Assembly: GCF_000482365.1 (NCBI RefSeq) | Contig: NZ_AXVC01000024.1 | Location: forward strand, 1 to 64,000 | Source: Porphyromonas uenonis DSM 23387 = JCM 13868 | Lineage (GTDB): Bacteria > Bacteroidota > Bacteroidia > Bacteroidales > Porphyromonadaceae | DNA: 64,000 nucleotides | Reading direction: 5' to 3' | In this document: piece after piece, positions 1 to 64,000 of the stretch | Layout: each line of letters opens with the position of its first letter | Position numbering within the stretch: the first letter of the stretch is position 1 | Notes under the pieces: model-generated | Told to the model about the DNA's origin: nothing | The model's database searches: none | What the model saw: the letters and a program-made list of their open reading frames with translations, nothing else | Made by a program: the position numbers and the translations under genes

Positions 1-188
1 ACTGTGCAGGTCTTTGTTCATGAGAGATCTATTCATATTCGGAGTCTTTTAGAGTTTTCAAGAGCAGAGCCAAGAGACTATGCGACATAAAGACAAGAGA
101 TAGAATATGCTCTTGACGTATGGAGCAGAGAGACTATCTTGGCTCTTGAAGCTCAAAAGGCTCACGAGATAGGGATAATCTACATTGT
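1..188. other. Non-coding end of window with imperfect inverted repeat
   Basis: No gene is supported here. An inverted repeat (AGAGCCAAGA at 66-75, TCTTGGCTCT at 137-146) lies just downstream of the minus-strand DUF1896 gene. It may act as a transcript end or belong to the mobile element. There is no clear T-run, so I do not call a terminator. Confidence 0.3.
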
Positions 189-662
189 CTACTCTAATGC
201 ACTCACATCGCCTATCGTGGGAAGTTGATTAGCTTCGATAAGAAGTACAACTGTTCCTGTCAGTTCTGTGTAGAGCGTGTCATACTCAGGTGTTGCAACA
301 AATTCATCCGTAAGGTTATACTTGTCAAATAGTTCTTGTATCGCCTTGTTCCCGAGAAGTATCTGAGAGAGTCGTTCGGGGAGTGGAGAGGGGAGTTCCT
401 TTTCAAACTCATTCTCCAAGACGGACACAAGCGTGTCATATTTGGAGAAATGCAGGTCACGATACAGCACTTCACTTGCCATACTCTCTGCTTCGGGATA
501 CGAGAATCCTTCTTCTACAGCATCACAGTAGGTGGTAAGAGCTTCATCAGCTCGTGCCTTGATAAATGGTTTGTCTTCCATCTTTTCAGGGAAATGCTCA
601 CTAAGGTAGCTCTCCAGCTTTAAGCGGAAGTAGGATAGTTCTTTCTTATTCGTTGTCTTCAT
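189..662 (-). CDS. DUF1896 family protein of mobile elements
   Basis: This is a 157-aa soluble protein. Its N-terminal part (SYFRLKLESYLSEHFPEK, then an alternating charged helix ending LYRDLHFSKYDTL) matches my memory of the DUF1896 family, small proteins common in Bacteroidota integrative and conjugative elements. Their biochemical function is unknown. No signal peptide, membrane segment or catalytic motif is visible. It lies 27 bp downstream of the integrase on the same strand, so the two are probably co-transcribed. The context says mobile-element accessory gene. The rest of the element lies left of the window. Confidence 0.7.
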   Translation of the reverse strand: MKTTNKKELSYFRLKLESYLSEHFPEKMEDKPFIKARADEALTTYCDAVEEGFSYPEAESMASEVLYRDLHFSKYDTLVSVLENEFEKELPSPLPERLSQILLGNKAIQELFDKYNLTDEFVATPEYDTLYTELTGTVVLLIEANQLPTIGDVSALE

Positions 663-689
663 CTTTTTATTTGGTTTTAATGGTTACAC

Positions 690-1931
690 TTATTGCCAGC
701 TATTCTCCCCGATACCCATTGCCGTATTGAACTTGCCTAGCTTGTCAGCAAACTGCTCCATGTCATGTTCAATCTTCTTATTGGTAATCCGGGCATAGAT
801 TTGCGTTGTTCTGATATTGGTATGCCCCAGCATCTTAGATACGCTCTCTATCGGAACTCCCTTGCTCAGTGACATTGTCGCAAAGGTATGTCGAGCTAAG
901 TGGAAAGTCAAGTTCTTCTTGATACCACATATATCTGCAATCTCTTTGAGGTATGAATTGGTCTTCTGATTGCTAAGGATAGGGAAGAGCTTGCCATCAC
1001 GATAAGTTTGGTGGCTATATTTACTGACAATGCGCTTAGGGATGTCGAGGAGCAGCACATTGGTCTCCACACTTGTCTTCTGTCGCTTGGTCATAATCCA
1101 CTCTTTGCCACCAAGCATCACGATATTGTCAGGTGTAAGATTAGCCACATCAATGTAGGCTAAACCTGTAAAGCAGGAAAAGATGAAGACATCTCGTACC
1201 AGCTCCAATCTTGAGACATTCAACTCCTTGTTGACAATCTGTAAGACCTCTTCATCAGTCAAGAACCCTCTATTCACTGGTTCTAAGTGAAATCGGAAGT
1301 TGACAAATGGGTCGTGATGTAGTACGCCCAACTTTAGCCCCAAAATGACGACAGTCTTGAAGGTCTTCATCGTCTTAGTGGCTGTATTAGGATTTTGCCC
1401 CACCACCGTGCGTAGGTATAGGTCAAAATCATGTATAATCATATAGGTTAGCTCCGTGAGCTTGAGGTCTCTACGTCTGAGTTTATCTTTTAGGAACTCA
1501 GAAAAGCGTCTTTTGCAGACCTTATACTTTTGAAGAGTGGGCGCAGAGACTGAGATGCCAACTCGAGCTGCAACATCTTCATTGTGTTTGTCGAAGAGTT
1601 GCATGATGGTATCTATATCTTGTTTTTTGCCAAGATGTTCTGACTTGATACGCTCTAACGAAAGCTCATCAGTCATTTCTAACTTGCGAAAGATGGCTTG
1701 TAAACCACTTTGGATGTTATCCAATTGCAAGTTCGTATTCAGAGCTTCGGTGTGACGCCCTTTTACTCGCTCTTTTTCGCGATCCCATTGGGACTGCACG
1801 ATGGTGATGCCAGTGGAGCCTAGTGACATCCGCTCATTGTTGAGATAGATGCGTAGCATTACTGGTGTTTTTCCTTCCTTGTTCACATAGTTGCTGCGAA
1901 GGTAGAATGCTGTTCTGAAAATTGATTGCAT
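690..1931 (-). CDS. Tyrosine recombinase / integrase of an integrative element
   Basis: This is a 413-aa site-specific recombinase of the Bacteroidota phage/transposon type. It has an N-terminal arm-binding region (FRTAFYLRSNYVNKEGK), a middle SAM-like core-binding domain, and a C-terminal catalytic domain. Visible catalytic residues are HLARH (H344, R347, H348), LGH (H370) and tyrosine Y379 in TQIYARI. The usual box-I Arg is replaced: the motif reads FTGLAYIDV, as in IntDOT-type enzymes, which also lack it. The ORF is open to 1991, but I place the start at ATG 1931, where the family N-terminus (MQSIFRTAF) begins. The upstream part holds a copy of the TGTAGCCA repeat and looks non-coding. Its 5' end faces tRNA-Ser, the usual arrangement for tRNA-targeted elements. 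Confidence 0.9.
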   Translation of the reverse strand: MQSIFRTAFYLRSNYVNKEGKTPVMLRIYLNNERMSLGSTGITIVQSQWDREKERVKGRHTEALNTNLQLDNIQSGLQAIFRKLEMTDELSLERIKSEHLGKKQDIDTIMQLFDKHNEDVAARVGISVSAPTLQKYKVCKRRFSEFLKDKLRRRDLKLTELTYMIIHDFDLYLRTVVGQNPNTATKTMKTFKTVVILGLKLGVLHHDPFVNFRFHLEPVNRGFLTDEEVLQIVNKELNVSRLELVRDVFIFSCFTGLAYIDVANLTPDNIVMLGGKEWIMTKRQKTSVETNVLLLDIPKRIVSKYSHQTYRDGKLFPILSNQKTNSYLKEIADICGIKKNLTFHLARHTFATMSLSKGVPIESVSKMLGHTNIRTTQIYARITNKKIEHDMEQFADKLGKFNTAMGIGENSWQ

Positions 1932-1948
1932 ACATTGTCTGTTTTTAT

Positions 1949-2142
1949 TGTAGCCAAGCATAGAAAGTTTGCGACCAGAAAAGCTACACATTTACGGTGC
2001 TAATAACTCTCTACAACTCGCCTACAAAGTTGCACATAATTGTTTGAACTACAGCAATCTACAAGTACTCTAAACAGACTCTCTACATACTCTTGGCTAC
2101 AATTATTTTTTGCGAGAAAAAAGTGTAGCCAGATTGTAGCCA
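1949..2142. repeat. TGTAGCCA repeats, candidate integrase arm-type sites
   Basis: The 8-mer TGTAGCCA occurs at 1949-1956, 2124-2131 and 2135-2142 in direct orientation, and inverted (TGGCTACA) at 2094-2101. Two copies are spaced 11 bp apart, one helical turn. All lie between the integrase start and tRNA-Ser, where arm-type sites are expected. Binding by this integrase is inferred. Confidence 0.5.
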
Positions 2143-2211
2143 TTGGAGAGTATTTTGAGCGTTTCGGCTATCTCTGTAACTACTCTGAAGAGGTAGAGGA
2201 TTATAAAACAA

Positions 2212-2252
2212 AAGTATCGTAACTCGTTGGAATTACGATACTTATACTTTTT
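2212..2252 (-). terminator. Hairpin terminator downstream of tRNA-Ser
   Basis: A perfect 11-bp stem (AAGTATCGTAA at 2212-2222 with TTACGATACTT at 2233-2243) has a 10-nt loop. Read on the minus strand it follows the tRNA 3' end and runs into TTTTGTTTTATAA. It also has T-rich sequence on the plus side, so it may work both ways. Confidence 0.6.
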
Positions 2253-2291
2253 CGACAGTGCTCTCTGGCGGTGCTGCCAGAGTACTTAAAG

Positions 2292-2376
2292 CGGAGAGAG
2301 AGGGATTCGAACCCCCGGACCCGTGAAGGTCAACGGTTTTCAAGACCGCCGCGATCGACCACTCTGCCACCTCTCC
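2292..2376 (-). tRNA. tRNA-Ser (anticodon UGA)
   Basis: The minus strand folds as a class II tRNA. Acceptor GGAGAGG pairs with TCTCTCC, with discriminator G. The D-arm begins TGGCAGAGTGG, the anticodon loop is CTTGAAA (anticodon TGA, reading UCA-type serine codons), there is a long variable arm, and the T-arm loop is TTCGAAT. CCA is not encoded. The 3' end points toward the integrase, making this the likely attachment target. Confidence 0.95.
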
Positions 2377-2437
2377 TTGCTTGCCGACTGAAGGGATATT
2401 CCCCGTCTGTAAGCACGCATCTCAATCAATGCGTTTG

Positions 2438-2445
2438 CAAAGATA
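2438..2445 (-). promoter_or_regulatory. -7 box of tRNA-Ser promoter
   Basis: CAAAGATA on the plus strand reads TATCTTTG on the minus strand, matching the Bacteroidota -7 consensus TAnnTTTG. It lies about 60 bp upstream of the tRNA. Confidence 0.5.
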
Positions 2446-2517
2446 CGACATTTTCCCCAATAAACAAGCCCCCTGGCGTCAGCTCGGCCTCGCTAAAGAG
2501 GTGGAGGCTATGGGATA

Positions 2518-3099
2518 CTAGATAGCTGCTAGACCAGAGAAGCCCATGAAGGCCATCGCTAGGATACCAGCGGTGATGAGGGCGATGGGGGTGCCTTTCA
2601 TAGCTCGTGGCGTGCTACCCGTCTTGGCTAGCTGCTCGCGGATACCAGCGAAGATGACCATGGCGAGGAGGAAGCCGATACCGATGGAGACGGCATAGAC
2701 GAGTGACTCAGCGTAGGTGAACTCCTTCTGGATGACGAGGATAGCGACACCGAGTACACAGCAGTTTGTCGTGATCAGCGGGAGGAAGACACCGAGCGCC
2801 TGATAGAGCGCGGGAGAGATCTTCTTGATGATCATCTCGATCATCTGCACGAGTGTAGCGATGACGAGAATGAAGGCGATGGTCTGCAGGAATTCGAGTC
2901 CCAGGGGAACTAATATATAAGTCTGTACGAGCCAGGTAACCATCGTCGCTAGGAGCAAGACGAAGGTGACGGCAGCGCCCATGCCTGTGGCGGTGGAGAC
3001 CTTCTTAGATACGCCTAAGAAGGGGCAGATGCCGAGGAACTGGGAGAGGACTACGTTGTTGACAAAGACCGCAACGATGAATATGATGATAAATTCCAT
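2518..3099 (-). CDS. rnfA: Rnf complex subunit A
   Basis: This is a 193-aa polytopic membrane protein of the RnfA/NqrE family, about the usual size, starting MEFIIIFIVAVFVNNVVLS. About six hydrophobic segments are visible. The family motifs FLGICPFLGVSK and TNCCVLGVA each carry the cysteine that helps hold the intramembrane [2Fe-2S] centre between RnfA and RnfE. It is part of the membrane ferredoxin:NAD+ oxidoreductase, which couples electron transfer to Na+ or H+ transport. It is the last gene of rnfBCDGEA, 64 bp after rnfE. Confidence 0.95.
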   Translation of the reverse strand: MEFIIIFIVAVFVNNVVLSQFLGICPFLGVSKKVSTATGMGAAVTFVLLLATMVTWLVQTYILVPLGLEFLQTIAFILVIATLVQMIEMIIKKISPALYQALGVFLPLITTNCCVLGVAILVIQKEFTYAESLVYAVSIGIGFLLAMVIFAGIREQLAKTGSTPRAMKGTPIALITAGILAMAFMGFSGLAAI

Positions 3100-3163
3100 A
3101 GTAGTAAGTGTCTGTGTGATGAGCTGTGGCTAGGGACTAGCCGTTACGTCTCATGGGTTTGAC

Positions 3164-3754
3164 CTATTGCTTCTTGGTGATAGCGTGATAGATGCCGATG
3201 AGTAGTCCTAGAGCGATGAAGGCTCCTGGAGGCAGTACGAAGAGTAGTGCTGAGAAGTCATTGGGATAGGCCGTCATGCCAAAGAATGAACCGCCTCCGA
3301 GCATCTCACGTACGGTGCCTAGGAGGGTTAGTCCGATGGTGAAGCCTAATCCGATGCCGACACCGTCGAAGAAAGATATACCGACGCTACTCTTGGAGGC
3401 AGTCGACTCGGCACGTCCGAGAACGATACAGTTGACCACGATGAGCGGGATGAAGATACCTAAGCTCTGATCGAGGGCTGGCATGTATGCCTTGATGACC
3501 ATCTGCAGTACGGTGACGAAGCCTGCGATGACGACGATAAAGGCTGGGATACGTACCGCATCAGGTATGAGTCGCTTCAGGAGGGAGATCATCACGTTGG
3601 AGCAGATGAGCACGAAGGTGGTGGCTAGTCCCATGCTGAGTCCATTGATGGCTGACGTAGTGGTCGCCAAGGTAGGACACATACCGAGGAGAAGCACGAA
3701 GGTGGGGTTCTCCGTAATGATACCATTGGTAATTGTCTTGATATACTTATTCAT
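3164..3754 (-). CDS. rnfE: Rnf complex subunit E
   Basis: This is a 196-aa membrane protein of the RnfE/NqrD family. The N-terminus (MNKYIKTITNGIITENPTF) and the motifs LLGMCPTLA and VVNCIVLGRAE are characteristic, including the cysteines of the RnfA/RnfE iron-sulfur site. About six membrane spans are seen. It is a paralogue of RnfA and forms the ion-channel core with RnfD. It starts 9 bp after the rnfG stop, so translation is likely coupled. Confidence 0.95.
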   Translation of the reverse strand: MNKYIKTITNGIITENPTFVLLLGMCPTLATTTSAINGLSMGLATTFVLICSNVMISLLKRLIPDAVRIPAFIVVIAGFVTVLQMVIKAYMPALDQSLGIFIPLIVVNCIVLGRAESTASKSSVGISFFDGVGIGLGFTIGLTLLGTVREMLGGGSFFGMTAYPNDFSALLFVLPPGAFIALGLLIGIYHAITKKQ

Positions 3755-3763
3755 GGTCGTGCA

Positions 3764-4909
3764 TTACTTAGTTGATTCGTTAGCATTGGCCTCTACAAAG
3801 ATGCGCTGCGCACGGGCGATGCCCTGGAGGACAGCTCGCGAAGAGGCCGTAGGACCTGAGGTAGCGTCTACAGATCCGCCGTCCTTGCGTAGCTTAAGGC
3901 TAGAGGGAGTGACCTTCTTGCCGATGAGTGACTTCTTTGAGGGCTTGACGGTAGCGGGGTCTTGGTTGCCTCCGTACTCTTTACTAATAGAGACGAGCTG
4001 ATCCGCAGCCTCGACATCAGCTACAGCAAAGGCTGTCAGTGTACCACTATTGTCAAAGCAGACGAGCATTGGTGCGCAATGCCCCTCGTTGTCATCGCCA
4101 CTGATGGTGACGACGAGCAAACCGGTCGTCTCGCTCATATCGTTGGTGCCGTAGCTCTGAGTTAGCCAAAGAGAGCCGTCTTCAGAGGTGCCGTTTTTCG
4201 CCTTATCCACCAGACGATAGGCGGGGAGTAGCGTATTGAATAGACTGTCGATGACCTCTCGCTCGGGGAGCTCACAGTTGCTCGCAGTGGGCTGTGCCGT
4301 GGGGGCACCCTCGCCGATGACGCTCTGATAGACTCGGTAAGCTCGCTCGATGGCATCGATGAAGGCTCTACTGGAGATGGTCGCAGCGGTGATGGCGTCG
4401 ACCTTACCTCCATCTTTGGAGACCTTGAGTGGCGAAGCTTGGCTCATATCAAGCCCGCGAACATCACGAATGAGGTCAGCATTGGGTGCGGGAGAGGTGA
4501 ACCACTCCTGTATCTTAGCGCCTAGACCGGGGGTCTCCTCGTGCTTGAGCACCTTGAAGCCGACGATCTGGCTCTGCATATCAAAGCCTACCATAATATC
4601 TATGTGACCAGCGAAGCCCTTATCTGTATAGGTCTCGATAGCGTAGCCTACGGGCTGACCACCCTGCGTGGCGGGATAGACGGTGATGGGGTCTTCGCCC
4701 TCGAGCGTGACGGTGTCTCGCTCTTCGTAAGGGTTATTGTCAAAGGCAGGGACGATCTCTTTGATTGCCTCGACCTTAGCTTTCGTCTCGGCCTGCGCGA
4801 TGGTATCTTTTGTTGCCACATTGACCAGGGCTAGGATACCAGCGATGATCAGACAGATGATCCCGAGTGAGAGGATCATGTTAGGAAGTGTAGAGGGTAG
4901 CTTCTTCAT
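3764..4909 (-). CDS. rnfG: Rnf complex subunit G, extended, with second FMN-site-like segment
   Basis: This is a 381-aa protein; RnfG is usually near 200 aa. It has one N-terminal membrane segment (residues 10-30) and then a periplasmic FMN-binding domain. Its covalent-flavin motif is TAATIS, with attachment Thr predicted at residue 177. A spacer near 200-215 leads into a second region of about 165 residues ending in an almost parallel motif: SLKLRKDGGSVDATSGPTAS, with Thr354 at the equivalent place. The first copy reads SPLKVSKDGGKVDAITAAT. This looks like a duplicated or captured FMN-binding domain. Whether the second site carries FMN is unknown. The start ATG overlaps the rnfD stop, so the pair is coupled. 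Confidence 0.9.
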   Translation of the reverse strand: MKKLPSTLPNMILSLGIICLIIAGILALVNVATKDTIAQAETKAKVEAIKEIVPAFDNNPYEERDTVTLEGEDPITVYPATQGGQPVGYAIETYTDKGFAGHIDIMVGFDMQSQIVGFKVLKHEETPGLGAKIQEWFTSPAPNADLIRDVRGLDMSQASPLKVSKDGGKVDAITAATISSRAFIDAIERAYRVYQSVIGEGAPTAQPTASNCELPEREVIDSLFNTLLPAYRLVDKAKNGTSEDGSLWLTQSYGTNDMSETTGLLVVTISGDDNEGHCAPMLVCFDNSGTLTAFAVADVEAADQLVSISKEYGGNQDPATVKPSKKSLIGKKVTPSSLKLRKDGGSVDATSGPTASSRAVLQGIARAQRIFVEANANESTK

Positions 4910-5895
4910 CTTTTAGCCTCCTTTCTAGATTTGACCACATGACCAAAGTGACGTGGCTTGATGTAGGTGTTGAGTAGTGGGGTGAGCGCATTCATGATGA
5001 GGATGGCAAAGGACATACCCTCAGGGTAAGAACCCCACAAGCGAATGATGACGGTGAGCAGTCCGATCATACAGCCGTAGATGAGCTGTGCACGGTGCGA
5101 GATGGGCGAGGTGACGTAGTCGGTCGCCATAAAGACTGCACCAAAGAGTAGACCACCAGTCAGTAGGTGGAAGAAGGGACTGGCGTACATCGCTGGGTTG
5201 TAGAGGTGCATGATGCCACTCAGTACGAATGCTGAGACGATGATAGCCACGGGCGTGTGCCAGGTGATGATGCGTCGGATGAGTAGATAAGCTAAGCCGA
5301 TGAGAATGGCGATGGCACTCACCTCTCCCATGGAGGAGAAGTTGAAGCCGACGAGGAGCTGCAGCGAGTCGGGGAGCTTGTCGATGGCTCCTGACTTGAG
5401 GATGCCTAGAGGTGTCGCTCCTGTGACGGCATCGGTAGCTTGCTCAGCAAGGCGAGCGGGGAGCTTCCAGGTGGTCATCTGCGCAGGATAGGAGATGAGG
5501 AGGAAGACACGCCCGACGAGTGCGGGGTTGAATATGTTGTTGCCCAGACCTCCGAAGGCCATCTTGCCAATGCCGATAGCGACGACGCCACCCATCAGGA
5601 CGAGCCACCAGGGGAGCGAGGCGGGGAGATTGAAGGCTAGGATGACGCCCGTCAGCAGTGCCGAGCCGTCCAGCAGACGACAGGGGCGGTGCAAGAAGAA
5701 TCGGGTGATGACCCACTCCGTGAGCATACAGGAGGCTACGGAGATGGCGGTGATCAGTAGAGCGTCTGTCCTAAACTGGTAGAGCATGACGAGGAATGCT
5801 GGTATCAAAGCAATCAGCACCCCATACATATTCTTGCTAATGGTGTCACCGCTATGAATATGCGGTGAGGGTGATACGATGACTTGTTGTGCCAT
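4906..5895 (-). CDS. rnfD: Rnf complex subunit D
   Basis: This is a 329-aa polytopic membrane protein of the RnfD/NqrB family, with N-terminus VIVSPSPHIHSGDTISKNMY and roughly nine to ten hydrophobic segments. The covalent FMN motif is TGATPLG, about residues 155-165. RnfD carries flavin and helps form the ion path. It overlaps the rnfG start by 4 bp and follows rnfC by about 50 bp. No oddities. Confidence 0.95.
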   Translation of the reverse strand: MAQQVIVSPSPHIHSGDTISKNMYGVLIALIPAFLVMLYQFRTDALLITAISVASCMLTEWVITRFFLHRPCRLLDGSALLTGVILAFNLPASLPWWLVLMGGVVAIGIGKMAFGGLGNNIFNPALVGRVFLLISYPAQMTTWKLPARLAEQATDAVTGATPLGILKSGAIDKLPDSLQLLVGFNFSSMGEVSAIAILIGLAYLLIRRIITWHTPVAIIVSAFVLSGIMHLYNPAMYASPFFHLLTGGLLFGAVFMATDYVTSPISHRAQLIYGCMIGLLTVIIRLWGSYPEGMSFAILIMNALTPLLNTYIKPRHFGHVVKSRKEAKR

Positions 5896-5947
5896 AAGCT
5901 ATATATCGTAGTCGATGATGAGGATCGGTGATCTATCTCAGTATGTA

Positions 5948-7300
5948 TTACTTCTTGCGGGCTCGCATGATGCCCATGACGGTCTGCTTGCCCACACGTA
6001 TGTAGTCAAGGAGCGGACGACCTGCTGGGCAGGTATAGCTACATGAGCCGCACTCGATACAGTCGGCGATGTAGTTGTGCTCGGTACTCTCCCAGTCCTT
6101 GTAGATGGTGTCACGCATGAGGAAGGCGGGGTTGAGACCCATCGGGCAGACCGATACGCACTTACCACAGCGTATGCAGTCGTGCATCTCGGGACGTGTC
6201 GACTCCTTGGCGGAGAGGATGAGTAGTCCTGACGAACCCTTCGCAACGGGTATGTCGGTGCTGACGAGTGCTCGGCCCATCATAGGACCACCGCCAATGA
6301 TCTTGCCTGGCTCCTCAGCATAGCCTCCTGCAGCGTCGATGAGCGTCTGCATAGAGGTGCCTATACGCGCCTTGAAGTTGGAGGGATGCGTGATAGCTTG
6401 TCCCGTGACGGTGATGATACGCTCGATGAGTGGCTTGTGCTTCATGACCGCCTCATAGATGGCGAAGGTCGTTCCGACGTTCTGCACGATCGCTCCTGTG
6501 GAGATAGGCAGTGCGCCTGAGGCGACCTGCTTGCGAATGAGCGCATCAATGAGTTGCTTCTCACCACCTTGCGGGTAACGCTTCTTGAGCGGTACGACGG
6601 TGATGCTTTGTCCTTCGGGCAGGAACTCCTTGGCACGCTCCGCTGCGTCACGCATGATGCGGATAGCGTCTGGCTTATTGACCTCAATGCCGATGAGCGT
6701 GCGGGGAGCGTTGGCAGCCTTCATGATGATGGAGCAGCCTACCATGATCTCCATCGCCTTGACACGCATGAGCGCATCGTCGCTGGTCAGATAAGGCTCA
6801 CACTCGACGGCGTTGATGATGACGTAGTCGGCACTTTGACCAGGAGGAGGCGACAGCTTGACATGTGTCGGGAAGGTCGCGCCACCCATACCGACGATCC
6901 CCATTTCAGCGATGCGATCGATGATCTGCTTGGCGTCTAGGTCGGTCTCAGTGATGAGCGTATCGGTCTGGTCGATGTACTCCTCCCACTCGTCGCCCTC
7001 AACCTTGATAAAGATGGCGGGCTTCTTAAAGCCACTGGCATCCGTGATCTGGTCCACCTTGGTGACCGTACCAGAGACGGAAGAGTGAATGTTTGCCGAG
7101 ACAAAGCCTCCTGCCTTGCCTAGGAGCGTACCCACACGCACCTTGTCGCCCTTGTTGACGACTGCAGTGGCCGGCGCTCCGATATGCTGTGCTAATGTGA
7201 TGACCACCTCATCTGGAGGAGCGACCACGGTGATAGGTACCCCTGCGCTGATCTTATGGTCGTGGGGATGGATGCCCCCTATTCTAAATGTCTTTGCCAT
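5948..7300 (-). CDS. rnfC: Rnf complex subunit C
   Basis: This is a 450-aa peripheral subunit and the NADH/flavin-binding part of Rnf. It begins with the RnfC barrel-sandwich region (FRIGGIHPHDHKISAG). The NADH and FMN-binding Rossmann-like core contains GMGGATFPTHVKL and NAVECEPYLTSDDALMR. Near the C-terminus are two ferredoxin-like [4Fe-4S] motifs, CIRCGKCVSVCP and CIECGSCSYTCP. Length and order are typical. It lies 9 bp after rnfB. Confidence 0.96.
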   Translation of the reverse strand: MAKTFRIGGIHPHDHKISAGVPITVVAPPDEVVITLAQHIGAPATAVVNKGDKVRVGTLLGKAGGFVSANIHSSVSGTVTKVDQITDASGFKKPAIFIKVEGDEWEEYIDQTDTLITETDLDAKQIIDRIAEMGIVGMGGATFPTHVKLSPPPGQSADYVIINAVECEPYLTSDDALMRVKAMEIMVGCSIIMKAANAPRTLIGIEVNKPDAIRIMRDAAERAKEFLPEGQSITVVPLKKRYPQGGEKQLIDALIRKQVASGALPISTGAIVQNVGTTFAIYEAVMKHKPLIERIITVTGQAITHPSNFKARIGTSMQTLIDAAGGYAEEPGKIIGGGPMMGRALVSTDIPVAKGSSGLLILSAKESTRPEMHDCIRCGKCVSVCPMGLNPAFLMRDTIYKDWESTEHNYIADCIECGSCSYTCPAGRPLLDYIRVGKQTVMGIMRARKK

Positions 7301-7309
7301 AGCTTCGTA

Positions 7310-8239
7310 TTAATCTTTCTGAGGTACAGATGCTGTCGAAGAGGTCTCAGCTGCAGGCGCTGCAGGTTCAGCCTTAGCAGGCGCTGGCTTTTCGGCAGGC
7401 GCTGGCTTTGCTGCGGGTTCCTTGCGTGGCGGGAGGTTGACCTCGTGGATAGCTCCCGTCGGGCACTCGGCCGCACACTTGCGACAGAGACGACACTTCT
7501 GATGGTCTATGTAAGCCAAGTTATTCTCAAACGTGATCGCCTCAAACGGGCAGACCTTAAAGCACTTGCTACATCCGATACAAGCATTCGCACAAGCCTT
7601 ACGAGCCACGCCACCCTTGTCCTTGTTGACACAGCTGACGTAGAGGCGGCGACCCTTGGGCCCCTTCTTGCGAAGCTCGATGATCATCTTCGGACAAGCC
7701 TTGACACAAGCCCCGCAGGCAGTACACTTATCCTCGTCCACCTCGGGTAGCCCCGTCTCGGGATTCATATGGATCGCATCAAAGTCGCACACAGCGACGC
7801 AGTCGCCATTGCCTAGACAGCCGTAGCTACAGCCCGTCTCGCCACTGTACAGCGTCGACTCGATCTTGCAGCTGCGAGCTCCTATATAAGTATTCGTCCG
7901 AGGGCGTGCCTCGCAGGTACCATTGCAGCGTACGACTGCCACGAGTGGATCGCTCTTAGCGACGCTCTGACCGAGTATCTCTGCGACCTTCGTCATGACG
8001 GGCTCTCCGCCCACGGGACACCAGAGCCCCTCGAGCGTGGAAGCCTCGCAACAAGCCTTCGCAAAGCCCGCGCAACCCGGGTGACCGCAGCCACCGCAGT
8101 TCGCCTGTGGTAGGACCTCAGCGACCTCGCCGATGCGTGGATCTTCTTTGACTTCAAACTTCTTAGAGGTGATAAAGAGTAGGATGGCACTCAAGAGCGC
8201 TATCACTACGAGGACAAGTATGGTGGATAGTATTGTCAT
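7310..8239 (-). CDS. rnfB: Rnf complex subunit B, multi-cluster ferredoxin
   Basis: This is a 309-aa electron-entry subunit, accepting electrons from ferredoxin. It has an N-terminal membrane anchor (MTILSTILVLVVIALLSAIL) and a four-Cys domain CGGCGHPGCAGFAKAC. Ferredoxin cluster motifs follow, including CTACGACVKACPK, CIGCSKCFKVCP and CRLCRKCAAECP. The last 40 residues are a low-complexity Ala/Pro/Lys tail. The ORF is open to 8302, but I start at ATG 8239, because the hydrophobic anchor begins there and earlier starts run into rseC. Confidence 0.95.
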   Translation of the reverse strand: MTILSTILVLVVIALLSAILLFITSKKFEVKEDPRIGEVAEVLPQANCGGCGHPGCAGFAKACCEASTLEGLWCPVGGEPVMTKVAEILGQSVAKSDPLVAVVRCNGTCEARPRTNTYIGARSCKIESTLYSGETGCSYGCLGNGDCVAVCDFDAIHMNPETGLPEVDEDKCTACGACVKACPKMIIELRKKGPKGRRLYVSCVNKDKGGVARKACANACIGCSKCFKVCPFEAITFENNLAYIDHQKCRLCRKCAAECPTGAIHEVNLPPRKEPAAKPAPAEKPAPAKAEPAAPAAETSSTASVPQKD

Positions 8240-8255
8240 AGAAGTGTGTATGAAC

Positions 8256-8684
8256 TTACTTTTTTCGCACGGTAAAGGTAAAAGTGCGCTCAAACCGATC
8301 ACGTAAGAGCCATAGCAGGAGCATATATGCGGCGGCTACACCTAAGGCGATCAATATCTGAGCCAGCGTACCTACCTCTAGGTAGCTGAGGAGGATAGTT
8401 ACAGCGATGATGAGTAGCGTAGGGACAATCATCGTGAGGAGTACAGCACGCATGCCCAGCGAGCTCCGCATCTCTAGAGAGACTTGGTCACCGAGAGCTA
8501 TATCGCTAGGGAACTGCGAGCGGTCGAGTGTGATCGTCTCCAGGCGACTCTCCGAAGCGTGGCAATGCCCCGCCACCTCACAGTTACTACACGCTGATGG
8601 ACGTAGTACCGTGAGGCACACCTCTCCGCCATTGATGGCTGTTATGGTGGCACTTCGCTCTATACACTCAGATTGCATCGACAC
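8256..8684 (-). CDS. rseC: RseC/MucC family (SoxR-reducing system) protein
   Basis: This is a 142-aa protein of the RseC family. It has an N-terminal region with a cysteine cluster (CSNCEVAGHCHAS) and two adjacent hydrophobic segments (about residues 78-95 and 102-122). RseC genes commonly lead rnf/rsx operons, and the protein is thought to work with the complex. A second ATG two codons in (8678) is an equal start candidate. It is the first gene of the rnf operon, behind a consensus -7 box. Confidence 0.88.
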   Translation of the reverse strand: MSMQSECIERSATITAINGGEVCLTVLRPSACSNCEVAGHCHASESRLETITLDRSQFPSDIALGDQVSLEMRSSLGMRAVLLTMIVPTLLIIAVTILLSYLEVGTLAQILIALGVAAAYMLLLWLLRDRFERTFTFTVRKK

Positions 8685-8716
8685 TATAAATTACATTGCA
8701 ACAACCTCCGCATTCG

Positions 8717-8724
8717 CAAAGGTA
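8717..8724 (-). promoter_or_regulatory. -7 box of the rseC-rnf operon promoter
   Basis: Plus-strand CAAAGGTA reads TACCTTTG on the minus strand, a consensus Bacteroidota -7 element, 33 bp upstream of the rseC start. No clear -33 TTTG was found. Confidence 0.55.
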
Positions 8725-8818
8725 GCAATAAATAATTAGTCTTAGTTCGGTATCGGGGTATGAATTTCTCCAAAGACCCCCTCCTTAGCGTGTGCCTCGT
8801 GCTCGTTATCAGGGAGTT

Positions 8819-9847
8819 TTACCGTCCTGTGCAAAAGGTTGTGATAGCCTCCAGAAGCTTTGCATTGTCTACCGTGTCACGAGCGGTGATACGGATCATC
8901 TCGCCCTTGACACCTCGCTGCGTGGTCGCATCGTAGACCGCAATATTGTGCTCCTCCAGCAGATACTTGATGAGCTCAGCTGCTGTAGCGCAGTGGATCT
9001 GCACGAGGAAGAATGGTGCATCGCTCGGCATCACCTCGATACCGTCTATCTGGCGCAGCTTGGTCTCTAGCTCGAGCGCGTTACGCTGCCACTTGCGTAT
9101 CGGCAGGGTAAACTGCGCGGGGTGGATCAAGATATACTTCGCCACCTCGACCGCCATCGTGCTGACCGACCACGGGTCGATCACCTTCTGGATCTCCTTG
9201 ACGACCTTCTTGTCGGCCGTCACATAGCCGATGCGCAGACCAGGCAGACCGTACGTCTGTGTGAACGAACTGACGAAGATAATGTTGGGATGATTCTTCA
9301 CATCGCTCAGCGTAAGCGTCGGCTGCGTCGTAAAGGTCGCATAGGACTGGTCTACGATGAAGGAGACCTGAGGGTGCGCTTTGATAAGCTCCAGCAGCTC
9401 AGCCCGTGAGCGAAAGCGTCCCGTCGAGCTATTGGGCGAGCAGATCCAGCAAAACTCCTCTCCCTCGAGCTTGATCTCCTGCGTCTCTACATCCTCAGGG
9501 ATATAGGTCAGCTGCCAGCCATAGCGCTTGGCGGCTAACTCATAGTGCTGATACGAAGGCACCAGGATAGCACCACGCCGCCCCGCAAAAGCCTCCGCAA
9601 TCGTGTAGAAGCCAGCCGTACGTCCTGGGGTGATGACTATATTATCCGCATGTAGCCCATTACGCTTGGCGATCATCGTGCGGAGCGTCTTGTAGTCTGG
9701 CTCAGGATAGTAGCGCATCATCTCGACCATCTGGTCGTTGAGGTGCTCAGCAAGCTTCGTCAGCTCGGGAGCAAACCATGAGGCAGTGTCAAACTGTAGG
9801 GGTAGACAGGCTGTATTTGTCGTCTGGGTGGGATTCTTCTTTATCAT
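8819..9847 (-). CDS. HisC/CobD-like fold-type I aminotransferase lacking the catalytic lysine
   Basis: This is a 342-aa protein with the full layout of class I/II aminotransferases, closest by eye to histidinol-phosphate aminotransferase. It has YYPEPDYKTLR near residue 50, SPNSSTG at 137-143, the PLP-ring Asp region FIVDQSYATF (D166, Y169), and GLPGLRIGY with the substrate Arg. The Schiff-base lysine, expected in S-F-S-K-x-(Y/F)-G-L, is Gln197 (SSFTQTYGL), encoded by CAG at 9257-9259. The NPTG asparagine is also changed. PLP chemistry is therefore doubtful, although the frame is intact. I start at ATG 9847, because the longer frame overlaps the nagZ end. Confidence 0.85.
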   Translation of the reverse strand: MIKKNPTQTTNTACLPLQFDTASWFAPELTKLAEHLNDQMVEMMRYYPEPDYKTLRTMIAKRNGLHADNIVITPGRTAGFYTIAEAFAGRRGAILVPSYQHYELAAKRYGWQLTYIPEDVETQEIKLEGEEFCWICSPNSSTGRFRSRAELLELIKAHPQVSFIVDQSYATFTTQPTLTLSDVKNHPNIIFVSSFTQTYGLPGLRIGYVTADKKVVKEIQKVIDPWSVSTMAVEVAKYILIHPAQFTLPIRKWQRNALELETKLRQIDGIEVMPSDAPFFLVQIHCATAAELIKYLLEEHNIAVYDATTQRGVKGEMIRITARDTVDNAKLLEAITTFCTGR

Positions 9848-9875
9848 ACTACGCTTGTTTAGACAGCTGTGAATG

Positions 9876-11186
9876 TTATTTCTTAGATACTTTGTTCTGT
9901 AGGTACTCGGCAAAGTCGACTAGCTCTGGCGTATGCAGCGCCTCGTAGAGCTCCTCCTTATTATATAGTGGTCTCTCGCTAGTCTCGCCCGCATGGAGTA
10001 GGAGCTTGTAGCAAAGGACGCGCAGACAGCGATCCTGGATCGTCTCCGCCGAGAGCGTGCCCGCACGATAAGCCGAGAGTAGCTCCTTGTAGCTCGCTAG
10101 CGGGTCTAGAGGTCCTAGAAGCAGATCGTTGCCCGCTAGGATGGCAGCTACAGATATAGGTAAACCCTCCGCACGCTGCACCCCTCGCATCTCTAGTCCA
10201 TCAGTGAAGATGAGCCCCTTGAAGCCCAACTGCTCACGCAGTAACCCTGTCACGACGGCGTGGCTCAGTGAAGTGGGACAGGTCACGTCAGGCTCCAGTG
10301 CTGGCACCGACAGATGCGCCACCATGATGCCCCCAAGTCCAGCCTCTATGTAAGCGCGAAAGGGGGCTAGCTCCACCCGTTCGAGCTCCTCTAGACTACC
10401 CGACACGGTGGGGAGAGTCTTGTGCGAATCCTTGTCCGTATTGCCATGCCCCGGGAAGTGCTTAGCGACCGACAGCACCCCGCCATCCTCCAGCCCCCTC
10501 GCTAGGGCTAAGCCGTGCGAGATGACAATGTCAGGCGTAGCGCCTAGGCTGCGGGTACCGATGACCGGGTTCTTCGGATTATTATTGACATCCAGCACTG
10601 GCGCAAAGCTCACGTGAATGCCCATCACACGGCACTGCTGCGCCATATGCTGCCCGAGCGTGTACATCTCCTCAGGCGTGCAGTGGTCCGCCAGCAACTT
10701 CATACGCGGATAGCGTATAGTCCCCTGCAGGCGCATCGCCAACCCCCACTCCGCATCGGCCGTGATCAGTAGTGGGATGCGAGAGCGCTCCTGTAGAAGA
10801 TGTGTAAGCCGATATTGATCGTACGGCTCCCCCTTGCGAAAGAGGATGCCCCCAGGATGAATCTGGTCTATGAGCCGCAGATAGCGCTCACGCGAAGCCG
10901 AATCATAGCGAGGCTCCCAGATCGGGATGATCAGTTGACCGATCTGCTCCTCGATGGTAAGCGTGCTGAGCCAGTCACTAGCCGCACGAACGAGCGAGTC
11001 CGAGGCACGCTCGCTCATCGGGCCAAGGTGCGTAGGCAGCTGCTGCGCTGTGGTACTCCCCCCAGCACAACTGACCAGCAACCCCAGTGACATACCGACC
11101 ACGGCAAGGCGCCTCATCAGCCCCCGACCTCGTAGCTGCTCGCTGAGCGAAACGAACCACCGCTCTAACCGCTTCGTATACTTCAT
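9876..11186 (-). CDS. Glycoside hydrolase family 3, NagZ-like beta-N-acetylhexosaminidase lipoprotein
   Basis: This is a 436-aa protein. A hydrophobic segment ends in a lipobox (GLLVSC, around residue 40), so it is probably a lipid-anchored envelope enzyme. The GH3 catalytic domain carries the NagZ signature KHFPGHGNTDKDSHKTLP, with the His/Asp pair typical of N-acetylglucosaminidases. IFTDGLEMRGV carries the likely nucleophile Asp. NagZ enzymes remove GlcNAc from cell-wall fragments during recycling. It is shorter than the large Bacteroidota proteins that carry an extra beta-lactamase-like domain. A nearer start at ATG 11117 (MRRLAVVG) would give a cleaner signal peptide. It ends 28 bp before the aminotransferase. 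Confidence 0.88.
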   Translation of the reverse strand: MKYTKRLERWFVSLSEQLRGRGLMRRLAVVGMSLGLLVSCAGGSTTAQQLPTHLGPMSERASDSLVRAASDWLSTLTIEEQIGQLIIPIWEPRYDSASRERYLRLIDQIHPGGILFRKGEPYDQYRLTHLLQERSRIPLLITADAEWGLAMRLQGTIRYPRMKLLADHCTPEEMYTLGQHMAQQCRVMGIHVSFAPVLDVNNNPKNPVIGTRSLGATPDIVISHGLALARGLEDGGVLSVAKHFPGHGNTDKDSHKTLPTVSGSLEELERVELAPFRAYIEAGLGGIMVAHLSVPALEPDVTCPTSLSHAVVTGLLREQLGFKGLIFTDGLEMRGVQRAEGLPISVAAILAGNDLLLGPLDPLASYKELLSAYRAGTLSAETIQDRCLRVLCYKLLLHAGETSERPLYNKEELYEALHTPELVDFAEYLQNKVSKK

Positions 11187-11210
11187 ACTGCAAAGATAAG
11201 CTTATCTCAG

Positions 11211-11218
11211 CAAAGGTA
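11211..11218 (-). promoter_or_regulatory. -7 box upstream of nagZ-like gene
   Basis: CAAAGGTA reads TACCTTTG on the minus strand, about 25 bp upstream of ATG 11186. A second match (CAAAGATA, 11191-11198) lies too close to that start to serve it, but could serve the internal start near 11117. Confidence 0.45.
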
Positions 11219-11360
11219 CACACTCTTGAGTCACCCAATTAGGGCTGATACGTTATAATCAGCCACTTAGGAGCTGCTCAGGTCGAGAACTAGGAATAGG
11301 CCGTTCGATGATCGCTACAGAGTGGCTATGAAAACTCTCTGATTACGCCTTCCTCCCGAA

Positions 11361-11578
11361 GAATCGAATTCCTACCTAGGAATTTGCCAAATAGCTACCT
11401 AGGAATTTGCCAATTCCTAGGTAGGAAATGAAAAATTCTTCGGAGGAATCAAATGAAACTTCGGAGGAATCAAAAAATAAGTCCGAAGAATTTGCCCATT
11501 TCCTAGGTAGCAAATCAGAAATATCTACGGAGGAATTTGGGAATTCCTAGGTAGGAAATGAAACGAGCTCATTTTTAT
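11361..11578. repeat. Palindrome-rich dispersed element, copy A
   Basis: This intergenic element is built of CCTAGGTAGGAA / TTCCTACCTAGG palindromes flanking a core at 11433-11493. The core holds two copies of a 21-bp unit (CTTCGGAGGAATCAAATGAAA and a variant) and ends AAATAAGTCCGAAGAATTT. It is inverted relative to copies B (26522-26755) and C (48459-48652). No ORF is credible inside it. Confidence 0.85.
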
Positions 11579-11613
11579 CATACGTCAGCCCTGTCTCTTA
11601 TGGCACCTATGAG

Positions 11614-11642
11614 TTGGAATTAGAATATATTATGTACCTTTG
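11614..11642 (+). promoter_or_regulatory. Promoter of the riboswitch-4-hydroxybutyrate operon
   Basis: TTG (11614-11616) and the consensus -7 box TACCTTTG (11635-11642) are separated by 18 bp, fitting the Bacteroidota -33/-7 layout. Transcription would start near 11648, at the 5' edge of the riboswitch. Confidence 0.65.
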
Positions 11643-11644
11643 CG

Positions 11645-11904
11645 GTGCATAGGTGCACGAGGAACAACCAATCTTTGTCACCCCGTCTGAATAGGGAACT
11701 TGGTGCGAAGCCAAGACTGTACTCTCAGCTGTAACTCCTGAAGTGCGACCCTGCATTATGATGTCACTGTAGCGCCAGCCTACCAGCATTCTAGCGAATG
11801 TGCCGTAGGTAGCTATGGGAAGACCCAGGGTATCGCCCGTTTTGTACGACTCAATGTGAGCTATACGAACTAGGGAGAAGTCAGAAGACCTGCCTGTGCC
11901 ATAG
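11645..11904 (+). ncRNA. Cobalamin (B12) riboswitch
   Basis: The conserved core blocks appear in order: AATAGGGAA, then GGTGCGAAGCC and ACTGT, CAGCTGTAAC, GTCACTG, GGGAAGAC, and the B12 box AGTCAGAAGACCTGCC at 11879-11894. The B12 box differs from the consensus AGYCMGGAGACCKGCC at one position. The 5' AGGTGC pairs imperfectly with 3' CTGTGCC to close the structure. It is on the plus strand, about 260 nt upstream of 4-hydroxybutyryl-CoA dehydratase, and no other gene lies between. An adenosylcobalamin-type aptamer is likely from the long peripheral domain. Whether binding turns the operon off (most common) or on cannot be read directly. Confidence 0.9.
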
Positions 11905-12160
11905 GACTTTTGTTTTCAGAGCTAGGAAATAAAAAGAATGACAGCGGGACATATATGGCTTCACATAGTGCGTATACTAGAGTCCATAGCAGCGAGACTG
12001 ACTATGAGGCTCCCTCTCGTTGTATCTACCGTCATCAGCCACACCCTACTGCCAGCTTCAAGCTGTAGGAGAGTGACCTCGCCCGTGACTTCTGCTCTGT
12101 ATCTCGAGGGTCCTACTCGGACACACGACGATTCTATTCACTTTATACAGAAAAGAAGTT
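11905..12160 (+). promoter_or_regulatory. Long leader between riboswitch and abfD (expression platform)
   Basis: These 256 nt have no convincing gene. A T-rich stretch (ACTTTTGTTTTC) follows the aptamer directly. A bulged hairpin lies around 12048-12076, with stem CAGC/GCTG and flanking CCTA/TAGG. An 85-codon frame (11938-12195) overlaps the abfD start out of frame and has no recognisable features. This region should hold the switch's output structure. Confidence 0.45.
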
Positions 12161-13636
12161 ATGAAAACACGCGAAGAGTACATCGAGAGCCTTAGAGCTC
12201 TCCATCTAAACGTCTACTTCATGGGCAAGAAGATCGACAACCCTGTCGACCACCCCATGATCCGCCCATCGCTCAATTCGCTAGCGATGACCTATGAGCT
12301 GGCTCAGCAGGAGGAGTACAAAGACCTGATGACCGCCACCTCCAACATTACGGGCAAGACGATCAATCGCTTCTGCCACATTCATCAGAGTGCCGAGGAC
12401 CTCGTCAAGAAGGTCAAGATGCAGCGTCTCCTCGGGCAGAAGACCGCTAGCTGCTTCCAGCGCTGTGTAGGTATGGATGCCTTCAACGCTATTTGGTCTA
12501 CCACCTACGAGATGGATGAGGCGTGCGGTACCAACTACCACCAGCGCTTCAGAGACTATGTCCAGTACTGCCAGGACAACGACCTCGTTGTGGACGGTGC
12601 TATGACCGATCCTAAGGGCGACCGCAGTCTCTCTCCCTCACAGCAGGAGGATCCTGATCTTTACGTACACATCAATGAGATACGCCCTGACGGTATCGTC
12701 GTCACGGGTGCCAAGGCTCACCAGACGGGCTCGGTCAATTCACACGAGCACCTGATCATGCCGACCTGCTCGATGCGTGAGGAGGATGCGGACTACGCCG
12801 TTTCCTTTGCTATCCCTAGTGACGCTGAGGGTGTTACCATCATCTACGGTCGCCAGTCTTGCGACACGCGCAAGATGGAGGAGGGTGCCGACATTGATCT
12901 AGGTAACTCAACCTTCGGAGGTCATGAGACGCTCTTCATCATGGATCACGTCTTCGTACCTATGGAGCGTGTCTTCATGTGCCGTGAGTACCAGTTCTCC
13001 AACATGCTCGTCGAGCGCTTCGCTGGCTATCACCGTCAGTCTTATGGTGGCTGTAAGGTAGGTGTGGGCGATGTCCTCATCGGTGCGGCCGCACTAGCTG
13101 CTGACTACAATGGCGTACCTAAAGCTTCGCACATCAAGGACAAGCTGATCGAGATGGTTCACCTCAATGAGACGCTTTACGCTTGTGGTATCGCTTGCTC
13201 GGCTGAGGGCAAGAAGACGAAGTCGGGCAACTATCTGATCGATATGCTCCTCGCCAACGTATGTAAGCAGAATGTAACTCGCTATCCTTACGAAATAACT
13301 CGTCTCGCTGAGGACATAGCTGGCGGTCTGATGGTTACGATGCCTAGCCAAGCTGACCTGCAGCACGAGGAGGTCGGCCCGCTCGTACGTAAATACCTTG
13401 CTGGCGCTAAGGGCACGGACACGGTGAATCGTATGCGCATCCTACGTCTGATCGAGAACCTCACACTCGGTACCGCTGCCGTAGGCTACCGCACGGAGAG
13501 CCTACACGGTGCTGGATCGCCACAGGCTCAGCGCATCATGATCTCGCGTCAGTGTAATATGGAGGCAAAGAAGGAGCTGGCTCGTCAGATAGCTCATATC
13601 GACACCTCTCTGGACAAGAAGCCTCAGGGCAAGTAG
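12161..13636 (+). CDS. abfD: 4-hydroxybutyryl-CoA dehydratase / vinylacetyl-CoA delta-isomerase
   Basis: This 491-aa FAD and [4Fe-4S] enzyme converts 4-hydroxybutyryl-CoA to crotonyl-CoA by a radical mechanism. Its length matches the family. The cluster ligands are visible at the expected places: C98 and C102 in CFQRC, and H291 and C298 in YHRQSYGGC (99/103/292/299 in the clostridial enzyme). It is the first gene of an operon with a NifU-like protein, CoA-transferase, 4-hydroxybutyrate dehydrogenase and succinate-semialdehyde dehydrogenase. The gene order agrees with what is known from Porphyromonas gingivalis. It sits behind the cobalamin riboswitch. The reaction itself needs no B12. Confidence 0.97.
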   Translation: MKTREEYIESLRALHLNVYFMGKKIDNPVDHPMIRPSLNSLAMTYELAQQEEYKDLMTATSNITGKTINRFCHIHQSAEDLVKKVKMQRLLGQKTASCFQRCVGMDAFNAIWSTTYEMDEACGTNYHQRFRDYVQYCQDNDLVVDGAMTDPKGDRSLSPSQQEDPDLYVHINEIRPDGIVVTGAKAHQTGSVNSHEHLIMPTCSMREEDADYAVSFAIPSDAEGVTIIYGRQSCDTRKMEEGADIDLGNSTFGGHETLFIMDHVFVPMERVFMCREYQFSNMLVERFAGYHRQSYGGCKVGVGDVLIGAAALAADYNGVPKASHIKDKLIEMVHLNETLYACGIACSAEGKKTKSGNYLIDMLLANVCKQNVTRYPYEITRLAEDIAGGLMVTMPSQADLQHEEVGPLVRKYLAGAKGTDTVNRMRILRLIENLTLGTAAVGYRTESLHGAGSPQAQRIMISRQCNMEAKKELARQIAHIDTSLDKKPQGK

Positions 13637-13648
13637 TCCTAGCCGATT

Positions 13649-13942
13649 ATGACAGATCTATCCTCTAGGGTAGACGAGATCACTACCATCATCAGTAGCT
13701 ATGTACGTCCCCAGCTCCAGGCACACGGGGGCGACATAGCTCTGCTGAGAGTAGCTGGCGAGCAGGTCTTCGTCAAGGTCTCGGGGAGTTGTCAGGCCTG
13801 CCCCTCGCTGAGTAGTACGATCCAAGAGGTCGTGCAGGAGACTCTGCGCAGCGAGCTCGCGCTCCCCACCCTAACGGTAACTGTAGACGACAGCGTCAGC
13901 GACGAACTCATCGCCGAGGCGCTTCGGATCATACGAAAGTGA
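13649..13942 (+). CDS. NifU C-terminal-domain (Nfu-type) iron-sulfur protein
   Basis: This 97-aa protein consists only of the NifU C-terminal domain. Its N-terminal RPQLQAHGGDIALLRV and the CxxC motif in SCQACPS bind or transfer an Fe-S cluster in this family. It lies 12 bp after abfD, so it may supply or repair the labile [4Fe-4S] cluster of the dehydratase. That pairing is an inference from context. Nothing is truncated. Confidence 0.9.
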   Translation: MTDLSSRVDEITTIISSYVRPQLQAHGGDIALLRVAGEQVFVKVSGSCQACPSLSSTIQEVVQETLRSELALPTLTVTVDDSVSDELIAEALRIIRK

Positions 13943-13944
13943 CT

Positions 13945-14082
13945 CTTGCTGGCCATTGGCTTTTGGCTCTTGGCTCTTGGCCGTTGGCTAAAGTCACTAG
14001 AGCTACTAGCTAACAGCTAATAGCCAACGGCCAACAGCCAACAGCCAACAGCTAACCTCTAATTTCTAATCTCTAACCTCTC
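13945..14082. repeat. Short-repeat island with 14-bp inverted repeat inside the operon
   Basis: This spacer between the nifU-like gene and abfT contains TTGGCT repeats on the left, AGCCAAC repeats on the right, then TCTAATCTCTAACC-type repeats. TTGGCCGTTGGCTA (13977-13990) pairs perfectly with TAGCCAACGGCCAA (14021-14034). Transcribed, it would form a strong hairpin within the operon. Confidence 0.8.
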
Positions 14083-14085
14083 TAT

Positions 14086-15372
14086 ATGTCTATCCCATTT
14101 AGCAGTATCACTCCCGACGAAGCGGTCTCTCACATACAGGACGGTGACTTCGTCGTCCTATCTCATGCGGCGGCTGTACCGCAAGCTTGCGTCGCAGCCT
14201 TAGCGCGAAACTATGAGCGCTTTCACAACGTACGCATCTTCCACATGGTCACTCTCGGCGAAAGCCCCTACACAGCACCCGAGATGGAGGGACACTTCAG
14301 ACTCGTGACCAACTTCGTCGGTGCCAACACGCGTCCCGCTGTCGATGAGCAGCGCGCGGACTTCGTCCCCTCCTACTTCTACGAGGTTCCCTCGATGATG
14401 CAGCCGGGGGGAGTCTTTCATCCAGATGTTGCCATCGTGCAGCTCTCCTATCCCAACGAGGAGGGTTACTGTAGCTTCGGAACCTCCTGTGACTATAGTA
14501 AGCCTGCCGCAGAGCAAGCGCGAGTCGTCATCGGAGAGCTCAATAAGCAGATGCCCTTCGTCGGCGGAGACAACCTCATACATATCTCGCAGCTCACGCA
14601 TATCGTCGAAGCTGACTACCCGCTCTATGCACTCGACCTGCCTCGCATCGGAGAGGTCGAGGAGGCTATCGGACGCAACTGCGCAGAGCTCATACAGGAT
14701 GGAGACACGCTCCAGCTAGGCATCGGAGCTATACCTGATGCTGTCCTGCTCTTCCTCAAGAATAAGAAGGACCTCGGCATCCACTCCGAGATGGTCTCCG
14801 ACGGTGTCGTCAAGCTCATCAAGGCTAACACCATAACGGGCCGGCGCAAGACGCTACATCCCAACAAGGTGGTCGCTACCTTCCTCATGGGTACACAAGA
14901 GCTCTACGACTTTGCGCACAATAATCCAGCCATTGAGATGCGCCCCGTCAACTATGTCAACGATCCGCGCATCATCGCCCAAAACGACCACCTCGTGAGC
15001 ATCAATAGCTGTATCGAGGTAGACCTCATGGGACAGGTCGTCTCGGAGGCGATGGGCTTACGACAGTTCAGCGGTCCCGGCGGACAGGTAGACTTCGTAC
15101 GTGGTGCCGCCTGGTCTAAGGGCGGACGCAGCATCATCGCTATCCCCTCCACAGCTCGCCGAGGTACCGCCTCCCGCATCGTACCCCTACTCACAGAGGG
15201 CGCAGCCATCACCACCTCTCGCAATGACGTAGACTACATCGTCACCGAGTATGGCGTGGCGCACCTCAAGGGCAAGTCGCTCCGTGAGCGAGCCTTAGCA
15301 CTGACTGCTATCGCTCATCCCAATTTCCGCCCCGAGCTAGAGGCGGAGTGCAAGAGAAGATTCAAACTATAA
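14086..15372 (+). CDS. abfT: 4-hydroxybutyrate CoA-transferase
   Basis: This 428-aa family I CoA-transferase moves CoA from acetyl-CoA or butyryl-CoA to 4-hydroxybutyrate. The active-site glutamate lies in GIHSEMVSDGVVKL (about residue 246), and the Gly-rich oxyanion segment is FSGPGGQVDFVRGA. The length fits 4-hydroxybutyrate and acetyl-CoA transferases. Related butyryl-CoA:acetate transferases would look similar, but the operon makes 4-hydroxybutyrate the likely substrate. Start ATG 14086 follows the repeat island. Confidence 0.93.
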   Translation: MSIPFSSITPDEAVSHIQDGDFVVLSHAAAVPQACVAALARNYERFHNVRIFHMVTLGESPYTAPEMEGHFRLVTNFVGANTRPAVDEQRADFVPSYFYEVPSMMQPGGVFHPDVAIVQLSYPNEEGYCSFGTSCDYSKPAAEQARVVIGELNKQMPFVGGDNLIHISQLTHIVEADYPLYALDLPRIGEVEEAIGRNCAELIQDGDTLQLGIGAIPDAVLLFLKNKKDLGIHSEMVSDGVVKLIKANTITGRRKTLHPNKVVATFLMGTQELYDFAHNNPAIEMRPVNYVNDPRIIAQNDHLVSINSCIEVDLMGQVVSEAMGLRQFSGPGGQVDFVRGAAWSKGGRSIIAIPSTARRGTASRIVPLLTEGAAITTSRNDVDYIVTEYGVAHLKGKSLRERALALTAIAHPNFRPELEAECKRRFKL

Positions 15373-15387
15373 CAATACATTCTTACT

Positions 15388-16503
15388 ATGCAACTATTCA
15401 AGCTCAAGACGGTCATCGACCAGTTCGAGACCTTTGCAGACTTTGCCAAAGCCTTTGCACTCGGGGAGCGGGACCTAGTCATCACCAATGACTTCCTCTA
15501 CGAGCCCTTTATGAAAGCCTCTCAGCTACCCTGCCACTTCGTCATGCAGGAGCACTACGGCACAGGAGAGCCATCGGAGGAGATGATGAATCAGATCCTC
15601 CACGACCTCCAGGGGACGGACTACGATCGTGTCATAGCCGTAGGCGGTGGCACGGTCATCGACATCTCCAAGCTCTTTGTGCTACGTGGCTTGACAGACG
15701 TGATGGACGCTTTCGACAAGAAGATCCCGCTCGTCAAGGAGAAGCAACTCATCATCATCCCCACAACCTGCGGTACAGGTAGCGAGGTGACCAATATATC
15801 GATCGCTGAGATCAAGAGCCGCCAGACGAAGATGGGACTCGCCGACGATGCCATCGTAGCTGACAATGCGGTCATCATCCCTGAGCTGCTGAGGGGGCTA
15901 CCCTTCAAGTTTTACGCCTGTAGCGCCATCGATGCGCTCATACATGCTGTCGAGTCCTTCCTCTCGCCCAAGTGCAATCCCTACACCGCTATCTTTAGCG
16001 AAGCAGCTTGGCAGATCATCATCCCGGTCTTCCAGAAGATACGAGACAAGGGCCCCGACTACCGATTCGACTGTATGGGCGAGATGATCATGGCGAGCAA
16101 CTTCGCGGGCATCGCCTTTGGCAATGCGGGTGTTGGTGCCGTCCATGCGCTCTCTTATCCGCTCGGAGGTACCTATCACGTACCCCACGGAGAGGCAAAC
16201 TATCAGTTCTTCACCGAGGTCTTTAAGGCTTACGAGCGCAAAGCTCCAGCTGGTCAGATGCAGCTCCTCAAGGAGAAGCTCGCCAAGCTAATGGATTGCA
16301 CACCCGCCACGCTCTTTGACGAGATCGACGCACTACTCTCAGCTTTGATTGCTAAGAACCCGCTTCACACTTACGGTATGAAGGAGGCGGAGGTCGAAGG
16401 CTTTGCCGATGCGGTCATCGCTACGCAGCAGCGCCTCCTAGCAAACAACTACACCCCCCTCACACGGGACGAAATCAGAGACATCTACAAGGCTCTCTAC
16501 TAA
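15388..16503 (+). CDS. NAD-dependent 4-hydroxybutyrate dehydrogenase (iron-type ADH)
   Basis: This 371-aa family III metal-dependent alcohol dehydrogenase interconverts succinate semialdehyde and 4-hydroxybutyrate. The nucleotide-binding motif GGGTVIDISK is at 86-95, followed by TTCGTGSEVTN. Likely metal ligands are D182 and H186 (SAIDALIHAVE), then H253 and H267 (VHALSYPLG, HVPHGEAN). It lies 15 bp after abfT. It is the usual partner of SucD in this route. Confidence 0.94.
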   Translation: MQLFKLKTVIDQFETFADFAKAFALGERDLVITNDFLYEPFMKASQLPCHFVMQEHYGTGEPSEEMMNQILHDLQGTDYDRVIAVGGGTVIDISKLFVLRGLTDVMDAFDKKIPLVKEKQLIIIPTTCGTGSEVTNISIAEIKSRQTKMGLADDAIVADNAVIIPELLRGLPFKFYACSAIDALIHAVESFLSPKCNPYTAIFSEAAWQIIIPVFQKIRDKGPDYRFDCMGEMIMASNFAGIAFGNAGVGAVHALSYPLGGTYHVPHGEANYQFFTEVFKAYERKAPAGQMQLLKEKLAKLMDCTPATLFDEIDALLSALIAKNPLHTYGMKEAEVEGFADAVIATQQRLLANNYTPLTRDEIRDIYKALY

Positions 16504-16542
16504 TAAAGCTATCACTCAATTCAATCTATAAACAACCATATC

Positions 16543-17901
16543 ATGGATATCAAAGAAATGGTCTCTCTAGCACGAGAGGCACAGAAGGATTACCAAGCAC
16601 GCTTCGACCAGGACGCTGTAGACCAGGTGGTCAAGGCTCTCTGTCGTGTCGTCTATGACAATGCTGAGATGCTCGCTCGTGAAGCTGTCGACGAGACCGA
16701 GATGGGCGTCTATGAGGACAAAGTAGCTAAGTGCCGCAACAAGTCAAAAGGCGTATGGAGCAACCTCCAGGGCAAGAAGAGTGTGGGCGTACTAGACATC
16801 GACGAGAAAACCGGTCTTATCAAGATCGCTAAGCCCGTAGGTGTCGTCGCGGCTATCACCCCGACGACCAATCCGATCGTCACTCCGATGGCAAACATCG
16901 CCTTCGCACTCAAGACACGCAATGCGATCATCGTATCTCCACACCCTCGCTCTAAGAACTGCTCTGCACATACCATCCAGCTCATACTGGAGCGCCTCAA
17001 GGATTTCAACGTACCCGAGCACCTCATCCAGTGCGTCACCGAACCCTCCATCCAAGCCACGCAAGACCTCATGGCAGCCGTCGACGTCGTAGTCGCTACG
17101 GGTGGTATGGGCATGGTACACTCTGCTTACTCTTCGGGCAAACCTTCCTTTGGTGTCGGTGCCGGCAATGTACAGGTCATCCTCGATGAGCATATCGACT
17201 ACAACGAGGCTGCCGAGACCATCATCCGCGGACGTATCTTCGACAACGGCATCATCTGCTCTGGCGAGCAGTGCTTCATCTATCCTGAGCAGCATAAGGA
17301 GGAGATCTTCCAGGCTTTCAAGGATCACGGAGCTTACTTCGTACCTGCTGAGGAGCATGACAAGATGGTCAATACGCTCTTCGTCAATGGCACCATCAGC
17401 CGTGACGTCGTCGGCAAGAGCGTACAGCACATCGCTAAGCTCGCTGGCATCTCCGTACCTGAGGGTACCCGCATGCTCATCGTGCCTGCCAAGGGCGTCG
17501 GTACTGCCGATCCTATCTGCAAGGAGAAGATGTGCCCCGTGATGACATGTCTGCCTTACCGTCACTTTGACGAGGCTATCGAGCTGGCTAATACCAACCT
17601 CAAGATGGAGGGTCGTGGCCACACAGCTGGCATCCACTCAAACAATCAGGGTAACATCATCAAGGCTGGCGACGAGATCACCATCTCGCGTCTCATCGTC
17701 AACGCTCCCTGCTCGATCACCGCTGGTGGATCTATCCAAAACGGACTCTCCGTGACCACAACCCTAGGCTGCGGTAGCTGGGGCAACAACTCTATCTCAG
17801 AGAACCTCACTTACAAGCATCTACTCAACATCTCCCGCATCGCTCGTATGTCGCCACACGTCCACGTGCCGACCGACGAGGAGATCTGGGCGATGGACTA
17901 G
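16543..17901 (+). CDS. sucD: CoA-dependent succinate-semialdehyde dehydrogenase
   Basis: This 452-aa aldehyde dehydrogenase superfamily enzyme reduces succinyl-CoA to succinate semialdehyde with NAD(P)H. The catalytic cysteine is C239 in GIICSGEQC. Cofactor-binding features include TPTTNPIVTPM and FGVGAGNVQ. Family, length and operon position match the Porphyromonas enzyme that feeds the 4-hydroxybutyrate route. It is the last gene of the operon, followed by a strong terminator. A bifunctional alcohol/aldehyde dehydrogenase is excluded because no ADH domain is fused. Confidence 0.95.
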   Translation: MDIKEMVSLAREAQKDYQARFDQDAVDQVVKALCRVVYDNAEMLAREAVDETEMGVYEDKVAKCRNKSKGVWSNLQGKKSVGVLDIDEKTGLIKIAKPVGVVAAITPTTNPIVTPMANIAFALKTRNAIIVSPHPRSKNCSAHTIQLILERLKDFNVPEHLIQCVTEPSIQATQDLMAAVDVVVATGGMGMVHSAYSSGKPSFGVGAGNVQVILDEHIDYNEAAETIIRGRIFDNGIICSGEQCFIYPEQHKEEIFQAFKDHGAYFVPAEEHDKMVNTLFVNGTISRDVVGKSVQHIAKLAGISVPEGTRMLIVPAKGVGTADPICKEKMCPVMTCLPYRHFDEAIELANTNLKMEGRGHTAGIHSNNQGNIIKAGDEITISRLIVNAPCSITAGGSIQNGLSVTTTLGCGSWGNNSISENLTYKHLLNISRIARMSPHVHVPTDEEIWAMD

Positions 17902-17959
17902 ATCCGCACATCCATAGACTTTCTGCGCTCATCCTAACCTAGAGCGCACACACAGACAC

Positions 17960-17999
17960 GCTCCCGATGAGGCATCGCCCCGTCGGGAGCTCGTTTTTT
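17960..17999 (+). terminator. Rho-independent terminator after sucD
   Basis: An 8-bp perfect stem (GCTCCCGA at 17960-17967, TCGGGAGC at 17983-17990) is followed by TCGTTTTTT. It closes the 4-hydroxybutyrate operon. Confidence 0.9.
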
Positions 18000-18085
18000 A
18001 TTCTGGCAATATGGCGACCCCTGCAGATCCTTTCAGACTTCCTCAGAGGTGGAGGCTGGCACGCTGCATTTGATCGTTGAATCTA

Positions 18086-18121
18086 CGCTAATCTCTAGCT
18101 TCTAATCTCTAACCTCTAAAT
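18086..18121. repeat. TCTAATCTC-type repeat patch
   Basis: Imperfect tandem copies of CTAATCTCTA / CTAACCTCTAA lie directly upstream of the mnmG promoter. The same family occurs at 14050-14082, 44879-44920, 48288-48458, 58314-58372 and 60821-60898. Confidence 0.75.
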
Positions 18122-18124
18122 TCG

Positions 18125-18132
18125 TACCTTTG
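18125..18132 (+). promoter_or_regulatory. -7 box of mnmG promoter
   Basis: TACCTTTG is a consensus -7 box. The ATG at 18134 is too close to be translated from this promoter, so it decides the mnmG start in favour of 18173. Confidence 0.6.
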
Positions 18133-18172
18133 CATGAGGCTGACGTGCGTCGGCCGTGGCTACGGATCTACA

Positions 18173-20050
18173 ATGACTACTCACTTTGACATTATCGTAA
18201 TCGGCGCAGGGCATGCTGGCTGTGAGGCGGCGTGCGCTACGGCTCGCATGGGCGCCTCGACGCTCCTCATCACGGGAGACATGAACAAGGTGGCGCAGCT
18301 GAGCTGCAACCCCGCCATGGGTGGCATCGCCAAGGGACAAATAGTGAGAGAGATAGACGCACTCGGCGGCTATACGGGTCAACTATCCGACGCGGCTACC
18401 ATACAGTGGCGCATGCTCAACCGAAGCAAGGGCCCGGCCATGTGGAGCCCACGAGCGCAGCTAGACCGCATGCGATTTATGGAGCTGTGGAGAGGTCAGC
18501 TAGATAGGACGGACGGGTTGGATCTTTGGCAAGACTTCGTCGTAGACATAAAGTTTGGCGCAGCGGATGGCAAACATCTGGTAGTGACGCAGTTGGGCAT
18601 GACCTTTACCGCTGCGAAGGTGGTCATAACGGCTGGGACTTTCCTCGGAGGGCTGATGCACTTCGGCAGGACGATGATCCCAGGCGGACGCATCTCGGAG
18701 CCGGCTAGCCACGGCCTCACGGAGTGTCTCGTAGCGGCGGGACATCATGCCGACCGCATGAAGACGGGTACGCCAGCTCGTATCGACGGTCGCTCCGTAG
18801 ATTGGTCGCTCGTAGAGGAGCAGCCAGGCGACGACGAGACGGGACACTTTAGCTTCCTCCCGATGCAAAGGCCCCCGCTACGACAGCGCTCCTGCTATAT
18901 CCTCTATACGAACGAAGCTTGCCACGACATACTCCGCGCTTCGCTCAGCGACTCGCCACTCTACAACGGACAGATACAGAGCATTGGCCCCCGCTACTGT
19001 CCCAGCATAGAGACGAAGATCGTCAACTTCGCCGACCGCACGCGACATCAGCTCTTCCTCGAGCCGGAGGGCGAGGAGACGAACGAGTACTACCTCAACG
19101 GGTTTAGTTCGTCACTCCCTATTGATACGCAGATCAGAGCTTTACAGACGATCCCTGCACTGCGGCATGTGCAGCTTTACCGCCCTGGCTATGCGATTGA
19201 GTACGACTTCTTCGACCCTCGTGACCTGCACCACACGCTGGAGAGCAAGGTGGTCTCTGGCCTTTACCTAGCTGGTCAGGTCAACGGCACCACCGGCTAC
19301 GAAGAGGCGGCTGGTCAAGGGCTCCTCGCAGGCATCAACGCCGCCTTATCGCTACGTGGTGAGCAGCCCCTTGTCCTACGTCGAGACGAAGCCTACATAG
19401 GCGTCCTCATTGACGACCTCGTGACCAAGGGGGTCGACGAGCCATACCGCATGTTTACCTCACGCGCTGAGTACCGTATACTCCTACGCCAGGACAATGC
19501 CGACCTGCGACTGACACCCTACGCGGAGCGGCTGGGACTAGCGACCGCAGAACGACTACATCGCCTCAAGCAGATCAAGCAAAGGATGGCCGAGCTAGAA
19601 CAGCTCTGCGCCGACTATTCCGTTAAGCCTGAAGCGGTTAACAGCTACCTTACTACTCTAGGCGAGAAACCACTAGACTTCGGCACCAAACTCACGACCC
19701 TACTCCTTCGTCCGCACGTTTCGCTCAGCGACTTGACCGCTCAACTAGACGATTTCGCCACGCTGGTGAGAAATATCATTGGCGACGACACGGAGGCTCT
19801 GACCCGCACCGAAACCGCCATCAAGTATCGGGGCTACATCGAGCGAGAAGAGCAAGCTGCTCAGAAGCTTCATCGCTTGGAGTCGCTAACGCTAGGCGAC
19901 AAGTTCGACTATCAGCAGATCTCTGCACTCCCCATAGAGGCTCGCGAGAAGCTCTCTCGCATTCGCCCCGCCACCATCGCTCAGGCTGCCCGCATCCCTG
20001 GGATCTCCCCGAGCGACATCAACATACTCCTCGTCCTGCTGGGACGATAA
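18173..20050 (+). CDS. mnmG: tRNA uridine-34 carboxymethylaminomethyl modification enzyme MnmG (GidA)
   Basis: This 625-aa FAD enzyme works with MnmE to install the cmnm5 group on wobble uridine 34 of certain tRNAs. The dinucleotide-binding motif [13 protein letters not shown] is at the N-terminus. Family motifs [36 protein letters not shown]-like text and [16 protein letters not shown] follow, with the helical MnmE/tRNA-binding C-terminus. The frame is open from 18134, but the promoter -7 box ends at 18132, so ATG 18173 (MTTHFDIIV) is chosen. It leads a plus-strand series with uvrC, dtd, the MazG-like gene and deoC. In Bacteroides, as I recall, an apt gene sits between mnmG and uvrC; here there is none. 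Confidence 0.97.
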
Positions 20051-20055
20051 GCGTC

Positions 20056-20071
20056 CGTTTCACGTGAAACA
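20056..20071. promoter_or_regulatory. parS-like ParB-binding palindrome
   Basis: A perfect 14-bp palindrome GTTTCACGTGAAAC (20057-20070) followed by A matches 15 of 16 bases of the conserved bacterial parS site (TGTTTCACGTGAAACA). It lies in the 27-bp gap between mnmG and uvrC. parS sites are usually close to the replication origin. Confidence 0.8.
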
Positions 20072-20077
20072 GTCGAA

Positions 20078-21886
20078 ATGAACCGAGACGAAATCAAAGC
20101 TATCCTCCCAACCATTCCGCAAAGTCCGGGATGCTACCAGTACCGCAACAAGAACGGGACGATCATTTACGTGGGCAAAGCGAAGAACCTACGTAACCGT
20201 GTCTCTTCGTACTTCAACAATTCGCCAAAGGATCCGAAGACGACGAGACTGGTCAGCGAGATTCGCCAGCTAGAGTACTTCGTGGTCAATACCGAGGCGG
20301 AAGCTTTGGTCTTGGAGAACAACCTTATCAAGACCCACCTGCCGAAGTACAACATATTACTCAAGGATGACAAGTCCTATCCACGCATCGTTATCACGGA
20401 CGAACCGTTTCCCCGCATCTTTGCCACTAGAAAAGAGGTGGGCAAGGGGGACTACTTCGGCCCCTACCCCAACGTGGCGATGGCTCGCACCGTGATTGAT
20501 CTAATTCACCGGGTTCTTCAGTTGCGTTCGTGTCGCTATGCTTTGACTCCTGAGGTAGTTCGAGAGCGACGAGTGGACCTTTGCCTGCAGTACCACATTA
20601 AAAAGTGCGGAGGCCCATGCCAAGGCTTGGTATCTGCGGAGGAATATGCCCACTCTGTGCAACTGGCACGACGTATCCTCAAGGGAGAAATCAGCATCCT
20701 CATAGAAGAGGAGGTAGAGGAGATGAATCGCATGAGCGAGCGCCTGGAGTTCGAGCGAGCTGAGCAGCATCGTCAGAATATTGAGGTGCTACGTCGCTAT
20801 TCGGGCAAGCATGTCGTCGCGCCAAACATTCGCGAGGCCGATGTCTTTGCTTACGACGAGGACGACGTCAACGGGTTCGTCTGTATGATGCAGGTACGCC
20901 ACGGGGCGGTCGTCCTGGCGCACAACTTGACCTTCAAAAAGACAGTCGACTCCTCTCGGAGCGACCTGCTCGCCTACCTGATCGAGGAGCTGAGGCAGCG
21001 CTTCGGTAGCACGGCTCGTGAGGTGATTCTTGCAGAGCCTGGCGAATGGGAGAGCGACAGCTATCGAATCACGGTGCCACAGCGGGGCGAAAAGAAGCAT
21101 CTCCTCGAACTAGCCCAGGTCAACGTCTCAGGTTATCGCTGGGACTGCTACAAGCGTCAGGAGAAGCTCAACCCCGAGCAACGAGCCACACGCCTACTCA
21201 CCACGATGAAGAAGGACCTCGGCATCGATCGCCTGCCCCGCCATATGGAGTGCTTTGACAATTCAAACATTCAAGGCACGAACCCCGTGGCTGCGTGCGT
21301 GGTTTTTAAGAATGGTAAGCCAGCGAAGAGCGAGTATCGTAAGTTTCATGTGAAAACAGTGGTCGGCGCTGACGACTATCGGACGATGCGTGAGATCATC
21401 TACCGGCGCTATCGGCGTGTGCTGGACGAGGGGCAGTCGCTCCCCGACCTGATTATCATAGATGGTGGCAAGGGTCAACTGCATGTTGCTTGCGATACGC
21501 TCAAAGAGCTGGGCATCTATGACAAGGTGTGCGTCTTCGGTCTTGCGGAGCGCTTCGAAGAGCTCTATCGTCCGGGCGAGTCGGAGCCGTTGGTCTTGGA
21601 TCGTCGGTCGGAAACGCTCAAGGTGGTCTGTCATATACGTGACGAAGCGCACCGCTTTGGCATCACTTTCCACAGAGACAGTCGCTCGAAGCAGCAGACG
21701 AAGAGCATCCTGGACGAGATTCCTGGGATTGGCGCACGTAGTAAGGAAGCTTTGATGCGAGCCTTCAAGACGCCTCAGCGGGTCGTCAAGGCTAGTCGCG
21801 CCGAGCTGATCGAGACCCTCGGAGCTAGCAAGGGAAGCAAGCTATACAATCACCTACATCCTGACGAAACCACAGAAACAACCTAG
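20078..21886 (+). CDS. uvrC: Excinuclease ABC subunit C
   Basis: This 602-aa nucleotide excision repair nuclease makes both incisions with UvrA and UvrB. It has an N-terminal GIY-YIG domain (GCYQYRNKNGTIIYVGKAKN), then a cysteine patch and a UVR helical motif (about residues 205-240). The RNase H-like endonuclease domain includes HMECFDNSNIQGTNPVA and PDLIIIDGGKGQL. The C-terminal helix-hairpin-helix contains EIPGIGARSKEALM. Length and domain order are standard. It begins just after the parS-like site. Confidence 0.97.
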   Translation: MNRDEIKAILPTIPQSPGCYQYRNKNGTIIYVGKAKNLRNRVSSYFNNSPKDPKTTRLVSEIRQLEYFVVNTEAEALVLENNLIKTHLPKYNILLKDDKSYPRIVITDEPFPRIFATRKEVGKGDYFGPYPNVAMARTVIDLIHRVLQLRSCRYALTPEVVRERRVDLCLQYHIKKCGGPCQGLVSAEEYAHSVQLARRILKGEISILIEEEVEEMNRMSERLEFERAEQHRQNIEVLRRYSGKHVVAPNIREADVFAYDEDDVNGFVCMMQVRHGAVVLAHNLTFKKTVDSSRSDLLAYLIEELRQRFGSTAREVILAEPGEWESDSYRITVPQRGEKKHLLELAQVNVSGYRWDCYKRQEKLNPEQRATRLLTTMKKDLGIDRLPRHMECFDNSNIQGTNPVAACVVFKNGKPAKSEYRKFHVKTVVGADDYRTMREIIYRRYRRVLDEGQSLPDLIIIDGGKGQLHVACDTLKELGIYDKVCVFGLAERFEELYRPGESEPLVLDRRSETLKVVCHIRDEAHRFGITFHRDSRSKQQTKSILDEIPGIGARSKEALMRAFKTPQRVVKASRAELIETLGASKGSKLYNHLHPDETTETT

Positions 21887-21898
21887 AGAAGAAACAGT

Positions 21899-22351
21899 AT
21901 GAAAGCACTTTTACAGCGAGTCACCCATGCCTCTGTGTCGATCGACGGCGACTGCGTCGGGAGCATTCAGCAAGGCATCGTCCTCCTCCTCGGCATCGGT
22001 TACGAGGATGGTCCCGAGCAGATCGAGAAGCTCTGCCAAAAGGTGTGCAAGCTACGCATCTTCGACGACGAGGAGGGCGTGATGAACCGTTCGCTGCTGG
22101 ATATTGGAGGCGAAGCGCTCGTCGTAAGCCAGTTTACGCTCATGGCAAACTGTCGCAAAGGCAACCGTCCGAGCTATATCGAGGCTGCCAAAGGAGAGGT
22201 CTCGGAGCCACTCTACGAGCAGTTTGTCGCTAAGATGCGCCTTCTCATGGGCGCAGATTCAATTAAAACCGGTAAATTTGGAGCCGATATGCAGGTGGAG
22301 ATACATAATGACGGACCTGTGACCATCATCCTAGACACCGATACGCTCTAA
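21899..22351 (+). CDS. dtd: D-aminoacyl-tRNA deacylase
   Basis: This 150-aa DTD-family enzyme hydrolyses D-aminoacyl-tRNAs. The two family motifs are present: SQFTLMANCRKGNRPS (SQFTL) and NDGPVTIILD (NxGPVT). Size is typical. It starts 12 bp after uvrC, and its stop overlaps the next start (TAATG), so the series is translationally coupled. Confidence 0.96.
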   Translation: MKALLQRVTHASVSIDGDCVGSIQQGIVLLLGIGYEDGPEQIEKLCQKVCKLRIFDDEEGVMNRSLLDIGGEALVVSQFTLMANCRKGNRPSYIEAAKGEVSEPLYEQFVAKMRLLMGADSIKTGKFGADMQVEIHNDGPVTIILDTDTL

Positions 22352-22725
22352 TGGAAGCTACTGACAAAACAAAAGAGACGACGCTAGACGAGCTGCAACA
22401 GCTTGTCGACGAGTGGATACGTACCTACGGCGTACGCTACTTTGACCCGCTGACCAATATGGCAATCCTAACGGAGGAGACAGGCGAGGTGGCGCGTGTT
22501 ATGGCGCGACTCTATGGCGAGCAGAGCGCCAAGGCGTCCGATCATCTCGATCTTGCGGACGAGTTAGCAGACCTTCTTTGGGTACTCACCTGCATTGCCA
22601 ACCAATGCGGAGTTAACCTGCAGGAGGCGCTGGAGAAAAACCTCCAGAAGAAGACAAATCGCGACGCTACTCGCCACTTAAACAACAGCAAGCTGACCGC
22701 TCGCCCCTTAGATACAACAGAATAA
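22351..22725 (+). CDS. MazG-like nucleotide pyrophosphohydrolase
   Basis: This 124-aa all-alpha NTP pyrophosphohydrolase has the metal-binding pattern EETGEVARVM followed by DLADELADLLWVL, the ExxE...DxxD arrangement of MazG-type house-cleaning enzymes. It contains a single domain, so it is not full-length MazG. It overlaps dtd by 1 bp. The exact substrate is unknown. Confidence 0.88.
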   Translation: MEATDKTKETTLDELQQLVDEWIRTYGVRYFDPLTNMAILTEETGEVARVMARLYGEQSAKASDHLDLADELADLLWVLTCIANQCGVNLQEALEKNLQKKTNRDATRHLNNSKLTARPLDTTE

Positions 22726-22749
22726 CGAACAATCAAACAATAGAAACTG

Positions 22750-23616
22750 ATGCATCAGATAGACAAGTATCATAAAGCAATCTCTCTCTACGAACCTATC
22801 GAGGGAGATGTTACCGCCAAGGTACAAGCAATCATCGACAAGCACTATAAGGAGTGCTACACACCAGAAGTCCTCAAGCTACTCTACAGCTGTATCGACC
22901 TGACCACGCTGATGGGTGGAGACACCGACGAGAGCGTCACCAAGATGGTCGCAGGCGTCAACGACTTCGAGACCGATCATCCCGACATCCCCAACGTAGC
23001 CGCCATCTGCGTCTATCCCGCTCTGGTGCCTACGGTCAAGGCCACGCTCACCTGTCCCGATGTTCGCATCGCTTCGGTAGCTGCAGGCTTTCCCGCCAGC
23101 CAGACCTTCCCAGAGATCAAGGTCGCTGAGGTCTCTATGGCAGTAGCCGAAGGAGCCAACGAAGTAGACGTTGTCCTCAACCTAAACCGCTTCCTCTCAG
23201 AGGACTACGACGGTGTCTGCACCGAGATCGAGGAGCTCAAGGACGCAGCCCGTGGAGCGCACCTCAAGGTGATCCTCGAGTCCGGTCTGCTCGCTGACCC
23301 ACGTCAGATACAGATCGCATCGATCCTGTCGCTCTACTCAGGCGCTGACTTCATCAAGACCTCCACAGGCAAGGAGTACCCAGGCGCTTCGCTCGAGGCT
23401 GCTTACGTTATGTGTCAGACACTGCGCAAGTATTACGAGCTCCACGGTGAGCGTCGAGGCTTCAAGGCTAGCGGTGGTGTCCGCACGCCAGAGGACGTGG
23501 TCAAGTATTACTGCATCGTCAAGGAGCTCCTTGGCGAGGAGTGGCTCAGCCCCGAGCTCTTCCGTCTAGGAGCCAGCAGTCTTGGCAAGAATCTCCTCAA
23601 GGCGATCGAGGGATAA
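22750..23616 (+). CDS. deoC: Deoxyribose-phosphate aldolase
   Basis: This 288-aa class I aldolase cleaves 2-deoxyribose-5-phosphate to acetaldehyde and glyceraldehyde-3-phosphate. Motifs are EVDVVLNLN (catalytic Asp region), KVILESGLL, and the Schiff-base Lys in DFIKTSTGK. The C-terminal GFKASGGVRT carries the second Lys. Length fits the longer DeoC group. It ends the mnmG series and is followed by a strong terminator. Confidence 0.95.
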   Translation: MHQIDKYHKAISLYEPIEGDVTAKVQAIIDKHYKECYTPEVLKLLYSCIDLTTLMGGDTDESVTKMVAGVNDFETDHPDIPNVAAICVYPALVPTVKATLTCPDVRIASVAAGFPASQTFPEIKVAEVSMAVAEGANEVDVVLNLNRFLSEDYDGVCTEIEELKDAARGAHLKVILESGLLADPRQIQIASILSLYSGADFIKTSTGKEYPGASLEAAYVMCQTLRKYYELHGERRGFKASGGVRTPEDVVKYYCIVKELLGEEWLSPELFRLGASSLGKNLLKAIEG

Positions 23617-23630
23617 GAGACCAATTAGGA

Positions 23631-23679
23631 AGCTATGCCCCGCCACACGAATGAAAGTGGAGAGGGGCATAGCTTTTTT
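23631..23679 (+). terminator. Rho-independent terminator after deoC
   Basis: An 11-bp perfect stem (AGCTATGCCCC at 23631-23641, GGGGCATAGCT at 23664-23674) runs into TTTTTT. Confidence 0.92.
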
Positions 23680-23763
23680 GCCAGATCTCCTCACCGCACA
23701 GCTCAAGAGAGTGCCAAAAGAGCCAAACGGGCCGAAACTAGTCCAAACGAGAAACTATAGAAG

Positions 23764-24918
23764 ATGCCTCCAATATCGACAGAACAACTTAACTATCAAG
23801 GCGTTTACCCCTCACAAGAGGCGATTAAAGCGCAAATTCCTGACGATTTTCTGACCGACTCGGGACTTTGTACGGGATTTGAGCAAGCATTGCGCCGTTT
23901 GTTGGGGGTCGAGCGCACGATCCATCTGACCTCTTCGCCACAAGTGGCACTTACCGCCGCACTGCGCATGCTGCAAATGCGGGAAGGCGAGTCTCTTTTC
24001 GTACCAGCTTACTGGCGCAAGGAGTATGTCGACTGTTTGCTCGCGATGCGGCTACGTCCGATCTTTGTAGAGGTCACCTCCTTCAATATGGCGATGGATC
24101 CGCTCCTCCTTGGCAAGCATCTCGAGCGCATGACCAATGCGGGCACTCCCCTACCCCGCGTCATCATCGTGGCGCACGCTCACGGCATCCCCGCCAATAT
24201 GGAGCTCCTCTGCGAAGTGGCACAGCGGTACAATATGACCCTCATCGAGGACTGCTCGCAAGCGCTTGGGAGTTCTATCGACGAGCGAGCCTGCGGCACG
24301 TGGGGTCAGCTCTCCTTCTTCTCCTTCTCCACGGGCGAGATCATACAGGCTGGCATGGCAGGCGCTCTCACGTGGTCGGAGAATCGTAGCCTCTCCCTCA
24401 CGGCACCTTACCATAGCTGGAGTGCTCAGGAGAAGCTCTCCATCGAGGCCTGGCTACGTCCCTATCCGCTAGCTCCTCTGCAGGCAGCAGTCCTACTACC
24501 TCAGATCGCGCATCTAGAGGAGGCCATAGATAAAAAGCGCCTCATGGCTAAGCTCTACCGCAAGTACCTCACGCAAGCCTTCGGACTCCGCTACCTAGGC
24601 TGGCCAGAAGACGCACCGCACCGCTATCGCCCTAATTATAGTAGTCAGCCGATACATATCGAGCCCACGATGCTTCACTTCTCTCACCTCGAGCTCGGGA
24701 GGGCTCTGCAGGAGGAGCGATTCGTCCCGCTCCTACCGCCACTCGAGAGTCTCAGCGAGCTCCCCGCACTCCACACTTACAGCAGTGTAGTCAGCGGCGT
24801 AGCTCAGAGCATGGCGCCCGATATGCTCTACCTGCCCAACGATAGTACGCTGACAGGCGCCCGCACCTTAGCGGTTGTCGAGGTCATCCGTCAGCTCGTT
24901 TACAAGTACAATAGCTAA
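23764..24918 (+). CDS. DegT/DnrJ/EryC1-like protein lacking the PLP lysine
   Basis: This is a 384-aa protein with the fold-type I pattern of sugar aminotransferases: HLTSSPQVALTAALRML near 55, the PLP Asp in TLIEDCSQALGSS (D163), and the loop LSFFSFSTGEIIQAGMAG. In active members that loop reads SF-x-x-x-K; here the lysine position is Glu192, encoded by GAG at 24337-24339. Dehydratase relatives such as ColD have His there, not Glu. It may be a catalytically altered or inactive homologue. The frame is intact and no sugar-nucleotide genes adjoin it. Confidence 0.8.
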   Translation: MPPISTEQLNYQGVYPSQEAIKAQIPDDFLTDSGLCTGFEQALRRLLGVERTIHLTSSPQVALTAALRMLQMREGESLFVPAYWRKEYVDCLLAMRLRPIFVEVTSFNMAMDPLLLGKHLERMTNAGTPLPRVIIVAHAHGIPANMELLCEVAQRYNMTLIEDCSQALGSSIDERACGTWGQLSFFSFSTGEIIQAGMAGALTWSENRSLSLTAPYHSWSAQEKLSIEAWLRPYPLAPLQAAVLLPQIAHLEEAIDKKRLMAKLYRKYLTQAFGLRYLGWPEDAPHRYRPNYSSQPIHIEPTMLHFSHLELGRALQEERFVPLLPPLESLSELPALHTYSSVVSGVAQSMAPDMLYLPNDSTLTGARTLAVVEVIRQLVYKYNS

Positions 24919-24928
24919 TCATCCTACG

Positions 24929-26515
24929 ATGTCCACCCCTTTAGAAAAAGAAATAAGCAGTCGTCGCACCTTTGCCGTCATAGCGCACCCAGATGCTGGT
25001 AAAACAACCCTCACCGAGAAGCTACTCCTCTACGGAGGCGCCATCCACGTAGCTGGCGCCGTCAAGAGTAACAAGATCAAGAAGAGCGCCACCAGTGACT
25101 TTATGGAGATAGAGCGTCAGCGTGGTATCTCCGTGGCAACCAGTGTCATGGGCTTCAACTATAAGGACTACAAAGTCAACATCCTCGACACCCCTGGTCA
25201 CCAAGACTTCGCCGAAGATACCTACCGCACGCTCACCGCTGTGGATAGCGTCATCATCGTCATCGACCATGCCAAGGGCGTCGAGCAGCAGACCCGTCGC
25301 CTCATGGAGGTGTGCCGTATGCGCCACACGCCCGTCATCGTTTTCATCAACAAGCTAGACCGCGAGGGACTAGACCCCTTCGACCTCCTCGATGAAGTTG
25401 AGCAAGAGCTCGGCGTCGTGACCACACCGATGGTTTGGCCTATAGGCATGGGCGACCGCTTCAAGGGCGTGTACAACATCTTCGACCACGAGCTCAACCT
25501 CTTTACGCCCAATAAGCAGCACGTCGTCGAGGACCTCCACCATATCGAAAGCCTCGACTCGCCAGACCTCGTCCAGCATATCGGAGCTGCCGCTGCCGAG
25601 CGACTCGCCGAGGAGGTCGAGATGGTCGAAGGCGTCTACCCCAAGTTCGACCACGACGCTTATCTTGCTGGTGATCAGGCACCCGTCTTCTTCGGCTCAG
25701 CGCTCAATACCTTTGGTGTGCGCGAGCTACTAGACACCTTCGTGCGTATCGCACCCTCGCCCCAGCCCGTACAGGCCGAGGAGCGTCAGGTGAGTCCTTA
25801 CGAAGAGAGCTTTACCGGCTTCGTCTTCAAGATCCACGCCAATATGGATCCCAACCACCGCAGCTGTATCGCCTTCGTCAAGGTCTGCTCAGGGCGCTTC
25901 GAGCGCAATGCTTACTACCGTCACACACGCCTCGACAAGCAGGTCCGCTTCTCCTCCCCCACCGCCTTTATGGCCAACAAGAAAGAGGTCATCGACGACG
26001 CCTATGCAGGCGACATCGTAGGACTCCCCGACACGGGTCTATTTCGCATCGGCGACACCCTCACTTCAGGCGAAATGCTACACTTCAAGGGGCTGCCAAG
26101 CTTTAGTCCTGAGTTCTTCAAGTATATCGAAAATGCGGACCCGATGAAGCAGAAGCAACTCATCAAGGGTACCGACCAGCTGATGGGCGAAGGCGTAGCG
26201 CAGCTCTTTGTCAATCAGTTCAACGGCAGACGCATCATCGGTACCGTCGGTCAACTTCAGTTCGAAGTGATCCAGTATCGACTGCTCCACGAGTATGGCG
26301 CCGAGTGTCGCTGGGAGCCGCTGCACCTCTACAAAGCGTGCTGGATCGAGAGCGATGATGCCGAGGAGCTGGCCAACTTCAAGCGTCGCAAAGCTCAGTA
26401 TATGGCACTAGACAACGCCGGTCGAGACGTCTACCTAGCGGAGAGCAGCTACATCCTGCAGATGGCACAGCAAGACTTCCCGCACATCCGCTTCCACTTC
26501 ACCAGCGAGTTCTGA
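24929..26515 (+). CDS. prfC: Peptide chain release factor 3
   Basis: This 528-aa translational GTPase recycles RF1/RF2 from the ribosome. GTPase motifs are AHPDAGKTTLTEKLL (G1), QRGISVATSVM (G2), DTPGHQDF (G3) and INKLDRE (G4), followed by the EF-G-like domains 2 and 3. The frame is open from 24875, but ATG 24929 (MSTPLEKEISSRRTF) gives the family N-terminus and avoids overlap with the DegT-like gene. Spacing to that gene is 10 bp. Confidence 0.96.
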   Translation: MSTPLEKEISSRRTFAVIAHPDAGKTTLTEKLLLYGGAIHVAGAVKSNKIKKSATSDFMEIERQRGISVATSVMGFNYKDYKVNILDTPGHQDFAEDTYRTLTAVDSVIIVIDHAKGVEQQTRRLMEVCRMRHTPVIVFINKLDREGLDPFDLLDEVEQELGVVTTPMVWPIGMGDRFKGVYNIFDHELNLFTPNKQHVVEDLHHIESLDSPDLVQHIGAAAAERLAEEVEMVEGVYPKFDHDAYLAGDQAPVFFGSALNTFGVRELLDTFVRIAPSPQPVQAEERQVSPYEESFTGFVFKIHANMDPNHRSCIAFVKVCSGRFERNAYYRHTRLDKQVRFSSPTAFMANKKEVIDDAYAGDIVGLPDTGLFRIGDTLTSGEMLHFKGLPSFSPEFFKYIENADPMKQKQLIKGTDQLMGEGVAQLFVNQFNGRRIIGTVGQLQFEVIQYRLLHEYGAECRWEPLHLYKACWIESDDAEELANFKRRKAQYMALDNAGRDVYLAESSYILQMAQQDFPHIRFHFTSEF

Positions 26516-26521
26516 TGCATT

Positions 26522-26755
26522 ATAAAAAACGAGCTCGTCTGATTTCCTACCATTCCCTAAATAGCTACCTAGGAATTTTGGAAATTCCTAGGTAGGAAAT
26601 GGCCAAATTCTTCGGACTTATTTTTTGATTCCTCCGAAGTTTCATTTGATTCCTCCGAAGTTTCATTTGATTCCTCCGAAGTATTTTTTATTTCCTAGGT
26701 AGGAATTGGAGGAATTCCTAGGTACTTATTTGGGGAATTTCTAGGTAGGAATTCC
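26522..26755. repeat. Palindrome-rich dispersed element, copy B
   Basis: This has the same architecture as copy A but inverted relative to it. The core at 26605-26690 carries three copies of the 21-bp unit GATTCCTCCGAAGTTTCATTT instead of two. It is flanked by CCTAGGTAGGAA-type palindromes. The outer segment near 26528 (ACGAGCTCGT) also matches the outer end of copy A. It lies directly after prfC. Confidence 0.85.
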
Positions 26756-26832
26756 ATTCTTCAAATGACCCGTGTACCATCTCAGTAACACCTTCCCCAA
26801 CTGTGTACTTTTTTCAGGAAGAGGACAGGAGA

Positions 26833-26915
26833 GTTCCTCCCTTGGAACTGAAAAGTTCCTCCGCTGGAACTGAAAAGTTCCTCCGCTGGAACTGAAAAGT
26901 CCTTGGAACTAAAAA
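26833..26915. repeat. 22-bp tandem repeat of hairpin units
   Basis: Three 22-bp units (GTTCCTCC-GCTGGAACTGAAAA type, at 26833, 26855 and 26877) are followed by a shortened unit. Each contains GTTCC and GGAAC arms, so each can fold. Nothing coding overlaps. There are no spacers, so it is not a CRISPR array. The rest of 26916-27033 shows no gene. Confidence 0.85.
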
Positions 26916-27033
26916 GTTCCAAGAGGGGAACTATTTTTGGAACTCGTATATACTACTAAGACAGGACGATAGGAGCGATGCTTATGATATCAGCTTCGCT
27001 CCGCTAAGTGGGGCACGACAAACTAAGTTGGAG

Positions 27034-27978
27034 CTAGAGGACGACGAGGCCGGCGAGGAGGAGCTGCAGCGTCGTGACGAGGAGGACGAGGAGCGGGAGC
27101 AGGTAGCGCCACGCATAGCGGGAGAGCTGACCCGCCCAGGGAGTGATCGGTATGATGACCAGCGGCACGGCCAGGAGAAGCGTGGAGCGCATCGTCTCTG
27201 CCTGTACCAGTGCCAGCAGGAGGACGAAGGTAGTCATCAGGAGTAGCGCTCTCTGTCGGTACCAGGTGACGACGTGACTGCCTCCACGAATGCTTTCCAG
27301 CCCGATACGCGCTATAATAAGCAGCAGGGCTATGACGCCCCACCCTATCCACTCGAATGGCGTAGCAGGGCTCAGAATGATCTGTAGCTGTGCGTAGAGG
27401 TTTAGTAGTGGCGTAGCACCTCTCCAGAGATAGAGCGTAGGCAGTACGAGCCAGAGTATCGCCATGAAGCCACAGAGATAGGCGAGGTAGGCGCGCAGGC
27501 GACGCACCTTCATCAAGGCAAGGAGCGACAAGCTCAGCGGTACGATCAGAAGCAACGGGGGGTAGAGTAGTACGGCAATGCCCATCATGAGTCCTGCGAG
27601 GGTGAGCGTCTGGCGCCGGTCAGGACGATTGTAGCAGAGCATCTGCAGGTATAGCGATATGAGCAGCACGGGGAGCGCCCAGACAGACCAGCTGAGCGTA
27701 AAGAATGTGGTCAGTGGCACCAAGAGCAATGCCTGCAGGAGCAGTAAGAGCGATCGCTGACGGGGCGTGATGAGGAGGAGCTGTATGGCTATGCGGTCTG
27801 ATAGTACTAGGGTAGCTACGAGTGCCAAGGAGTGAGAGACAAAGCCCACAAGCAGTGCTGTACTATCAAGCTCTGGAGCGAGCAAGTACCACTGTATCAT
27901 GGCACAGAGTAGCCAGACGACTACCATCGTAAGGAGTGCCAGCGGTGCGGGGAGCGAACTTCTATAGCGTTGTATCAT
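27034..27978 (-). CDS. Polytopic membrane protein of unknown function
   Basis: This is a 314-aa protein made almost wholly of hydrophobic segments; I count about eight to ten. Short basic loops lie between them (YNRPDRRQ, MKVRRLRAYL), giving an inner-membrane topology. I do not recognise the family. It begins directly at the stop of the glycosyltransferase, so the two are one transcript. A role in surface-glycan handling is possible only from that neighbour. Confidence 0.7.
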   Translation of the reverse strand: MIQRYRSSLPAPLALLTMVVVWLLCAMIQWYLLAPELDSTALLVGFVSHSLALVATLVLSDRIAIQLLLITPRQRSLLLLLQALLLVPLTTFFTLSWSVWALPVLLISLYLQMLCYNRPDRRQTLTLAGLMMGIAVLLYPPLLLIVPLSLSLLALMKVRRLRAYLAYLCGFMAILWLVLPTLYLWRGATPLLNLYAQLQIILSPATPFEWIGWGVIALLLIIARIGLESIRGGSHVVTWYRQRALLLMTTFVLLLALVQAETMRSTLLLAVPLVIIPITPWAGQLSRYAWRYLLPLLVLLVTTLQLLLAGLVVL

Positions 27979-29130
27979 CTACTTATAGCGCTCAGCGATC
28001 AAACTATCTAGATAGCCATCTAGCTGCGACATGTATTGGTCGAAAGTGTAGGGCAGTAGCGAATGCCTCGTGACTCCATCACGCCGCTCCCCTATCAATT
28101 TATAGAGATGCCGCAAAGCTCGTGCTATATCCTCCGTATCTAGTGGGTTCAGCTGGTACCCCTCCCGCTCAGAACGAATGAGTGTGCAGGAGCCAGCCAC
28201 CTCGCTCACCGCTACGGGCATACCAAGCTCGAGCGCCTCGGCGACCGTCGCGCCAAAAGGTTCGTACGTACTAGGCAGTACCAGCGCATCCCCGAGGCCG
28301 TAGTGCGCATAGAGGTCTCTCCCCTGTTGCTTTCCTGCGAAGGTAATCCGCTCCTCTAGCTTGAGCATCGTAGCTTGCTGACGTAGCTCTGCGTCCATCG
28401 GTCCATCGCCCACCATCAGCAGCTGGAGGTCTAGCCCTTCGTCGATAAGTAATTTGAAAGCGTCTAGCAGGCGCGGCAAGTTCTTTACCTTATCGAGCCG
28501 CCCCACGTAGAGGATTATCGCCCGCCCGTCAGGGATAGCGTAGCGAGAGCGCAGTGCTGCGGTCTCTGCCTGCGCTAGAGCCACCTGTCGCTGCAAGTAT
28601 TGCTCATCTTGGACGATCGGCAAGTAGTGCCACTTCGATAGCTCCCCACGGCACATATCTCGGTATAGATCTTTCGCTTGCTCGTTGCAGAGTATCACCC
28701 CATCAATGCGATCTAGGAGCCAGCGCTTAGACCAAAATGATGAATCCCGCAGCGTAGCCTCAGCCATGACCATATTGTCATCGCACATAGAGACGAGACG
28801 TGGTAGGGGACGTGCGGAGCGTCCACGCAGTAGGTAGAGCATCCCCGTCAGGAGATTGAACTCGCTACAGAGGATCAAGTCATACGGCTTGCGCAAGATG
28901 CGCAGTAGCTCGGGGCGCAGATTGGGTAGGAGACGGCTCCCAGGGGCTAATAGCTTATAGTCAAACTGTATTCGCCCGCCTTGCAGTGAGAGGTTGAAGT
29001 CTTGTTCCAACGGCTGACCATACTCCAAGTATAGCTCAGCGTCGTACCGCTTCGTCAGGTGAGAGAAGAGGTCTATCCGATAGGGAGCCAGCGCTCTGTG
29101 GATGATCAGTATGCGAGGCGTGTGCTGCAT
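27979..29130 (-). CDS. Glycosyltransferase, GT4-like
   Basis: This is a 383-aa GT-B fold enzyme. The N-terminal acceptor domain begins RILIIHRALAPYRIDLFSHL. The C-terminal nucleotide-sugar domain has LYVGRLDKVKNLPRLLDAF and the E-x7-E motif in STYEPFGATVAEALELGMPV. The donor and acceptor sugars cannot be read from sequence. It lies 15 bp after the S4 protein and directly before the membrane protein. Confidence 0.9.
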   Translation of the reverse strand: MQHTPRILIIHRALAPYRIDLFSHLTKRYDAELYLEYGQPLEQDFNLSLQGGRIQFDYKLLAPGSRLLPNLRPELLRILRKPYDLILCSEFNLLTGMLYLLRGRSARPLPRLVSMCDDNMVMAEATLRDSSFWSKRWLLDRIDGVILCNEQAKDLYRDMCRGELSKWHYLPIVQDEQYLQRQVALAQAETAALRSRYAIPDGRAIILYVGRLDKVKNLPRLLDAFKLLIDEGLDLQLLMVGDGPMDAELRQQATMLKLEERITFAGKQQGRDLYAHYGLGDALVLPSTYEPFGATVAEALELGMPVAVSEVAGSCTLIRSEREGYQLNPLDTEDIARALRHLYKLIGERRDGVTRHSLLPYTFDQYMSQLDGYLDSLIAERYK

Positions 29131-29145
29131 CTTGTCCTAAGGAGC

Positions 29146-29646
29146 TTACCAGTTGTCCCAGTCGAGGAGATCTGATGAGGGATTGTCTTGCTCCTCATCA
29201 TAGTCGAGAGACTCATCATAGTCCAGAGGCTCATCGCTCCAATCCTCTAAGGGTTCTGTCTCGACGACAGGCGCCTGGAGAAACTGCTCTAGATCACGTC
29301 GCTCACGCTTGGTCGGTCTGCCGAGCCCTTGAGCTCGATCCACATAGCCCGACATGCGCTTGAGCTCCAGTAGCTCATATTGCTCAGGTGGCGTCACATT
29401 GAGGATATACTCAGGGACGAGCTTGGCACCCATACGGTTGGCTGTGGTCTGTAGCACCTTAAAGGATAGCGTCACCGGAGGCTTGCGCACCGATATGATG
29501 TCGCCCATCATGACCATCTTGGCGGGCTTGGCGGTCACATCATTGATCGCCACACGACCTTTCCGACAGGCGTCCTGAGCTATGGAGCGCGTCTTGAAGA
29601 GGCGCACCGCCCAGAGGAAGCTATCGATCCGTACAGGTCTGCTCAT
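29146..29646 (-). CDS. S4-domain RNA-binding protein (Hsp15-like)
   Basis: This is a 166-aa protein. Residues 1-60 are an S4 RNA-binding domain (VRIDSFLWAVRLFKTRSIAQ, GRVAINDVTAKPAKMV), as in Hsp15, which rescues stalled 50S-nascent-chain complexes. A basic middle (GRPTKRERRDLEQF) is followed by an acidic tail rich in Asp/Glu/Tyr repeats (EPLDYDESLDYDEEQD). It lies 7 bp after pth, a plausible ribosome-rescue pairing. Confidence 0.9.
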   Translation of the reverse strand: MSRPVRIDSFLWAVRLFKTRSIAQDACRKGRVAINDVTAKPAKMVMMGDIISVRKPPVTLSFKVLQTTANRMGAKLVPEYILNVTPPEQYELLELKRMSGYVDRAQGLGRPTKRERRDLEQFLQAPVVETEPLEDWSDEPLDYDESLDYDEEQDNPSSDLLDWDNW

Positions 29647-29653
29647 AGCTTGA

Positions 29654-30214
29654 CTAGTTAAAGCTATTCATCGTCCGCTCCACACCTATCAGGCAGAAGC
29701 TCTGAATCATCTCATCGGTACGCTCTAGGAGGCGAGGCATGTCGGCCAGCTCCCCCTCGGGAAACTGCGCCAGCACATACTCTATCTGCTTACCCCTCGG
29801 GTAGTCATGTCCTATGCCAAAGCGTAGTCGTGGATAGCGATCCGTGCCGAGTAGCTCGGTGATATGCTTGAGACCATTGTGCCCGCCTGCACTACCGCCC
29901 GGCTTCATACGAAGCGTGCCGAAGGGGAGTGCCAGATCATCGAGACAGATGAGTATGTTTTCTATCGGCAAGCCTAGCTCCCGCATCCAGTAGCGCACAG
30001 CTGTGCCACTAAGGTTCATATAGGTAGATGGCTTGAGGAGCGTCAGCTGGACATTCTTAATGCGTCCCGAGGCTATCTCCCCATGGCGAGCCGTAGACCA
30101 GGTCCATCCCTGCTGGTCAGCAAGATGGCTCACCATACGGAAGCCTATGTTGTGTCTCGTGCCACGATACTCCTCTGTAGGATTACCGAGCCCGACGATT
30201 AGATATTGATTCAT
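29654..30214 (-). CDS. pth: Peptidyl-tRNA hydrolase
   Basis: This 186-aa enzyme releases tRNA from peptidyl-tRNA that has fallen off the ribosome. Motifs are IVGLGNPTEEYRGTRHNIGF with the catalytic His, the TYMNLSG substrate segment, and LDDLALPFGTLRMKPGGSAG with the conserved Asp. Length is typical. It lies between the NlpC/P60 gene and the S4 gene on the same strand. Confidence 0.97.
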   Translation of the reverse strand: MNQYLIVGLGNPTEEYRGTRHNIGFRMVSHLADQQGWTWSTARHGEIASGRIKNVQLTLLKPSTYMNLSGTAVRYWMRELGLPIENILICLDDLALPFGTLRMKPGGSAGGHNGLKHITELLGTDRYPRLRFGIGHDYPRGKQIEYVLAQFPEGELADMPRLLERTDEMIQSFCLIGVERTMNSFN

Positions 30215-30268
30215 ATTGCGATAGATATCAATGAGCGCGAGACCGCATCGCTCAGTCTCACAGAGAGC

Positions 30269-30982
30269 CTATCTGCGCCACTGCATAGGGCCACCTACAG
30301 GTATCTCTGGTAGGAGGCTCTCGCGGTCTATATCTACGGGATTGATATTATGGTTAGGCGCAATGGGTGAGAGCTTTGGCTCGGGCACCATAACCGACCC
30401 CTCCTCGATCAGCTTATTCATCTCAGGCACACGCCCAGCACTGAGATAGCGACTAGAGAAGTAGGCACTACGTCCGAGCCGCTCGATGATGATACCACGG
30501 CTATTGGTACTGTGCATCATGACAAGATCGCCATCGACGACATCGATAACCATCGCCACATGACCCACACGACCGCTACCACGATTACGCCCTGTGAAGA
30601 AGAGCAAGTCTCCTGGTAGTACATCCTCCTTCTTAACTGGCTTGACATATTTAGCCTGTGTAGCAGAGCCACGTGGCACCGTGATGCCATATCGTGAGTA
30701 GACGTATGATACGAAGCCCGAGCAGTCCATCCGCCAGGGCAAATTGCCTCTATAGCCGTACGGCTTACCTAGTAGTTCTTTGCCTGTGTCGATCAAGTCA
30801 GCGACCAGTTCATCGTGAGCCGTCTGAGCCTTGCTCCCCACCACACGCTGTATGGGAGGGCGCTTCAGTATAGGGCGCTTAGAGGTCGTACCGCTGGGAC
30901 TCTTGGCTGCGCATTGACTTAGGAACAATGCGAGCAGGAAGGTGCTTAGGAGCAGTCTGATAGATCTAGGTTTATAACTCAT
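30269..30982 (-). CDS. NlpC/P60 (C40) cell-wall hydrolase lipoprotein
   Basis: This is a 237-aa protein. The signal peptide ends in a lipobox (FLSQC, Cys about residue 24), so it is probably membrane anchored. The NlpC/P60 domain shows the catalytic Cys in RMDCSGFVSYVY, His in GRVGHVAMVID, and a polar third residue near MHSTNS. Such enzymes cut peptide stems of peptidoglycan. A -7 box lies 41 bp upstream. It heads the pth-S4-GT-membrane protein run. Confidence 0.93.
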   Translation of the reverse strand: MSYKPRSIRLLLSTFLLALFLSQCAAKSPSGTTSKRPILKRPPIQRVVGSKAQTAHDELVADLIDTGKELLGKPYGYRGNLPWRMDCSGFVSYVYSRYGITVPRGSATQAKYVKPVKKEDVLPGDLLFFTGRNRGSGRVGHVAMVIDVVDGDLVMMHSTNSRGIIIERLGRSAYFSSRYLSAGRVPEMNKLIEEGSVMVPEPKLSPIAPNHNINPVDIDRESLLPEIPVGGPMQWRR

Positions 30983-31023
30983 CCAGTATGTTTTTGTAGC
31001 TACGGATAGCTATACATTCGGGA

Positions 31024-31031
31024 CAAAGGTA
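31024..31031 (-). promoter_or_regulatory. -7 box of the nlpC/P60 operon
   Basis: CAAAGGTA on the plus strand reads TACCTTTG on the minus strand, 41 bp upstream of the start codon. Confidence 0.5.
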
Positions 31032-31085
31032 CTAATTTCCCCCAGCAAAAACAAATGAGCCGTTACCAATCGCCCGCGAAATCTC

Positions 31086-31122
31086 ACGAGGAGACTGTTG
31101 ACTTTTGCAACAGTCTCACGAG
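31086..31122. mobile_element. 27-bp solo palindrome flanked by 5-bp direct repeats
   Basis: GAGACTGTTG (31091-31100) and CAACAGTCTC (31108-31117) form a perfect 10-bp stem with a 7-nt loop. ACGAG lies immediately on both sides (31086-31090 and 31118-31122). The 27 bp differ at one base from the right-hand end of the MITE at 53593-53767. It looks like a mini-insertion or deletion relic of that element. Confidence 0.65.
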
Positions 31123-31146
31123 GTAATGGCCATTTTCTCGGTGGAA

Positions 31147-31193
31147 AACGAAAAGGCACCACCGAGGAATTGTTCGATTTCCTCGATGGTGCC
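31147..31193 (-). terminator. Terminator downstream of the LRR gene
   Basis: A long stem (GGCACCACCGAGGAA with TTCCTCGATGGTGCC, one mismatch) spans 31155-31193. On the minus strand it is followed by TTTTCGTTTT. Confidence 0.8.
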
Positions 31194-31246
31194 CTCTAGA
31201 GAGCTAGTGCCTATGGTGCGACTGGCACGATAGGCGGTGCGGGATG

Positions 31247-32908
31247 TTACCTCTTGACAAACTTGTAGGTGGCGTCTCCTAGCTGTACGATGTAAGCGCC
31301 TTGAGGCAGATAGCCTACGTAGATTGAGCTGTCCTCATGGTCGTACACTTCGCTCATAACCTCCTCGCCTAGCAGATTATAAACTTTGAGCATAGTAGCG
31401 GGAAGCTCCTCAGCGAGACGAATATGGAGGCACTGATCCAGGACGCTGTAGTAGACTGCTGTCTTAGCCTTGACTGGTTGCGCTACGGGGTATGGCTGTG
31501 GGTCACCTGCATTACCAGTCATAAGCACCCATCCCTTGCCGGTTGCTATATTTACTTGATCGTCTGTGATGATGTTCTTCTCATCGACCTCCATAGTGTC
31601 AATGGCGATGAATCGACCAGCTGCGAGGAAGCTTGCATCCAGTAGCTCGAACTTAGGGATAGACTCCACAATCACCTGCATAGCTGGCTCAGCGATTTCG
31701 TTGACAGAGATGTCAGCGTACTGAAGCTCCTTACAAGCTGAGAAGTCTAGCTTGGTAAGTTTGTTCTCAAAGGCGATGAAGTCTCGTAGCTTGGGTGTCT
31801 TCGTCAGATCTAGCTCGGTGAGCTCATTCCTCTCGCAGTAGAAGCGACGTATCATCGGATTATGAGAGAGATCTACCTTCTTAAATCCACAGCGCGCTAG
31901 ATTGATATACTCCAGCTTGGTGTTCTTCGAGAAGTCTGGATCCTTTAGCCCGCTGATGCCCTTGATGGTAAACATCTTTAGCTCGGGAAGACCCGAGAGG
32001 AAGTCAATTGAAGAGATCTTCTTGTTGTTATTGAGGTTCAGCTCCTCTAGTAGCGGATTCTTAGACAGATCTAGCGTGGTCAGCTTATTCCCCCCGAGGT
32101 GTAGCTTCTTGAGCTTAGGGTTTTTAGTGACGTCTAGTGACTCCAGTCCTATTAGGTCAGCCTTGAAGACCTCTAGATTAGGTAGCATAGAGAGATCTAC
32201 GGTCTTGAGATCATAATTCTGACTGCACTGTATGAAGGTAAGCTCGGGACACTTAGAGAGGTCTAGTGCCTGGATGTCTGTCTTCTCACAGAGAAGCTCC
32301 TTTAGCTTGGGATTGTGTGTTAGATCGAGTGTACCAAGCTTATTGCCTGAAAGCACTGCCACCTCAAGCTCTGGTAGCTGAGAGAGATCGATGGATGTGA
32401 GTTGACAAAGCTGTACGCCAAGCTGTTTGAGCTTAGGATTCTTAGAGAGGTCTAGTCTTGAGATCAGGGTTGAGTAGCAGAATAGCATCTCGAGGTTAGG
32501 CTGACCAGTTACGTCGAGCTTCTTAATGACCGTCTGGTAGCACCATAGCTCCTTGAGCGTATTGATCTTGGAGAGATCGATGGATGTGAGAGCGGTCTTA
32601 CTGAGATTGAGATAGGTGATAGGACCGTAGATCGTTGTCTTGGTTAGACTCTTGGGAAAGTTGATAATGCTCTTCTCAACTCCCTTCGGAATCTTCTCGT
32701 TGTCTTGGCACTGACCGTCACCATTGAGGTCTATCCAGCAGCCGTCTTCGGGAGCTGTGACGCGCATAAGCAGAGCGGCGTTTTCGTCTTCGGTGGTGAA
32801 GGTTAGATCAATGCTTGGCGCAGTCAGAGGTGCCTGAGCTTTCGTCTGTGTGGCTACTCCTAGCAGTGCCATAGCGAGGAGTAGGAGCAAAGTGTAGTTT
32901 TTCTTCAT
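31247..32908 (-). CDS. Secreted leucine-rich repeat protein with type IX-like C-terminal domain
   Basis: This is a 553-aa protein. A signal peptide (MKKNYTLLLLLAMALLGV, cleavage near AQA) is followed by an acidic EF-like piece (DLNGDGQCQDNEKIPKG). About fifteen LRRs of the form LDLSKNPKLKEL follow. The last 70 residues (LKVYNLLGEEVMSEVYD, then YLPQGAYIVQLGDATYKF) resemble the type IX secretion sorting domain. It is probably surface displayed or secreted; the ligand is unknown. The frame is open to 33055, but ATG 32908 starts the signal peptide. Confidence 0.9.
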   Translation of the reverse strand: MKKNYTLLLLLAMALLGVATQTKAQAPLTAPSIDLTFTTEDENAALLMRVTAPEDGCWIDLNGDGQCQDNEKIPKGVEKSIINFPKSLTKTTIYGPITYLNLSKTALTSIDLSKINTLKELWCYQTVIKKLDVTGQPNLEMLFCYSTLISRLDLSKNPKLKQLGVQLCQLTSIDLSQLPELEVAVLSGNKLGTLDLTHNPKLKELLCEKTDIQALDLSKCPELTFIQCSQNYDLKTVDLSMLPNLEVFKADLIGLESLDVTKNPKLKKLHLGGNKLTTLDLSKNPLLEELNLNNNKKISSIDFLSGLPELKMFTIKGISGLKDPDFSKNTKLEYINLARCGFKKVDLSHNPMIRRFYCERNELTELDLTKTPKLRDFIAFENKLTKLDFSACKELQYADISVNEIAEPAMQVIVESIPKFELLDASFLAAGRFIAIDTMEVDEKNIITDDQVNIATGKGWVLMTGNAGDPQPYPVAQPVKAKTAVYYSVLDQCLHIRLAEELPATMLKVYNLLGEEVMSEVYDHEDSSIYVGYLPQGAYIVQLGDATYKFVKR

Positions 32909-32955
32909 ATGATTATAGTGTCTGTAGTAATTAGTCTGTATCAGAGTTAGCCTTC

Positions 32956-32963
32956 CAAAGATA
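32956..32963 (-). promoter_or_regulatory. -7 box of the LRR gene
   Basis: CAAAGATA reads TATCTTTG on the minus strand (TAnnTTTG), 47 bp upstream of ATG 32908. It supports the shorter start. Confidence 0.5.
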
Positions 32964-33002
32964 CAAAAAGAAAGTGGGATAGAAACTCTTAAGCCTCGGC
33001 GG

Positions 33003-34118
33003 CTAGGCGCGCTTGCGGTAGGTGAGGATGGCGGCGGTGGCGTTGACCACGGCAAAGACGGAGAGCGCCGTCAGCTCGCGCCACAGCTCGGTGAAGCCGA
33101 CTGGCTTGAGGTAGTAGGTGCGCATCAGGATACTGTAGTGCGTGAAGGGGTGCGACACGGCCAGGGCGCGTGCCCACGACGGCATTCCCTCAATCGGTGT
33201 GAAGAGCCCGCCGAGCAGGATGAAGAACATCAAGACGAAGAAGAAGGAAAACATCGCCTGCTGCTGTGTATGCGCAAAGTTGGTGATAAAGAGTCCGAGC
33301 CCACTCATAGCGAGGACGTAAAGCATGGTGCCGACGATCATCATCCCGACATTGCCTTGAGGCCACAAGCCGTACAGCAGTCCGACGATAGGGTGCGCTA
33401 GGAAGACCATGAATATCGATATGACGATATAGGGGAGCGCCTTGGAGAGCATGAAGATGAGCGGGTGGATCGGCGTGACGTTCATCTGCTCGATGGTGCC
33501 GACCTCCTTCTCCTGCACCATATTAAGCGCTGGGAGGATGAATGCGGTCATCGTAATGAGCATGGCGACGAGGCCTGGGATGATGTAGTTCTTGTAGTTT
33601 ATCTGAGGATTGTAGCGATTGACCTCGACGATGCGGATCGGTATGGTGGCTAGCTCCTCTATTCCCGTTGACTCGTTGAGCTGGGTGACGAACTGCTGTA
33701 CGATCTGCTGCGTGTAGCCTCCTGCGACGGCACCTTTTGTAGCGTTAAAGGCGTTGATCCTTGCCTCGATCTGAGACTTTTGATAGCGCATGAGCTGCTC
33801 CTCAAAGCGTGGCGGGATGGTGATGATGAGATCCGCCTGACCGTCCTCTATGAGTTTCATACCTTCCTGAAGGGTGGGGGGAAGCTTTCCCTGCCAAGCA
33901 TTGACAAAGTAACCCGAGCTGAAGAACTGCTCTTGCAACCTCTGCGACAGCGACGTGTGGTCGTGGTCGATGACGACGGTCTGGAGGTTCTTGATATCCG
34001 TAGTCGTGGCAAAGGGGAGGAGCATCAAGACGACGATAGGGTACATGACGACCATCCCGAGTAGCAACCTATTGCGGAGGAGGTTGTATATCTCTTTGCG
34101 TATGAGAGCTAGTAGCAT
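33003..34118 (-). CDS. ABC-2 type transporter permease
   Basis: This is a 371-aa permease of the YhhJ/YbhR type: one N-terminal span (LLLGMVVMYPIVVLMLLPF), a large periplasmic domain (about residues 40-170), then five spans near 180-365. The inner-membrane motif EKEVGTIEQMNVTPIHPLIFM is typical of drug or lipid exporters of this class. It starts 17 bp after the second permease gene. No ATPase or membrane-fusion gene adjoins them. Confidence 0.9.
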   Translation of the reverse strand: MLLALIRKEIYNLLRNRLLLGMVVMYPIVVLMLLPFATTTDIKNLQTVVIDHDHTSLSQRLQEQFFSSGYFVNAWQGKLPPTLQEGMKLIEDGQADLIITIPPRFEEQLMRYQKSQIEARINAFNATKGAVAGGYTQQIVQQFVTQLNESTGIEELATIPIRIVEVNRYNPQINYKNYIIPGLVAMLITMTAFILPALNMVQEKEVGTIEQMNVTPIHPLIFMLSKALPYIVISIFMVFLAHPIVGLLYGLWPQGNVGMMIVGTMLYVLAMSGLGLFITNFAHTQQQAMFSFFFVLMFFILLGGLFTPIEGMPSWARALAVSHPFTHYSILMRTYYLKPVGFTELWRELTALSVFAVVNATAAILTYRKRA

Positions 34119-34135
34119 AGGATATCAGGGAGGGT

Positions 34136-35272
34136 TTACTCTAGTTTCTTCTTAAAGTTGAGCAGAGCTAGGATGACTAGCACGACGCTCATGCCGATCA
34201 TGATGAGAGCTTCCCAAAGGATCGAGGACCAGCCGAGCCCTTGTATCATCAGTTTCTTGACCGCTATGGAGTACCAGGTGGCGGGGATGGCTCGTGCGAA
34301 GTATTGTAGCAGTATCGGCATGCTCTCAATCGGGAAGAACATGCCCGAGAGCATCGCCACGGGGAGTAAGAGTCCAGCGCCGCTGATGAGCATGGCGGCG
34401 GTTTGATTGTCCGTGATGGTGCTGATGAGCATACCGAGGAGGAGCGACACGAGGATGAAGAGGAGCGACACGAAGAAGATGGCACTCACTGACCCTAGCA
34501 GTGGTACTCCCAGCACGAAGCGTGACAAGAGTAAGATGGTGACCACGTTGAAAATGCTCAGCGTGAAGTAGGGAACGGTCTTGGAGAGCAGGATGGTGAT
34601 CGGATTGACGGGCGAAGTGAGTAGGACCTCCATAGAGCCAAACTCTTTCTCACGAACGATCGATACGGAGGTCATCAAGGCGCAGATAATCATCAGGACC
34701 AAGCTCATGACGCCTGGCACGAAGTAGTAGGGCGCCCGCATCTCGGGGTTGTAGAGTAAGGTCGTAAAGGTCTCTATCTGGTAAGGTCTTCGCTCTGCCA
34801 TGCGCATAGCTATGAGCGCACCAAACTGCTCGAGGTACTGCTGCACGGTCGTGTAGATGATCCCCTGTATCTGCGCACTGATAAGCGCCGAGGTATTGGG
34901 ATCGCTCGCATCTAGGCGGAGCTGAACCGTAGGCTCGGTGCCTGCGAGCAGCTCTTTGTCTATGTCGTTCGGAAGGACGACGATGACGTGCGCTGCGCCT
35001 GTGCGTAGCGCTTCGTCCATATCTTTGTGCGGAGTGATCAAGCTGACGGAGCCTACCGCGTCGCTCTCGTCAAGGTGCGTGAAGAGACTCTCAACGAAAG
35101 GGGTGCGCGTCGGGGTCGCCACGACCACATCGATCTGCTTCACCTCGGAGGTGAGCGCAAAGCCGAAGGCTAGCACCAAGACGATGGGCATGCCTATCAA
35201 GAGCATCAGCGTGAGCGGATCCCTGAAGATGTGGATGAACTCCTTACGGACGAACTTGAAGAAGACGCGCAT
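34136..35272 (-). CDS. ABC-2 type transporter permease
   Basis: This is a 378-aa paralogue of the next gene, with the same layout: N-terminal span (LTLMLLIGMPIVLVLAFGF), periplasmic domain, then five spans. The motif REKEFGSMEVLLTSPVNPITILLS is characteristic. The pair probably forms a heterodimeric exporter. The matching ATPase must be encoded elsewhere, because upstream lies only a repeat island and the DJ-1 gene. Confidence 0.9.
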   Translation of the reverse strand: MRVFFKFVRKEFIHIFRDPLTLMLLIGMPIVLVLAFGFALTSEVKQIDVVVATPTRTPFVESLFTHLDESDAVGSVSLITPHKDMDEALRTGAAHVIVVLPNDIDKELLAGTEPTVQLRLDASDPNTSALISAQIQGIIYTTVQQYLEQFGALIAMRMAERRPYQIETFTTLLYNPEMRAPYYFVPGVMSLVLMIICALMTSVSIVREKEFGSMEVLLTSPVNPITILLSKTVPYFTLSIFNVVTILLLSRFVLGVPLLGSVSAIFFVSLLFILVSLLLGMLISTITDNQTAAMLISGAGLLLPVAMLSGMFFPIESMPILLQYFARAIPATWYSIAVKKLMIQGLGWSSILWEALIMIGMSVVLVILALLNFKKKLE

Positions 35273-35273
35273 G

Positions 35274-35355
35274 ATTGGCTGTTGGCCGTTAGCTGTTGGC
35301 TGTTAGCTAGTGGCACTAGTGCTCCTAGTGACACTAGAGCCACTAGGAGACTAGA
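35274..35355. repeat. Short-repeat island (GGCTGTTGGC / CTAGTGGCACTAGTGC)
   Basis: GGCTGTTGGCC and GTTAGCTGTTGGCT units are followed by CTAGTGGCACTAGTGC-type palindromes. The 16-mer CTAGTGGCACTAGTGC recurs in the island at 44879-44960, and the TTGGCT units match those at 13945-14082 and 58385-58445. Confidence 0.75.
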
Positions 35356-35358
35356 TGA

Positions 35359-35916
35359 CTAGAGTTTGTACAGAAAGCCGGCGGCGACTTGCTCAGCGGC
35401 CTTACGACCCGCTACCTCCTCGAGTAGTCTGAAGGCAAAAGGTAGCGCCAGCGCTGGACCACGTCCCGTGACAATGTGGCCGCACACCTCTACGTCGGCA
35501 CCAGTCAAGACGAAGCCAGTCACCTGCTCCTCAATGCCTGGATAGCAGGTCGCACGCATCTTGCCATCGCCTATGCCAGCAGCGCCTAGTACGCGTGGGG
35601 AGGCGCAGATAGCAGCGATCGTACCGCCAGCCTTGTGCTGATGACGTATCAACTCGAGCAGAGGTTCACACTCATTGAGCTTGGTCATTCCGCCAGGTAG
35701 TGCGATAGCCTTGGGGAGCGCTCCGCTCTGTAGCTCCTCGAGTAGCATATCCGCTTGGATAGTTACGTCATGTGAGCCTCTTACAGCGAGAGAGCCTGTG
35801 ATAGATACCGTGGTAACGGGTTGATTGCCACGTCTTAGTACGTCAATTATGGCGAGTGCCTCAACCTCTTCGAAGCCTTCTGCGAGGAAGACTAGTATAT
35901 TGTTCATGTTACTCAT
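35359..35916 (-). CDS. DJ-1/PfpI family protein
   Basis: This is a 185-aa protein of the DJ-1/YajL/ThiJ superfamily. The N-terminus NNILVFLAEGFEEVEALAIID carries the conserved Glu. The nucleophile elbow is IAAICASPRVLGAAGI, with Cys near residue 109. Members act in deglycation, redox sensing or as chaperones; the role here is unknown. ATG three codons in (MNNILVF) is an alternative start. Confidence 0.92.
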   Translation of the reverse strand: MSNMNNILVFLAEGFEEVEALAIIDVLRRGNQPVTTVSITGSLAVRGSHDVTIQADMLLEELQSGALPKAIALPGGMTKLNECEPLLELIRHQHKAGGTIAAICASPRVLGAAGIGDGKMRATCYPGIEEQVTGFVLTGADVEVCGHIVTGRGPALALPFAFRLLEEVAGRKAAEQVAAGFLYKL

Positions 35917-35975
35917 ACTGTTTGTTCTAAAGTTCCTAGGTAATTAAGAGTTTCTTGTCCAGGTTGCTCAGGAAG

Positions 35976-36761
35976 CTAGCCCTTGACATCAAAGTGATAG
36001 GTGATCGTCCCCTTTTGGTCAGGGACTCCTCCCACAGCGTTAAAGCGAGTCTTACGAGCCGCCTGAAGAGCTGCCGAGCGAAGCTTGCTATCCACCACGT
36101 TGGTACCACGCAAGCGCACCTCAGCGTTGGTCACCTTCCCAGCGGCGTTCACCGTAATCTCGACGACGACCGTACCACGTATGTCGGGTACGCGTGTCGG
36201 CATGACAGGTCGTCCGCCATTGCCTACGATCGAGCGCCCTTCCAGCGACCATCCAGCCGAGGAGCCCGCATTTCCCTTGTCAGCGACACCACTACCCGCG
36301 TCACTCTTGCCCGTACCAGACTCAGAGCCAGTCGGCTTCTTGCGGTCAAATAGCCCAGCCACCTTGTTATCCACCTCACGCTCGGAAGGAGCTGCCGGCT
36401 TCTGCACAGGCTTTGGCGTCTTCTTGGTCGTTATAGAGCGGACAGGCGTAGGCGTAGGACGTGGCGTAGGCGTAGCCTCAGGAGCTTTGGGTGCTTGTTG
36501 CTGCGGAGGCGTAGGCTGTGCGCTCTCAGAGGCGGCAGAGGCTGGACGAGCCGAGGTCGATGCTGCGACTAGGTCGCCCTGCTGCTCGATCTTGTCGCCA
36601 AAGTCTGGATCTACGCCGACGGAGATCCATATCTCCTTGTCTCTCGTACGCTCTTGCTTAGAGGCACCCATACTGAGCCAAAAGAGCAAGCCCACGACGA
36701 GTAGATGTAGCAGCAATGCTACACCTCCAGCGATCCATCTATCATAGCGCACCTTAGACAT
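35976..36761 (-). CDS. tonB: TonB-family energy transducer
   Basis: This is a 261-aa protein. It has one N-terminal membrane anchor (WIAGGVALLLHLLVVGLLFW, residues 9-28), a Pro/Lys-rich periplasmic spacer (EATPTPRPTPTPVRS and KKTPKPVQKP, about 95-130), and a C-terminal TonB domain (GTVVVEITVNAAGKVTNAEV). With ExbB and ExbD it passes proton-motive energy to outer-membrane receptors. It overlaps exbD by 8 bp and ends the pdxJ-exbB-exbD-tonB run. Confidence 0.93.
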   Translation of the reverse strand: MSKVRYDRWIAGGVALLLHLLVVGLLFWLSMGASKQERTRDKEIWISVGVDPDFGDKIEQQGDLVAASTSARPASAASESAQPTPPQQQAPKAPEATPTPRPTPTPVRSITTKKTPKPVQKPAAPSEREVDNKVAGLFDRKKPTGSESGTGKSDAGSGVADKGNAGSSAGWSLEGRSIVGNGGRPVMPTRVPDIRGTVVVEITVNAAGKVTNAEVRLRGTNVVDSKLRSAALQAARKTRFNAVGGVPDQKGTITYHFDVKG

Positions 36762-37203
36762 CTGTCTCCGTACTATTATCTTGTAAAGCTTCCGTCGCCA
36801 AGATCATACGTAGCCCAGCGGTAGCCGAGGCGTTGAGTACCTTGACGATCTCACCATACGACACTGATTTGTCGGCATAGAGGACTACGTAAGGATCTTC
36901 CTCCTCGTCGTGCGCAGCCCCTATCTCGTAGAGTCTAGCCTCCAGCTCCTCGACAGGTAGTAGCGTCGCCTCAGGCGCACTCTCTGTGGATATGTAGTAG
37001 TAGCCCTCCGCATCGATCGTGACGCGCGCTACAGGCTCTTGCGTTGTGGCGGTAGACTGCGAGGAGGGTAGGTTCACCTTGATCGCATTGGGTACCACCA
37101 GCGTGCTGACCACCATAAAGAAGATCAGCAGCAGGAAGATGACATCGGTCATCGATGCCATGCTAAATACAGATATATGCTTACTGCGTCTCTTGATACT
37201 CAT
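36754..37203 (-). CDS. exbD: Biopolymer transport protein ExbD/TolR
   Basis: This is a 149-aa protein with a short basic N-terminus, a single membrane span (SMTDVIFLLLIFFMVVST, with the conserved proton-linked Asp at its start), and a periplasmic domain ending in KVLNASATAGLRMILATE. It partners ExbB and TonB. It lies 31 bp after exbB and overlaps tonB. Confidence 0.94.
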   Translation of the reverse strand: MSIKRRSKHISVFSMASMTDVIFLLLIFFMVVSTLVVPNAIKVNLPSSQSTATTQEPVARVTIDAEGYYYISTESAPEATLLPVEELEARLYEIGAAHDEEEDPYVVLYADKSVSYGEIVKVLNASATAGLRMILATEALQDNSTETDV

Positions 37204-37234
37204 GAGCTTAGATTAAGGGGTGTAGCACGATCGC

Positions 37235-37909
37235 TTACAGTTCGTTGATTACGTCCATAAAGTCTAGCGTGTTAGCCTCTAGACGATTGACGATGCGGTT
37301 GATCTGTCCGACCAAATAGTTGTAGAGGAAGAGCGTCACGATACCGACGATCAGACCGCCCACCGTCGTGACCAGCGCTTGGTAGATACCGCTCGAGAGG
37401 AGCGACACATCGATACCGCCAGGTGCATTAGCTAGGTCAAAGAAAGCCTGCACCATACCAGTCACCGTACCGAGGAAACCGATCATCGGAGCCCCCGCAG
37501 CGATCGTCGCTAGCAGAGGTAGTCCACGCTCGAGACGTCCCACCTCGTAGGAGCCTACGTTTTCGATAGCGGGGAGTACCTCAGAGGCAGGTTGACCGAG
37601 ACGCTTGAGTCCCTTTTCGATCATGTGCGCCTCGGGGGTGTTCTTCTCTTTGCAAAGAGCTATTGCACTATCTTTGCGCCCCATATGGAGATAGTCTTTG
37701 ATGCGTGCGATAAGAGAGTCGTCAGGACGATTGACCTTGCGCAGCTCAATATACTTAGCTACAAAAACGTAGATAGCGACGAGCGAGAGGAGCAGAAGGA
37801 CGATCATAATCCATCCACCAGCGCACGCCAGCTCCCATAGAGACATCGTAGCGGGTTCGGTAGCTGTCTGATCAACTACTGTATTGGCAATCTGAAGTAT
37901 AGGATACAT
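37235..37909 (-). CDS. exbB: MotA/TolQ/ExbB proton channel protein
   Basis: This is a 224-aa protein with three spans: near residues 30-50 (GGWIMIVLLLLSLVAIYVF), 130-150 (LLATIAAGAPMIGFLGTVTG) and 168-195. The conserved GTVTGMVQAF segment marks the family. The frame extends five codons further with a TTG, but I start at ATG 37909 (MYPILQ), because a -7 box lies 13 bp upstream of it. Confidence 0.93.
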   Translation of the reverse strand: MYPILQIANTVVDQTATEPATMSLWELACAGGWIMIVLLLLSLVAIYVFVAKYIELRKVNRPDDSLIARIKDYLHMGRKDSAIALCKEKNTPEAHMIEKGLKRLGQPASEVLPAIENVGSYEVGRLERGLPLLATIAAGAPMIGFLGTVTGMVQAFFDLANAPGGIDVSLLSSGIYQALVTTVGGLIVGIVTLFLYNYLVGQINRIVNRLEANTLDFMDVINEL

Positions 37910-37921
37910 AAGTGATTCTTG

Positions 37922-37929
37922 CAAAGGTA
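37922..37929 (-). promoter_or_regulatory. -7 box driving exbB-exbD-tonB
   Basis: CAAAGGTA reads TACCTTTG on the minus strand, within the pdxJ-exbB gap. It suggests the Ton genes have their own promoter besides read-through from pdxJ. Confidence 0.5.
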
Positions 37930-37932
37930 TAT

Positions 37933-38661
37933 TTATGAGTTAGAGTGAGCTTGTTTGAGATACTGTGCGATGGTCTCCTCGAGGCCTAGGTAAAGGGCAT
38001 CGCTCATTAGCGCATGTCCTATGGAAACTTCATCTAGTGGTGTCACATGCTGGACGAAGTAGGCGAGGTTGTCACGACTTAGATCATGCCCCGCATTGAC
38101 TCCTAAACCAACACGGTGAGCCACCCGGGCAGCCTCTGCAAAGGGAGCGACAATCACCTTCGGATCGCCACTCTGCGCCATCTGCGATGCGTAAGGCTCC
38201 GTATACAGCTCCACACGATCGGCACCAATCTCTGCGGCAGCCTCGATGTGTCGTGGATCAGTCCCGACGAAGAGCGAGACACGTATGCCGGCCTGCTTCA
38301 GACGCTCGATGATCGGCTTGAGGAAGTCACGACAATCAGCCACAGCCCAGCCACTATCGGAGGTGAGCGCATCAGGCTTGTCAGGTACGAGCGTCACCTG
38401 CTCAGGACGTACCGAGCAGACTAGATCGAGGAAGGAGTCGGAGGGGTAGCCCTCGATGTTGAACTCTGTGGTGACCACCTCTCTGAGGTCTCTCACATCT
38501 TGATAAGTGATGTGTCGCTCGTCAGGTCTAGGGTGTACTGTGATCCCCTCAGCACCATACTCCTGACAGCGTCTTGCTGCCAGTACTACATTGGGCGTAT
38601 CACCGCCACGAGCGTTGCGGAGGGTCGCTATCTTGTTGATGTTAACGCTTAGTCTCGTCAT
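37933..38661 (-). CDS. pdxJ: Pyridoxine 5'-phosphate synthase
   Basis: This 242-aa TIM-barrel enzyme makes pyridoxine 5'-phosphate from deoxyxylulose phosphate and aminoacetone phosphate. Motifs are [35 protein letters not shown], and [15 protein letters not shown]. Length is typical. A TATATTTG -7 box (38692-38699) lies 31 bp upstream. Confidence 0.96.
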
Positions 38662-38691
38662 CTATCATGTCAATCTATAGTTCCGATGCTA

Positions 38692-38699
38692 CAAATATA
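38692..38699 (-). promoter_or_regulatory. -7 box of pdxJ
   Basis: CAAATATA on the plus strand reads TATATTTG on the minus strand, matching TAnnTTTG. Confidence 0.4.
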
Positions 38700-38788
38700 T
38701 AGCTTTCTAGCGAAATGGTCGCTTTAGACCAAACGCCAACTATCGATTAAGCTTCCATTTAGTAGCAGTCAGTCAATGCGAATATCCC

Positions 38789-38796
38789 TACCTTTG
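38789..38796 (+). promoter_or_regulatory. -7 box of the porin gene
   Basis: TACCTTTG lies 26 bp upstream of ATG 38822. Confidence 0.5.
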
Positions 38797-38821
38797 CACA
38801 AACTTCTAATCTCATAGACTT

Positions 38822-40036
38822 ATGACTTCGAAAAAGCAGCAAAGACTTTTCTCTCTACTCGCTCTCGTTCTACTCCTCAGTAGTACGACTACTTACGCTC
38901 AGGAGCAGGTACGCTTTACCTTCACAGGCTTCATCCAGGCTATCGCTCAGTATGGCTCCGAGGGCGACTATATCAAGGTTGGCAATGTCACACCTCCTTA
39001 CGACCAGCCCATCACGAGGATGGGAATACGTCGTGGACGACTCGCTACTCAAGCAACTTATGGTGACCTAGGCGCCAAGATCGAGATCAATGCTAGCGAC
39101 CAAAAGATCTCTATCTTCAACGTCTATGCCGAGTACAAGCCCCACTGGGCTGAGGGAGCTTTCGTCAAGGGGGGACTAGCAACGATCGATTTCGGCTATG
39201 AGCTACCTTATAGTTCTAGCAAGCGAGCAGCCTTCGAGCGATCACTCTATATGGCCGATCTCTTCCCTGGAGATACCGACATGGGACTGATGGTCGGATA
39301 CAAAGGAGCTCTAGACCCGAGCAAGCGGTGGCAACTTGAGTCGACACTCTCTATCCTAGCCGGCAATGGAGGCAAAGGAATGATGAAAAACAGCCCAGAC
39401 CTAGCTCTACGCCTAGCTCTGACCGAGCAAGGTAGTAACCACAACATCAGCTTCGGACTATCAGGATATGGTGGATATCTACCAGCGACGGATGGATACT
39501 ATGCCTTTGACAAGAAGACGGCTACCCTTAAGAAAGATCGCATGCTACGTGCTTACGGCGGTGCCTTCCTCACGAGCACGATCAAGCATCGAGGCGGGCA
39601 ACTGATGATCACGACTGAGGGGATCATGGGTCTACAGCCTGGATGGCAAAACGCTAACCTAGCGGTGGGTCCCAAGGCTCCTGCTACTTTTGAAAACAAT
39701 ATCTTCGTACAGCGCCCCTTCATCGCTGGCATGGCACAGCTCGTGGAGCGTATCAAACCTGTGGACCTAGAGCTCTTCGGTCGGTACGCTTACTATGACC
39801 GCAATAGACACTTTGACCCAAAGGCTGAGCAAGATCTCAAGTTGAGCAATCTGACCGCACTGACCGAGGGACGCTCACATCAGCTTTCGACTGGGGTCAA
39901 CTATTTCCTCCAGCAGGATCACCTGCGTCTGTCGCTTCAGTACGACTGCTTCCTACGTCAGCAGATCGAGCAGCAGGCACTCGTCGCTGCCAAGCCACTA
40001 CACATGGTGACCGTAGGGGCGCAGTACAAATTCTAG
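38822..40036 (+). CDS. Outer-membrane porin, OprO/OprP-like
   Basis: This is a 404-aa protein. A signal peptide (LLALVLLLSSTTTYAQ, cleavage near residue 27) is followed by alternating amphipathic strands (FTFTGFIQAIAQYG, RRGRLATQATYGDLGAKIEI). The C-terminus ends in an aromatic residue (VGAQYKF), as in outer-membrane beta-barrels. It resembles phosphate-selective porins O/P of Bacteroidota. The substrate is not proven, and no phosphate genes are nearby. Confidence 0.8.
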   Translation: MTSKKQQRLFSLLALVLLLSSTTTYAQEQVRFTFTGFIQAIAQYGSEGDYIKVGNVTPPYDQPITRMGIRRGRLATQATYGDLGAKIEINASDQKISIFNVYAEYKPHWAEGAFVKGGLATIDFGYELPYSSSKRAAFERSLYMADLFPGDTDMGLMVGYKGALDPSKRWQLESTLSILAGNGGKGMMKNSPDLALRLALTEQGSNHNISFGLSGYGGYLPATDGYYAFDKKTATLKKDRMLRAYGGAFLTSTIKHRGGQLMITTEGIMGLQPGWQNANLAVGPKAPATFENNIFVQRPFIAGMAQLVERIKPVDLELFGRYAYYDRNRHFDPKAEQDLKLSNLTALTEGRSHQLSTGVNYFLQQDHLRLSLQYDCFLRQQIEQQALVAAKPLHMVTVGAQYKF

Positions 40037-40056
40037 CGACGCTCTCGACAGCCCAT

Positions 40057-40440
40057 ATATCATCATCTATATATGATATCTGTATAGCTTATTATCTATA
40101 TCTACTCATGATGATGATGATGGTGCGTCAAATCTGTTCATAACTCCCACTGTGCAGGAGTTAATGACGCTAACATCTGATCCTCTCTAGCTGGCTCTGC
40201 TGGCTACTTAGAGGATATAAAAGAGCGAGACGATCGTGAGAAGTTACGGTCGTCTCGCTCTCTATCTGTACCTGTTCATAACTTGATCAAAACTGGTTGA
40301 TAACTCAGCGGTAACTTATTTGGATAATTGAAATCTTTTCGTAGCTATACAACTTTCCGAGATAAGCAAATAAGTTAGCAGTGAGTTATTGACGAGTTAT
40401 GAACAACTTTTTCAACAGGAAAAGGGGGGTTATGAACAGC
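40057..40440. other. Candidate replication origin (oriC)
   Basis: This roughly 390-bp gap between convergent genes holds four exact copies of the 9-mer TTATGAACA: inverted at 40135-40143 and 40273-40281, direct at 40397-40405 and 40430-40438. A variant TTATCAACC (inverted) lies at 40295-40303. The 9-mer resembles the DnaA box TTATCCACA. An AT-rich stretch (40057-40110) could be the unwinding element. A 12-bp perfect inverted repeat (AGAGCGAGACGA at 40222-40233, its complement at 40250-40261) sits in the middle. The parS-like site 20 kb away is consistent. Confidence 0.55.
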
Positions 40441-41767
40441 TTGTTGACACCCTCATCGGACGCCCGTACCAGATCCCTGTGAGGATCCCCGTACGTACGA
40501 GTAGATAGCTGTCGAAAGCGATCCACAAGGCGGTCATACCGAGTGAATTATAGAGCAGATAGTAGAGGGCGAAGAAGACAATACTCGAGCCGATCATGGA
40601 CCACTTGAGACCTGCTGAGCGGGTCGTGCCGGTGTAGATACCATCCCAGAGGAAGGCGCCGAAGCCTACCAGCGGGATTAGCGCTGCCCAGATATGATAC
40701 TGCCTAGCGTAAGCGACGATCTCGTCATGACTGCTCAAGAAGCGGAGCAAGCCATCGGGATAGAGCGCGAAGAGGATGGTGGCGAGGAGTGATAAGACGA
40801 TGCCGATGGCAAAGAGACGAAGGATAACCGCCCTGAGTAGGTCCATACGACCGGCGCCGTAGAAGCGTCCCGAGAGCGATTCACCTGCATAGGCGAAGCC
40901 ATCCATAAAGTAGCTGAAGATGCTGAAGAACTGCATGAGCAAAGCATTCGCTCCTACGGCTATGGCACCTTCACGGACACCTGCATAGGTGAAGAAGAGC
41001 GTGATACTGCTGATCAGCAAGGAGCGAAGCATCAGATCCCGGCCGAGGATGAGGTAGCGTCCGTAACCTTTCGTATCGGTGAAGTGACTGAACCGCAGAT
41101 GTCGCACGAGATAGCGATACTTAATGAGTAGGGTAGTGAGGAGTATCAGAGCCTGACTATACTGCGCCACGCAGGTACCGATAGCAAGTCCCTCGACACC
41201 CATCTGGTAATGGACGACGAGGGTATAGGAGACGAGGAAGTTGACCACCAGTGCGCTCATGGAGGCAATCATCGGGACACGACTGTTTTGCATTCCGATG
41301 AACCAGCCGTTGAGGGCGTAGATGAGCATTACCGCAGGGGCTGCGTCGAAGATGATTTGGATATATTGCTCTGCCTCTACGCCTAGTCGCTCGGCAGCAC
41401 CGCCTGTGACGAGACCGCTCAGGAGCGTGGCAAAGGGGGAGATGATCAGTACGACGATGGTGCAGAGGAGAGCCATCGTGATGCCACGAGCCAGCTGACG
41501 ATTGATGTCAGAGCTGTCTTGTCGACCATAAGCCTGAGCCACGAGTCCCGTCGTGCCTAAGCGTATGAAGCCAAAGAGCCAGTAGATCGTGTTGGTAATC
41601 GTGGCGGCTACGGTGACTGAGCCGATAGCTTCGGGGTGAGCCATGTGTCCCGCCAGTCCTACATCGATGAGCGAGTGCAGCGGGACGGTGATATTGGAGA
41701 TGATGTTTGGGATCGTGAGCCACAGGATCTGGCGATTTAGACTTTGATCCTCTACCTTAGCGTGCAT
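40430..41767 (-). CDS. MATE family efflux transporter
   Basis: This is a 445-aa transporter with twelve predicted spans in two repeats. Typical MATE features are IPNIISNITVPLHSLIDVGLAGH at the N-terminus and the second-half repeat near GVREGAIAVGANALLMQF. It exports drugs or metabolites by Na+ or H+ antiport; the DinF-like branch fits best by eye. Its start lies 1 bp after the rmlD stop. Its stop codon overlaps the last TTATGAACA box. Confidence 0.92.
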   Translation of the reverse strand: MHAKVEDQSLNRQILWLTIPNIISNITVPLHSLIDVGLAGHMAHPEAIGSVTVAATITNTIYWLFGFIRLGTTGLVAQAYGRQDSSDINRQLARGITMALLCTIVVLIISPFATLLSGLVTGGAAERLGVEAEQYIQIIFDAAPAVMLIYALNGWFIGMQNSRVPMIASMSALVVNFLVSYTLVVHYQMGVEGLAIGTCVAQYSQALILLTTLLIKYRYLVRHLRFSHFTDTKGYGRYLILGRDLMLRSLLISSITLFFTYAGVREGAIAVGANALLMQFFSIFSYFMDGFAYAGESLSGRFYGAGRMDLLRAVILRLFAIGIVLSLLATILFALYPDGLLRFLSSHDEIVAYARQYHIWAALIPLVGFGAFLWDGIYTGTTRSAGLKWSMIGSSIVFFALYYLLYNSLGMTALWIAFDSYLLVRTGILTGIWYGRPMRVSTSCS

Positions 41768-41768
41768 C

Positions 41769-42671
41769 TCAGTCTATAGCTATCTGTAGTTCGTCTTGCC
41801 ACCGAGGAGGCGTGATGCCGTAACAAGCGGTAATCCTGTCGGTCGCTAGCACGCTGTAGGCGGGGCGCTCGGCTGCGGTGGGGTATTCAGCCGTTGGGAT
41901 CGGAGTCAGTTGCGACAAGTCGTACGTAGGAACGTGCGTAGCGATCGCCTCATGGGCCAAGTCGTACCACGAGCAGATACCTCGGTCGGCATAGTGGAGT
42001 AGGGAAGTGCGAAAGCTTCGCTCCTTATCGTAGCAAGCAATGATCTCGCAGATGGCTCGTGCCAGCGAAAGTGCCGAGGTCGGCGAACCGATCTGATCGT
42101 TGACGACACGTAGCGCCTTCCCCTCGCGAGCGAGTCGTAGCATGGTGCGAACGAAGTTGTGTCCCCAGGGAGCCCAGAGCCACTGCGTGCGAATGACTAG
42201 ATGCTGCTCAGCGGGATGCGTCGGGTGCATCAGGAGAGCCAGCTCACCCTGACGCTTGGTGCGACCGTAGAGGCTACGAGGATTGGTAGCGTCCTCCTCA
42301 TGATAGGGTGTCCCTTGGCACCCATCGAAGACATAGTCGGTGCTGATCTGTATGATCGGCAGATGACTCTCCGCAAGCTGTGCAGGCAGTAGCGCATTGA
42401 GCGCTAGAAGGTCACGGTACTGTGCTTTGTTTTCGGCAAGATCCACCTGTGTGAAAGCAGCGCAGTTGACTATCATGGTCCAGTCGTGAGCTATAGCTTG
42501 CTCTTCCCAAAGCTTGATCGCTCGGGCTACAGACTCCGTGTCGGTATAGTCGAGCTGCTCGTGCGTATAGCTGACCAGTTCGTAAGGATTGCCCCGCTCT
42601 GCCAGCTCTCGTGTCAGACTTCGTCCCAGCTGTCCCGAAGCTCCGAGTAAGATGATACGCCCTCTGCTCAT
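41769..42671 (-). CDS. rmlD: dTDP-4-dehydrorhamnose reductase-like
   Basis: This is a 300-aa extended short-chain dehydrogenase. It has the nucleotide motif GASGQLGRSLT at the N-terminus, STDYVFDG, and the catalytic YxxxK in SLYGRTKRQGE. It fits RmlD, the last step of dTDP-L-rhamnose synthesis. The other rml genes are not in this window. It overlaps the DUF4924 gene by 4 bp. Confidence 0.9.
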   Translation of the reverse strand: MSRGRIILLGASGQLGRSLTRELAERGNPYELVSYTHEQLDYTDTESVARAIKLWEEQAIAHDWTMIVNCAAFTQVDLAENKAQYRDLLALNALLPAQLAESHLPIIQISTDYVFDGCQGTPYHEEDATNPRSLYGRTKRQGELALLMHPTHPAEQHLVIRTQWLWAPWGHNFVRTMLRLAREGKALRVVNDQIGSPTSALSLARAICEIIACYDKERSFRTSLLHYADRGICSWYDLAHEAIATHVPTYDLSQLTPIPTAEYPTAAERPAYSVLATDRITACYGITPPRWQDELQIAID

Positions 42672-43246
42672 GACCGTGGCTTCTCTTGTGACTCCTCCTT
42701 GTGATGCTTGCGATGATACTCCTGATCAAGTAGTGCAAAAAGTGCGCTAATCTGCTGATAGATACGAGTATCGGTAGGGGAGTGTTCAGCTCCCTCTCCA
42801 CTTCCCTGAGCCAGTCCACGTACCGTTGCATTATATAATATGGTGCAGAGGATCTCTACCTCGCCCATCTCCTTGGCGTGTGGATCCTTCGCTCTAAAGG
42901 CGACGATCGTCGGCAGGACTAGTATGTAGCACCCTTGGTAGACGATGTTGCGCTCGTCCTGGCTCACCTTCTTGTGTATCGCTTCGCACTCAGCCATCAG
43001 CTGTTTCGTGACAGGAGCGTGCTGACCGCTGAGGATCTGCGCTACCGACGCCTCGCTGAGTAGCTCTTTCATCAAGTTTTGTCGCCAAGGGTCTGACTGC
43101 ATCAGATGCTGTTGCAATAGTTCGAGCGGTTGCTGCTGGCGAGTGAGGATACGTACACTCTCCTCGGCGATCCATAGATGTATGATCTGAGCGGTGTACT
43201 CAGGTACGTCAGGTAGTAGCCCAGGAGTGTTGGCTTCGTTGGTCAT
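42668..43246 (-). CDS. DUF4924 family protein
   Basis: This 192-aa helical protein resembles, from memory, DUF4924 of Bacteroidota: an N-terminal AQIIHLWIAEESVRIL, a middle LPTIVAFRAK, and a C-terminal ISALFALLDQEYHRKH. Function is unknown. There is no signal peptide or membrane segment. It is translationally coupled to rmlD. Confidence 0.75.
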   Translation of the reverse strand: MTNEANTPGLLPDVPEYTAQIIHLWIAEESVRILTRQQQPLELLQQHLMQSDPWRQNLMKELLSEASVAQILSGQHAPVTKQLMAECEAIHKKVSQDERNIVYQGCYILVLPTIVAFRAKDPHAKEMGEVEILCTILYNATVRGLAQGSGEGAEHSPTDTRIYQQISALFALLDQEYHRKHHKEESQEKPRS

Positions 43247-43256
43247 AGTATCGGAG

Positions 43257-44465
43257 TTAAGCTTTACGGTGAGCGATCAACTTGCGTACGGGGTAGACAG
43301 CGGCTAGGTAGCCAACGGCAAAAACCAGCAAAAGCACGACGAGTAGATCCGTCAGACGTACAGCTACTGGATAAGGCTGCGACTCCAAAGCTAGATCCAT
43401 CGTAAGCCACCCATAGCGTATCTGTAGCAAGCAAAGGGTGATGCCGATAGCTATGCCCGTGACGGCACCAATGAGCGTGACCATCAGCCCCTCCAGCTGG
43501 AAGGTACGTCTGATCTCCCGTGGAGTCTCGCCGAGAGCGTGTAGGATCGCTATATCCTCCTGCTTCGAGATGAGGAGCATCGAGATACTTGCCATCACAT
43601 TGTAGGCAGCTAGTAGGAGGATAAAGGCAAAGATAAGCGACGTGATCCACTTCTCGATAGATACGAGGCGCATCAAGTGCGGTTGCTGCTCAGGTCTGTT
43701 GCGAACGATGTATTCATCGCCCAGCGTCGTCGCTATGGCTTTCTGTACGGCTCCTTCGTCGGCTCCCTCAGCTAGCTGCAGAGCCAGACCGTGCGCTTGG
43801 TTTTCGTCCAGCATCAGCAGCGAACGTAGCTCAGAGAGCGGTACGAAGATAGAGTTATCGTAGACTACATTGTCCGTAAAAAGCACCGAAACGGGCACCC
43901 CCTGCGACCGCCTCAGCGAAGTCATAGGCATGATCGGGTTGATGTATCCCTTGCGCTTAGGGAGCGTGATGACGAGCGGATCTGTGTCGTGCGCTATCGC
44001 GTTTAGGTTGATCGCTATCGAGGCACCCAGATTGTATTGCCCAGGATGTATCGCTATGTCGCCACTGTAAATATATTTGTCCATCTGAGAGATGCGCAGA
44101 TAAGAGCTGTCGACACCGTAGAGATGCGCCGCCGAGAAGCTCTCTCCCTCACTACGGCTCACCAGCCCCTCGCCCCATACGAGCGGAGCGATGGCCTCTA
44201 TCCCCTTTATCGAAGAGATCTCTTTGGTCACCACACTCTGGTCAAAGGGCGCTTCGTTCCCCTTCGTGATCAGTAGCTGAGGATCCAGCCCGACCACCTT
44301 GTCGAGGATCATCTGCTCATAGCCATTGTATATGGATAGCACGCAGATCATCGTCATCGACACCACGGCAATCGCCAGCACGCTCACGCGGGTGACGATA
44401 TTGATGGCACCGAGCTTCTTGTGGGCAAAGAGGTACCGCCAGGCGATAAAGAGGGGCAGACGCAT
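43257..44465 (-). CDS. LolC/LolE-type ABC permease (FtsX family)
   Basis: This is a 402-aa permease with one N-terminal span (VSVLAIAVVSMTMICVLSIYNGY), a large periplasmic domain, and three C-terminal spans (ITSLIFAFILLLAAYNVMAS, VTLIGAVTGIAIG, LLVVLLLVFAVGYLAAVYP). The SISMLLISKQEDIAILHALG segment is typical of lipoprotein-releasing permeases. A second member begins at 63805. The ATPase is not adjacent. Confidence 0.9.
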   Translation of the reverse strand: MRLPLFIAWRYLFAHKKLGAINIVTRVSVLAIAVVSMTMICVLSIYNGYEQMILDKVVGLDPQLLITKGNEAPFDQSVVTKEISSIKGIEAIAPLVWGEGLVSRSEGESFSAAHLYGVDSSYLRISQMDKYIYSGDIAIHPGQYNLGASIAINLNAIAHDTDPLVITLPKRKGYINPIMPMTSLRRSQGVPVSVLFTDNVVYDNSIFVPLSELRSLLMLDENQAHGLALQLAEGADEGAVQKAIATTLGDEYIVRNRPEQQPHLMRLVSIEKWITSLIFAFILLLAAYNVMASISMLLISKQEDIAILHALGETPREIRRTFQLEGLMVTLIGAVTGIAIGITLCLLQIRYGWLTMDLALESQPYPVAVRLTDLLVVLLLVFAVGYLAAVYPVRKLIAHRKA

Positions 44466-44487
44466 CGTGTGGAGCTAGCGAATCAAT

Positions 44488-44829
44488 TTATTGCTCTAGT
44501 AGCTTGTCGATGCGCTCCAGATAGTCTAGCGAGTCATCTATATGGTACTCCATCTCGGGGATGACACGTAGCTGCTTGCCCGTGCGCTGACCCAGCTCGT
44601 AACGGTAGCTACCGGCGTTGTCCTGTATGTACTTAAGTAGCTCGTCAGCACGCTCCGAGGGAAAGATGCTCAGGTAAATGTGAGCTCTGCTCAGGTCGGA
44701 GGTAACCCGTACGAGGGTGACGCTCACCAGTACGCCACGTAGCTGCTGCGTGAGCGGACGAAAGATCTCTCCCATCTCCTTCTGTATCAGTCGTGCTATC
44801 TTTTGTTGTCTTCTTGTATCCATAGTCAT
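44488..44829 (-). CDS. rbfA: Ribosome-binding factor A
   Basis: This 113-aa KH-like protein is needed for late 30S maturation at the 16S 5' end. It has an N-terminal RRQQKIARLIQKEMGEIF and the KH core VRVTSDLSRAHIYLSIF. The C-terminus is IPEMEYHIDDSLDYLERI, the family signature. It lies 22 bp before the permease gene, so they are co-transcribed. Confidence 0.96.
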   Translation of the reverse strand: MTMDTRRQQKIARLIQKEMGEIFRPLTQQLRGVLVSVTLVRVTSDLSRAHIYLSIFPSERADELLKYIQDNAGSYRYELGQRTGKQLRVIPEMEYHIDDSLDYLERIDKLLEQ

Positions 44830-44844
44830 CTGTCGTTATGCATA

Positions 44845-44852
44845 CAAAGATA
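44845..44852 (-). promoter_or_regulatory. -7 box of rbfA
   Basis: CAAAGATA reads TATCTTTG on the minus strand, 16 bp upstream of ATG 44829. Confidence 0.45.
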
Positions 44853-44878
44853 GCAATTAGTGAGGAGAGAGGTGAGAT

Positions 44879-44960
44879 GTTAGACTTTAGAGGTTAGAAA
44901 TTAGAGATTAGCTAGTTTTTCTAGTGGCACTAGTGCCTCTAGCTAACTGCCAACCGCGCT
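44879..44960. repeat. Short-repeat island (TTAGAGGTTAG / CTAGTGGCACTAGTGC)
   Basis: GAGGTTAGAAATTAGAGATTAG (the complement of TCTAATTTCTAACC units) is followed by CTAGTGGCACTAGTGC and AACTGCCAACC. It combines the same three repeat words seen in the islands at 13945 and 35274. Confidence 0.75.
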
Positions 44961-45021
44961 CTATACGGACGCTCGAAGAGTGTAGGGATACACGTTTCGC
45001 TTTGATACACCTTATATATAG

Positions 45022-45057
45022 AGAGAGGGGACACCCAGCAGTGGGAGCCCCCTCTCA
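45022..45057 (-). terminator. Hairpin downstream of the BspA-like gene
   Basis: GAGAGGGG (45023-45030) pairs with CCCCTCTC (45049-45056), with an inner CCC/GGG pairing. It sits 31 bp after the stop. The T-run is weak. Confidence 0.6.
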
Positions 45058-45087
45058 TAGTGTATTGCGCTAGCCTAGTAGTGTCGC

Positions 45088-48000
45088 TTATCTAGCTATG
45101 TAGATACGCTCAGCGTGATCGCCCACGATGACGATGTAGCCACCTGCGGGGTAGTCGCTTAGAGAGAGCGTACAGCTACCCTCGGCACTGCATAGACCAC
45201 TGTAGAGGAGTCCTCCAGCTAGATCGTATAGTCTGACGATCTGGCCATCGGCAGCACCCGTGATCTGTAGCATAGCACCCTCCACGATGAGGCGTAGAGC
45301 ACCCGTCAGAGGCTGTGGCTCGATAGAGGTGTAGACGACACCCTTGCCCTCGTTGGCACCCCCTGCGTAGTCGTAGACGGTCCAGTTCTTAGACGTGGTG
45401 ACGCTGAGGAAGCGGTCCTCAAAGCGATTGCCCTCCTTGGCGTTCTTCGTATCGATCGCCATAAAGTCTGCCTTGTCCTCAGGATTGCGCTGAGGCAGTG
45501 CGTTGACGATCTGCTCCATAGCGTTAGCTCCGATCTGATTGTTGTAGATATGTAGTGAGGTCAGCTTTGGCATACCCGTCACATCTACAGAGGTGAGCTC
45601 ATTGTCATAGAGGAAGAGAGCCGTCAGGTTCGGCATCTTCGTCCACTCAATAGTGTTAAGCTTATTATGAGCTAAGATGACCGACTCGAGGAGCGCCGAC
45701 TTGGAGAGGTCTAGCTTGGTGAGTTGGTTCTCTGGTAGGTATAACGTCGTCAAGTGAGGAGCTCCCGTCACATCGATCTTGGTGAGGTGACACTGAGTAG
45801 CCATGAGCGTAGCAATGTCGCCACGTATCGTGATCGTAGGCTGCTCGACGATCATATCCTTGCCCTCGATACGTACACCCTCGATCTTGGAGGCGTTGTT
45901 GTCTACGTTGAGCGCGACGATGAAGATCTTCTCTCCTGCTGGTATCGTAGTCGTCATCGTGATGACACCCTCAGTCACAGGTGTATCACCCTCCATGATG
46001 GTGCCAAAGTCACTCCACATAGCTGCCTTCTTGTAGTTATTAGCTGAGCCAACAGGTACGACCAGCGTAGCGAGCTTGAGATTGATCTCTCCAAAAGGAC
46101 TCTCGCCCGTGTAGTCTGCGCTGACAGGCTCAGACATCAGAGCGACCACCTTGCGTAGGTTAGCACAGTGGTAGAAAGCGTAGTCGCCCAGCTCCTTCAG
46201 ATTGGCGGGCAGGATCACCTCCGTGAGCGACTCATTGCGCTGGAAGGCACGTGCAGCGATAGCTGTCACCTGCGCTGGGATAGCTGCAAGAGGGCTAAGC
46301 GCCTCAGGATATGCCACGAGCGTCTTCAGATCAGCCGAGTAGAGCGTCTTGCCCTGTACAGCATAGTGCGTATTGCCTGTAGCGACCGAGTACTCCTCGA
46401 GCGACTTGCAGCGCATGAAGGCACCTGGTCCAAAAGTCTCTAGCGAAGCAGGCAGGTCGACCTTCTTTAGCTTGCTCGACCCCTGGAAAGCACTCTCACC
46501 GATCTCTTTGAGTCCCTCGGGCAGCGTCAGCGTCACAAGACCTACGGCACCAGCGGCCGCGTCCTTCTCGATCTTCGTCACACTCGTTGGGAGCGTGTAG
46601 CTCTCACCACGCAGTGCTGCGTAGCAGACGAGACGCGTACCATCGGCTGAGAGGAGGACATTGTCCACCACCTTGTAGTACTCATTGGCCGAAGCCATGA
46701 CAAACTTAGAGAGCCCCGTGCAGTAGCCGAAAGCATCGCTCGCTACCGACTCAATGCTCTGCGGGAAGGTGAAGCTCTGTAGCGCAAAGTTGTTCCAGAA
46801 AGCACGACTGCCGATAGATCTGAGGCGCTTGTTAGTGACCACCTCCGCAAGATTCTCACAGTTTTGGAAGGCACCCTCTTCGATCGTCTCTAGAGCTTCC
46901 GGGAGTACGACACGCTTGACATCTTTATTGAGGAAAGCAAACGACTTGATCGTCCGTACGCGGTTCAGCACTTTGTCGTGAGACATATCTATATCCGTCT
47001 CAGGGCCACTCCAAGAGACCAGAGTGCGACCCTCATCCTCGAGCTTGTAAGAGGTAGGGTTGATCTGACTATTATCCTCTAGAGGGAGGTAGTTCTTGAA
47101 GGCATTCCACGTGGTAGTCTGAGCTTTGTAGGTCTCGACCGACTCAGCAGGGACATAGAGCGTCGCATTGTACTTCTTTGTTTGATAGAAGATCATACGT
47201 CCCCCTAGTGGAGTAGTCATATGATTGCGAAACTCTAGGAGCGAGTTCATATAGCTAAAGCAACCATCCCCGAGCTTCGTAATGGTAGACGGCACAGAGA
47301 CTTTCGCAATGCTGGCACAGTGGCTGATGGCATCCTGGCCGATCTCCTCAATGCCCTCCTCGAAGGTCACCTCCGTGATGTAGTTAGACTGGTAGAATGC
47401 AGAGTCAGCCACCACGCGGATAGTGCCGGGTATCGTGATGGAACCCGCTAGAGCCTTGCTCTCAAAGAAAGCCTTGCGACCCATCTCAGTCAGCTTCTTG
47501 CTAAACTTGATAGACTTTAGATACTGTGAGTAGGCAAACGCGTAGTCCCCGATGCGGGTCACGCTCTCAGGGATCGTAAAGCTCTCGCCACTTGTCGCGG
47601 AGGGGTAAGCAATCAGTGTCGTGCCAGTAGCGTTGTAGAGGACACCGTCCACCACCTTGTAGTAGCTATTGGACCCCGCCAGTTGATAGCTCTTGATTCC
47701 CTGACAATTGACCACAAAAGCCTCACCAATAGACTTTACAGAGGCTGGCAAGCGCAGAGTCTGTAGCTGAGGACAGCGGTAGAAAGCCTCCGAAGCAATC
47801 TCCTCGAGACCCTCCGCAAAGACGATCTCTGTCAGCCCTGCACACTCATAGATCGCATTGAAGCCGATCTTGCGTAGTGATGCAGAGAAGACAATACGCT
47901 GTATTTGTCCCTTGTAAGCGAATGCGTTAGGCGCGATCTCGGTCACCTGACGCAGCTTAGCATCAGAGGTGAAGTCGATCTCCTGCTCATTGCCTAGCCA

Positions 48001-48111
48001 CTTGACGAGGCAGGTACCCTTGAGCTGGTACGATTCGGCTGGATAGTCAGCCCGTGCACCGACGGCGCAGAGCAGAGCCAGCAAGGTGAATAGAAGTAGT
48101 TTTGATTTCAT
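45088..48111 (-). CDS. BspA-like leucine-rich repeat surface protein
   Basis: This is a 1007-aa protein with a signal peptide (LLLFTLLALLCAVGARA). About 25 LRR_5 (BspA/TpLRR) units of the form LTEIVFAEGLEEIASEAFYRC follow, in two similar halves of about 340 residues, each beginning SYQL..GTCLVKW or SYKLEDEGRTLVSW. After residue 720 a classical LRR set appears (LTKLDLSKSALLESVIL). A C-terminal 75-residue domain (VRLYDLAGGLLYSG, YPAGGYIVIVGD) resembles a type IX sorting domain. BspA proteins bind host matrix or other bacteria; that role is inferred. The internal duplication is clear. Confidence 0.9.
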   Translation of the reverse strand: MKSKLLLFTLLALLCAVGARADYPAESYQLKGTCLVKWLGNEQEIDFTSDAKLRQVTEIAPNAFAYKGQIQRIVFSASLRKIGFNAIYECAGLTEIVFAEGLEEIASEAFYRCPQLQTLRLPASVKSIGEAFVVNCQGIKSYQLAGSNSYYKVVDGVLYNATGTTLIAYPSATSGESFTIPESVTRIGDYAFAYSQYLKSIKFSKKLTEMGRKAFFESKALAGSITIPGTIRVVADSAFYQSNYITEVTFEEGIEEIGQDAISHCASIAKVSVPSTITKLGDGCFSYMNSLLEFRNHMTTPLGGRMIFYQTKKYNATLYVPAESVETYKAQTTTWNAFKNYLPLEDNSQINPTSYKLEDEGRTLVSWSGPETDIDMSHDKVLNRVRTIKSFAFLNKDVKRVVLPEALETIEEGAFQNCENLAEVVTNKRLRSIGSRAFWNNFALQSFTFPQSIESVASDAFGYCTGLSKFVMASANEYYKVVDNVLLSADGTRLVCYAALRGESYTLPTSVTKIEKDAAAGAVGLVTLTLPEGLKEIGESAFQGSSKLKKVDLPASLETFGPGAFMRCKSLEEYSVATGNTHYAVQGKTLYSADLKTLVAYPEALSPLAAIPAQVTAIAARAFQRNESLTEVILPANLKELGDYAFYHCANLRKVVALMSEPVSADYTGESPFGEINLKLATLVVPVGSANNYKKAAMWSDFGTIMEGDTPVTEGVITMTTTIPAGEKIFIVALNVDNNASKIEGVRIEGKDMIVEQPTITIRGDIATLMATQCHLTKIDVTGAPHLTTLYLPENQLTKLDLSKSALLESVILAHNKLNTIEWTKMPNLTALFLYDNELTSVDVTGMPKLTSLHIYNNQIGANAMEQIVNALPQRNPEDKADFMAIDTKNAKEGNRFEDRFLSVTTSKNWTVYDYAGGANEGKGVVYTSIEPQPLTGALRLIVEGAMLQITGAADGQIVRLYDLAGGLLYSGLCSAEGSCTLSLSDYPAGGYIVIVGDHAERIYIAR

Positions 48112-48209
48112 AAGATATAAGTGATTTGTTTAGTCTGTGTACTTGCCTAGTGTGTATGCAGCGATGCTGTACGTACAGCGTCGTCACGTACGGTACCACT
48201 GCGTGATGC

Positions 48210-48240
48210 CAAATGTACCAAAACTTGTCCAACTAAGCAA
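48210..48240 (-). promoter_or_regulatory. Promoter of the BspA-like gene
   Basis: CAAATGTA (48210-48217) reads TACATTTG on the minus strand. CAAAG near 48238 gives CTTTG as a -33 box with about 20 bp spacing. Confidence 0.5.
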
Positions 48241-48287
48241 AGCCCTTGCCCCCACCTCAACTCCGTACACCGCTTACTCGTCTCATC

Positions 48288-48458
48288 TAACCTCTAATTC
48301 CTAATCTCTAATCCCCAACCTCTAATCTCTAATCTCCCCCCCAATCTCTAACCTCTAATCTCTAATTTCTAACCTCTAATCCCCCCCCCAATCTCTAACC
48401 CCCAACCTCTAATCTCTAACCTCTAATCTCTAATTTCTAACCTCTAATCTCCCCCCCC
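48288..48458. repeat. TCTAATCTC repeat array with poly-C tracts
   Basis: Some twenty imperfect copies of CTAATCTCTAACCT-type words are interrupted by C-tracts of 7 (48336-48342), 9 (48381-48389) and 9 (48451-48459). No gene is present. It lies between the divergent promoters of the BspA-like gene and the restriction-modification operon. Confidence 0.85.
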
Positions 48459-48652
48459 CTAGGAAATGGCCCAATTCCTACCTAGGAAATGACCAAATAG
48501 CTACCTAGGAAATGGCCAAATTCTTCGGACTTATTTTTTGATTCCTCCGAAGTTTCATTTGATTCCTCCGAAGAATTTTTTCTTTCCTACCTAGGAAATA
48601 AAAAATTCCTAGGTAGCTATTTGGCAAATTCCTACCTAGGAATTCGATAGCT
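48459..48652. repeat. Palindrome-rich dispersed element, copy C
   Basis: The core at 48518-48580 has two 21-bp units (GATTCCTCCGAAG-TTTCATTT type), in the same orientation as copy B. It is flanked by CCTACCTAGGAA palindromes on both sides. Short TTAGAAATTAG repeats follow to 48690. Confidence 0.85.
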
Positions 48653-48861
48653 AGGTAGACGTTAGAAATTAGAGACTAAAAATTAGACGAAACGACTAGC
48701 CCCATGTATGGACGCACGGGACGTGTAACGGCTGTAGGGACGCACGATCTGTGCGTCCGTTGTAGTACAGCAAGACGTGAGTCTCTACAAGCGGTTACTC
48801 GTCTCGCTTTTGACACATCCACAGAGCCCTCGTCACCCACCGTCTGCTCCTTATTTATTAG

Positions 48862-48869
48862 TACCTTTG
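48862..48869 (+). promoter_or_regulatory. -7 box of the restriction-modification operon
   Basis: TACCTTTG lies 57 bp upstream of ATG 48926. It supports that start over the open frame from 48704. Confidence 0.5.
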
Positions 48870-48925
48870 GGGCTCGAGGTGAGGCACGCCTCTCGCTACT
48901 CAACAATCAACCGAACACACAACCT

Positions 48926-50971
48926 ATGGCACTGGTAACACAATCTGTCGAACCCAATATAGCTAAGCTCCTAAATGGTCAACTCGAGGAGTATGGCTTA
49001 GACTACAAGCCCGAGCAGGACCCGCTCAATAGTCAGATAGACAATGCCCTCAAGCAGTATGCCTCCAAGCAAGGTGGCGCAGGTGGTAATCGCCCTGATG
49101 CGAAGCTACTCCTACAAGACAAGTACGGCACGACCTATCCAATACTCATTGAGTACAAAGGCTATAAGGACAGGCTCGTCAAGCTCAACGCCTCGGGACA
49201 GGTGGACAACACGAAAGGTAAGGGAGAGCCAAACTATAAGAACATCAACGACTATGCCGTCAATGGTGCCGTGCACTATGCCAATGCCCTCCTACACTAT
49301 ACAGATTATACTAAGGTCATAGCCATCGGTGCCACAGGGTACAAAGATGGGCAGGGCGAGCTTCACGACCAAATCGGGGTCTACCTAGTCTCTAAGGACA
49401 ACTACGGTGCGGGACAGGAGGTAGGCTCCTATACCGATCTCTCATTCCTGAGCCGAGACTACTTCGATGACTTTATCGAGCGTGTCAAGACGCTGAGCTT
49501 ATCGCCCGAAGAGCTCCAGAAGATCAAGGAGCAACGAGAGCGAGAGATCGAAGTCAGCCTCACAAAGCTCAACAACGACATCTATCAAACCGAAAAGGGC
49601 CTAGGCGAAAACGACCGCATCTACCTTGTCGCAGCAACGATCATGGCAACCCTTGGGGTGCCAGGCCGTGTGAAGCCACTAGAGTCTAGCGAGCTCCAGT
49701 GCTCCAATGAGGTGGGCAATCGGGACGGCGACATTATGATTCGCAAGATAGAGGCCTTCCTCAGAGAGAAGAGTATCCCACAAGATAAGCAGGAGTACAT
49801 CGTACGCCAGTTGCAGAACACGCTCACCACAGAGCAGATCAATAAGATAGACAATGACGAGACCCAGCTCAAGCGTGTCTTTAATAAGATCGTAGACGAC
49901 CTCGGCATATACTACAAGATAGGGTTGACGACCGACTTCACGGGCAAGCTCTTTAACGAGATGTACTCTTGGCTAGGATTCTCCCAAGACAAACTCAACG
50001 ATGTCGTCCTCACCCCCTCTTATGTTGCTCAGCTCCTCGTACGGCTCACGGGGGTCAACAAGGATTCCTACGTCTGGGACTTTGCGACTGGATCGGCTGG
50101 ACTACTAGTAGCCGCTATGAATGAGATGCTCCGAGACGCTCGTAACACTATCTCCTCACCCGAAGAGCTAGCTCGTAAGGAGCGACATATCAAGGCGGAG
50201 CAACTACTCGGACTAGAGAAGCTCGCCAACGTCTACATGCTCGCCGTACTCAATATGATACTCATGGGCGATGGTAGCTCCAACATCATCAACAAAGACT
50301 CTCTCAAAGACTTCAACGGCAAGTATGGCTATGGCAAGACCGACGAGTCGTTTCCCGCTGACGCCTTCATCCTCAATCCTCCCTACTCAGCAGAGGGGTG
50401 TGGTATGGTCTTCGTAGAGCGTGCCCTCAAGATGATGTCGCATGGCTATGCAGCGATCATCATACAGAGCTCTGCAGGGAGTGGCAAGGCGCGAGAGTTC
50501 AACGAGCGCATCCTCCGCCACAACACACTCCTCGCTAGTATCAAGATGCCGATAGACCTCTTCCTAGGCAAGTCTAGCGTACAGACCAATGTCTACCTCT
50601 TTCAGGTAGCCAAGCGACACGACCCCAAGTCCATTGTTCGCTTTATAGACTTTTCCAACGATGGCTATACACGAACCAATCGCAAGAAAGCGAGCAATAA
50701 CCTACGTGACACCGATAGAGCCAAGGAACGCTACGAGGAGGTGGTCAACCTCGCACTCCATGGCAAGCAATACCTCAAGATCTTTACCGAGGAGGAGTAC
50801 TACGAGGGTACCATAGACCCCAAGAGCGGAGCCGACTGGAATCAGTCCGCCCCCATCGATACCCGCCCCACACTCCAAGACTTCAAGAAGACTATCTCCG
50901 ACTACCTCGCCTGGGAAGTCTCTAATCTCATCAAGAACCAACCCACAGACGAAGAGACGCTGGGAAAATAG
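48926..50971 (+). CDS. BcgI-like fused restriction endonuclease / N6-adenine methyltransferase
   Basis: This is a 681-aa protein. The N-terminal region (about residues 45-80) shows a PD-(D/E)xK nuclease pattern: PDAKLLLQ followed by YPILIEYKGYKD. The C-terminal half is an HsdM-type adenine methyltransferase, with the SAM motif WDFATGSAGLLVAAM and the catalytic motif LNPPYSAEG. With a separate two-TRD specificity subunit downstream, the layout is that of BcgI-like type IIB systems, where one subunit both cuts and methylates. I choose ATG 48926 (MALVTQSVEP) because a -7 box lies between 48704 and it. Confidence 0.85.
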   Translation: MALVTQSVEPNIAKLLNGQLEEYGLDYKPEQDPLNSQIDNALKQYASKQGGAGGNRPDAKLLLQDKYGTTYPILIEYKGYKDRLVKLNASGQVDNTKGKGEPNYKNINDYAVNGAVHYANALLHYTDYTKVIAIGATGYKDGQGELHDQIGVYLVSKDNYGAGQEVGSYTDLSFLSRDYFDDFIERVKTLSLSPEELQKIKEQREREIEVSLTKLNNDIYQTEKGLGENDRIYLVAATIMATLGVPGRVKPLESSELQCSNEVGNRDGDIMIRKIEAFLREKSIPQDKQEYIVRQLQNTLTTEQINKIDNDETQLKRVFNKIVDDLGIYYKIGLTTDFTGKLFNEMYSWLGFSQDKLNDVVLTPSYVAQLLVRLTGVNKDSYVWDFATGSAGLLVAAMNEMLRDARNTISSPEELARKERHIKAEQLLGLEKLANVYMLAVLNMILMGDGSSNIINKDSLKDFNGKYGYGKTDESFPADAFILNPPYSAEGCGMVFVERALKMMSHGYAAIIIQSSAGSGKAREFNERILRHNTLLASIKMPIDLFLGKSSVQTNVYLFQVAKRHDPKSIVRFIDFSNDGYTRTNRKKASNNLRDTDRAKERYEEVVNLALHGKQYLKIFTEEEYYEGTIDPKSGADWNQSAPIDTRPTLQDFKKTISDYLAWEVSNLIKNQPTDEETLGK

Positions 50972-50988
50972 ACGCCCCACTCAACAAG

Positions 50989-52116
50989 ATGCTCTCAGGC
51001 GTTGAGTGGGGCGAATATAGGATCGGAGACCTGTTTGAAAGAGTAAGTACTTTAAAGTTACCCTACAAGGCGAAAGACCTACCAAGCAGTCCCGAAGGAG
51101 AGTTTGATCTCCCATGCTTGACTTCTAGCTTTATGAACCAGGGGTTGAACTATTATGTTCCTAAGAGTGGGGCTACAATTTTGCAAAGCGTCATTTCGAT
51201 ACCATCGAATAGCGATGTGTACAGAGCCTATTATCAGTCTGCCCCTTTTACTGTCCTTTCCGATGCTTATGCGATAAGGTGGATTTATGAGGAGGGACAC
51301 CCTTCTAGTGAGTTATATTTGTTTTTGGTGAGTTGCATCAATAAGGTCACAGATCTACCTATATACTCATACAAAAACAAGTTAGGAGGATGGAATGTTG
51401 TAAGGAAGAAGTATATCCAGCTCCCCACCCGAGATGGGAAGATAAACTTTGAGTTTATGGAGCGATTTGTGGCTGAGCTGAAAGCTCAGCGGGTGGCTGA
51501 GCTGAAAGCGTATCTTACTGTCACTGGTCTATCCGACTACACACTCACTCCCGAGGAGCAACAAGCTATCCAACACTTCCAGGAGGACAACCTACAGTGG
51601 CATGACTACCGACTAGGTGACCTATTTGAAGTCAAGGGAACTTTAAGCTTTAACAAAGAGGCTCTTGTATCTGGAGCTGAGTATGACTACGTCACACGCA
51701 CATCTCAAAACCAAGGAATACTACAAACAACAGCTTTTGTGAATAAGGAGAACCTAAACGAAGCTGGGACGTGGAGCCTAGGTTTGCTTCAAATGGACTT
51801 CTTTTATAGAAAACGACAATGGTATGCTGGACAGTTTGTACGGAAGGTAGTCTTCAAAGAACAACTCCCGAGCGGGAGCATTCACTTCTTCACAACAGTA
51901 TTGAACGCATTGAAGCCTAAGCTTCTGTCCGTATTAGTTCGAGACGTCAATAAAACGTTTTTAGACTCTTACATCCAGCTCCCCGTGAGCTCAGACAAGC
52001 CAGACTATACTCAGATGGAGACTTTCATTCGAGCTATCGAGAAGCTCGTGATCCGAGACGTAGTCCTCTATGCCGATCGAGAGCTAGCCGCCACCCAGCA
52101 AGTAATCAACCAGTAG
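50989..52116 (+). CDS. Restriction-modification specificity subunit (two TRDs)
   Basis: This is a 375-aa protein with two target-recognition domains, beginning EWGEYRIGDLFERVSTLKL (residue 6) and WHDYRLGDLFEVKGTLSF (about 204). Helical spacers (FVAELKAQRVAELKAYL) separate them. HsdS or BcgI-B subunits are built this way, and the two halves read the two parts of a split site. The recognition sequence cannot be predicted. It lies 17 bp after the methyltransferase-nuclease gene. Base use is more AT-rich than in the neighbours, a sign of TRD exchange. Confidence 0.88.
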   Translation: MLSGVEWGEYRIGDLFERVSTLKLPYKAKDLPSSPEGEFDLPCLTSSFMNQGLNYYVPKSGATILQSVISIPSNSDVYRAYYQSAPFTVLSDAYAIRWIYEEGHPSSELYLFLVSCINKVTDLPIYSYKNKLGGWNVVRKKYIQLPTRDGKINFEFMERFVAELKAQRVAELKAYLTVTGLSDYTLTPEEQQAIQHFQEDNLQWHDYRLGDLFEVKGTLSFNKEALVSGAEYDYVTRTSQNQGILQTTAFVNKENLNEAGTWSLGLLQMDFFYRKRQWYAGQFVRKVVFKEQLPSGSIHFFTTVLNALKPKLLSVLVRDVNKTFLDSYIQLPVSSDKPDYTQMETFIRAIEKLVIRDVVLYADRELAATQQVINQ

Positions 52117-52121
52117 TCCCT

Positions 52122-52982
52122 ATGAAAACAAAAGAACCTATGCCACACTTTTCAGAAAGAAATGGCTATGTAATCCCCTCTAAAGTACTCATACGAGAGA
52201 CCATAACTACTGAGATAGAAAACTGTATCTATAACTGCTATAGTGCACTGGAAGAGGATATGGAGGAGTATCATTACTCATATGAAGAGTTAGTGATGCA
52301 TCTATGGACTAAGTTTTTGAACCTAAAAGTCTTGGGATTCGAACGAAATTCGCCTTCCTTCATTATATCCAAATACATCTCACTTAAAAACATTCAGTGG
52401 TACAAGAAGCTTGACTTGATAGAAGAGACTATTGAATTTTTAAAGGACAACTGTAGCTATCCTCAGCCTTTAGATAACTTTGTCCAGAACATCAACACTG
52501 AGTTTGAGCGACTAGCTTACGGCTATCGGATTGTAAACCTCCAAGTCACGCCTATTCTAGATGAAGTTCAGATCTCTGCGATTCAAAAACCGCTAGAGAG
52601 CCCTACTGTTCATGAAAACATTCGTAGGCATCTCAACAATGCACTTCGCCTATATTCACAACGACCTCAAGCTGACTATCAGAACTCTATCAAGGAGTCC
52701 ATATCTGCCGTGGAGTGCTTATGTCGCAGTATTGCTGAAGAGAATACCCTTGGTAAAGCGCTGTCTAAGTTAGAGAGGAGTGGAGCTATAATCCATCCTC
52801 AACTGGAAGAAGCTTTTAAAAAGCTGTACTCCTATGCTAACCAAGGAGATACTGGCATAAGGCATGCTTTAATGAGCCCAGAAGACAACTATGTTCCACA
52901 GTCAGAGGAAGCTTTCTATATGCTCGTATCTTGTTGCTCCTTCGTCACCTACATTTGCGAGAAGCAAAGTCGAATTCAGTAG
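52122..52982 (+). CDS. AbiJ-like abortive-infection protein
   Basis: This is a 286-aa soluble protein. The N-terminus (FSERNGYVIPSKVLIRETIT) resembles the AbiJ N-terminal domain. The C-terminal 110 residues look like the helical HEPN-type domain found with it, including SISAVECLCRSIA and DTGIRHALMSPEDNYV. AbiJ-type proteins are linked to phage-triggered growth arrest. It starts 5 bp after the specificity subunit, so it belongs to the same operon. The family call is from memory of conserved text; the effector activity is unknown. Confidence 0.75.
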   Translation: MKTKEPMPHFSERNGYVIPSKVLIRETITTEIENCIYNCYSALEEDMEEYHYSYEELVMHLWTKFLNLKVLGFERNSPSFIISKYISLKNIQWYKKLDLIEETIEFLKDNCSYPQPLDNFVQNINTEFERLAYGYRIVNLQVTPILDEVQISAIQKPLESPTVHENIRRHLNNALRLYSQRPQADYQNSIKESISAVECLCRSIAEENTLGKALSKLERSGAIIHPQLEEAFKKLYSYANQGDTGIRHALMSPEDNYVPQSEEAFYMLVSCCSFVTYICEKQSRIQ

Positions 52983-53071
52983 TTTCGGGGTACACGTCAC
53001 GGGCGTTGCATACTGCTACTCGTGAGATTTTCGGAATAGATGGCCTGCCGAGAGCTGTGGAAAATTAGTCC

Positions 53072-53079
53072 TATCTTTG
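53072..53079 (+). promoter_or_regulatory. -7 box of the PepSY-like gene
   Basis: TATCTTTG matches TAnnTTTG and lies 62 bp upstream of ATG 53141. Confidence 0.45.
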
Positions 53080-53140
53080 CGGTTGGGGGGAGGATCTTTC
53101 TTTCCTCCACTGCGAATCTAATAACCCTATAAATGAACCT

Positions 53141-53593
53141 ATGAAAAGAACTCTATTTATGGCGCTACTGCTGACTTGCAGTGCTGCACTTTTTGCCGCT
53201 TGTGGACCAACGAAGGATTGGCACCTTAGTGAGCAGTGCTCGAAGTTCCTAAATGAGCGCTACGCCAACGCTCGTATCCTAGATGTGGACTACGACGATG
53301 GCATGGTCGAGGTGGAGATACGGCACGACAAGAAGGATAAGGAGGTGCTCTTCACTAATTCCTGCGAGTGGGTCTCCACGAGCTGGGATGTCGCCCAGAG
53401 AAATGTCCCCGCCGTCGTCATGCAGGCGCTCCAGAAGAAGTATCCCAATGCACGCATAGACGATATCGACTTCATCGAGATGCCTCAGGGCTCTTACTAT
53501 CGCTTTGAGATAGAGCGGAGAGGTCAGCAAGATGAGTACGTCTACATCACGCCTCAGGGGGTGATCACCGAGGTACGTGTCTATCACAAGTAG
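53141..53593 (+). CDS. PepSY-like lipoprotein
   Basis: This is a 150-aa protein. A signal peptide ends in a lipobox (ALFAAC, Cys about residue 21). Two similar alpha/beta repeats follow (CSKFLNERYANARILDVDYD and MQALQKKYPNARIDDIDFIE), the pattern of PepSY-like (BLIP-like) periplasmic proteins common in Bacteroidota. Function is unknown. Its stop codon touches the left end of the MITE, so the 5-bp target duplication includes the last codons. Confidence 0.8.
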   Translation: MKRTLFMALLLTCSAALFAACGPTKDWHLSEQCSKFLNERYANARILDVDYDDGMVEVEIRHDKKDKEVLFTNSCEWVSTSWDVAQRNVPAVVMQALQKKYPNARIDDIDFIEMPQGSYYRFEIERRGQQDEYVYITPQGVITEVRVYHK

Positions 53594-53772
53594 AGACTGT
53601 TGCATAAAGGCGAATCGCTGCGTTGCTTTCGGGATTCGGCTTCGGTCACATACGGAGGTATGCTCCCTTCAGACCTCACCCTCAGCGCCTTGCGCTTCAT
53701 CCTTTCTGCAAAGTCAGGACAATCTTGCAAGCAAGATGGTGAGACTGTTGATTTTTGCAACAGTCTCAAGTA
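53588..53772. mobile_element. MITE with 12-bp inverted ends and 5-bp target duplication
   Basis: The element is 175 bp (53593-53767). Its ends are GAGACTGTTGCA (53593-53604) and TGCAACAGTCTC (53756-53767), perfect complements. AAGTA flanks both sides (53588-53592 and 53768-53772). It has no transposase frame. The right end also contains an inward GAGACTGTTG, so its last 27 bp form a hairpin. Confidence 0.85.
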
Positions 53773-54021
53773 ATCCGCTAGCTACTACATAGCAACAACG
53801 CACAAGGCGGGTCCGCCACACGCCATGCTCGGATATGTACCCGAAAACGCCAAAACGGGTACATGTTGTGTCCGATAGACCCTTGGTTAGCCCAGAAGAT
53901 TTTACTCTACTATTATATATAATAGGAGAGGGTGTAGCGCAACGGTCTTTGCTCTTTTCGGGATATTAGCTCTTCGGGATAGTGGGTTGTCATCGAGGCT
54001 TGCTCACAACCTTTACAGCAG
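53773..54021. other. Non-coding region with two palindromes
   Basis: No gene is supported. ATGTACCCG (53835-53843) pairs with CGGGTACAT (53856-53864). CTATTATATATAATAG (53910-53925) is a 16-bp perfect palindrome with flanking CTCT/AGAG. Neither has a T-run. Confidence 0.5.
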
Positions 54022-54075
54022 TAGGGGAGGAGCTCCCGTGGTGCGTGCAGTACCTTTGCAGCGACTCCTCCCCTA
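54022..54075. repeat. 11-bp inverted repeat around an orphan -7 box
   Basis: TAGGGGAGGAG (54022-54032) and CTCCTCCCCTA (54065-54075) are perfect complements. The 32-nt loop contains TACCTTTG (54051-54058) pointing right, where only the antisense of tsaE lies. It may be an operon-end structure for tsaE. Confidence 0.55.
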
Positions 54076-54108
54076 GCTCTAGTGAGCAGAGCCGATGTGA
54101 GTGCGAGC

Positions 54109-54534
54109 TTACTCGGTGAGGAGGGTCAGGAGGCGGGAGCCGTCGGGTTGCGCCTCGATGTGGATGACGGCGGTGTCCTCGGGGAGTAGCGGAGCGATGA
54201 CGTCGGGCCACTCGATATAGCAGCGAGCACCTGAGCGAATATACTCGGCTAGCCCTATTTGGTCGGCATCGGCGAGGTTCTCCAGACGGTAGCAGTCTAT
54301 ATGATAGATGGTGTCGTCGGACTGAGTCGTGTAGACATTGACAATGGCAAAGGTGGGACTATTGACCACCTCCTCTTCGCTGGCGCCATCGAGACGGCAG
54401 AGCTCGTGAACGAGCGTCGTCTTGCCCGCTCCTAGGTCTCCCTGGAGGGCGATGACGGGGTAGTCGGCTAGTCGTGTGTGCACCTCCTGGGCTATGCGTG
54501 GGAGGTCGGCGAGAGATTGTAGTGTGAGACGCAT
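54109..54534 (-). CDS. tsaE: tRNA threonylcarbamoyladenosine biosynthesis ATPase TsaE
   Basis: This 141-aa P-loop protein is needed for t6A37 formation on tRNAs reading ANN codons, with TsaB and TsaD. It has the Walker A LQGDLGAGKTTLVHEL, NSPTFAIVNVY, and the HIDCYRLENLADADQIGL segment. Length is typical. It lies 13 bp after porX on the same strand. Confidence 0.96.
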   Translation of the reverse strand: MRLTLQSLADLPRIAQEVHTRLADYPVIALQGDLGAGKTTLVHELCRLDGASEEEVVNSPTFAIVNVYTTQSDDTIYHIDCYRLENLADADQIGLAEYIRSGARCYIEWPDVIAPLLPEDTAVIHIEAQPDGSRLLTLLTE

Positions 54535-54547
54535 ATAGTTAATGGTA

Positions 54548-56092
54548 TTAGCGAGGCGTCAGCGTGATGCAGGGCACGAGCATCTCCTCCATAGAGATGC
54601 CCCCGTGCTGGAGCGTGTCACGGTAGTAGTTGACGTAGTAGTTGTAGTTGTTGGGATAGGCGAAGAAGTTCTGCTCGTAGCAGAAGACGTAACTGTCTGT
54701 CAGATGGTTGACAGGAAGACCTATATCCTTAGGTTTGCTGGGTGCGTAGGCCTCCTTGGCGTCGAAGGTGAGACTTTGGCCTAGCTTATAGCGCAGATTG
54801 GTCGAAGTGTTGCGATTGCCGATGATCTTGACTGGTTTGCGCACGCGGACGGAGCCGTGGTCGGTGGTCAGGATGATCTTGGCGCCCATCTGCGCAATCT
54901 GCTCGAAGAGGCGATAGGTGGTCGAGTGGCGGAACCAACTCTGTGTCAGGGAGCGGTAAGCGGCCTCACTGCTGGCCAGCTCGCGGATCATCTTGCTCTC
55001 GGTGCGAGCGTGCGATAGCATATCGACAAAGTTGAGGACGATGACGTTGAGCGGGTTGTCCTGTAGCTCGTTGAGCTGAGCGAGGACTCGCTCTCCGAAG
55101 GAGGTCTCGTAGACCTTGCGGTAGGCGAAGCTATAGGGTTTGCGATAACGCTTGAGGAGGCTTGCGATCATGGGCTCTTCGTTGAGATTCTTGCCCTCTT
55201 CGCTCTCCTCATCGACCCACAGCTCGGGAAATGTTTTCGCAATTTCAAGGGGCATGAGCCCTGAGAAGATCGCATTGCGCGCATACTGTGTGGCTGTAGG
55301 CAGGATGGCGGTGTACATGCCATCGTCGAAGGTGAAGAGTCCGCTCAGCATCTCCTGCACGGCAAGCCACTGGTCCCAGCGGAAGTTGTCGATGAGGATT
55401 AGGAAGACACGCTCACCACGATCGAGCAGGGGGAAGACCTTGTCCCGCATCAGCGTATGGCTCATTAGCGGAGCGCGCTTCGGATCTTGTATCCACCCTT
55501 CGTACTCCTTGATAATGTACTTGGCGAAGAGTCTATTCGCCTCGTCACGCTGCGACTGCAGCGTCTCGGCCATGTCGGGAAGGTAGTTGTCCACCTGCAT
55601 GACCCACTTGGAGATCTCCTTATAAATAGCCATCCACTCGTCGATGGTGCCAGCACTATTGATCCGTAGAGATAGCTCCCGGAAGGCTTGTATGTAGTTT
55701 TGCTGTGTGGCCTCGGTGACGATCTGCTCTCGGTGCAGTACTTTCTTGAGCGAGAGGAGCAGTTGGTGCGGATTGACTGGCTTGATGAGGTAGTCGGCTA
55801 TCTGACGGCTGATGGCTTCATTCATGAGGTGCTCCTCCTCGCTCTTGGTGACCATGACGACGGGGAGGTAGGGGTAGAGCGGTGCGATGCGAGCGAGCGT
55901 CTCTAGTCCCGACAAGCCAGGCATCTGCTCATCGAGGAAGACTAAGTCGTAGGGCCGCTCCTGTAGCAGGTCGAGGGCATCGGCACCACTCACGCAGGGG
56001 GTGACCTGATAGCCGTGCTGCTCGAGGAATATGATGTGCGGTCTCAGGAGATCTATCTCGTCATCAACCCAAAGTATCTGTATTGCGGACAT
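54548..56092 (-). CDS. porX: PorX-type response regulator with PglZ domain
   Basis: This is a 514-aa protein. The receiver domain (residues 1-120) has phosphorylatable D54 in VFLDEQMPG and conserved K83. A helical linker is followed by a PglZ/alkaline-phosphatase-like domain from about 200, with RVFLILIDNFRWDQW, LPTATQYARN, LNFVDMLSHAR and TTDHGSV. This is the architecture of PorX, the type IX secretion regulator with zinc-dependent phosphodiesterase activity on oligonucleotides. The frame is open to 56254, but ATG 56092 (MSAIQILWVDDE) starts the receiver. It sits 26 bp after the GDP-fucose synthase gene. Confidence 0.95.
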   Translation of the reverse strand: MSAIQILWVDDEIDLLRPHIIFLEQHGYQVTPCVSGADALDLLQERPYDLVFLDEQMPGLSGLETLARIAPLYPYLPVVMVTKSEEEHLMNEAISRQIADYLIKPVNPHQLLLSLKKVLHREQIVTEATQQNYIQAFRELSLRINSAGTIDEWMAIYKEISKWVMQVDNYLPDMAETLQSQRDEANRLFAKYIIKEYEGWIQDPKRAPLMSHTLMRDKVFPLLDRGERVFLILIDNFRWDQWLAVQEMLSGLFTFDDGMYTAILPTATQYARNAIFSGLMPLEIAKTFPELWVDEESEEGKNLNEEPMIASLLKRYRKPYSFAYRKVYETSFGERVLAQLNELQDNPLNVIVLNFVDMLSHARTESKMIRELASSEAAYRSLTQSWFRHSTTYRLFEQIAQMGAKIILTTDHGSVRVRKPVKIIGNRNTSTNLRYKLGQSLTFDAKEAYAPSKPKDIGLPVNHLTDSYVFCYEQNFFAYPNNYNYYVNYYRDTLQHGGISMEEMLVPCITLTPR

Positions 56093-56118
56093 AGATGCGT
56101 AGCTTATTGTTGGAGTGA

Positions 56119-57201
56119 TTACTGCTGGCAGTACCAGTCGTAGAGGCGGGGGATGCCGACGGCGAGGGGCGTCGTGGCGGTGTAGCCGAGGGAGGTGAGA
56201 CGCGTTAGGTCGAGAAGCTTGCGGGGGGTGCCGTCGGGCTTTGTGCTGTCCCACTCAATGCGCCCCTCGTAGTGCGTGGCCTCAGCAACGAGCGTGGCGA
56301 GGGTGCGGATGGATACCTCTTCGCCCGAACCAATGTTGATGTGCGTGTTGCGGATCTCCTGCTCGCCAGCTGGGTATAGCTCAGCAAAGGAGACCCGCTC
56401 GGCAATAGTTATGCAAGCCTCGGCTAAGTCGTCGCTCCACATGAACTCACGCAGTGCCGACCCCGTACCCCACAGCTGCAAACTGGTGGGCGTGATGTCG
56501 TAGCGTGCTAGCTCTGACGTGAACTCTGCCAGACTACTTTGCTCTGTCAAGCCCGCCAACGGACGCTGCGCCACGTCCCGTCGTAGTGCGACTAGGTCGC
56601 CACGGAGCAACGCTCCCGCCACGTGTAGCTTGCGAATCATAGCGGGGAGGACGTGGCTGTTGACTAAGTCAAAGTTGTCTCCGTAACCATATAGGTTGGT
56701 CGGCATGACCGAGAGATAGTTTGTGCCGTACTGGAGGTTCATACTCTCGCACATCTTCATCCCCGCTATCTTGGCGATAGCGTACGGCTCGTTGGTGTAC
56801 TCCAGAGGAGAGGTGAGCAGCGCATCTTCACGCATCGGCTGAGGCGCAAGCCGAGGGTAGATGCAGCTACTGCCGAGGAAGAGCAATCCCTCGACCCCAT
56901 TGCGTAGCGCAGAGGTGAGGACGTTTTGCTGGATCCCCAGATTGTTCATGATAAAGTCGGCACGATAGGTCTGATTGGCCATGATCCCGCCCACATGCGC
57001 CGCAGCGAGGAATATGTAGTCGGGTCGCTCCTCACGCATGAACTGCTCCACCGCCACTGCATCCAGTAGGTCTAGCTCTTGATGCGTACGGGTGATCAGC
57101 TGTTGGTAGCCCCGGGCTTGCAATTGGCGGAGTATCGCCGATCCCACCAAGCCTCGATGTCCAGCCACATAGACGCGGCTCTCAGGTGTCAATTGTTTCA
57201 T
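56119..57201 (-). CDS. fcl: GDP-L-fucose synthase
   Basis: This 360-aa extended SDR epimerase/reductase converts GDP-4-keto-6-deoxymannose to GDP-L-fucose. Motifs are [32 protein letters not shown], and the YxxxK in [11 protein letters not shown]. Compared with common forms of about 310-320 aa it has an insertion near residues 200-235 ([20 protein letters not shown]). It overlaps gmd by 4 bp. Confidence 0.94.
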
Positions 57202-58274
57202 AGCTTCTTGTGCTCTTCTTTGGCAAATAGCTCTAGATCACTCTCGACCATACGCTTGACCAGTTCTTCAAAAGGAGTCATCCGTGGGTTCCACCCGAGG
57301 AGCTGGCGCGCCTTCGTCGGGTCACCCAGGAGCGTCTCCACTTCAGCGGGACGGAAGAAGCTCTCGTCCACAGCGACCAGCACGCGCCCCGTGGCACGAT
57401 CCACACCCTCCTCGTGAAGCCCTTCGCCTCGCCACTCAAGGTCGATGCCGACATAGCGGAAGGCGAGCGTGGCAAACTCTCGCACCGAGTGCTGCTCGCC
57501 CGTAGCGATGACAAAGTCTTCGGGCTTTTCGTTTTGCAGCATCAGCCACATACAGTAGACGTAGTCAGGCGCATAGCCCCAGTCACGGAGCGCATTGAGA
57601 TTGCCTAGGTAAAGCTTGTCCTGCAGTCCCAGCTTGATACGGGCTGCCGCCATCGTAATCTTACGAGTGACGAAGTTCTCGCCCCGTCGCTCACTCTCAT
57701 GGTTAAAGAGGATCCCGTTGACCGCAAACATACCGTAGCTCTCCCGGTAGTTGCGAATGATCCAGTAGGCGTAGAGCTTAGCACAGGCATAGGGTGAGCA
57801 GGGACGGAAGGGGGTCAACTCATTTTGCGGTGTCTCTGCCACATGACCGTATAGTTCACTCGTGGAGGCCTGGTAGATGCGTACCGATTGGCTCATACCT
57901 AGTATGCGCACCGCCTCGAGTAGTCTGAGCGTCCCGATGGCGGTCACGTCGCCCGTGTACTCTGGCACGTCAAAGGAGACCTTGACATGGCTCTGGGCCG
58001 CTAGGTTGTAGATCTCCGTAGGACGCACCTCCTGGATGATACGTATGAGTGACGAGCTGTCCGTCATGTCGGCCCAGTGAAGCTCTATCTTACGTCGCTG
58101 CCCTTGGTCACGCACCCAGTCGTCGAGGTATAGATGCTCGATGCGAGCCGTGTTGAAGTAAGAGGCGCGGCGCAACGTACCGTGTACCTCGTATCCCTTG
58201 GATAGAAGTAGCTCAGCGAGGTAAGAGCCGTCCTGCCCCGTGATGCCAGTGATGAGAGCTATAGGTCTAGACAT
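57198..58274 (-). CDS. gmd: GDP-mannose 4,6-dehydratase
   Basis: This 358-aa SDR enzyme makes GDP-4-keto-6-deoxy-D-mannose. Motifs are [21 protein letters not shown] (residues 5-25), [14 protein letters not shown], and the catalytic YxxxK in [28 protein letters not shown] is the Gmd signature. It feeds the next gene, Fcl. A TACCTTTG -7 box (58300-58307) lies 26 bp upstream. Confidence 0.96.
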
Positions 58275-58299
58275 AGTTGTGTCAATATCAATTTACTCC

Positions 58300-58307
58300 C
58301 AAAGGTA
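58300..58307 (-). promoter_or_regulatory. -7 box of gmd-fcl-porX-tsaE
   Basis: CAAAGGTA reads TACCTTTG on the minus strand, 26 bp upstream of gmd. The repeat island begins directly behind it. Confidence 0.5.
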
Positions 58308-58313
58308 CGAAAA

Positions 58314-58445
58314 TAGAGATTAGAGGTTAGAGGCTAGAAGTTAGAGGTTAGAAGTTAGAAGTTAGAGGTCTGATCATTCCGATAGCTCTAGCCAATAGCC
58401 AACAGCCAACAGCCAACAGCCAACAGCCAATAGCCAACAGCTAGG
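58314..58445. repeat. Short-repeat island (TTAGAGGTTAGA / AGCCAACAGCC)
   Basis: About seven GAGGTTAGAAGTTA-type units (58314-58372) are followed by about six AGCCAACAGCC/AGCCAATAGCC units (58385-58440). They share words with the other islands in this window. Confidence 0.8.
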
Positions 58446-58455
58446 TTAGTTAGAA

Positions 58456-58492
58456 CAAAGGAGACTGTCACGCAGTGTGACAGCCTCCTTTG
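58456..58492 (-). terminator. Terminator after the plant-type LRR gene
   Basis: CAAAGGAGACTGTCAC pairs with GTGACAGCCTCCTTTG (one mismatch) around a 5-nt loop. It lies 31 bp after the minus-strand stop and is flanked by TTTGTT. Confidence 0.7.
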
Positions 58493-58523
58493 TTTCGTGT
58501 CTAGGGTTTATGTGTAAACCGCT

Positions 58524-60656
58524 TTATAGGATGTACTTCACCGTGTGGCGTACGTTGTCGACAGTCACGACGATGAGATAAGAGCCTGGTGCTACACCCT
58601 CGATAGATAGTGTGTTGCCCTCGGTGCGAGCGATGCAGGCACCCTCCATCGTGTAGAGCTCAGCTACCTGAGCACCCTCTATGTGGAGTGTGGTAGCATC
58701 TCTTGTGATTTGGAGCTCAGGCTTAGTTACCTCAGAGATAGATGTACCGTTCTTGATCGTCGTCTTACCCGTTGTGAGTGTGAGCCTAGGCGCGATGATG
58801 TTTGTGATCTCGCAGTGGTATACACCGTTATTGCTAGTACTATAGGTCGGCTTGGTCTCACCAGGGATTGCCTTACCATCCTTGTACCACTGGTAATTGT
58901 TGGGGATAAATGAATCACCTTTTGGCTTCCAGTTATCAGGCTCTTCGAGCATAGCGTCCAGTGTCACGCTCTTACCACCAGTTAGATCCACGGTCTTATC
59001 CTCTGTGGTCGGTTGCTGCGGAGCATAGACGAGTGTGTTGCTTGCATCTGAGCCAGCTTGTAGATTCCCCTGTAAGTTGCTAAAGTCACTGAAGACAAAC
59101 TTGTTACCATAGATGATGGCACTCCCGCCCGTGAAGCCTAGTAGCACGCCGTAGTCAGATTTGCTAGGCTCTGGGAGGATCGGGCCTGAGAAGTTATTGT
59201 TCGAAATGTCCACACGGGTTAGCATACGCTTGGGGTTGGTGAATAGCTCCCCGACACCTCCAGCGAACTGGTTGTCGTTTAGCTCGATCTGTACGAGGTA
59301 GTTAAAGTTGTCGTAAGTGAAGTACCCTATCGGGTTACCCGTGAGCTTGTTGTGTGAGACCCAGATGCGTACTAGGTTAGAGCAGTTGGTGATCTGCTTA
59401 GAGAGCTCGCCTGTCAGCTCATTGTAAGAGAAGTCTAGATTCTGCAGCTTGGGCAGTCCATCGGTTCCTTCCTTAGTAGAGGGGAATAGGCTAGCTGGTA
59501 TCTCGCCTGTGAGCTTACACTTAGCCATTCTGAGGTCCTTAAGCATGGAGAGCTTTGAGAGCCACTCTGGTATCTCACCCCCTATAGGATTGTTCGTAAG
59601 GTTGATGAGTACTAGATTCTTTAGGTTGCCTAGGCTAGCTGGTAGTGGACCCGTGAACTGGCAGTCGCCAAAGGCGATCATCGTTATCTTGGTTAGCTTG
59701 CCTATGCTCTCAGGGATGGCACCGCTCATCTTAGAGCTGGTGAGAAAGAACTGGCTCAGATTGGTTAGATTACCAATGTCTGAGGGGATCTCACCCTTGA
59801 TAGAGGTATTCTGGATGGAGATAGCCTCTAGGGTGGTTAGCTTAGTCAGTGAAGTGGGGAAATTGCCTCCGAGCTGAGGGTTCTGCTCGAAGACAAAGTG
59901 CTTGAGCTTCGTGCAGGCTGTCCAGTCTTGAGGTATATCGCCTGAGAGGTTGTTCATGTGGAGGTAGAGATACTCTAGGTTTGCACACTTTGTCAAGATC
60001 TCGGGGACACTGCCCGTGAGCTTGTTGTCCTGGAGTCCTAAGAACTTCAACTTAGGCATATTCATGTCACTCGGCAGAGATCCTGTCAGGGCATTATTTG
60101 CCATCGAGAAGGACTCCATGGCCGGCAGATCTACCTTCTTGGGGAACTCCTGTGTCAGCGTACGCGTGTCACCGAAATTCTGCAGGTCAGCAACGAAGGT
60201 CTTTAGCTTCTTCATAGTAAAGAGCTCATTTGGGAACTTGGAGATCTGATTTGAGTAGCACTCAAAAACCTCTAGTTCAGTCAGATCAGCAATAGAGGCT
60301 GGCACCTCGCCCTTAGCTTTAAGACGATCTATCTTGAGCCCCACGACGTGTCCGTCTCGGATCGTGACACCTTTCCAGGTACTGGGATCGGCCGTTAGAT
60401 CCCAGCGCTTGCTTTTGGGCTCCCAGTTGGCCCCATCGAGGCTGTTGTAGATGTCGACAAGAGCTTGCTTCTCATCGGCGGGGATGGATGCCTCGCCAGT
60501 GGTAGTGGTCGCATCGGCTCTGAGCTCTTGTTGCTCTGGCTGGTGGAGCGATAGCTTGACCAGCTCAGCATTCTGAGCAGTCAGCCCTAGTGAGCAGAGT
60601 GCCATAGCACAGCTAACTATACAGGCTCTGCGTAATTGAGTAATTGTTTGAACCAT
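58524..60656 (-). CDS. Secreted LRR protein with plant-type repeats and type IX-like C-terminus
   Basis: This is a 710-aa protein. A signal peptide (ACIVSCAMALCSLGLTAQ) leads to an LRRNT-like cap (ALVDIYNSLDGANW, WDLTADPSTWKGVTI). About fourteen LRRs of the form LEYLYLHMNNLSGDIPQDW then follow, the N-x-L-x-G-x-I-P pattern of plant receptor LRRs. Next is an Ig-like piece (YQWYKDGKAIPGETKPTYS) and a final domain (VAELYTMEGACIARTEGN, GVAPGSYLIVVTVD) like type IX sorting signals. ATG 60656 is preferred over the longer frame because it starts the signal peptide. Confidence 0.9.
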   Translation of the reverse strand: MVQTITQLRRACIVSCAMALCSLGLTAQNAELVKLSLHQPEQQELRADATTTTGEASIPADEKQALVDIYNSLDGANWEPKSKRWDLTADPSTWKGVTIRDGHVVGLKIDRLKAKGEVPASIADLTELEVFECYSNQISKFPNELFTMKKLKTFVADLQNFGDTRTLTQEFPKKVDLPAMESFSMANNALTGSLPSDMNMPKLKFLGLQDNKLTGSVPEILTKCANLEYLYLHMNNLSGDIPQDWTACTKLKHFVFEQNPQLGGNFPTSLTKLTTLEAISIQNTSIKGEIPSDIGNLTNLSQFFLTSSKMSGAIPESIGKLTKITMIAFGDCQFTGPLPASLGNLKNLVLINLTNNPIGGEIPEWLSKLSMLKDLRMAKCKLTGEIPASLFPSTKEGTDGLPKLQNLDFSYNELTGELSKQITNCSNLVRIWVSHNKLTGNPIGYFTYDNFNYLVQIELNDNQFAGGVGELFTNPKRMLTRVDISNNNFSGPILPEPSKSDYGVLLGFTGGSAIIYGNKFVFSDFSNLQGNLQAGSDASNTLVYAPQQPTTEDKTVDLTGGKSVTLDAMLEEPDNWKPKGDSFIPNNYQWYKDGKAIPGETKPTYSTSNNGVYHCEITNIIAPRLTLTTGKTTIKNGTSISEVTKPELQITRDATTLHIEGAQVAELYTMEGACIARTEGNTLSIEGVAPGSYLIVVTVDNVRHTVKYIL

Positions 60657-60820
60657 AGAGGTCTTGTGTTTGTTTGGTGAACGTGTAGATGTAACGGAGG
60701 ATACACTCATACCCTCCAAAGGCGAAGATACAAAAAAACAATATTCGCGAACTTTTATGGCTGTGCAGATCGGTCGATAGTTGCTTTGAGGTGCTGGGCG
60801 AAAGTATCGAAAGCTGACAA

Positions 60821-60898
60821 TACTCTATCATCTAATCTCTAGCTTCTAACATCTAATCTCTAGCTTCTAACATCTAATCTCTAGCTACTTACCTCTAA
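60821..60898. repeat. TCTAATCTCTAGCTTCTAACA tandem repeats
   Basis: Nearly identical 21-bp units (CATCTAATCTCTAGCTTCTAA) occur at least three times before the transglycosylase promoter region. A -7-like box TACCTTAG follows at 60904-60911. Confidence 0.8.
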
Positions 60899-60930
60899 TT
60901 TCGTACCTTAGCGATATGAAATGCTCTCGA

Positions 60931-61923
60931 ATGAATGAGATACGTCGTGATCCGACTCGCTTGAAGAGGCTGCTCCGCTACGTAACGTTGGCGCTGTGGG
61001 GCGCGGTCCTCGTGGGCATCGTCTACTACTTTGTTGTAGTCTATCGAGCGCCACAGGCTGAGCCTGCTCATGCGCACGTCACCCCTCAGACGGGGTGGCG
61101 TGATGTGCCTATCGCTGAGGTAGGTGCTGGTGAGGAGTATGAAGAGCTGGAGCAGTACGGTACGCTCTACGTATTGGAGTATCTACTGGACTATGACTCG
61201 ATATGGCCTCTTGACGAGCTACAACAGGGGAGATCCCTCGGACTTTATGACGAAGAGGAAGACGACGATGAAGATGAAGTGGTGGAAGTAGTAGAAGTGA
61301 AGCAGACCAAGTCTACTGACACGCCTCAAGCATCGGCAGAGCAGTCGCAAGAGCAGTCCACAAGGATTCAGGGCGTGATCTCGGACTGGGATCATCTCTT
61401 TCAGAAGTATGGCAATAAGTATGGCTGGGACTGGTTTGTCTTAGCCTCGATAGCTTATCAGGAGTCGAAGTTTCGTGCGGAGGTCGTCGGCATGGGCGGT
61501 GCTACGGGACTGATGGGTATCATGCCAGCTACGGGGCGACGCTACGGCTACAGTCGTGCTAAGCTCAAGCATGCCGAGAGCTCTATCCGTGTGGCCTGTA
61601 TGGCGCTACAAGACTTCGGTCGCTCCTTCGCTCATATCACCGACGCTGAGCAGCGGATGAAGTTTACCCTCGCCGCTTACAACTCGGGCAGTGCGCATGT
61701 CCTCGATGCGCGTCGACTGGCTGAGGACGCGGGCTTAGATCCTGATCGCTGGGATGGCTCTGTGGAGATCTTTATGGCTCGTCTGAGCGAACCGAAGTAC
61801 TATAACGATCCACTTGTCCAGCATGGCCGTGCCAACGGAGCTCACACGGTGCGCTATGTGACGGAGGTATTCAGTCGGGCGCAATCCTATAAATCGAAAG
61901 TGCAATATGCTACAGCTAAATAA
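60931..61923 (+). CDS. Membrane-anchored lytic transglycosylase (SLT domain)
   Basis: This is a 330-aa protein. It has a basic N-terminus, one span (VTLALWGAVLVGIVYYFVVV), and a long linker with an acidic stretch (DEEEDDDEDEVVEVVEV). The C-terminal SLT domain begins at about 150: WDWFVLASIAYQESKFRAE carries the catalytic Glu, then GATGLMGIMPATGRRYG and LAAYNSGSAHVLDA. It cleaves peptidoglycan glycan strands in the periplasm. An ATG at 60916 is also in frame. I prefer 60931 because a -7-like box ends at 60911. Its end overlaps the ABC-F start by 17 bp. Confidence 0.9.
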   Translation: MNEIRRDPTRLKRLLRYVTLALWGAVLVGIVYYFVVVYRAPQAEPAHAHVTPQTGWRDVPIAEVGAGEEYEELEQYGTLYVLEYLLDYDSIWPLDELQQGRSLGLYDEEEDDDEDEVVEVVEVKQTKSTDTPQASAEQSQEQSTRIQGVISDWDHLFQKYGNKYGWDWFVLASIAYQESKFRAEVVGMGGATGLMGIMPATGRRYGYSRAKLKHAESSIRVACMALQDFGRSFAHITDAEQRMKFTLAAYNSGSAHVLDARRLAEDAGLDPDRWDGSVEIFMARLSEPKYYNDPLVQHGRANGAHTVRYVTEVFSRAQSYKSKVQYATAK

Positions 61924-63808
61924 TGTCTCACTAAGCTTCGGCAATAGAGTTCTCTTTGCGGACATCTCGCTCTCGCTCCTAGAGGGCGACAAAGTGGGAC
62001 TCGTCGGGGTCAACGGGACGGGCAAGTCCTCGCTACTGCGTATCATCATGGGCGAGCTCGAGCCAGACAGCGGGACGATCTCGCGACGCAATGGGCTACG
62101 GATTGGTTACTTGTCTCAGCAGCACCGCTTTGCAGAGGGGGTGCGGGTGATCGATGCGGTCTTTTCGCCACATGACCCTACGGCACATCTCGTGGGTGCC
62201 TGGCAGAGTGCTGTGGAGCGTGGCGATGCAGAGGCGCAGGAGCGACTCCTACCCGATATGGATCGTCTCTCGGCTTGGCAATATGAGCAGGAGGCGACGG
62301 CGATACTGCATGCGCTCCGTATCACTGATGTGGAGCGTCCTATGGAGCTCCTCTCAGGTGGGGAGGTCAAGCGGGTAGCACTAGCTGGGGTCTTGCTCCA
62401 GCAGCCAGATCTCCTGATCCTCGATGAGCCGACGAACCACCTGGACCTAGAGGTGATCGAGTGGCTCGAGGGCTACCTCTCACGCTCACGGCTCACACTC
62501 CTACTGGTGACCCACGACCGCTACTTCCTCGATCATATCTGTACCCGTATCGTGGAGATGGATCAGCAGCAGCTCTACAGCTATGAGGGCAACTATGAGA
62601 CCTTCCTCACCAAGCGTCAGGAGCGTCTAGAGCAAATGGCGCAAACGAGTGACCGACTGGCCAATATCTATCGACAGGAGCTGGTTTGGATGCGCGCTAC
62701 TCCGCAAGCACGAGGTGGCAAGCAGCGAGCCCGCAAGGAGCACTTTGCAGAGCTCTCGTCTGAGCTGTCCAAAGCGCGGCAGATACTGCGAGAGCAGACG
62801 ACCATCGAGCCGCTCCACTCGTCCGTTCGTCTAGGCAAGCAGGTGATCGAGCTGGAGGGTGTCTCCAAGAGCTTTGAGGAGTCGAAGCCTTTGGTCCGAG
62901 ACTTTGACTATATCTTCTCACGCAGAGATCGTGTCGGCATCGTCGGCCCCAACGGTTGTGGCAAGACGACCCTGCTGAAGATGATCATTGGCGAACTAGA
63001 GCCAGACAGCGGGTCGGTACTTATCGGCGAGACGGTGCAGTTTGGCTATTTCGGGCAGAAGCTGCCGAGCTACGCCCCCGACAAGCGGGTGATCGACATT
63101 ATCTCCGACATAGCCAGTCACATTACGGATCCCGTCACGGGGCAGTCGGTCTCGGCTACACAACTACTGCAGAGGTTTCTCTTCACCAGTGATCGCATCT
63201 ACACGCCTGTATCGCTGCTCAGTGGCGGTGAGCTCAGACGACTCTATCTCTGTACGGTGCTGATGGCTAGCCCCAACCTGCTTATCCTCGATGAGCCGAC
63301 GAATGATCTAGACATTACGACGCTGGGCGTGCTGGAGAGCTACCTGAGCTCTTTCGAGGGAGTCCTTATTATTGTAACGCACGATCGCTACTTCCTGGAC
63401 AAGCTCGTGGAGCACCTCTTCGTTTTCGAGAAGGGAGGACACATTCGAGACTTCCCCGGCAACTTCACTCAATATCGTCTGCAGCAGGAGGCCGAGGCAC
63501 AGCAAGCGACTGAGCAGGCTACGCCACGGGAGACCAAAAGCGCGGCGCCCGCAGCTAGTCAGGCGACTCGTCAAGGTAACCGCAAGAAGCGACGCAGCTA
63601 TCGTGAGGAGCAAGAGTTTCAGCAGCTGGAGCAGCAGATCCCGCAGCTCGAGGCACGCATTGCGGAGCTAGAGCAGCGGATGTCTTCGGGGAGCCTCTCC
63701 AATGAAGAGTTGATCAAGGCGGGAGAGGAGATTGCTGAGGCGCAGCAAGAGATGGAGCAGGTGTCTGAGCGTTGGTTTGAACTAGCCGCTATCGAAGAGG
63801 AAGCATGA
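61907..63808 (+). CDS. ABC-F family ATPase
   Basis: This is a 633-aa soluble protein with two ABC domains: Walker A GVNGTGKSSL (about 34) and GPNGCGKTTL (about 348), signatures LLSGGEVKRVAL and LLSGGELRRLYL, and Walker B LLILDEPTNHLDL and LLILDEPTNDLDI. The inter-domain linker and a C-terminal basic coiled coil (NRKKRRSYREEQEFQQLE, then IAELEQRMSSG) fit the Uup/YdiF-type ABC-F proteins, which act on ribosomes rather than in transport. It overlaps the upstream and downstream genes by a few bases. Confidence 0.93.
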   Translation: MLQLNNVSLSFGNRVLFADISLSLLEGDKVGLVGVNGTGKSSLLRIIMGELEPDSGTISRRNGLRIGYLSQQHRFAEGVRVIDAVFSPHDPTAHLVGAWQSAVERGDAEAQERLLPDMDRLSAWQYEQEATAILHALRITDVERPMELLSGGEVKRVALAGVLLQQPDLLILDEPTNHLDLEVIEWLEGYLSRSRLTLLLVTHDRYFLDHICTRIVEMDQQQLYSYEGNYETFLTKRQERLEQMAQTSDRLANIYRQELVWMRATPQARGGKQRARKEHFAELSSELSKARQILREQTTIEPLHSSVRLGKQVIELEGVSKSFEESKPLVRDFDYIFSRRDRVGIVGPNGCGKTTLLKMIIGELEPDSGSVLIGETVQFGYFGQKLPSYAPDKRVIDIISDIASHITDPVTGQSVSATQLLQRFLFTSDRIYTPVSLLSGGELRRLYLCTVLMASPNLLILDEPTNDLDITTLGVLESYLSSFEGVLIIVTHDRYFLDKLVEHLFVFEKGGHIRDFPGNFTQYRLQQEAEAQQATEQATPRETKSAAPAASQATRQGNRKKRRSYREEQEFQQLEQQIPQLEARIAELEQRMSSGSLSNEELIKAGEEIAEAQQEMEQVSERWFELAAIEEEA

Positions 63809-64000
63809 GACTAAGACTACCCATCTGGCTGGCCCGCCAGCTTTACAGCCGTGAGAACCGTCGTCACAGCAAGGTCTACGCCTTGGTGCGCTTTGCGATC
63901 CCCGCCATAGCACTGAGCCTAGCGGTCATGCTCCTCGGCATTGCGATCATGGACGGCTTTCAGTACAGCGTCCGTGATACGGTCCGTCTGGTGACAGGCG
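63805..64000 (+). CDS. LolC/LolE-type ABC permease, cut by window end
   Basis: Only the first 65 codons are present. ATG 63805 overlaps the ABC-F stop (ATGA). The translated start MRLRLPIWLARQLYSRENRR is followed by one span (FAIPAIALSLAVMLLGIAIM) and DGFQYSVRDTV, the layout of FtsX/LolC permeases. It resembles the gene at 43257-44465. The 3' part lies outside. Confidence 0.75.
   Translation, partial: MRLRLPIWLARQLYSRENRRHSKVYALVRFAIPAIALSLAVMLLGIAIMDGFQYSVRDTVRLVTG

Follow-up and report, generated by a model that had tools for sequence, protein, structure and literature searches.

A probable chromosomal replication origin with divergent DnaA-type boxes in a Porphyromonas species close to P. 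uenonis

A non-coding island of about 415 bp in the stretch of DNA analyzed here (64 kb; herein the window) is very probably the chromosomal origin of replication, oriC, of a Porphyromonas species close to P. uenonis. The island is intergenic, holds a unique cluster of the 9-mer TTATGAACA and includes an AT-rich, putative unwinding element; mnmG and a parS-like site lie near it, rRNA operons are codirectional, and dnaA is not adjacent. The original prediction had named this place a candidate oriC. Evidence independent of GC skew now supports it: the island is conserved, a proposed unwinding element and a parS-like site accompany it, rRNA operons run in the fitting direction, and the boxes align with canonical-type DnaA boxes of a relative.

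Architecture and conservation of the island

The island lies between two convergent open reading frames (ORFs) and overlaps the end of the right-hand one. Its features, the flanking genes and the repeat arrays of the window are the following.

38822-40036, plus strand: 404-aa protein on the left flank, without a Pfam match; a "porin" only by look
40052-40470: conserved non-coding island, the proposed oriC; 91-95% identity in three other Porphyromonas genomes
40054-40115: proposed DNA unwinding element, AT-rich; least stable DNA, overlapping the triplet run
40102-40125, minus strand: trio-like run of eight NAN triplets, CAC-CAT(x5)-GAG-TAG
40135-40143, minus strand: DnaA-type box 1, exact TTATGAACA; invariant in all four aligned genomes
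40222-40261: hairpin between boxes 1 and 2; 16-nt arms (40222-40237 and 40246-40261), 94% complementary
40273-40281, minus strand: DnaA-type box 2, exact TTATGAACA; TTATCAACA in G025
40280-40409: dyad-symmetric core with AT-rich center, box 2 to box 3; 43-nt arms, 79% complementary
40295-40303, minus strand: weaker box-like site TTATCAACC, a variant of the box; invariant in the four-genome alignment
40397-40405, plus strand: DnaA-type box 3, exact TTATGAACA; in the four-genome alignment
40409-40417, plus strand: weaker box-like site TTTTCAACA, a variant of the box
40430-40438, plus strand: DnaA-type box 4, exact TTATGAACA; overlaps the stop codon of the MATE gene
40430-41767, minus strand: MatE (MATE) transporter on the right flank, with a Pfam match
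11372-11550, 26624-26900, 48286-48590, 58314-58441 and 60823-60899: low-complexity arrays

From left to right the order is thus unstable DNA, triplets, a 9-nt spacer, box 1, hairpins, box 2, core, and boxes 3 and 4. The four exact copies of TTATGAACA, two per strand inside 304 bp, are the only ones in the 64-kb window and stand where they had been predicted; the one extra variant expected beside them turned out to be two, TTATCAACC at 40295 (minus) and TTTTCAACA at 40409 (plus). As also predicted, the 9-mer is two bases away from the classic DnaA box, differing from TTATCCACA at positions 5 and 6. The canonical pattern TTWTNCACA wants C at position 6, where TTATGAACA has A; the box is therefore a variant and not canonical.

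The 2,253,163-bp draft genome to which the window belongs (G000; 29 contigs) contains ten copies of TTATGAACA, four in the cluster and six scattered singly. A mirror-image control word occurs nine times in the same genome, so TTATGAACA is not enriched elsewhere; it is the cluster, and not the word itself, that is special. The rough probability that four of ten randomly placed sites fall within 304 bp, estimated after the cluster had been seen, is 2e-9, in line with the earlier judgment that chance recurrence is very unlikely. Nor is the 9-mer equally clustered at many loci: there is a single cluster in G000 and one each in G002, G025 and G034 (for G034, among 9 of its 14 matches listed). The 9-mer TTATNCACA forms no cluster in G000, G025 or G034, where no two of its sites lie <850 bp apart (33, 24 and 32 sites, all listed). 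Within the window, 21 different 9-mers recur at least four times inside 304 bp; two come from the box cluster and the other 19 from repeat arrays at 11372-11376 and 48286-48459. Such low-complexity arrays are interspersed and recur at several places in the window, with units of 7, 14 and 21 bp (TCTAATC, AGCCAAC) and of 21-23 bp carrying CCTAGG palindromes.

We searched 26 genomes of the genus, including the window's own, for the island. It matches G002 (P. uenonis 60-3) at 95% identity, G034 at 94% and G025 at 91%. No match was found in the other 22, among them G033 (∼310 contigs), which shares the DnaA helix type of the window's genome. G025 is a single contig of 2,186,370 bp, which we take to be P. 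asaccharolytica DSM 20707, and the main contig of G034 has 2,517,119 bp; G029 (2,354,886 bp), used below, is presumably P. gingivalis ATCC 33277. The closest match of the MATE protein among named genomes is likewise in P. uenonis 60-3 (95%). In the four-genome alignment 15 of the 16 box cells read TTATGAACA, the exception being the TTATCAACA of G025. The island is retained in G025 and G034 despite insertions at its flanks. In G025 these amount to ∼250 bp of different sequence on the side of the porin gene; in G034, ∼5 kb containing other ORFs separate the island from the MATE gene.

The AT-rich stretch reported beside the boxes is real. Across the 64-kb window, stability is lowest at 40055 among 60-mers and at 40054 among 100-mers, and the equivalent 60-mer is also the least stable within the 20-21-kb loci of G025, G034 and L002; for 200-mers, 438 of 63,800 window positions have a lower stability than the best 200-mer of the island. 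The triplet run is separated from box 1 by 9 nt (12 nt up to the first CAT). A run of eight NAN triplets is reached at 0.2% of random window positions and in 10 of 5,000 shuffles of the same 60 nt; runs at the other three boxes count one, four and one. L002, G025 and G034 have runs of seven, eight and eight, each with the 9-nt spacer, and the triplet phase is kept in P. uenonis because exactly 3 bp are missing there.

Two hairpins lie between boxes 1 and 2, where the segment 40165-40272 folds better than all of 200 shuffles (z = -4.8). The inverted repeat of the original prediction is present, but the 12 bp given for it was too short, its arms being 16 nt. This hairpin (40222-40261) is nearly unchanged in the four genomes and is possibly a two-way terminator that shields the unwinding element from transcription. 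In the dyad-symmetric core 46 of 75 pairs are complementary, a level reached by none of 500 shuffles.

Box positions in relatives and the DnaA recognition helix

Candidate origins were also sought in G029, G030, G005 and G003; as the search there was confined to the surroundings of mnmG or parS-like sites, their nearness to these markers is not independent evidence. The G005 cluster, 14 kb after mnmG-parS, consists of four TTATCCACA and one TTATCAACA, and its box spacings (128/55/126/26) are identical in the P. gingivalis-like G029; the DnaA helices of the two genomes are the same. The G029 candidate lies at about 2176760-2177103, ∼180 kb from dnaA. Both can be aligned with the window core (z = 10.7 for G005 and 5.1 for G029; 0 of 500 shuffles each), and the reverse orientation reaches nearly the same score, the core being symmetric. 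The core of G030 does not align with that of the window (z = -0.1); for G003 the result depends on the placing, with z = 6.8 in one and no alignment (z = 0.2) in another. These two are weaker candidates, since both have a high background of box-like words and neither has its least stable DNA next to the first box.

Box homology was assessed with four MAFFT modes on three sequence sets, giving 12 alignments each with G005 and G029. Box 1 falls exactly on a TTATCCACA of G005 in 9 of 12, and box 2 overlaps a TTATCCACA of G005 in 9 of 12, always with inserted bases; a first pairwise alignment did not place box 2 on a G005 box. Box 3 coincides with the TTATCAACA of G005 and with a TTTTCAACA of G029 in 12 of 12 alignments each, and box 4 has no like-oriented partner in either genome. 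As judged from these alignments, three of the four boxes, two of them firmly, stand where the relative has canonical-type boxes; TTATGAACA therefore looks like a derived DnaA box.

We also compared the DNA-binding domain of DnaA, numbering residues by alignment to E. coli domain IV (1j1v). The window's genome has GGRSHATVLHS where E. coli has GGRDHTTVLHA. Among the eight base-contacting residues given in PMC5043019 (399, 423, 432-435 and 438-439), three differ from E. coli (423, P to S; 433, D to S; 435, T to A) and five are kept; against G029 only 433 differs (N to S). Residue 433 is thus Ser here, Asn in the gingivalis-like lineages and Asp in E. coli, and there is a further Ser at 440. Helices were read from 24 of 26 loci, L104 and L107 not being matched by the pattern. 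Ser433 without Ser440 occurs in G027, G011, G007 and G009; the stretches downstream of mnmG in G007 and G009 have no clear box cluster. We consider it evenly balanced whether the P. uenonis/asaccharolytica-like clade switched its oriC boxes at aligned positions from the TTATCCACA/TTATCAACA type to TTATGAACA together with the change at DnaA residue 433 and Ser440. Box and helix changes amount to one evolutionary event, and we therefore treat their link as a hypothesis.

Chromosomal context and competing explanations

Two markers of the origin region lie ∼20 kb from the cluster in the window.

18134-20050, plus strand: mnmG/gidA, ori-region marker (Pfam GIDA, 493 bits)
20056-20071: parS-like palindrome CGTTTCACGTGAAACA, directly after mnmG; ≤1 mismatch to the consensus

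The distance is 20-31 kb across G000, G025 and G034 (parS-like site and cluster at 550,252 and 581,060 in G025; at 825,308 and 800,505 in G034). Exactly one site with ≤1 mismatch is found in each of G000, G025, G034, G029 and G030, and three in G012. At ≤2 mismatches a reversed control of the pattern matches equally or more often in five of six genomes, so that only the one-mismatch sites and the place after mnmG carry weight. G029 and G030 share the segment mnmG-parS-uvrC together with the three genes that follow it, while most of the other window genes were not found near it. Elsewhere in the window, a cobalamin riboswitch (11634-11911, plus strand, 67.7 bits) precedes an ORF at 12161, and a BspA-type leucine-rich repeat protein of 1007 aa is encoded at 45088-48111.

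A parS-like site directly follows mnmG in 9 of the 13 stretches examined: the window, G003, G005, G007, G009, G028, G029, G013 (overlapping half-sites at 296644) and G030 (one mismatch). It is missing in G004, G012, G014 and G026. Eight of the 13 stretches downstream of mnmG (only 7-18 kb covered in G009, G014 and G028) contain no clear box cluster, and four of these eight have no parS-like site. G012, G004, G014 and G026, with DnaA helices of the KDHTT/NDHTT/SDHTT type, have neither parS-like site nor cluster in the stretch examined, and no box cluster surrounds the parS-like sites that G012 has of its own; the origins of these four probably lie elsewhere.

The direction of rRNA operons was scored in the complete chromosomes G025, G034, G029 and G030, the terminus being taken as opposite the origin; G012 was left out, having no candidate cluster, and the search for rRNA covered only 20 first-look hits per genome. 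All 12 operons found point away from the candidate cluster, compared with 7 of 12 when dnaA is taken as the origin. The clusters used for G029 and G030 are candidates from this same analysis, and the share of chromosome positions matching the cluster's fit is 0.22 in G025, 0.35 in G034, 0.27 in G029 and 0.19 in G030. G000 yielded one rRNA, on a contig other than that of the window. The absence of dnaA from the window, noted originally, reflects its location on another contig (C9); the gene is ∼580 kb from the cluster in G025 and ∼799 kb in G034, and no near box occurs within ∼1.1 kb upstream of it. The accompanying remark that such separation is common in Bacteroidota agrees with PMC4755523, according to which Bacteroidetes commonly have their oriC a long way from dnaA; adjacency to dnaA is not, on that account, defining for oriC in this phylum.

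GC skew of the window alone shows no clear turn. Because the skew is weak and follows gene strand, a model with two terms, gene strand and replichore, was fitted to the third codon positions in sampled stretches. The leading strand was assumed to be G-rich; the mirror-image solution gives an equally good fit. The original prediction had offered a skew minimum elsewhere as grounds for its rejection, and the outcome differs between genomes. In G034 the strand-corrected origin (785-810 kb) agrees with the cluster (800,350; rank 4 of 504). G029 is borderline, with an origin at 2,180-2,230 kb and 2,265 kb and the cluster just outside at 2,177 kb (Δχ2 = 8.4); dnaA does no better there (Δχ2 = 9.4) and is much worse as the origin in G025 (Δχ2 = 42) and G034 (Δχ2 = 27). 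In G025, by contrast, the corrected origin falls at 650-715 kb and the cluster at 581 kb (Δχ2 = 12.2, rank 76 of 438), and the plain cumulative minimum, at 675-677 kb (contiguous 440-790 kb), is about 95 kb off.

This offset is what favors an origin-proximal, DnaA-binding regulatory or titration locus of the datA kind, the true oriC then lying at a distance of at most ∼95 kb: the G025 minimum stands at 677 kb and not at 581 kb. The nearly flat cumulative curve of G025 from 570 to 650 kb adds to it. We nevertheless regard such a locus as unlikely. Skew and cluster coincide in G034, no other cluster of either spelling exists in G000 or G025, and the island itself includes a proposed unwinding element and a trio-like run. 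Moreover, G025 and G034 are collinear over a 49-kb block (537-586 kb in G025) that takes in mnmG, the parS-like site and the cluster, and synteny outside it is scrambled; the many rearrangements between G025 and G034 just beyond the block could displace a skew minimum and, judging from that scrambling, may have done so in G025.

Less likely still is a cluster serving another DNA-binding protein (a transcription regulator or nucleoid protein) or a pair of terminators for the convergent genes, for which the strong hairpin between these genes would speak. Since the two flanking genes converge on the island, there is no neighboring promoter to regulate; a consensus scan found no promoter either, and no terminator with a T run. 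Further, TTATGAACA is not clustered elsewhere in G000, and the aligned positions of G005 carry E. coli-type DnaA boxes. That the island serves the replication or maintenance of an integrated mobile element, or that the boxes cluster by chance, is scarcely credible: TTATGAACA is short and the first claim had no genome-wide count behind it, but the island is conserved in four genomes next to the same genes, has no match among 72,556 plasmid records (phages not included), and random clustering has a probability of about 2e-9.

Proposed mechanism and comparison with known origins

With the island read as oriC, DnaA is predicted to bind the four TTATGAACA boxes. The dyad-symmetric, AT-rich core lies between boxes 2 and 3, box 4 stands outside box 3, and box 1 adjoins the main proposed unwinding element. 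A DnaA filament would then run leftward from box 1 over the NAN triplets into 40054-40115, opening this segment for helicase loading as the origin fires. In the clade, box positions 5-6 would have changed to GA, from CC in box 1 and probably box 2 and from CA in box 3, and this change may have come together with those in the DnaA recognition helix.

The arrangement resembles an origin with the basal unwinding system (BUS; B. subtilis type), which, as described in PMC8287927, shares the order of box, 9-12-nt spacer, NAN triplets and AT-rich unwinding region; the spacer there peaks around 10-13 and the triplet pattern is (.A.){3,}. A box, a spacer of 0-16 nt and at least three NAN triplets are found at box 1 in all four genomes. 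The BUS triplet consensus 3'-GAT-5' (5'-TAG) is not, because the triplets are mostly CAT, with one TAG among the eight of the window. Compared with that description, the box spelling also differs and dnaA is not adjacent. The G005 and G029 candidates, within the same genus, lie 14-15 kb from mnmG-parS, which is on the same side as in the window, and have an AT-rich stretch left of the outer box and a core alignable with the window's. They differ in their boxes (TTATCCACA, TTTTCCACA, TTATTCACA, TTATCAACA and TTTTCAACA types) and in having no trio-like run by the same test, and the window's flanking genes were not found beside the cluster of G029.

For chromosome I of Prevotella intermedia, PMC4755523 likewise describes a predicted Bacteroidetes oriC whose DnaA boxes are far from dnaA; the prediction there was made with E. 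coli boxes. Epsilonproteobacterial origins likewise have a lineage-specific box feature, which PMC5043019 tentatively ascribes to recognition-helix residues; their mark is a T at position 5 within the usual pattern, whereas positions 5-6 are GA here. The kind of system is known, and what is new is that the boxes of this clade diverge while its relatives retain boxes of the usual type. A literature search (DoriC not covered) returned no paper naming this origin, the P. asaccharolytica oriC or TTATGAACA.

Searches beside dnaA, or for E. coli-type boxes only, would miss such an origin. The G029 candidate, at its distance of ∼180 kb from dnaA, contrasts with the P. gingivalis oriC that a figure legend in PMC5771137 draws at the first base of dnaA. 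A box switch between such close relatives would make the code by which DnaA reads its box directly testable with a handful of residues. If the joint switch of box and helix is true, one genus, Porphyromonas, would contain a canonical DnaA-oriC pair and, in a sister lineage, a second natural pair that is possibly orthogonal to it.
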